Positions 1 to 33,432 of a stretch of 33,432 nt of DNA are shown here, one piece after another (position 1 is the stretch's first letter; each line of letters opens with the position of its first letter). The notes under the pieces are model-generated. The model had not been told where the DNA came from and did no database searches. It saw only the letters and a program-made list of their open reading frames with translations. The stretch is from assembly GCA_016871255.1 (NCBI GenBank), contig VFZH01000002.1, forward strand, positions 64,851-98,282. Direction: 5' to 3'. Both the position numbers and the translations under genes were made by a program. The stretch comes from Acidimicrobiia bacterium. Its GTDB lineage: Bacteria; Acidobacteriota; Vicinamibacteria; Vicinamibacterales; UBA2999.

Positions 1-1169
1 ATCGACGCGGGCACGACCATCGCGCGCGCCGTCGGCGGCTCGCCGAGGGCGGCCCGAACCGGACCGCTGAAGCCGCCGGCCAGGTACCAGAATCCTCGCG
101 CGAAACCGCGCTTGCCCGGATCGGTTTCGCAGAACTGCGAACTCACCAGCCCGGTGGAGGCGTAACGCCGCGGGGCCGTGTCCTCGTTCTCGAACAGCGC
201 CGAGATGCTGTACATCGGGTGCGCCATCAGGTTCCTGCCCACGAGGCCGGAGCTGTTGGCCAGGCCGTCCGGGAACCGGTTGGACTTCGAGTTGAGCAGC
301 AGCCGGGGCGTGCCCAGGCCGTTGGCGGCCACGACCACCATCCGGGCCTTCTGCTCCGTCAGCTGGCCGTTCTCGTCGTAGTAGAGCGCGCCGTCGGCGA
401 GGCCCTTCCGGTTCACGGTGATCTCGCGCACGCGGGCCTTCGTCTTCAGCACGACGCCGTTGCGAAGCGCCTCCGGCCAGAACACCACGTCCGAGCTGTT
501 CTTGGCTTCCCGCGGGCAGCCCCCGTCACACGCCTCGCAGTTCTCCGGACAGGGCTGCCGGCCCGCGATCGGCTCGGTGATCGTCGCCGTGGTCGTGGGC
601 CACCAGTGCCAGCCCATCTTCCGGAAGCCGCGCGCCAGGATCTCGGCGCTCTGGCTGAGCGGGTAGGTCTTCATCCGCCTTGCCTTGATCGGCGGGAGCG
701 ACGGATCGCCGAGCACACCGTTCACACCGACGGTGTTGTCGAGCATGTCGTAATACGGCTCGAGATCCCAGTAGCTCAGCGGCCAGTCGTCACCGATGCC
801 GTCCAGGCTGTGCGCCACGAAGTCGGCGGGGTGATAGCGATTCCAGACGGCGCCGTAGTGCACCGACGCACCGCCCACCATGTTGCCGAGAACGGGAGTC
901 CAGTAGGAATCCGAGTGGTCGTACGGATAGCCGTCCCGCCAGTAGCGCACGTGCTCCTTCTTGTCCGGGGGCGTCGTCAGGCGCTGGCGCTGGGCGTCCG
1001 CCTCGGGGTGTTTCTGGCTCTGCGGAACACCGGCAACCGGGGCGCTCCAGGTGCCCTGCTCCAGGCAGACGATCTTGATCCCGGGAAGTTTCGAAAGGTG
1101 CCAGGCGAAGACGCCGCCGGAGGCGCCGCTCCCGATGATCAGGATGTCAGCGGTTTCGTTCTGAGCCAT
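1..1169 (-). CDS. GMC-family flavoprotein oxidoreductase, C-terminus cut by window edge
   Basis: About 389 residues are visible; the C-terminus lies beyond base 1. The N-terminus has an FAD-binding Rossmann motif (IIGSGASGG, about residues 11-19), followed by a GMC-type GNMVGGASVHYGAVWNRY stretch near residue 100. A cysteine cluster, CPENCEACDGGCP, sits in the middle. It resembles the Cys-rich segment of FAD-dependent glucose/gluconate/sorbitol dehydrogenases, where such cysteines can hold an Fe-S cluster. The likely role is FAD-dependent oxidation of an alcohol or sugar, with electrons passed to a cytochrome; the substrate cannot be told. No signal peptide is obvious at the N-terminus. The ATG at 1169 is supported by a GAGGAGA Shine-Dalgarno about 9 nt upstream. 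A strong terminator separates it from the upstream DUF1552 gene, so it may be transcribed separately or by read-through. Family assignment is confident, function is not. Confidence 0.85.
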   Translation of the reverse strand, partial: MAQNETADILIIGSGASGGVFAWHLSKLPGIKIVCLEQGTWSAPVAGVPQSQKHPEADAQRQRLTTPPDKKEHVRYWRDGYPYDHSDSYWTPVLGNMVGGASVHYGAVWNRYHPADFVAHSLDGIGDDWPLSYWDLEPYYDMLDNTVGVNGVLGDPSLPPIKARRMKTYPLSQSAEILARGFRKMGWHWWPTTTATITEPIAGRQPCPENCEACDGGCPREAKNSSDVVFWPEALRNGVVLKTKARVREITVNRKGLADGALYYDENGQLTEQKARMVVVAANGLGTPRLLLNSKSNRFPDGLANSSGLVGRNLMAHPMYSISALFENEDTAPRRYASTGLVSSQFCETDPGKRGFARGFWYLAGGFSGPVRAALGEPPTARAMVVPAS

Positions 1170-1193
1170 CTGCGCCGTCTCCTCTGTGAGGCC

Positions 1194-1241
1194 AAAAAAG
1201 AGGGCACGGGCAGCAGGCCTGAACGGCCGCCGCCCGTGCCC
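1194..1241 (-). terminator. Rho-independent terminator after the DUF1552 gene
   Basis: On the minus strand a perfect 9-bp stem, GGGCACGGG/CCCGTGCCC, encloses a 22-nt loop and is followed by TCTTTTTT. It begins about 20 nt after the DUF1552 stop codon and ends about 25 nt before the GMC oxidoreductase start. It is the only canonical stem plus U-run terminator I found in the window. Confidence 0.85.
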
Positions 1242-1261
1242 GTCAGGCAGGGTGAACCCTA

Positions 1262-2617
1262 TCAGACCATCGTCGGGATGTCGAGCCGCCCGCGGCTGTC
1301 CCCGAACTTCTCGACGTGCGGCACGCCCAGCTTGTCGAGCAGGGTCAGGTACAGGTCCGCCACCGGTGCGCCGTCGGTCCAGACGCGGTGCCTGTTGCCC
1401 TTGATCCCGAACGGCTGGCCGCCCGCCACCACCATGGGGATGTTCAGCGGGTCGTGCTGGTTCGAGTTGCCGATGCCCGCGCCGTAGAACGAGATGGTGT
1501 GGTCCAGCAGCGTCCCATCGCCGTCCCGCGTGTTCTTCAGCGTCTCGAGGAAGTGCGCCCACATGCGGATGTGGAACGTGTTCAGCTTGGCCAGCCTCGC
1601 CATCCGCTCCGGGTTGTTCCCGTGGTGGGAGAGCGGGTGGTGGGAGTCGGGCACGCCGATCTCCGGATACGCCAGGTTGCTCAACTCACGGGCCAGCAGG
1701 AACGACCCCACGCGGGTGAGGTCGGTCTGGATGGCCAGCGCCATGAGGTCGAACTGGAGCTTCGCGTGCTCCTCGAACGAGCCCGGGATGCCGACCGGCT
1801 GATCCACCGACGGCAGTTCCTGGCTGATCTGCGTCTCCATCTTCTCGATCCGGCGCTCCACGTCCCGCACCGCCTCGAGATACTGCGCCAGCCGCGTCCG
1901 GTCGTCCGACGACAGCTTCGGCTGCATCGACACGACCGTGTCCATCACCGAGTCGATGATGCTCCGGTTCTTCCGGATGTAGGCCAGCCGCACCTGCTTG
2001 TCCGTGCTGCCGCTCGCCCCGAACAGCCGCTCGAACACCGCCCGCGGGTTGTGCTCCATCGGCAGCGGCGTCTTCGCGTCCTTCCAGGCGACCGTGTTGT
2101 TGTAGGCGCAGCCGTACCCGAAGGCACAGTTCCCCGACAGCCCCTCGGCCGACTCGATCGTCAGCTCCAGCGAGGTCAGCTGGGTGTCCACGCCCAGCGT
2201 CTTCGCTGCAATCTGGTCCATCGAGATCCCGGCCTCGAGATCGTGGTCCGCCTTCTTCGCACAGGTCGCCGTGAGCCACGCCGTCTGGCAGCGCGGGTGG
2301 ATGCCACCGTCCTGCACCTCGTTGACCGGATGGCTGTTCAGCCCGCTCAGGACGGTCACCTGGTCCTGGAACGGCGCCAGCGGCTGCAGAATCGGCGACA
2401 GCTCCAGCGCCTCGTTCGGCAGCCATTCCGGCGTCCACTGCGGCATTGTCATGCCGTTGCCGGCATACACGACCACCAGACGCTTCGGCGTGTCGGTTGC
2501 CGCGTTGCGCACGCCGGCAAACGCCGGCACCATGCCGTCCAGCAGGGGCAGGGCCAGCGCCGCGCCCGCACCGCGGAGCACCGTGCGACGTGACAGGTGT
2601 TTCTTCGTGACGATCAC
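1262..2617 (-). CDS. DUF1552 (HXXSHH family) Tat-exported protein
   Basis: 451 residues. The N-terminus carries a twin-arginine signal (LSRRTVLRG, residues 8-16), then a hydrophobic stretch and an AFA cleavage-like site near residue 34, so export of a folded protein to the periplasm is expected. The family-defining HxxSHH motif is at residues 327-332 (HPLSHH). The family has no established activity; its layout recalls DUF1501 and other alkaline-phosphatase-superfamily-like Tat proteins, but that is inference. The start is GTG at 2617, preceded by a very good GAGGAGG Shine-Dalgarno. It overlaps the stop of the DUF1592 gene as GTGA, so the two are translationally coupled and probably work as a pair, as their homologues commonly do in Acidobacteriota and Planctomycetota. 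Confidence 0.9.
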   Translation of the reverse strand: MIVTKKHLSRRTVLRGAGAALALPLLDGMVPAFAGVRNAATDTPKRLVVVYAGNGMTMPQWTPEWLPNEALELSPILQPLAPFQDQVTVLSGLNSHPVNEVQDGGIHPRCQTAWLTATCAKKADHDLEAGISMDQIAAKTLGVDTQLTSLELTIESAEGLSGNCAFGYGCAYNNTVAWKDAKTPLPMEHNPRAVFERLFGASGSTDKQVRLAYIRKNRSIIDSVMDTVVSMQPKLSSDDRTRLAQYLEAVRDVERRIEKMETQISQELPSVDQPVGIPGSFEEHAKLQFDLMALAIQTDLTRVGSFLLARELSNLAYPEIGVPDSHHPLSHHGNNPERMARLAKLNTFHIRMWAHFLETLKNTRDGDGTLLDHTISFYGAGIGNSNQHDPLNIPMVVAGGQPFGIKGNRHRVWTDGAPVADLYLTLLDKLGVPHVEKFGDSRGRLDIPTMV

Positions 2618-5091
2618 AGCGACCTCCTCATCTGGAACGGCATGCTACGGGTGACAGCTGAGACGAGCGACGACCACCGATAGTTCGCCGGCTTCGCTTC
2701 CTGCAGAATGGCCCGCACGATCGGCTGGTCCTCGGGCTCCACACCACGGCCAAGCGCGTAGGTCAGCAACTTCTCGGTCACCGTCGCCAGGAACTGCTCC
2801 TCCTGGCTCGCCAGCAGCGCCCGGAACTCCTCGACGCTCCCGAACTTCGACCCGTTCGGCATCGCCCCCGACGCGTCGATCGGGAACGGCCCGTCCAACT
2901 CCCGCCAGCCCCCGATCCCGTCGTAGTTCTCCAGCGCGAACCCCAGCGGGTCCATCTTCGCGTGGCACGACGCGCACACCGGGTTCTTCCGGTGCAGCTC
3001 CATCCGCGCCCGCACCGTCGGCGGCTCCGAGCCCGGCTTCGCTTCCGGGAACGGCGGCACGTTCGCCGGCGGCTCCGGCGGCGGCGTCCCGATGATGTTC
3101 ATCAGCACCCACTTGCCCCGCTGCACCGGCGACGTCCGGTTCGCATACGAGGTCGCCACCAGGATGCTCCCCTGCCCCAGCAACCCCGCCCGCCGCTGAT
3201 CCGGATACGTCACCCGCCGGAACCGCGGTCCGATGATGCCGTCCATCCCGTAGTGCTTCGCCAGCCGCTCGTCCACGAACGTGTAGTCCGCCGTCAGCAG
3301 CTCCAGCACACTCCGGTCCTCCTGCAACTGGCTCTGCAGGAACAGGCCCGTCTCCCGCCGGAACGACGCCCGCAGCTCGTCGTCGAACTCCGGGAACGCC
3401 GCCGGATCCGGCCGTACCGTGTCCAGCGCCCGCAGCGACAGCCACTGCGCGAAGAAGCCGTCCACCAGCGCCGCGGACCGCGGATCCTTCAGCATCCGCG
3501 CCACCTGCGCATCGAGCACCGCCGGCGTGTGCAGCCGCCCCTTGACCGCCACGTCGATCAGCTCGGCGTCCGGCGGGCGGCTCCACAGGAAGAACGACAA
3601 CCGCGACGCCAGCTCCAGGTCACTCAGCCGGTACGGCGTGCCCGCCGGCAGGTTCGCCGGGTCGGTCTCGATGCGGTAGAGGAACCGCGGGTCCACCAGC
3701 AGCCGCTCCAGCGCCCACTGGATCCCCATGTCGAAGTCGCCGATCTTGCGACCATCCGCGTACAGCGCCATGAACGGCGCCAGGTCCGCGTCGGTCACTG
3801 GCCGCCGGAACGCCTGCCGCGCCAGCGTCGAGACGATCCGCTGCGCGCACGCCACTTCCCCGGCCGGCGCCGCCGGGCGGCACACGAAGATCTTGTCCCG
3901 GCTCGGCGTCGACACCGGCCGCATCGCGTTGAACGGCCCGCGGATTTCCACGAGCTCCACGGCCATCTCGACCTTGCCGAACTCCACACCCGACTTCCGC
4001 GCCGAGGAGTAGCCGTAGCCGGCCACCGGGAGCCGGGACACGCCGACGCCCTCGGGCAGCCACAGCTTCCGCTGGAAGGTCACCCCCACCGTCCGCATGC
4101 CTGCCCGCGCCGGGAACTTCACGAAGAGCCGCTCGTCGGCGAAGCGCTCCTCTTCGGTTTCCTGATAGGGGCCGCGGAGGTCACCGTCCTGCTCCGCGTC
4201 GCCGCCCCCGATCTCGAACGACTTCACCAGGTCGCCGTCCACCCGGACATCGATGCGCTGCACTTCATCGAGGCCGCGAATCGCGCCGCCCAGGTTCACC
4301 GCGTGCCGCTGCAACCGCACCTGGAGCGTGTACTCCCCGTCCAGCGGGAAGTAGTGCTGCACGGCCACGCCGCCGCGCGAGCCGAACGGCAGGTCCTGGC
4401 TCACCCGCTCGTCCTGCAGCGCGAAGAACGACAGCTTGTACTCCTTCGCCTCCGGCCGCAGCCCCGGGTCCCCGACCGCCAGCCGCGCAATCCGCTGCGC
4501 CGCCGACATGTACCGCTCGAGCAGCCCCGGCGACATCGTCAACGCGTCCGCGATGTTGTCGAACCCGTAGCCCGAGTTGTCCGGCGGCAGGAGCTCCGCG
4601 CTGTCCACCTCCAGCGCCAGCAGATCCTCGATCGCGTTCGCGTACTCGACCCGGTTCAGCCGATGGATCCCGCTCCGGCCCGGATCCGGGTGCGCCGCCG
4701 CCTCGTAGTCCAGCGAGGCCCGCACCGACCCGACGAAGGCGTCGACGTCGGCGGGAGCCGGCTTCCGCGCGCCGTCCGGCGGCATCGCGCCCGACTCGAG
4801 CTTCCGCAGCACCTTCTCCCAGACCTCGGCGTTCTCGGCCAGTGCCGCCATGTCGCGGTTCTGCAGCACCAGGTTGCCGCTCTGCATCCGCTCGCTGTGG
4901 CACGTCGCGCAGTACTGGTCCACGAGCGCGCGCGACGGCACCGGCGGCGCCGCGGCCGGCAGCGCCGGCATCAGCACATCGGCAGGCACCTTCGACGCGC
5001 CCCGCGCACCCTGGCCCGCAGCCTGAAGACCGGCCACGGCCAGCGCGCCCGCAAGGCCCGCTACGGTGATGACTCTGATCCGCTGGTGCAT
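2614..5091 (-). CDS. Exported DUF1592/DUF1588/DUF1585-family c-type cytochrome
   Basis: 825 residues from the ATG at 5091. An N-terminal hydrophobic segment (about residues 7-25) looks like a Sec signal peptide. A c-type heme site CATCH follows at 61-65, with a likely axial Met in GAMPPDG near 103. Domains in order: DUF1587-like (about 142-206), a beta-rich carbohydrate-binding-like middle region, DUF1595-like (about 415-475), DUF1592 (about 487-617), DUF1588 (about 640-735) with a second CASCH at 706-710, and DUF1585 (about 749-825). These multi-DUF cytochromes are typical of Planctomycetota and Acidobacteriota; their substrate is unknown, and periplasmic electron transfer is the safest inference. 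An in-frame ATG 26 codons upstream overlaps the ankyrin gene; I chose 5091 because GGGGGGAGGAA lies just upstream and the signal peptide then begins at the start. Confidence 0.9.
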   Translation of the reverse strand: MHQRIRVITVAGLAGALAVAGLQAAGQGARGASKVPADVLMPALPAAAPPVPSRALVDQYCATCHSERMQSGNLVLQNRDMAALAENAEVWEKVLRKLESGAMPPDGARKPAPADVDAFVGSVRASLDYEAAAHPDPGRSGIHRLNRVEYANAIEDLLALEVDSAELLPPDNSGYGFDNIADALTMSPGLLERYMSAAQRIARLAVGDPGLRPEAKEYKLSFFALQDERVSQDLPFGSRGGVAVQHYFPLDGEYTLQVRLQRHAVNLGGAIRGLDEVQRIDVRVDGDLVKSFEIGGGDAEQDGDLRGPYQETEEERFADERLFVKFPARAGMRTVGVTFQRKLWLPEGVGVSRLPVAGYGYSSARKSGVEFGKVEMAVELVEIRGPFNAMRPVSTPSRDKIFVCRPAAPAGEVACAQRIVSTLARQAFRRPVTDADLAPFMALYADGRKIGDFDMGIQWALERLLVDPRFLYRIETDPANLPAGTPYRLSDLELASRLSFFLWSRPPDAELIDVAVKGRLHTPAVLDAQVARMLKDPRSAALVDGFFAQWLSLRALDTVRPDPAAFPEFDDELRASFRRETGLFLQSQLQEDRSVLELLTADYTFVDERLAKHYGMDGIIGPRFRRVTYPDQRRAGLLGQGSILVATSYANRTSPVQRGKWVLMNIIGTPPPEPPANVPPFPEAKPGSEPPTVRARMELHRKNPVCASCHAKMDPLGFALENYDGIGGWRELDGPFPIDASGAMPNGSKFGSVEEFRALLASQEEQFLATVTEKLLTYALGRGVEPEDQPIVRAILQEAKPANYRWSSLVSAVTRSMPFQMRRSL

Positions 5092-5104
5092 CGATTCCTC
5101 CCCC

Positions 5105-6562
5105 CTACTCGTCCGTGGCACCGAGCTGCCGCAGCAGGGCTGCGGTGTCTTCCCGCACGTGCTGTCCACCAGCCGCGCCGTACCCGAGCGACATCTTGAA
5201 CGCCGTCTGCCCGCGCTTGTTCTTCGCGTCCAGGTTGGCGCCGTTCGCCGCCAGCACCTTGATCACTTCGTTGAAGCCGCCGGAGATCGTGCCGTGCAGC
5301 GCCGTGTTCCCGGTCGCGTTGGTCCCGTCGATGTCCATGCCGATCCGGAGACAGAACTCGGTGGCGGAGAGGTACTCCGCCTCGGTGGCAATCGTTTCGT
5401 TGTCCATCCAGGCCATGCCGGCGGCCAGCATCAGCGCCGTGGATCCGTTCCGCGTCGGCACGTTCGGATCCGCCCCCCCCGCGAGCAGGATCTGCATCAC
5501 CTCGACGTCACCAGCCATCGCCGCGAGCGCGAACGCGGTGGCACCCGCCGTGTACTGCTTCGCCGAACCCGCCACCAGGCTGAACCCGTAACGCGGCGGC
5601 TCCTTGAGCAGCCGGAGGTTCGGATCGGCGCCGTGCGCGATCAGCGTCTTGATCATGTCGAGCTTGTCGGCCCGCGGCAGGCCCGCCAGGATCGCCCACT
5701 CGCCCGGGGCGTTGACGTAGTCGCGTGAATCGACGCCGTCCCAGGTCGCGGCGGCGAACTGCAGCGCGGTGTAGCCGGTCGAGATCACATCCGGATCGGC
5801 CCCCAGCTCCAGGAAGTACTTGGCCAGCCCCACGTGCCCGCGGAGGACCGCCACGATGAACGGCGTCGCGCCGTCCTCGGCTTCGTCCGTCAGCCGCGCG
5901 CCCTTGCCGAGCAGCAGCTGCACGCTGTCGACGGAGTCGTACCGCGTGGCGAACATGAGAGGCGTGAAGCCGCCCGTCGAACGCGCGTGCACGTCCGCGC
6001 CCGCTTCGACCAGCGCCTTGGCCGCCCCGAAGTGCGGACCCGACAGCGCCCACATCAGCGCCGTCTGCCCCTTCAGGCTCTCTGCGGCGTTGACGTCCGC
6101 GCCGGCCCGGAGCAGGGCGGTCACCGCGCCAACGCGCCCGGTGCGCGACGCGATCATCAGCGGGGTCTCCCCGCTCGGCATCGCCCGGTTGGGGTCGGCA
6201 CCCGCACCGAGCAGGCGCTCGATCGCGGCGGCGCTCCCGTTCTCGCACGCGAGCATCAGCGGCGTGAAGCCGTAGTCGTTCGCCACATCGGCCTTCGCCC
6301 CCGCCGCAAGCAGCGCCTCGACGATATCGATCTCGTCGTAGTGCACCGCCCAGTGCAGCGGCGTCGCCCCGTCCGGCTGGCGAACGTTGACGTCCGCACC
6401 GCTCTTGATCAGCGCCTGCGCCGTCACGACGTCGTGGGCCTGAATGGCGTCGCGCAGACGGGTGTCCGCCCCCTCCGTGACCGGCGGCAGGGCGAGCCCT
6501 GCCAGCAGAACGATGAACACCGCGGTCGCGTGCCCCTGCCGGCTGGTTCGAGCGTGTCTCAC
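5105..6562 (-). CDS. Secreted ankyrin-repeat protein
   Basis: 485 residues from GTG 6562 (492 from an ATG at 6583). After a basic N-terminus and hydrophobic segment (AVFIVLLAGLALP), which reads as a signal peptide, most of the protein is roughly ten ankyrin repeats. These show the usual pattern of G-x-TPLxxA, then a leucine-rich helix, then GADxN/D at about 33-residue spacing. Ankyrin arrays are protein-binding scaffolds; a periplasmic or surface partner is likely and the adjacent DUF1592 cytochrome is the obvious candidate. I prefer GTG because GGAGGG sits 5 nt upstream, while the ATG has no Shine-Dalgarno and would lie about 6 nt from the predicted transcript start. It is the first gene of the operon, ending 13 nt before the DUF1592 gene. 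Confidence 0.88.
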   Translation of the reverse strand: MRHARTSRQGHATAVFIVLLAGLALPPVTEGADTRLRDAIQAHDVVTAQALIKSGADVNVRQPDGATPLHWAVHYDEIDIVEALLAAGAKADVANDYGFTPLMLACENGSAAAIERLLGAGADPNRAMPSGETPLMIASRTGRVGAVTALLRAGADVNAAESLKGQTALMWALSGPHFGAAKALVEAGADVHARSTGGFTPLMFATRYDSVDSVQLLLGKGARLTDEAEDGATPFIVAVLRGHVGLAKYFLELGADPDVISTGYTALQFAAATWDGVDSRDYVNAPGEWAILAGLPRADKLDMIKTLIAHGADPNLRLLKEPPRYGFSLVAGSAKQYTAGATAFALAAMAGDVEVMQILLAGGADPNVPTRNGSTALMLAAGMAWMDNETIATEAEYLSATEFCLRIGMDIDGTNATGNTALHGTISGGFNEVIKVLAANGANLDAKNKRGQTAFKMSLGYGAAGGQHVREDTAALLRQLGATDE

Positions 6563-6595
6563 AGCTGCCCTCCGACGCTTCATGGATAGACCGAC

Positions 6596-6624
6596 ATTTT
6601 ACAGGAAAATGACAGTCCTGTGCG
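6596..6624 (-). promoter_or_regulatory. Candidate promoter for the ankyrin/DUF1592/DUF1552 operon
   Basis: On the minus strand a TAAAAT -10-like hexamer (6601-6596) lies 17 nt downstream of a weak CGCACA -35-like hexamer (6624-6619). It sits in an AT-rich patch that stands out from the GC-rich surroundings. Transcription would start near 6589, giving a leader of about 26 nt that contains the GGAGGG of the GTG start at 6562. The -35 match is poor, so confidence is low. Confidence 0.35.
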
Positions 6625-6689
6625 CCGAACGTCGGCTCGGCGCTGCCGCGCCCGGCACGGAAGGATCGCCGGATCTTCGTACGCGCGGC

Positions 6690-6719
6690 GGGCGGTGCGC
6701 GGCTCTGCCGCGCGCGCCC
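6690..6719 (-). terminator. Strong hairpin just after rpoC, without a U-run
   Basis: A GC-rich inverted repeat lies about 11 nt past the rpoC stop codon. Its inner stem is GCGCGGC/GCCGCGC around a 3-nt loop (6697-6713), extended outward by GGGCG/CGCCC. No T-tract follows on the minus strand, so it may be a weak terminator, a Rho-linked 3' end or an mRNA-stabilising hairpin for the long ribosomal/polymerase transcript. Confidence 0.35.
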
Positions 6720-6729
6720 GTCCCTGCGT

Positions 6730-10947
<4,218 letters not shown>

Positions 10948-11017
10948 AGGCCGTCTACCGTCTACCCTCTGTGGTCCATCGTCTGCCGACTGCCGGCACT
11001 CGTCCGCCGTCCGCCAG

Positions 11018-15316
<4,299 letters not shown>

Positions 15317-15334
15317 CGCTCGGTGAACCTCGAT

Positions 15335-15358
15335 GCGGACGGCCGGGACGCCGTCCGC
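15335..15358 (-). promoter_or_regulatory. Perfect 9-bp hairpin in the rplL-rpoB spacer, next to the rpoB start
   Basis: GCGGACGGC and GCCGTCCGC form a perfect stem around a 6-nt loop, ending 18 nt before the rpoB ATG and just upstream of its Shine-Dalgarno. No U-run follows. Bacterial rplL-rpoB spacers often hold an attenuator or processing site that sets the ribosomal protein to polymerase ratio. The position fits such a role, but the function is inferred. Confidence 0.45.
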
Positions 15359-15480
15359 TGGCTGCGCGCCCCGGACCACGGACTCTCAGACTCGCGGCTG
15401 CGGCAGCGCCGTCGCCGCCGGCCACGCCGGCAGCGGCCGCGCCCGCCCCCGCACTGACACGAAACGGCTCGGCCGTCCCG

Positions 15481-15873
15481 TCAGTCGATCTTGACCTTCG
15501 CCCCGACCTCGTCGAACTTCTTCCGGATCGCCTCGGCCTCGTCCTTGGGCACGCCTTCCTTGAGCGGCTTCGGCGCGCTCTCGACCAGGTCCTTCGCCTC
15601 CTTCAGGCCCAGGCTGGTGACCTCGCGCACGACCTTGATGACCTTGATCTTGTCGGCACCCACCTCGGTGAGGGTGACGGTGAACTCGGTCTTCTCCTCC
15701 GCCGGCGCCGCGGCGCCGCCGCCGGCCGCGGCCATGCCGGGCATCATCATCGGCATGGCGGCCGCCGCGGACACGCCAAGCTCGGACTCCAGCGCCTTGA
15801 CGAGCTGCGACAGCTCGAGCACGCTGATGCCCTTGATGTAATCGATCACCTGCTGCTGATTCAGTTCGGCCAT
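15481..15873 (-). CDS. rplL: 50S ribosomal protein L7/L12
   Basis: 130 residues. The N-terminal dimerisation domain ([17 protein letters not shown]) leads into an Ala/Gly/Pro/Met-rich hinge (about residues 35-60). The C-terminal factor-binding domain follows, with EKTEFTVTL and the conserved [20 protein letters not shown] stretch that recruits EF-Tu and EF-G. The start at 15873 is chosen because AGGAGAG lies just upstream; seven more in-frame codons exist but are not conserved. It follows rplJ by 60 nt, the usual order for the L10-L12 stalk pair. Confidence 0.97.
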
Positions 15874-15884
15874 TGCTCTCTCCT

Positions 15885-15933
15885 GTTGGCTCAAGGCTGA
15901 CGGCTCAAGGCTCCCAACGGGCCTCGAGCCAAC
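15885..15933 (-). promoter_or_regulatory. Inverted repeat filling the rplJ-rplL spacer
   Basis: A perfect 8-bp inverted repeat, GTTGGCTC (15885-15892) and GAGCCAAC (15926-15933), spans the spacer. It begins directly after the rplJ stop and ends where the rplL Shine-Dalgarno begins. Inside it, GGCTCAAGGCT occurs twice in tandem. The stem could mask or expose the rplL ribosome-binding site or act as an mRNA processing site; the role is inferred from position only. Confidence 0.4.
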
Positions 15934-16461
15934 TCACGCGTCCCTCTTCTGCTTCTCCACCTGCGCCAGCACGGACATCAGGTCCCGCGGCGCGGCGTTC
16001 AGCACCGACACCAGCTGGTGCATGGGCGCCTGCAGCACGGACAGGAGCTGCGCGTACAGCTCCGGCCGGCCCGGCAGGTTCGCCAAGTCCGCAACCTCCG
16101 CCGGCTGGAGCGCCCGGCCCTGCACGACGGCGCCCTTCACGGCCAGCGTCGGCGCGCCCTTCATGAACGTGGTCAGCGCCTTGGCCAGCGCCACCGCGTC
16201 CCCGCTCGTGTAGGCCAGCGCCGTCATCCCTTCGAACGACTGCTCGAAGGACGCAAACGGGGTGCCCGCGCTCGCCCGGCGCGCCAGCGTGTTCTTCACG
16301 ACGCGGTACTGGGCCCGCGCCGCCCGCAACTGCCGCCGCAGCTCGGTCACCTGCGGCACGTCCAGGCCCCGGTAGTCCACCAGGACGGCGGAGTCCGCCG
16401 ACTGGAACGCGGCCGCCAGGTCCTGCAGCTCCTCTTCCTTCTGTGCTCGTGTCACGGCCAT
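15934..16461 (-). CDS. rplJ: 50S ribosomal protein L10
   Basis: 175 residues beginning [15 protein letters not shown], with the conserved [18 protein letters not shown] and [10 protein letters not shown] segments that bind 23S rRNA at the stalk base. The C-terminal helix, which carries the L12 dimers, ends in VEKQKRDA. Start ATG 16461 has GGGGAG 6 nt upstream. It lies only 28 nt after rplA, so there is no room for the long L10-binding leader of E. coli; any autogenous control must use another site, possibly the rplJ-rplL spacer hairpin. Confidence 0.97.
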
Positions 16462-16489
16462 CGCGATCTCCCCGGCTCCAGCCGGCCCC

Positions 16490-17194
16490 TCAGTGCTTCA
16501 CCCGTTCGTCCATGTGGCCCGTCTCGAGCGCGATGCCCGGGCCCATGGTCGACGACAGCGTGGCCGACTTGAGGTACTTGCCCTTCGCCGCGGACGGCCG
16601 GGCCTTGACCACGCTCTCCACGAGCGCTCTGGCGTTCTCCACGAGGCTCTCGGCGGGAAACGACGTCTTCCCGACCGGGGCGTGGACGATGCCGGTCTTG
16701 TCCACCCGGAACTCCACCTTGCCGGCCTTGATCTCGCGCACGGCCTTCGCCACATCGGTCGTGACCGTGCCGGTCTTCGGATTCGGCATCAGCCCCCGCG
16801 GCCCCAGCACCTTGCCCAGCCGGCCCACGGCGCGCATCATGTCGGGCGTCGCGACCACCGCATCGAAGTCCATCCACCCGCCGGTGATCTTCTCGACGAT
16901 CTCCTCGCCCGCCACCACGTCCGCCCCGGCGTCGGTGGCGTCCTTCTGCCGCTCGGCCGACGCGATCACCAGCACGCGCTTGCTCTTCCCGAGCCCGTGC
17001 GGCAGCACGACCGTGCCGCGCACCATCTGATCGGCGTGCTTCGGATCGACACCGAGGCGGAGCGCCAGCTCCACCGTCTCGTCGAACTTCACGAACGCCA
17101 GCTGCTTGAGCAGCGGTATCGCCTCGTCGAGCGTGTAGCCGCGCTCCTCGACGCGGGCCGCAGCCGCCGTGTACTTCCTGCCCCGCCGTGCCAT
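16490..17194 (-). CDS. rplA: 50S ribosomal protein L1
   Basis: 234 residues from ATG 17194 ([17 protein letters not shown]), chosen for the GGGGAGG about 6 nt upstream; a longer frame to 17275 has no conserved sequence. The core is typical L1: [20 protein letters not shown], then [12 protein letters not shown], and the central [20 protein letters not shown] signature. L1 binds the 23S L1 stalk and often represses its own rplK-rplA mRNA. The upstream gap to rplK is about 94 nt. Confidence 0.97.
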
Positions 17195-17288
17195 CTCTGC
17201 CTCCCCGTGGTCCAGACGGGCCGTGCGGCCCTCCCACTGGTCGTTCCCGTGTCCCGTCCCGGCCTGCCGCCGCACGCGGCGCCGTCGA

Positions 17289-17714
17289 TCAGTCGACGAC
17301 GTCGATCCCCATCGAGCGCGCCGTGCCCCGCACGGTGCTGACCGCCGCCTGCATCGAATCGCAGTTCAGGTCGGGCATCTTCGTCTTCGCGATCTCCTCG
17401 ACCTGCTTCGCGGTGACGGTGCCCACCTTCGTGCGGTTGGGCTCCGCCGACCCCTTGGCCAGGCTCGCCACCTTCTTGAGCAGCACCGACACCGGCGGCG
17501 TCTTGGTGATGAACGTGAAGCTGCGATCGGCGTAGATCGTCACCACCGCGGGGATGATCAGGCCGTCGTCCTTCGCCGTCCTGGCGTTGAAGTTCTTGCA
17601 GAAGTCCATGATGTTCACGCCGTGCGGGCCCAGTGCCGTGCCCACCGGCGGCGCGGGCGTCGCCTTGCCCGCGGGAATCTGCAGCTTCACCATTGCCTGA
17701 ATCTTCTTGGCCAT
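17289..17714 (-). CDS. rplK: 50S ribosomal protein L11
   Basis: 141 residues, the usual length. The N-terminal domain has the conserved [20 protein letters not shown] proline-rich segment and [16 protein letters not shown]. The C-terminal rRNA-binding domain ends in [17 protein letters not shown]11 forms the GTPase-associated centre with 23S rRNA and is needed for RelA activation and release-factor function. It follows nusG by 21 nt with AGGGG upstream of its ATG. Confidence 0.98.
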
Positions 17715-17735
17715 AGCCCCTGCGCCTCAGCGCAC

Positions 17736-18278
17736 TCAGACCTTCTCCACCTGGAAGAAGTCCAGTTCCACCGGCGTGGCGCGTCCGAAGATGGTCACCA
17801 TCACCTTCAGCGTGCTCTTGTCCGCGTTCACGTCGTCCACGACGCCGTTGAAGCTCGTGAACGGCCCCTCGTTGATGCGCACGTGGTCGCCCTTCTCGAA
17901 GGAGTACTTCGGCTTGGGCTTCTCGGCCGCCGACCGGACCTGCTGGAGGATCTGCTCGACCTCGTCGGTCGTCAGCGGCATCGGCTTGCTGCCCGCTCCC
18001 ACGAACCCGGTCACCTTCGGCGTGTTCTTCACCACGTGCCACGCCTCGTCCGACATCGCCATCTCGACGAGGATGTAGCCCGGAAAGAACCGCTTGGGCG
18101 TCACGACCTTGCGCCCGCTGCGCATCTCGACCACGTCTTCAGTCGGGATGAGCACCTCTCCAATCTCGTGCTCCAGACCGTAGGCCTGGACACGCTGGCG
18201 CAGCGACTCCGCCACCTTCTTCTCGAACCCCGAGTAGGTGTGAACGATGTACCAGTTCTTGATCGCGACGTCTGTCAT
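17736..18278 (-). CDS. nusG: Transcription termination/antitermination protein NusG
   Basis: 180 residues from ATG 18278 ([22 protein letters not shown]). The NGN domain runs to about residue 115 and includes the conserved [16 protein letters not shown] and [12 protein letters not shown] segments. A C-terminal KOW domain ([20 protein letters not shown], then [14 protein letters not shown]) follows. It binds RNA polymerase and couples it to Rho or to ribosomal S10. The ATG overlaps the secE stop as ATGA, so the pair is translationally coupled. Confidence 0.97.
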
Positions 18279-18535
18279 GCGCCACCGAACTGACGGAAGA
18301 ACCAGGCCACGAGCCGGTCCAGGCCTACGTCCAGCGCGAACAGGTACAGGCCGAAGAACGCCGACACGAGGATCACCACCATCGTGGTGGCGTAGACCTC
18401 GCGTCCGGACGGCCAGGTCACGCGCTTCATCTCGTTGCGGACCTCGGCGATGAACTCCCGGCTGTTCGCCCACCAGCCGCGAACACCGTCCAACGCGCGC
18501 GCCGGCGATGCCTTGACGTTCTCGATCGCTGCCAT
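18275..18535 (-). CDS. secE: Preprotein translocase subunit SecE
   Basis: 86 residues from ATG 18535. A short amphipathic N-terminus carries the family signature [17 protein letters not shown], then a single transmembrane helix (about residues 50-72, [19 protein letters not shown]). This is the short one-helix SecE found in most bacteria other than enterobacteria. It clamps SecY in the SecYEG channel. GAGAGG lies just upstream of the chosen start; an in-frame ATG at 18586 adds 17 non-conserved residues. It sits between tRNA-Trp and nusG. Confidence 0.95.
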
Positions 18536-18603
18536 GACCTCTCGTTCCCCGTTTCCCGCCACGCGCCTGTCCACCTTCGCTCGCATCGCGAGCCTCGGCG
18601 AGA

Positions 18604-18679
18604 TGGCAGGTCAGGAGGGACTCGAACCCCCAGCCCCCGGTTTTGGAGACCGGTGCTCTACCAATTGAGCTACTGACCT
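18604..18679 (-). tRNA. trnW: tRNA-Trp (anticodon CCA), 3' CCA encoded
   Basis: The minus strand folds as a full cloverleaf. The acceptor stem is AGGTCAG/CTGACCT with G as discriminator and an encoded CCA. The D arm is AGCTCAATTGGTAGAGC. The anticodon stem is CCGGT/ACCGG around loop CTCCAAA, giving anticodon CCA for tryptophan. The T arm contains GGTTCGAGTCC. Its 5' end overlaps the rpmG TAG stop by two bases, so RNase P cleavage must cut directly at the end of the rpmG reading frame. A small perfect hairpin (GCTCGC/GCGAGC, 18579-18593) follows before secE. A tRNA-Trp between rpmG and secE is common in bacteria. Confidence 0.97.
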
Positions 18680-18827
18680 ACTTGCTTTCCTTGTGCGCCG
18701 TGTGCTTCCGGCAGAAGCGGCAGTACTTGCTGAACTCGAGCCGCTCCGTCGTCTTCTTCTTGTTCTTCGTCGTACTGTAGTTCCGGCGCTTGCACTCGCC
18801 GCACGCCAGGTGAACGATGTCGCGCAT
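18678..18827 (-). CDS. rpmG: 50S ribosomal protein L33
   Basis: 49 residues, the normal L33 length, starting [20 protein letters not shown] and ending with a lysine-rich tail. Cysteines 9, 12, 36 and 39 form the zinc-ribbon pairs (CGEC and CRFC), so this is the zinc-binding form. AGAGG lies upstream of ATG 18827. It starts 24 nt after tuf stops. Its TAG stop shares two bases with the first bases of tRNA-Trp. Confidence 0.97.
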
Positions 18828-18851
18828 GGGTGAATCCTCTTCGGCTCGGGG

Positions 18852-20051
18852 CTACTCGACGATCTCCGTGATGGTGCCGGCGCCCACCGTCCGGCCGCCT
18901 TCCCGGATCGCGAACCGGCTCCCCTTCTCGATCGCCACCGGCGTGATCAGCTCCCCCGTGATCGCCGTGTTGTCCCCCGGCATCACCATCTCCACCCCCT
19001 CCGGCAGCTTCAACACCCCCGTCACGTCCGTCGTCCGGATGTAGAACTGCGGCCGGTACCCGTTGAAGAACGGCGTGTGCCGCCCCCCTTCCTCCTTGCT
19101 CAGGATGTACACCTCGCCCTTGAACTTCGTGTGCGGCGTGATCGACCCCGGCTTCGCCAGCACCTGCCCCCGCTCCACGTCCGTCTTCTCCACCCCCCGC
19201 AGCAGCACCCCGATGTTGTCCCCCGCCACGCCCTCGTCCAGCAGCTTCCGGAACATCTCCACCCCGGTCACCACCTTCTTCGCCGTCGGCCGGAACCCCA
19301 CAATCTCGATCTCTTCCCCGACCTTCACCTTCCCCCGCTCCACCCGCCCCGTCACCACCGTCCCCCGCCCCGAGATCGAGAACACGTCCTCGATCGGCAT
19401 CATGAACGGCTTGTCCACTTCCCGGGCCGGCAGCGGAATGTAGCTGTCCAGCGCCTCCATCAGCTTCACGACGCTCTCGACCCCGTCCCCCTCCCCGTGC
19501 AACGCCTTCAGCGCGCTCACCCGCACCACCGGCGTGTCGTCCCCGGGAAACCCGTAGTTCGTCAGCAGCTCCCGCACCTCCAGCTCCACCAGGTCCAGCA
19601 GCTCCGGGTCGTCCACCGCGTCCACCTTGTTCAGCGCCACCACCAGATACGGCACGTTCACCTGCCGCGCCAACAGCACGTGCTCCCGCGTCTGCGGCAT
19701 CGGCCCATCCGTCGCACTCACCACCAGAATGGCGCCGTCCATCTGCGCCGCCCCCGTGATCATGTTCTTGATGTAGTCCGCGTGCCCCGGGCAGTCCACG
19801 TGCGCGTAGTGCCGCGCCGCCGTCGCATACTCCACGTGCGACGACGCGATCGTCAGGATCTTCGTGTCGTCCCGCCGCCCCTGCGACTCCGACGCCTTCG
19901 CGACCTCGTCATACGGCACGAACTTCGCCCACCCCTTGTCCGCCGCCACCTTCGTCAGCGCCGCCGTCAGCGTCGTCTTCCCGTGGTCGATGTGCCCAAT
20001 CGTCCCCACGTTCACGTGCGGCTTGGACCGATCAAACTTTTCCTTTGCCAT
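18852..20051 (-). CDS. tuf: Elongation factor Tu with an unusual, longer switch I loop
   Basis: 399 residues. The P-loop GHIDHGKT (19-26), DCPGH (86-90, catalytic His90), NKVD and SALK nucleotide motifs are all present. Domains 2 and 3 are canonical, with strong matches such as [20 protein letters not shown] and [16 protein letters not shown]. The oddity is switch I: instead of the classical APEEKARGITI, residues 53-68 read with [10 protein letters not shown] at the end. It is about five residues longer, and Arg58 and Gly59 (E. coli numbering) are replaced by Lys and Ile. Ile60 becomes Leu, while the Mg-binding Thr61 is kept as Thr67. The frame is open and the rest is highly conserved, so this is not a frameshift. 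It sits 27 nt after fusA, as in many str operons. Whether the genome has a second tuf cannot be seen. Confidence 0.96.
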
Positions 20052-20078
20052 CGAAGTTCGCTCCGTCTGTCTGTGGGC

Positions 20079-22190
20079 CTACTTCGTGCCCTGAATCCTT
20101 GCGACGACCTCTTCGCTCACGTTCTGCGGTGTCTGCTCGTACCGATCGAAGTGCATCGAGTAGGTGGCGCGCCCCTGCGTCCGCGACCGCAGGTCCGTGG
20201 CGTAGCCGAACATCTCGGACAGCGGCACGCGGGCGTTGACGATCTGCGTCCCGCCGCGATCCTCCTGCGACTGGATCTTCCCGCGGCGGCTCGCCAGGTC
20301 GCCCATGACGTCGCCGATGTGCTCCTTCGGCACCACGACCTCGACGCGCATCACCGGCTCCAGCAGCACGGGCTTCGCCTTCTTCGCCGCGTCCTGGAAC
20401 GCCATCGAGCCGGCGATCTTGAAGGGCATCTCCGACGAGTCCACCTCGTGGTAGGACCCGTCGTACAGCTCGACGCGCACGTCGTCGATCGGGTATCCGG
20501 CCAGCGTGCCGCGCGTGAGCGCCTCGCGGATGCCGTCCTCGACCGGCTTGATGTACTCCTTCGGGATCACGCCGCCGACGATCCTGTTCTCGAAGACGTA
20601 GCCGGACCCCGGCTCGCCGGGATACGTGTGGATCTTCACGTGGCCGTACTGCCCGCGGCCGCCGGTCTGCTTGGCGTACTTCATCTCGCCGTCCGCCGGC
20701 CGTGTGAGCGTTTCCTTGTAGGCCACCTGCGGCTTGCCGACGCTGGCGTCCACGCCGAACTCGCGCTTGAGGCGGTCCACGATGATCTCGAGGTGCAGCT
20801 CGCCCATGCCGGCGATCACCACCTGTCCCGTCTGCTCGTCGGTCTTGACCCGGAAGGTCGGGTCCTCGCCCATCAGCTTCGCGAGCCCCTGCCCCAGCTT
20901 CTCCTGGTCGCTCTTGGTCCGCGGCTCGATCGCCAGCGAGATGACCGGCTCGGGGAAGTCCATCGCCTCGAGCAGCACCGGCCGCTGCTCGTCGCAGAGG
21001 GTGTCGCCCGTGCTCACCTGCTTCAGCCCCACGGCCGCGGCGATGTCACCGGCGTAGACCTCCTTGATCTCCTCACGCTTGTTCGCGTGCATCTTGAGGA
21101 GGCGTCCGACCCGCTCGGTCCGCTGCTTGGTCGAATTGAACACCGACGACCCCGCTCGCAGCACACCCGAGTAGATGCGGATGAACGTGAGCTGCCCCAC
21201 GAAGGGGTCGGCCATGATCTTGAACGCCAGGGCCGAGAAGGGGGCGTCGTCGGCCGCCGGCCGCTCCACTTCCGCCTCACCCGGCCCACCCGCGTCCACG
21301 AGCCCGGTGATGGCCGGGATGTCCACGGGGGACGGCAGGTAGTCCACCACGGCGTCTAGGAGCGGCTGCACCCCCTTGTTCTTGAAGGCGCTGCCGCAGA
21401 TGACGACGACGAACGGCGCCGGCTCCTCGCGCACCGAGCTGACCACGCGACGGCGCAGGACGCGGCGGATCTCGTCTTCCGCGATCTCTTCCCCACCCAG
21501 GTACTTCTCGAGCAGCTTGTCGTCGTGTTCGCTGACCTTCTCGATCAGCTTCTCCCGGTACGCCTTCGCGGTCTCGAGCATGTCCACCGGGATCTCGCCC
21601 GTGACGTAGTCGGCCCCCAGCGTCTCGTCCCGGTAGGTGATCGCCTGCATCTTCACGAGGTCGACCACGCCGATGAAGCGGTCCTCGGCGCCGATCGGCA
21701 ACTGGATCGCCACCGGGTTCCCGCCCAGCTTCGTCTCGATCTGGCCCAGCGTCCGCGCGAAGTCCGCGCCGACGCGGTCCATCTTGTTGACGAAGCAGAT
21801 GCGGGGCACGCGATACTTGTCCGCCTGCCGCCACACCGTTTCCGACTGCGGCTCCACGCCGGACACCGCATCGAACACCGCCACGGCGCCGTCGAGCACC
21901 CGCAGCGAGCGCTCCACCTCGGCCGTGAAGTCCACGTGGCCCGGCGTGTCGATGATGTTCACGCGGTGCTCGCGCCAGAAGCAGGTGGTGGCCGCCGAGG
22001 TGATCGTGATCCCCCGCTCCTGCTCCTGCTCCATCCAGTCCATCACCGCGGTGCCGTCGTGGACCTCTCCCAGCTTGTACGTAATCCCGGTGTAGAAGAG
22101 GACGCGCTCGGTCGTCGTCGTCTTCCCGGCATCGATGTGGGCCATGATGCCGATGTTCCGGATCCGATCGAGAGGTACCTGGCGTGGCAT
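20079..22190 (-). CDS. fusA: Elongation factor G
   Basis: 703 residues, standard EF-G length. The G domain has [19 protein letters not shown] (P-loop), [13 protein letters not shown] (switch I, fully classical), DTPGHVDF and NKMDRVGAD. The later domains include the conserved [18 protein letters not shown] segment and the domain IV region [11 protein letters not shown], which reaches the decoding site. It drives tRNA-mRNA translocation and, with RRF, ribosome recycling. It starts 14 nt after rpsG. Its normal switch I is a useful internal control for the abnormal one in the neighbouring EF-Tu. Confidence 0.98.
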
Positions 22191-22204
22191 GGAACTCGTT
22201 GGTG

Positions 22205-22678
22205 CTACCAGCGATAGTGCGCGAAGGCCTTGTTCGCTTCCGCCATCCGGTGCGTGTCTTCGCGCTTCTTCACCGCGCCGCCCCTCAGGTTCGACGCGTC
22301 CAGCAGCTCGTTGGCCAGCTTCTCCTGCATCGTCTTGCCGTCGCCGCGGGACCGGGCGTAGCCCACGAGCCAGCGGATGCTCAGCGACAGCCGCCGGTTC
22401 GGGTTCACCTCGATCGGCACCTGGTAGTTCGAGCCGCCGACGCGCCGCGACTTCACTTCGAGGCTCGGCTTCACGTTGTCGAGCGCCTTCTTGAAGACCT
22501 TCAGCGGGTCCTCGCCCGTCCGCTCCTTGATGATGTCGAAGCTCTGGTAGAGGATGCGCTCGGCCACGCTGCGCTTGCCGTCGTACATCACGGTGTTGAC
22601 GAACTTGCTGACCAGCGTGCTGTTGTACAGCGGGTCCGGCGGCAGCTCGCGTTTCGGAATCTCTCGGCGTCTCGGCAT
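22205..22678 (-). CDS. rpsG: 30S ribosomal protein S7
   Basis: 157 residues from ATG 22678 ([20 protein letters not shown]), the normal S7 length. Conserved segments include [38 protein letters not shown] and the C-terminal [16 protein letters not shown]7 nucleates the 30S head and contacts E-site tRNA. A longer frame to 22792 overlaps rpsL and is not conserved. It starts 28 nt after rpsL stops, with only a weak GAGATCGAG Shine-Dalgarno. Confidence 0.97.
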
Positions 22679-22706
22679 GACTCGATCTCTGAAAGACGGA
22701 TGACCG

Positions 22707-23081
22707 CTACTGCTTCGGCCGCTTGGCGCCGTACTTCGACCGCCCCTGCTTGCGGCCCTGGACGCCAACGGCGTCGAGCGTGCCGCGGACAACGTGGTAC
22801 CGCACGCCGGGGAGGTCCTTCACACGCCCGCCACGGATGAGCACGAGCGAGTGCTCCTGCAGGTTGTGGCCGACGCCCGGGATGTAGGTGGTGACCTCGA
22901 TCTTGTTGGTCAGACGCACACGCGCCACCTTCCGCAGGGCCGAGTTCGGCTTCTTCGGCGTCTGCGTGAAGACCCGGACGCAGACCCCCCGCTTCTGCGG
23001 GCAGTCCTGCAGCGACGGGCTCTTCGTCTTGGTGACGATCCGCTTCCGGCCCAACCGGACGAGCTGACTGATGGTCGGCAT
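22707..23081 (-). CDS. rpsL: 30S ribosomal protein S12
   Basis: 124 residues from ATG 23081 ([20 protein letters not shown]). The decoding-centre loops are classical: [19 protein letters not shown] and [17 protein letters not shown]. The residues whose change gives streptomycin resistance (the Lys of TPKKPNS and of GGRVKDLPG) are wild type. It is the first gene of the 16-kb ribosomal/polymerase block. A longer frame to 23204 is not conserved. The likely promoter lies near 23368-23397, which gives a leader of about 280 nt. Confidence 0.97.
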
Positions 23082-23326
23082 ACCTTCACCACGCGCACGG
23101 CGCGACAGCATCCCCACACGGCACCCCACCATGCGAGGCCCGAATCCAACGGCGAACCGCCGGCCTCCTGAGCCGTCGGCTGTCTCAGGCCTGAAGGGAC
23201 GCACCGCGTCACCTGGCGCCTGGGACGAATGACCCTATCTTGTTGATTCGCGGGCAGAACAAGCCGTTTCGCGGCCGCGCTGCTCGATGGACAGAACCCC
23301 TGTTCCGGTCCCGTCTCCATGCGGCA

Positions 23327-23352
23327 GGGGCTAGATAGGGTGTCCTAGCCCC
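23327..23352. promoter_or_regulatory. Perfect 8-bp inverted repeat in the rpsL leader region
   Basis: GGGGCTAG (23327-23334) and CTAGCCCC (23345-23352) flank a 10-nt spacer. If the promoter at 23368-23397 is right, the repeat lies just downstream of the start site, in the rpsL leader. There it could be an operator or the first RNA hairpin. No U-run follows on either strand, so it is not a simple terminator. Confidence 0.5.
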
Positions 23353-23367
23353 CAGCAGAACCTGTGG

Positions 23368-23397
23368 AGAATAGCACGGCCTCGACAAAGAGCGCAA
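23368..23397 (-). promoter_or_regulatory. Candidate promoter for the rpsL operon
   Basis: On the minus strand TTGCGC (23397-23392) and TATTCT (23373-23368) are separated by 18 nt. TG precedes the -10 by one base, making an extended -10 (TGCTATTCT). Transcription would start near 23361, about 280 nt before rpsL. A second, weaker pair (TTGTTC at 23261-23256 with AT-rich sequence about 17-19 nt downstream) could give a shorter leader. The remaining intergenic region, 23400-23650, shows nothing else convincing except the start region of the transporter gene. Confidence 0.5.
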
Positions 23398-23650
23398 CCG
23401 ACCCCGCGGACACCGGTCCTCTCGATCGGGAGCACGCCGGTCACGCTCGGGGTGCTCTCACGAGCAGGAGGCACCGGACAGCGTCCCTACGCACACCAGT
23501 ACGCCGCCAGCACGCCGACCCGGGGCGCGTCGGCCGGCCCGCGCGCCGAACCGGGTTCCCCGTGAGGCCGGGCGGCGCTGGACTTGGCGTATGCTCACGC
23601 AAATTCCCACTGCGGCACCAGGGAGCCGCCACGTCAGGGAGCACAGCCCG

Positions 23651-24967
23651 ATGTCCGACCAGACCTCCGCCGCCCCCCTCACGCAGGACGAACGCCGCCA
23701 GCACCTCAGACGCGCCGTGATCGCCTCCGCTGTCGGCACCTCGATCGAGTGGTACGACTTCTTTCTGTACGGCGTGGCCGCGGCCCTGGTGTTCCCCCAG
23801 AAGTTCTTCCCGCAATCGGATCCCTTCATCGGGACGCTGCTCGCCTTCTCCACCTTCTTCGTCGGGTTCGCCAGCCGCCCGATCGGCGCCATCATCTTCG
23901 GGCACCTGGGCGACCGCATCGGCCGCAAGACATCGCTCATCGCCACGCTCCTCCTCATGGGCATCTCCACGACCGGCATCGGCCTGGTGCCGGCCTACGA
24001 GGCGATCGGCATCTGGGGCGCGGTCCTGCTGACGCTCGGGCGCATGCTGCAGGGCATCGGCGTCGGGGGCGAGTGGGGCGGCGCCGTGCTGATGTCGGCG
24101 GAATGGGGCGAGAAGCACCAGCGGGGCCTGGTGGCCAGCTGGACCCAGTTCGCCGCCCCCGCCGGCCTGGTGCTCGCCAACGGCGCGCTCGCGCTGATGA
24201 CGGTGCTCACGGACAACGAGGCCTTCCTGGCCTGGGGCTGGCGCATCCCGTTCCTGGCCAGCGTCGTGCTGGTGGGTATCGGCTTCTACATCCGCCGCGG
24301 CATCCTCGAGACGCCGGTCTTCGCCAAGATGAAGAGTGAAGGCCGGATCGAGAAGACGCCCGTCACGGAAGCGATCAAGCGCAACTGGCGCGAAATCATC
24401 CTCGTCGCGGTGCTGCGCACCGGGCAACAGACGCCCTTCTACATCTTCACGACCTACGTCCTGACCTACGCCACACAGACGCTCGGCTATACCCGGGGCT
24501 CCATCCTCAGCCTCGTCATGGTGCAGGCCCTGCTGTCGATGGCGGTCATCCCCTGGTTCGGGCACCTCTCGGACCGCCTCGGGCGCTGGCGCATGACGGC
24601 CTACGGCTGCTACGCCATGATCGTGTTCCCGTTCGCCTACTTCTGGATGCTGGATTCAGGCAGCCTGCTGCTGGTCGGGCTGGCCATCATCATCGCGCTG
24701 CCGATCCACGACCTGCAGTTCGGCCCGCAGGCCGCGCTGATTGCGGAAGTCTTCCCGAGCCGCCTGCGCTACAGCGGCGCGTCGCTCGGCTACCAGCTCG
24801 CCTCGATCACGGCCGGCGGGCCGGCGCCGATCGTGGCGCTGTATCTCTTCAACGCGTTCGGCACGTCGTTCGCCGTGGCCGGCTACGTGGCCGTGACCGC
24901 AATCATCAGCCTGATCGGCCTCTGGATGCTGCCCGACCGCTCGGCGCACGAGCTCGACGAGCACTGA
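23651..24967 (+). CDS. MFS transporter, metabolite:H+ symporter (MHS) family
   Basis: 438 residues. The family signature is clear: GTSIEWYDFFLYG (about 29-41), SRPIGAIIFGHLGDRIGRK (75-93) and, in the second half, GHLSDRLGRWR. Twelve transmembrane helices are expected from the hydrophobic pattern. MHS proteins import organic acids, shikimate, alpha-ketoglutarate or proline/betaine with protons; the substrate cannot be read from sequence. I chose ATG 23651 because AGGGAG lies 9 nt upstream. An in-frame ATG at 23591 would add 20 non-conserved residues and sits within a TATGCT -10-like sequence. The gene faces away from rpsL and converges on the cytochrome/propeller gene. Confidence 0.93.
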   Translation: MSDQTSAAPLTQDERRQHLRRAVIASAVGTSIEWYDFFLYGVAAALVFPQKFFPQSDPFIGTLLAFSTFFVGFASRPIGAIIFGHLGDRIGRKTSLIATLLLMGISTTGIGLVPAYEAIGIWGAVLLTLGRMLQGIGVGGEWGGAVLMSAEWGEKHQRGLVASWTQFAAPAGLVLANGALALMTVLTDNEAFLAWGWRIPFLASVVLVGIGFYIRRGILETPVFAKMKSEGRIEKTPVTEAIKRNWREIILVAVLRTGQQTPFYIFTTYVLTYATQTLGYTRGSILSLVMVQALLSMAVIPWFGHLSDRLGRWRMTAYGCYAMIVFPFAYFWMLDSGSLLLVGLAIIIALPIHDLQFGPQAALIAEVFPSRLRYSGASLGYQLASITAGGPAPIVALYLFNAFGTSFAVAGYVAVTAIISLIGLWMLPDRSAHELDEH

Positions 24968-25029
24968 CGGAACGGAAGCGGACGGGTGGAACCGTGGACA
25001 AGTTGAGTGGCGAGTGGGAAGGACGCACC

Positions 25030-25075
25030 CGGGGCGACGAGCGGGACTGGATCCCAGGCTCCCCTCGCCGCCCCG
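25030..25075. terminator. Candidate bidirectional terminator hairpin between convergent genes
   Basis: CGGGGCGACGAG (25030-25041) and CTCGCCGCCCCG (25064-25075) pair with one mismatch over 12 positions, and a smaller GGGA/TCCC element lies in the loop. It sits between the MFS stop (24967) and the convergent gene's stop (25089). Neither side has a T-tract, so intrinsic termination is uncertain. Confidence 0.4.
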
Positions 25076-25088
25076 AGAGGCTCGAGTC

Positions 25089-27293
25089 CTACTTCGCCAG
25101 CGGATCCGGCCGCATCTGGAAGTGCGCCACGTACGGGTGTGACCCCTTGCCGCCTTCCTGGTGCCAGACGGTGTTGGTGGCCTGGTTGGCCCACAGTCCG
25201 CGGCCCTTCCAGCCGGCGTCCGGGTCATCGATACGCCCGTCGAGCCCCCGCGTGAAGAAGCCGACCGGATACGGCACGCGCAACTGGACCATCTTCCCGC
25301 TGTCACGCTGCAGGGCGAACAGCGAGTCGGACGCGCTGCCGTTGCTGACCGGCACGTCGTGGCCCAGACCGAGCGTGTTGAACTGATCCACCCAGTTGTA
25401 ATAGTGATACTGGCTCGTCCCCGGCTCCGCCTGGTTCTTGAAGCGCGGTCCGGGTGTCTCGTACAAGGTCCAGCCTTCGGGGCAGTGCTGCCCGGTCGCC
25501 GTCGGACCGTTCGTCACCCTGCACCGCCGGCGATCGAAGCTGGCGGTCTGGCCCGTGCCAGCCAGCGCCGTCCAGATCAGGCCGTTGCGATCCACATCGA
25601 CACCACGCGGCGTGGCACCGTGCATCTTCGGCGCGTTCGGGTTCTTCATGGGTGGCTCGTAGACCTCCGACAGGCAGGTCTTCGGATCGAGACGCGCCAC
25701 CCGGCCGGGGAACGGTCCGGGGTTCGCGATCCAGACCGAGTGATCCACCGGGTTCACGATGATCCCGTAGCCTCCCGTCAGCAGCCTGACATCCTTCGTC
25801 GGGTCCACCTTCAGCAGGTTGTCACCCTTGAACGAGTGCGTGCCCTGCATGCCGCCGGGCGGCGGCTCGTCGATCCAGGGCCCAGCCTTGCCGTCCCCGT
25901 TCGTGTCGATGACGATCGGGCACCACCCCTGCGCCTTCTCGGCGTCACCCGTCTCGTCGAACACGCGCGTGTTGATCCACCCCACCGTGTTGCCGACGCC
26001 GCTGAGGTACAGCGTGTCGTCCGGATCCTCGTCGAACTGGAGGTGGTGGGTGCCGAAGCAGGTGTCGATCAGCGTGAACTGCTCCGTCTTCGGATCGAAC
26101 ATCGAGACCTGATGGCCGCCGCCCTGCTCCAGGGGATAGAACTGCGCCGAGGGATGCGTCGATCCTTCACGGCAGAACGCCGGCTGGTCGTCGCTGTCGC
26201 GAATCTGGGACGTGATCCAGATGCGCCCCTTGCCGTCCATCATCGGGTTGTGCGGATGCGCGGGCGCATTCCAGATGATCTCCTCCCCGAAGAACGGGGA
26301 CGGCACCTTGACCTCGAGCGGGAAGTTCGACCGGTTGTTCGCGTTCTCGCGCACGGGCACCTTGTATTCCGTGGCCTTGCTCTCCACCGGATCGAGCACG
26401 GTCAGGTAGTCTCGGCCGAAGTCCACACCGTAGATCAGCCCGTTCGGGTTCAGCGTCGGCTTCCGCTTGTCGGTGCTGATCAGATCGTGGATGTAGCTGG
26501 TCGGCGCACCCCAGTCCCACAGCGTCAGGACCAGGTTCCGCTCGATCCCCGTGGGACGGGGCGGCTGCGCCGGCACCTCGCCCGCGGCAATGCGATCGGT
26601 CCAGTCCGCGTAGAGCTCGATGGCCCTCGGGCCCAGCACGTTGAAGCCCGCCGTCATCGACGTGTCGCCGCGCTGTCCGAAGCGTGCGCGAGCCCGCCAC
26701 GCATCGACGCTCGTCTTGTATCCCTTCAGGTGCGCCAATGTGCGGGTGATGGGATCGCCCATCGCGTGGCAGTTGTTGCACCCCACCTGAATCGCGGCGA
26801 TCCACTCCGCCTGCGACTTGAAGGTCGTCGGGATCCCGTTCCCGTTCGCGCCGGTGCCGGGGAACTCGCTCGGCCCGGGCAGCTCGAGGAGCGAGTGCCA
26901 GTAGTTCGGCGGATAGATCCGCGCAGCCGCCTGCGGCGTCGGCGCCGGAACGGCGGTCAGCTGCAGCGTGCGGCCCGGCGCCGAACTCACCGGCTGGGAA
27001 TCGACCAGGCCGTAGCCACGCACCCACAGGCGATACGTCGCACGCGGCAGGTCCGGTACGAGGAACCGGCCACGGTCGTCGGTGACGACGATCTTCCGCA
27101 GCTTCGTCGGCAGGTCGTCGGTCTCCGCGATCACCCACACCCCGGCTTCGGGCCCGGTCGGGCCCTGCACCACGCCACCGATGTCGTCGGGGTCGACCGG
27201 AACCTGCGGCGCCTGGCGCGCCTGCAGGGCCGGGAACAGAACCGCGCTGAGGGCGGCAACCGCCAGCCCTAGGTGCCATCTTCGGTACGCCAC
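25089..27293 (-). CDS. Exported c-type cytochrome with carboxypeptidase-regulatory-like domain and beta-propeller
   Basis: 734 residues. A signal peptide (LGLAVAALSAVLFPALQA, about 8-25) is followed by a carboxypeptidase-regulatory-like beta sandwich (about 38-114). A c-heme site CNNCH comes next (172-176). The rest (about 270-720) has repeating blades with segments such as GRIWITSQIRD, NGLIWTALAG and GIIVNPVDHSVWIANPGP, typical of Vgb/SMP-30-like propellers. Proteins with this make-up are frequent in Acidobacteriota; a periplasmic redox or lyase role is plausible but unproven. Start is GTG at 27293 with an excellent GGAGGAGG a few bases upstream. No operon partner is visible on this strand; the spermidine-synthase-like gene diverges from it. 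Confidence 0.87.
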   Translation of the reverse strand: MAYRRWHLGLAVAALSAVLFPALQARQAPQVPVDPDDIGGVVQGPTGPEAGVWVIAETDDLPTKLRKIVVTDDRGRFLVPDLPRATYRLWVRGYGLVDSQPVSSAPGRTLQLTAVPAPTPQAAARIYPPNYWHSLLELPGPSEFPGTGANGNGIPTTFKSQAEWIAAIQVGCNNCHAMGDPITRTLAHLKGYKTSVDAWRARARFGQRGDTSMTAGFNVLGPRAIELYADWTDRIAAGEVPAQPPRPTGIERNLVLTLWDWGAPTSYIHDLISTDKRKPTLNPNGLIYGVDFGRDYLTVLDPVESKATEYKVPVRENANNRSNFPLEVKVPSPFFGEEIIWNAPAHPHNPMMDGKGRIWITSQIRDSDDQPAFCREGSTHPSAQFYPLEQGGGHQVSMFDPKTEQFTLIDTCFGTHHLQFDEDPDDTLYLSGVGNTVGWINTRVFDETGDAEKAQGWCPIVIDTNGDGKAGPWIDEPPPGGMQGTHSFKGDNLLKVDPTKDVRLLTGGYGIIVNPVDHSVWIANPGPFPGRVARLDPKTCLSEVYEPPMKNPNAPKMHGATPRGVDVDRNGLIWTALAGTGQTASFDRRRCRVTNGPTATGQHCPEGWTLYETPGPRFKNQAEPGTSQYHYYNWVDQFNTLGLGHDVPVSNGSASDSLFALQRDSGKMVQLRVPYPVGFFTRGLDGRIDDPDAGWKGRGLWANQATNTVWHQEGGKGSHPYVAHFQMRPDPLAK

Positions 27294-27387
27294 GACCTCC
27301 TCCAGTTCCTCCAGGGCGATCTGCGGCCGGCCTGGTGCCGCGCAGACCAGCGCACCGCCGCCTCCGCGCCGGTCCGCATTCAGCGGG

Positions 27388-27393
27388 TAAGAT
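27388..27393 (+). promoter_or_regulatory. Candidate -10 element for the spermidine-synthase-like gene
   Basis: TAAGAT is a 4/6 match to TATAAT in the short divergent region between 27293 and the next gene. No convincing -35 is seen 16-18 nt upstream. A start near 27400 would put GGAGG (27408-27412) inside a very short leader. Confidence 0.25.
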
Positions 27394-27452
27394 ACCGGAC
27401 GGTTTCCGGAGGATCAACGATTCAGGGACGACTTCAGAGCGAAGCGGGACGA

Positions 27453-29891
27453 GTGTGGGCGCCTCTTCCCCTTCTCTTCGCTGCCAGTGGCGCCGCGGCG
27501 CTCATCTGCGAAACCGTCTGGCTCCAGGCACTGGAACTGGTCATCGGCTCGTCGGCAGTCTCGATCGGGGTGCTTCTGGCGACGTTCATGGGCGGCATGT
27601 GTCTGGGCAGTCTGGCGTTGCCCCGCGTTGTCAGTCCACGCCGCCATCCACTGCTCGTCCTCGGGCTCGTTGAAACGGCGATCGGCGGCCTGGCGCTCGC
27701 GGTCCAGGCGCTCCTGCCGGCAATCAGCGGGATCTACGGGCAGTTTGGCGGCGCGGGGATCCCCGGACTCGCGTTACGCGGTGCCATCGCCGGGCTGCTG
27801 CTCCTCCCACCAACGATGGCCATGGGTGCATCGATTCCCGCCATCGCCCGATGGACCGGAGAATCGCCCCTCGGCATCACACGGCTCGGCTGGATCTACG
27901 CTGCCAACGTCGGGGGCGCCGTTGCCGGCGCCTTGCTGGCCGGCTTCTACCTCCTGCGCGTGTTCGACATGCACACGGCGATCACCGTCGCCGTTGCCCT
28001 CAACTTCTCGGCGGCCGCCATGGCCTTCCTCCTTGCGTTCCGGTGGCGGTTCGCCTGGAACCCACCTGTCGAGCCACCGCCGGCGGTATCGACGGTGTCC
28101 TCGCGCCCGACCAGTGCCGTCGCGATCCCTCGTACCCTCTCTCCCGTGCTGCTGGCGGTGCTGGTCTCGGGCTTCAGTGCACTCGCCGCAGAAGCCGTGT
28201 GGACGCGACTGCTCGGCATGCTCCTTGGCCCGACCGTGTACGCCTTCGCGATCATGCTGGCGGTCTTCCTGGCCGGCCTGGCCGGAGGTGCGGCAGGGGC
28301 GGCGGCACTCGCGCGACGGTGGCAGCCCCGCGCGGCGCTGGGCTGGTGCCAGCTGCTGGTGCCTCTCGGCATCGGCTGGACCGCCCACGTCACGAGTGCC
28401 TGGCTGCCCTACTGGGACGTGCCGCCCCAGGCTGGAGAGAACCTGTCCACGCGGTTTGCGTTCGACGCCCTGCGCACGACCGTGGCCGTCCTGCCCGCCA
28501 CCCTCCTGTGGGGCGCCAGCCTCCCGTTGGCGCTCGCCGCCGCCGCCGGTACCGGATCACGCGACCCCGGGAGGACCGCAGCCGCCGTCTACGCGAGCAA
28601 CGCCCTTGGCGCGGTCTTCGGGGCGCTCGCGGGAGCGATAGTCCTCCTCCCCTGGCTCGGCACGCAGGGCGCCGGGCGGCTGATCACCCTGCTCTCCATC
28701 CTGGCCGGCCTGATCGTGCTCGTGCCCGAGCGGCGCCGGGCTGCGCAGCTCGGCGGTATTCGGCTGCCACTGCTGGCTGGCGTGACGGCGGCGATGCTGG
28801 CGATCGTGCTCAGCCTTCCACCGGTCCCCGGTCTCCTCGTGGCCTATGGCCAGCAGGCGTCGGCCTACGCGGGCTACGAAGACGAACTCATCTTCGTCGG
28901 GGAGGGCATGACTGCCTCGGTTGCGGTCTCCCGTCTCCAGGACGGCACGCTCCTTTATCACAACGCCGGCAAGGTGCAGGCGTCCAGTCAGGCGTTCGAC
29001 ATGCGCTTGCAGCGCATGCTGGGCCATCTGACGACGCTGGTGCCGGCGCACCCGCGGTCGGTGCTGGTCGTCGGGTGCGGAGCGGGAGCAACGGCTGGCG
29101 CCGTGAGCATCGACCCCAGGGTCGAACGAGTGACGGTTGTCGAGATCGAGCCGCTGGTGCCGCCGACGGCGGCGGAGTACTTCTCGTCGATCAACCACGA
29201 CGTGCTGCGCAGCCCCAAGACCCGGGTGGTAATCGACGACGCCCGTCACTTCCTGCTGACGACGACGGAGACCTACGACGCCATCACGGCGGATCCGCTC
29301 GACCCGTGGGTGAAGGGATCGGCGGCGCTGTACACCCGGGAGTTCTTCGAGACCGTTCGATCGCGACTGAACCCGGGCGGCGTGATGACGCTCTTCGTCC
29401 AGCTCTACCTCACGACGCCGGACGCGGTGAAGAGCGAGCTGGCCACCTTTTTCAGCGTCTTTCCCGACGGCGTCGTGTGGGCGAACACGGCGGCCGGCCG
29501 TGGCTACGATCTCGTGCTCCTGGGGCACAAGGGACCGGCGGCGATCGATCTGGGCCATATCCGCTCGAGGCTGGAACGGCCCGAGTACGCGGACGTCGTC
29601 CTCTCCCTCGCGGAGGTGGACATCGGGACCGTGCTCGACCTCGCGGTGACGTACGCGGGGCGCGCCGTCGATCTCGGGGAGTGGTTGCGGGACGCCACCA
29701 TCAATACGGACGCGAATCTGCGGCTGCAGTACCTCGCGGGCGTCGGGTCCGCGACCTACGAAGCGGACAGCATCTTCGCGGATCTCGAGCGCCATCGGCG
29801 GTTTCCGCCGGGGCTCTTCGTAGGCGCAGACGATCTCGTGAACCTGCTGCGGCTGACGATGCGGCCGCCGCTGCCGCCAGTCGATCCGTGA
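27453..29891 (+). CDS. Membrane-fused spermidine-synthase-like protein
   Basis: 812 residues from GTG 27453. The N-terminal half is strongly hydrophobic with many transmembrane helices, beginning LLFAASGAAALICETVWLQ, a start typical of fused MFS/spermidine synthase proteins. The C-terminal half is a spermidine-synthase fold: VLVVGCGAGATAG (about 534-546) for nucleotide binding, VVEIEP, DDARHF, then DPLDPW near residue 613, which keeps the catalytic Asp position of the usual DSSDP. The glycine loop reads GCGAGA instead of GGGDGG, losing the acidic residue that helps bind the amine, so the substrate may not be putrescine. The start is uncertain: GTG 27453 has no good Shine-Dalgarno, an in-frame ATG at 27273 overlaps the divergent gene, and an in-frame ATT at 27420 has GGAGG at ideal spacing. 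Confidence 0.85.
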   Translation: MWAPLPLLFAASGAAALICETVWLQALELVIGSSAVSIGVLLATFMGGMCLGSLALPRVVSPRRHPLLVLGLVETAIGGLALAVQALLPAISGIYGQFGGAGIPGLALRGAIAGLLLLPPTMAMGASIPAIARWTGESPLGITRLGWIYAANVGGAVAGALLAGFYLLRVFDMHTAITVAVALNFSAAAMAFLLAFRWRFAWNPPVEPPPAVSTVSSRPTSAVAIPRTLSPVLLAVLVSGFSALAAEAVWTRLLGMLLGPTVYAFAIMLAVFLAGLAGGAAGAAALARRWQPRAALGWCQLLVPLGIGWTAHVTSAWLPYWDVPPQAGENLSTRFAFDALRTTVAVLPATLLWGASLPLALAAAAGTGSRDPGRTAAAVYASNALGAVFGALAGAIVLLPWLGTQGAGRLITLLSILAGLIVLVPERRRAAQLGGIRLPLLAGVTAAMLAIVLSLPPVPGLLVAYGQQASAYAGYEDELIFVGEGMTASVAVSRLQDGTLLYHNAGKVQASSQAFDMRLQRMLGHLTTLVPAHPRSVLVVGCGAGATAGAVSIDPRVERVTVVEIEPLVPPTAAEYFSSINHDVLRSPKTRVVIDDARHFLLTTTETYDAITADPLDPWVKGSAALYTREFFETVRSRLNPGGVMTLFVQLYLTTPDAVKSELATFFSVFPDGVVWANTAAGRGYDLVLLGHKGPAAIDLGHIRSRLERPEYADVVLSLAEVDIGTVLDLAVTYAGRAVDLGEWLRDATINTDANLRLQYLAGVGSATYEADSIFADLERHRRFPPGLFVGADDLVNLLRLTMRPPLPPVDP

Positions 29892-29958
29892 TCTCTCGGG
29901 CCGCACTCGTCCGGCCAGCGGACCGCCGCAGCGCCGCCCTCACAGAGGAGACACTCCC

Positions 29959-30420
29959 ATGAACAAAGTGACACCGTTCCTCATGTTCAACGACCAGCTC
30001 GAAGCGGCGATCGACTTCTACACCGCGACGTTTCCGAACTCCGAAGTACGGAGCGTTGCCCGCACGGGCAGCGACGGTCCCATCAGCTCCGCCGAGTTCG
30101 TCGTTGGTGGCCAACCATTCATGGGCTACAACGGAGGTTCGTACTTCACCTTCTCTGAGGGGGTCTCGCTCTACGTCGACTGCGCGGATCAGGACGAAGT
30201 GGATGAATACTGGGACAAGCTCGTGAAGGCGGGAGCGACGCCCACGCAGTGCGGCTGGATCAAGGACCCCTTCGGTCTCTCCTGGCAGATTGTCCCGAGG
30301 CGATTCACCGAGCTGACCCGTGACCGGGACCCCAGGAAGGTGAAGGCCGTGATGGACGCGATGATGACGATGGTGAAGCTCGACGTGGCGGAGATCGAGA
30401 GAGCCTACAACGAGGCGTAG
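29959..30420 (+). CDS. PhnB-like VOC-family protein
   Basis: 153 residues starting MNKVTPFLMFNDQLEAAIDF, the usual opening of PhnB/3-demethylubiquinone-methyltransferase-like VOC proteins. Two beta-alpha-beta-beta-beta modules are recognisable, the second ending with KDPFGLSWQIVPRRF. The family shares the glyoxalase/bleomycin-resistance fold, but many members have no known substrate. AGAGGAGA lies about 7 nt before the ATG. It is 67 nt after the spermidine-synthase-like gene and may be co-transcribed with it. It converges with the VWA gene at 30472. Confidence 0.93.
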   Translation: MNKVTPFLMFNDQLEAAIDFYTATFPNSEVRSVARTGSDGPISSAEFVVGGQPFMGYNGGSYFTFSEGVSLYVDCADQDEVDEYWDKLVKAGATPTQCGWIKDPFGLSWQIVPRRFTELTRDRDPRKVKAVMDAMMTMVKLDVAEIERAYNEA

Positions 30421-30434
30421 TCGTGCTCTCAGGC

Positions 30435-30455
30435 GCTGGACGGCGGATCTCCAGC
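30435..30455. terminator. Small hairpin between convergent genes
   Basis: GCTGGA/TCCAGC forms a 6-bp stem around a 9-nt loop, in the 51-nt gap between the VOC gene and the convergent VWA gene. There is no U-run on either side. It is only a candidate 3'-end signal. Confidence 0.25.
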
Positions 30456-30471
30456 CGGGCAGGGTCAGGTG

Positions 30472-31584
30472 TCACGCCAGCCAGCGCGAGAGCAGCACCC
30501 AGACCGTTGCCGCGCCGGCGAGCTGCACCAGCAGCTCCGTCCGGCTTCGCAGGAACAACGACCCGGCCGCGACCAGGACAGCCGCCGCTGCGAGGCACGG
30601 CCAGTACAGATCCACCGCCTGCTCCTCGTGTCCGCTGCTCGCCGCCCGCCGCCTGGCGTCGTCGATGATCGCGTTGGCGATGCGCCGATCCCCATCCCGC
30701 CCGAGCTCGAAGTAGCGGCCACCACCCTTCGCCGCGATCTCCGCCAGCGACTCGCGGTCGAGCACGGAGCGGACCGGTGAGAAGCGCACGGTTCCGGACG
30801 GGTCGTCGGCTGCAGGCACCGCGTCCGGAATGAACCCGCCGGCTGTCGTGCCCACGCCGACCACGACGATCGGGATGCCTGCGGCGCGCGCGAGCTGAAT
30901 CGACTCCTCGACCTCGCCGGACCACGCCTGCCCGTCCGACACCAGCACGAACACCTTCGCGTTGGACGAGGGGCCGTGCAGTTCCTCGTCCCGCTCGACC
31001 AACCGCAATCCCCAGTAGATCCCGAGCTCGATGTTCGTATCCCAGGTGGTGTCCTCGTCGAGGGGGAACGGCGACTCGTCCACGAGGTGATCGAGGAAGA
31101 AGAAGTAGGTGTTGGGGTCCGTGGTCAGCCGTACCTGCGGGGCCGCGATGTGCGCGAACACCGCCAGGGCGACGCGATCGTCCTGCCAGCGCAGCGACTC
31201 GCCCAGCGTGCGCAGGAAGCGGACCGAGCGCTTCCAGCGATCACCCTCCACGTCCCTGACGCGTGTGGAGGACGACCCGTCCTGGAGCACGATCAGGTCC
31301 ACGCCGCCGGTGCGGATCAGGGCCGTCGTCGCCACCGGGCGCGCCAGCGCCAGCACCGTCGCGCCGAGCGCGAGCGCGAGCAGGAGCCAGAAGGGACCGT
31401 CGCCGGTCAGCGGCAGGTGCTCGCGCACCGGCACCGTGCGGCGCGCGAGCAGCGCCCGCCGGTCGAGCCACCGCGCCCACTGCAGACGCAGCGCAAGCCC
31501 CCCGAGGATCGCGGGGACGACCAGCAGCCAGAGGAACGCCGGCTGCTCGAAGCGGAGGTTTGCGACGTCAAAGCCGATCGACAC
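30472..31584 (-). CDS. Membrane-anchored VWA-domain protein (MxaL/BatB-like)
   Basis: 370 residues from GTG 31584. A hydrophobic helix (about 16-34) and a second (about 64-82) precede the von Willebrand factor A domain. Its metal-ion site is complete: DGSSS at 102-106, a TTWDTN Thr near 180, and VSDGQ with Asp217. A C-terminal hydrophobic pair (about 330-365) gives further membrane anchors, leaving the VWA domain on one face of the membrane. The start overlaps the stop of the upstream TPR-like gene by one base (TAGTG), and GAGAGGG lies just upstream, so the two are translationally coupled. The closest patterns I know are BatB of Bat operons and MxaL of methanol-dehydrogenase maturation clusters; gene order favours the second slightly. 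Confidence 0.88.
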   Translation of the reverse strand: MSIGFDVANLRFEQPAFLWLLVVPAILGGLALRLQWARWLDRRALLARRTVPVREHLPLTGDGPFWLLLALALGATVLALARPVATTALIRTGGVDLIVLQDGSSSTRVRDVEGDRWKRSVRFLRTLGESLRWQDDRVALAVFAHIAAPQVRLTTDPNTYFFFLDHLVDESPFPLDEDTTWDTNIELGIYWGLRLVERDEELHGPSSNAKVFVLVSDGQAWSGEVEESIQLARAAGIPIVVVGVGTTAGGFIPDAVPAADDPSGTVRFSPVRSVLDRESLAEIAAKGGGRYFELGRDGDRRIANAIIDDARRRAASSGHEEQAVDLYWPCLAAAAVLVAAGSLFLRSRTELLVQLAGAATVWVLLSRWLA

Positions 31585-32249
31585 TACCCTCTCCGGATGC
31601 GCGTCCGGCCGGCCCCGGCCTCGGAGTCTTCCTGGCGTTCCTCGCCGCGCTTGGGGATCACGACCTTGAACTGGCCCATGTCGGCGCCCTCGGGTGGCGC
31701 ACCCGGGGTGCCGTGAATCGTCGGCGCGGCCGCCTCCGCGTCTTCGTCCGGAACGGCGCCTCCTCCGAGCTGCCGGGCCACGAGCTCGTAGTTGTAGGCG
31801 GCATCCACGTGCCCGGGCACGCGTTCGAGCACCTGCGCGTACGCCTCCAGCACCTTCGCCATCCCGCCCGATTCGCGATCCGCCTCCGCGGCTGCCCTGT
31901 ACGCCGCGTTCGCGGCCGCCAGCATCAGATCCGGATCGGGCGTGTCGGTCTGCGCCCCGTCGGGCGAGGGGAGCGGGAGCGAGGCGTAGTCCGACAGCCA
32001 ATAGGTGGCCACCGCGCGGCGCGCACGCGCCTCCTCCAGCCGCCCGGCTCCGTACACCGGCAGGTACACCGCCACGCCGGCCGCCTCCTCCAACCGGTCA
32101 TACGCGTCCACCGCCTCGGCGAACGACATCGAGGCCATGTGCCGGAGCGCCTGCGCCGACTGCTGCTCGAGCCGCCCCGCGGCGAGACACAGGATGCCGG
32201 TCCCGAACAGGACCGGCGCCAGCACCGCCCGCGCCACCACCGTCGTCAT
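31584..32249 (-). CDS. Small membrane-anchored TPR-like protein (MxaK-like)
   Basis: 221 residues from ATG 32249, preceded by AAGGAGAG. The N-terminus has one hydrophobic segment (about 5-25) that could be a signal peptide or anchor. A helical region follows with TPR-like spacing, including RRAVATYWLSDYASL, LMLAAANAAYRAA and VPGHVDAAYNYELVAR. The tail (about 160-221) is low complexity, acidic then basic, and likely disordered. It lies between two VWA genes, 29 nt after one and overlapping the other by one base. Small TPR-type partners occur in both mxaCKL and Bat operons. Assignment to MxaK is by position and general character only. Confidence 0.8.
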   Translation of the reverse strand: MTTVVARAVLAPVLFGTGILCLAAGRLEQQSAQALRHMASMSFAEAVDAYDRLEEAAGVAVYLPVYGAGRLEEARARRAVATYWLSDYASLPLPSPDGAQTDTPDPDLMLAAANAAYRAAAEADRESGGMAKVLEAYAQVLERVPGHVDAAYNYELVARQLGGGAVPDEDAEAAAPTIHGTPGAPPEGADMGQFKVVIPKRGEERQEDSEAGAGRTRIRRG

Positions 32250-32278
32250 CACGCTCTCCTTCTCATCCCGCGTCCCGG

Positions 32279-33382
32279 TCAGGGAAACGTCCGGAACAGC
32301 GGCAGCCCGACTTTCATGATCAGGGCCAGGCTCCAGAATCCGGTCGCGAACAAGGCGAACGGCGCGAAGGCCGGGCTCCGGGTCGTGTACTGCCGCATCG
32401 ACACCGTCCCTTCCGCCATCTCGTCGATCTCCCGGATCGCGCGCAGCATCGTCGCCTCGTCGGACACCGCGTAGAACCGCCCTCCGGTGCTCTCGACGGC
32501 GGGTTGCCAGATGCGATCCGGAATCGCATCGCCGAACGGCTTGTCGAAGTTCGTGCGGATGAAATACACGGGCACCTTCGCCTCGATCGCGCCGGCGAGC
32601 ACCTCGCGCACCGGTCGCCCGCCGACGGTGACCTGCGAGTCCTGCCCGTCGCTGAAGATCACCATCAGGTTGCCGGAAGCGTCGAGGAAGTTGAACGCCC
32701 TGAACAGGTTCACGCTCTGCTCGATGGCCTGCCCGATCGTCGTGCCCTGATCGGGGAACCGCATGAACTCGGTCCAGTCGCCGATCAGCGACAGGCTCAG
32801 CAGCACGTTGTCGTAGTCGTTGGTGAACGGCGTCACCACGTAGGCCTCGTCGCCGAACTCGATCAACGCCACGACGTCGCGGTACTCGGCGCGCATGCGC
32901 AGCTCCAGGAACCGCTCGGCGGCCGCCACGGTCGTGAAGAAGGTCGCCTCCTTCGGCGCCTTCGCGTTGAGCTGGCCGGCGCGGAACGTGGACATCATGC
33001 TCGACGAGGCATCGATCAGGAGCGCAATGCGGCGCCCGGGATACGACACCTCGGTGTGCCCCAGGGGCAGGAACGGGTCGGCTATCGCCAGCGCGAAGCA
33101 GGGAACGCCCGCGACGAACGCCGCGGCGGGCGCGTGCCGAAGCCACGACAGCCAGGATCGCCGGACGTCGAGCATCGCCGGCAGGACGAGGCGACCGCTG
33201 TGGCGTCGCCCGTGACCGATCGCCCGGACGGCGAGCAGCACCAGGGCGATGCCGCCGAGCGCGAGGAGCAGCGCCAGCGGGGCGCTCGGGCGGCCGGACA
33301 CCAGGTCGGCCACGCGCAGGCTGTCCCACCCGGCGAGCGTCGTGCGAACCGACTCCAGCAGGGCAGCCGGCGGCGTGATCAT
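32279..33382 (-). CDS. Membrane-anchored VWA-domain protein (MxaC/BatA-like)
   Basis: 367 residues. Transmembrane helices at about 34-54 and 85-103 precede a VWA domain with an intact metal site: DASSS at 124-128, DQGTTIG with Thr near 214, and FSDGQD with Asp245. A further helix near the C-terminus (FAPFALFATGFWSLALIM) closes the protein. The ATG at 33382 forms an ATGA overlap with a TGA that ends an open frame to the right, which suggests coupling to an upstream gene; no separate Shine-Dalgarno is evident. It is the first complete gene of the VWA-TPR-VWA trio. Such proteins are thought to act with MoxR-type ATPases as metal-dependent chaperones. Confidence 0.9.
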   Translation of the reverse strand: MITPPAALLESVRTTLAGWDSLRVADLVSGRPSAPLALLLALGGIALVLLAVRAIGHGRRHSGRLVLPAMLDVRRSWLSWLRHAPAAAFVAGVPCFALAIADPFLPLGHTEVSYPGRRIALLIDASSSMMSTFRAGQLNAKAPKEATFFTTVAAAERFLELRMRAEYRDVVALIEFGDEAYVVTPFTNDYDNVLLSLSLIGDWTEFMRFPDQGTTIGQAIEQSVNLFRAFNFLDASGNLMVIFSDGQDSQVTVGGRPVREVLAGAIEAKVPVYFIRTNFDKPFGDAIPDRIWQPAVESTGGRFYAVSDEATMLRAIREIDEMAEGTVSMRQYTTRSPAFAPFALFATGFWSLALIMKVGLPLFRTFP

Positions 33383-33432
33383 CGCGCCAGCCCGGCCGGG
33401 GAATCGACACGTCCCGCGGCGCCGGAGTCGGC
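33379..33432 (-). CDS. Possible C-terminal end of an upstream gene (partial)
   Basis: The frame from the window edge reads 17 codons (ADSGAAGRVDSPAGLAR) and stops at TGA, overlapping the next gene's ATG as ATGA. Too little is visible to identify the product. In related operons the preceding gene would be an MxaA-like, DUF58 or MoxR-type protein. The support is only the overlap geometry. Confidence 0.35.
   Translation of the reverse strand, partial: ADSGAAGRVDSPAGLAR

Follow-up and report, generated by a model that had tools for sequence, protein, structure and literature searches.

A conserved and duplicated MoxR/VWA operon with mxa gene order, an MxaK-like protein and Bat-like VWA proteins

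Gene content and sequence features of the locus

The window, i.e., the whole stretch of DNA analyzed (33,432 nt), ends on its right at the end of contig C2, and its last 3 kb are occupied by three genes on the minus strand. The first of these, VWA1 (C position; 33382-32279), encodes a protein of 367 aa with two N-terminal transmembrane (TM) segments, a MIDAS VWA domain and one C-terminal TM segment. It is followed by K (32249-31584, minus), coding for 221 aa with a single N-terminal TM segment, and by VWA2 (L position; 31584-30472, minus), which begins with a GTG start codon and codes for 370 aa with two N-terminal TM segments, a MIDAS VWA domain and C-terminal TM segments. VWA1 and K are separated by 29 nt (32250-32278, minus) with a GGAG-type ribosome site ahead of the K ATG, and the last base of the K stop codon TAG (31586-31584) is shared with the VWA2 start codon; both the gap and the one-base overlap are exactly as given in the preliminary description of this DNA. 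The GC content at codon position 3 amounts to 0.90-0.93 across VWA1, K and VWA2. An upstream gene, referred to as gene A, contributes its C-terminal 17 codons and a TGA (33379-33432, minus), its remainder lying past the contig end. Since this open frame enters from the contig end and its TGA (33381-33379) overlaps the VWA1 ATG (ATGA), the coupled upstream gene, earlier described as probable, can be considered real.

The proposed presence of two membrane-anchored VWA proteins with complete metal sites is borne out. The full sets of MIDAS residues (D124/S126/S128, T214 and D245 in VWA1; D102/S104/S106, T183 and D217 in VWA2) are invariant in 35-member alignments, and both proteins score above the cut-offs of Pfam VWA_2/VWA. 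A strong positive charge marks the TM1-TM2 loop, with means of 5.9 K+R versus 0.4 D+E for VWA1 (positive in 35/35) and 8.4 versus 2.7 for VWA2 (positive in 34/35). Therefore, based on hydropathy and charge, the VWA domains of both proteins, as well as K, are predicted to face the periplasm. K is indeed small and anchored as first described, but its designation as TPR-like denotes a resemblance only: the K protein of the window matched no Pfam or NCBIfam family and no TPR model of its own, and among 36 members of the K family that were scanned, single members reached TPR models at E values of 0.016-0.06. The MxaA, MxaC, MxaK and MxaL families were not returned for any of these proteins in the NCBIfam and Pfam scans.

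The upstream half and a second copy of the operon

The genome contains three strong MoxR (AAA_3) genes, located on contigs C44, C46 and C37. One end of C46 is occupied by a minus-strand MoxR gene (946-1986) and, joined to it via an ATGA overlap, a gene A (L030:2-949, minus) that is broken off after 316 residues, while its relatives comprise ~380-420. A profile of gene A detected two copies in the genome, a complete one on C37 and the one on C46, which covers the 405-position profile up to position 309; the only further match, at an E value of 0.24, is at chance level. The 17-codon tail in the window belongs to a gene at the same place as A. In addition, a CxxCH protein encoded in the window (25089-27293) has its closest paralogue in the genome on C46 (67% identity; next best 55%). 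Because A is truncated at its 3' end on C46, an A tail lies at the end of C2 and the CxxCH paralogue is found on C46, the two contigs are most likely neighbors, and MoxR and the head of A that belong to the window copy are probably those on C46. The resulting order would be MoxR-A-VWA1-K-VWA2, across the inferred C46-C2 join; DUF58 was not seen in this copy, which is split over two contigs.

A second copy is likewise distributed over contigs, with MoxR-DUF58-A-VWA1 on C37 and K-VWA2 at the beginning of C102. The MoxR/VWA operon is present in two copies in this genome. MoxR is coupled to MIDAS VWA genes on C37 and, via the proposed C46-C2 join, in the window copy; in relatives, the coupling is seen directly.

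Conservation among relatives

The operon was searched for in 59 genomes, i.e., the genome itself and 58 relatives, and an orthologous VWA1 (E value below 1e-80) was identified in the genome itself and in 27 relatives, leaving 31 relatives without the operon. The relatives yielded 37 loci, 35 of which were counted, as two (L105 and L106) represent another operon type. Twenty-five of these 35 loci carry the complete series MoxR-DUF58-A-VWA1-K-VWA2, four are devoid of DUF58 and six are cut by contig ends. K is located between the two VWA genes in 34 of 35 cases, and in the remaining locus the contig ends after K. With 35 homologous loci, a chance arrangement is excluded. Two copies also occur elsewhere, namely in four genomes of one genus, in which one copy contains DUF58 (L089, L092, L093 and L094) and the other one does not (L085, L086, L088 and L090). 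When 297 genomes sampled evenly across the phylum were searched with K, strong matches (E values up to 1e-50) appeared in 15, each belonging to the same family or order; matches elsewhere were weak, 8e-10 at best. Judging by its protein families, the host is probably an acidobacterium. The operon is best read as a lineage-restricted, Mxa-ordered, Bat-like MoxR/VWA chaperone.

Gene order in comparison with mxa and Bat operons

Genes of the mxaACKL group are usually read as helpers of methanol dehydrogenase. In 68 of 80 named mxaF loci taken from genome contigs, the order is F-R-S-A-C-K-L, and the others are shorter; the operon described here therefore has mxa gene order. It shares all six positions with mxaRSACKL of Methylorubrum, Hyphomicrobium and others, whose products are accessories of the MxaFI methanol dehydrogenase, and homologies exist for MoxR-MxaR, DUF58-MxaS, VWA1-MxaC and K-MxaK. 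In contrast to these clusters, mxaFJGI are missing from the operon, VWA2 is not MxaL-like and A is not detectably MxaA-like.

In five Bat operons that were read, the two VWA genes are adjacent without exception. Bacteroides exhibits the order MoxR-DUF58-BatD-like-VWA-VWA-TPR-BatD-TPR, which is repeated in Parabacteroides with the gene ahead of the first VWA called hypothetical; Persicobacter and Sagittula exhibit MoxR-DUF58-DUF4381-VWA-VWA-BatD, and the VWA genes of the Methylobacterium operon are adjacent as well. The earlier statement that the order resembles mxaC-K-L rather than Bat thus holds for the 35 related loci, set against 68 of the 80 mxaF loci on the one hand and the Bat operons read on the other.

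A permuted version of the operon was found in a relative (L105), in which the order TPR-VWA-MoxR-DUF58-..-VWA corresponds to K-L-R-S-..-C. Of all profiles found, those of the VWA and TPR proteins of this permuted operon come closest to VWA1, VWA2 and K, although gene order differs and identity is low (about 27%).

Relationships of the individual proteins

Profile-profile comparisons were performed after length filtering (e.g., 35 of 37 rows were kept for VWA1 and 30 of 33 for A). The L105/L106 proteins scored highest with both VWA1 (183) and VWA2 (218). Among named families, VWA1 is nearest to BatA (157), followed by BatB (119), MxaC (88) and MxaL (6), and VWA2 is nearest to BatB (201), followed by BatA (160), MxaC (49) and MxaL (41), with Bat reference sets that are small (5 BatA, 5 BatB and 2 BatC rows, the BatB rows cut to 345 residues, and L197, L198 and L199 left out). 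By these scores, MxaC is not the closest family of VWA1, nor MxaL that of VWA2, and the resemblance of VWA2 to MxaL is slight. A search of the PDB connected VWA2 to the solved BatB structure 3ibs (1.2e-22), its relatives there being BatB-type, and returned nothing for A.

Further assignments were judged in a second run without realignment, against shuffled or reversed controls. VWA2 scored 45.5 against MxaL (null maximum 22) and A scored 46.7 against BatD (null maximum 19), indicating a remote BatD-like character of A. The score of A against MxaA (27.4) does not differ from the null maximum of 27.0, and repeated profile comparisons of this pair were negative. K reached a score of 46 against MxaK at a probability of 88% and 13% identity (null maximum 18 in 21 controls); well above shuffled controls, K is by profile a remote homologue of MxaK. 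The Mxa likeness suggested earlier consequently applies to K, and the two VWA proteins and, weakly, A side with Bat.

In a tree of 62 VWA proteins, in which three BatB rows have long branches, VWA2 joins its L105/L106 cousin at 98/96, VWA1 groups with its cousin and MxaC at 93/84, short of the starred level, and MxaL stands alone on a long separate branch. AU tests did not reject a single clade of VWA2, the permuted L and MxaL (p 0.19), and gave p 0.043 for VWA2 and MxaL alone; the deep position of MxaL is therefore unsure.

These likenesses bear on the possibility that the operon is a rearranged Bat module for general envelope integrity or oxidative stress with no dedicated client. It would account for the BatA and BatB affinities of the VWA proteins, the BatD-like A and the presence of MoxR and DUF58 genes upstream of the VWA genes, all of which Bat operons share; yet in the Bat operons read the VWA pair is followed by TPR and/or BatD, and K, which lies between the VWA genes here, showed no profile match to BatC (2 BatC rows only). 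The preliminary description had named such a module as its fallback and had counted best profile hits to BatA, BatB and BatC against its Mxa proposal; this applies to the two VWA proteins and fails for K, and the fallback is half right in sequence. Moreover, the stress role of Bat itself lacks support in Leptospira biflexa, where, according to one study, deletion of all bat genes left growth, morphology and oxidative-stress responses without a phenotype (PMC3557215). Overall, a Bat module of this kind is judged rather unlikely. To our knowledge, a biochemical function of Bat operons has not been proven.

Search for a client

The expected client of an Mxa-type module would be an MxaF/XoxF-type methanol dehydrogenase, into which it would load calcium or a lanthanide. 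The genome contains no match of at least 40% to MxaF, the best match to an MxaF fragment having an E value of 8.5e-21, and the MxaF-fragment search recovered no such enzyme in any of the 27 operon-bearing relatives. Within the 59 genomes, MxaF relatives of 40-42% occur only in G019, G027 and G058, all three of which lack the operon. Among the loci read, no mxaF/J/G/I-type neighbor is recurrent. Together with the dissimilarity of VWA2 to MxaL and the AU value for a clade of these two, the missing enzyme outweighs the equal gene order, the MxaK relationship of K and the grouping of VWA1 with MxaC, so that a true Mxa module is highly improbable and close to refuted. According to one source, Sphaerotilus genomes may hold mxa accessory genes in the absence of MxaFI (PMC13300288). 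A description of acidobacterial XoxF3 clusters names XoxG and XoxJ and does not contain the term "moxR" (PMC10875860).

PQQ enzymes as such are not missing, contrary to what would have spoken against the earlier proposal: the genome encodes five full-length quinoprotein dehydrogenases, none of the XoxF/MxaF type. Those on C19, C114, C37 and C38 exhibit W-D-Y-D where MxaF has W-D-Y-A, and one on C37 lies some 8 kb away from the second copy of the operon. The operon might hence mature other periplasmic PQQ-dependent dehydrogenases, which are multi-copy in this lineage. Full-length enzymes of this kind are present in 26/27 operon-bearing and 21/31 other relatives (Fisher p 0.007), and in L072, L086, L088 and L090 the operon is followed on its own strand by a PQQ-type gene. 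However, the dehydrogenases also occur in 21 relatives that lack the operon, no association remains within the family (22/23 versus 10/12, p 0.27) or outside of it (4/4 versus 11/19, p 0.26), and three of the four downstream cases stem from one genus. PqqE did not exceed its cut-off in this genome, a result to be read against the fact that 0/14 control genomes pass either, i.e., that a positive control is missing. As the association is not seen within the family, co-occurrence does not support the PQQ dehydrogenases as client, and maturation of these enzymes is considered unlikely.

The CxxCH/CarboxypepD_reg protein of the window was also considered as a client and is unsupported (20/27 operon-bearing versus 19/31 other relatives, p 0.40). 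No conserved flanking gene emerged, the most recurrent flanking families being shared by no more than 6 of the 38 loci.

Discussion

The genes VWA1-K-VWA2 belong to a real, conserved and duplicated operon, which combines Mxa order and an MxaK-like K with Bat-like VWA proteins and is not a methanol-dehydrogenase module. Gene content, gene order, conservation, MIDAS sites and TM segments are directly observed. The explanation favored here, which we regard as likely, is that the three genes are the terminal C-K-L part of an operon, MoxR-(DUF58)-A-VWA1-K-VWA2, that encodes a membrane chaperone whose client is not an MxaF/XoxF methanol dehydrogenase. Counting against it are the lack of a recurrent flanking family, the apparent absence of DUF58 from the window copy, the negative comparison of A with MxaA and, for Bat operons, the Leptospira result together with their lack of a proven function. 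Because the proteins are Bat-like and the bacterium lacks such a dehydrogenase, the machine probably serves another envelope protein. Literature searches, carried out largely at the level of listings, returned no published account of an operon of this composition.

In the favored membrane chaperone model, MoxR would form a cytosolic AAA+ ring, and A would cross the membrane with a TM segment that separates a periplasmic portion from a tail in the cytosol. ATP-driven motion of the ring would be relayed via A and/or DUF58 to a membrane VWA-K-VWA complex, whose MIDAS metals would grip acidic residues of the client, a protein of the periplasm or the membrane. By analogy to other systems, the client would then be remodeled, probably while a metal or cofactor is loaded or a complex is assembled. 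The pairs NorQ/NorD, RavA/ViaA and CbbQ/CbbO likewise combine a MoxR AAA+ ATPase with a MIDAS VWA protein and, according to one source, act in client remodeling or metal insertion (PMC9976466). The same source describes NorQ/NorD as inserting iron into nitric oxide reductase with a requirement for the MIDAS motif, thereby supporting the model by analogy; it also places NorQ/NorD most likely in the cytosol, and in contrast to the operon described here, that system has no membrane VWA-K-VWA set (PMC9976466). For the mxa cluster, a further source lists chaperone, regulator and Ca2+ insertion functions among the genes downstream of mxaI and describes mxaRSACKL as the low-expressed part of the cluster (PMC3615186).

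An evolutionary extension of the membrane chaperone model would be that the C-K-L arrangement is older than methanol dehydrogenase as its client. The order-restricted operon and its permuted cousin K-L-R-S-..-C would then stand for a lineage of generalist periplasmic chaperones, out of which mxaRSACKL was recruited, and the present client would be another periplasmic metalloenzyme; this scenario is speculative and seems distinctly unlikely.

That genomes devoid of this methanol dehydrogenase conserve an operon of mxa layout cautions against annotating methylotrophy from accessory genes. The operon, often duplicated and sometimes devoid of DUF58, offers a system in which to seek the protein that a membrane MoxR/VWA machine actually serves. 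If VWA1-K-VWA2 constitutes a general core, what MxaC, MxaK and MxaL do would become testable outside of methylotrophs.

Second operon copy and a permuted relative

A second copy of the operon appears to be split between two contigs of the same genome: MoxR, DUF58, the BatD-like gene A and VWA1 lie inside C37 (L034, 11659), and K and VWA2 occupy the extreme start of C102 (L109, 199-2190). This split appears to reflect either a rearrangement or an assembly break. On C37, VWA1 is followed by small genes resembling toxin-antitoxin pairs. The closest profiles found for the operon VWA proteins were the VWA proteins of loci L105 and L106, the former (G058:C99, 7827-13287, in a relative) being a circularly permuted operon relative, TPR-VWA-MoxR-DUF58-..-VWA.

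Neighboring genes and PQQ supply

The window encodes a CxxCH protein with a CarboxypepD_reg-like start (25089-27293, minus strand), which has 16 matches in its own genome, including a 67% paralogue with the same type of start on C46 (L030:3642-5897, minus strand). A 77%-identical remnant of the CxxCH protein C-terminus lies directly downstream on C46. An 872-aa membrane/spermidine-synthase-type fusion protein (27273-29891, plus strand; NF037959 above cut-off) adjoins a 3-dmu-9_3-mt family gene (29959-30420). The DUF1552 and DUF1587/1588/1592/1595 cytochrome pair (1262-5169, minus strand) adjoins an ankyrin-like gene, and a similar set occurs on C46, near the probable other operon half.

Five full-length PQQ dehydrogenases are encoded genome-wide and no PqqE scored above a cut-off that none of 14 control genomes passed; PQQ is possibly acquired by uptake from outside.
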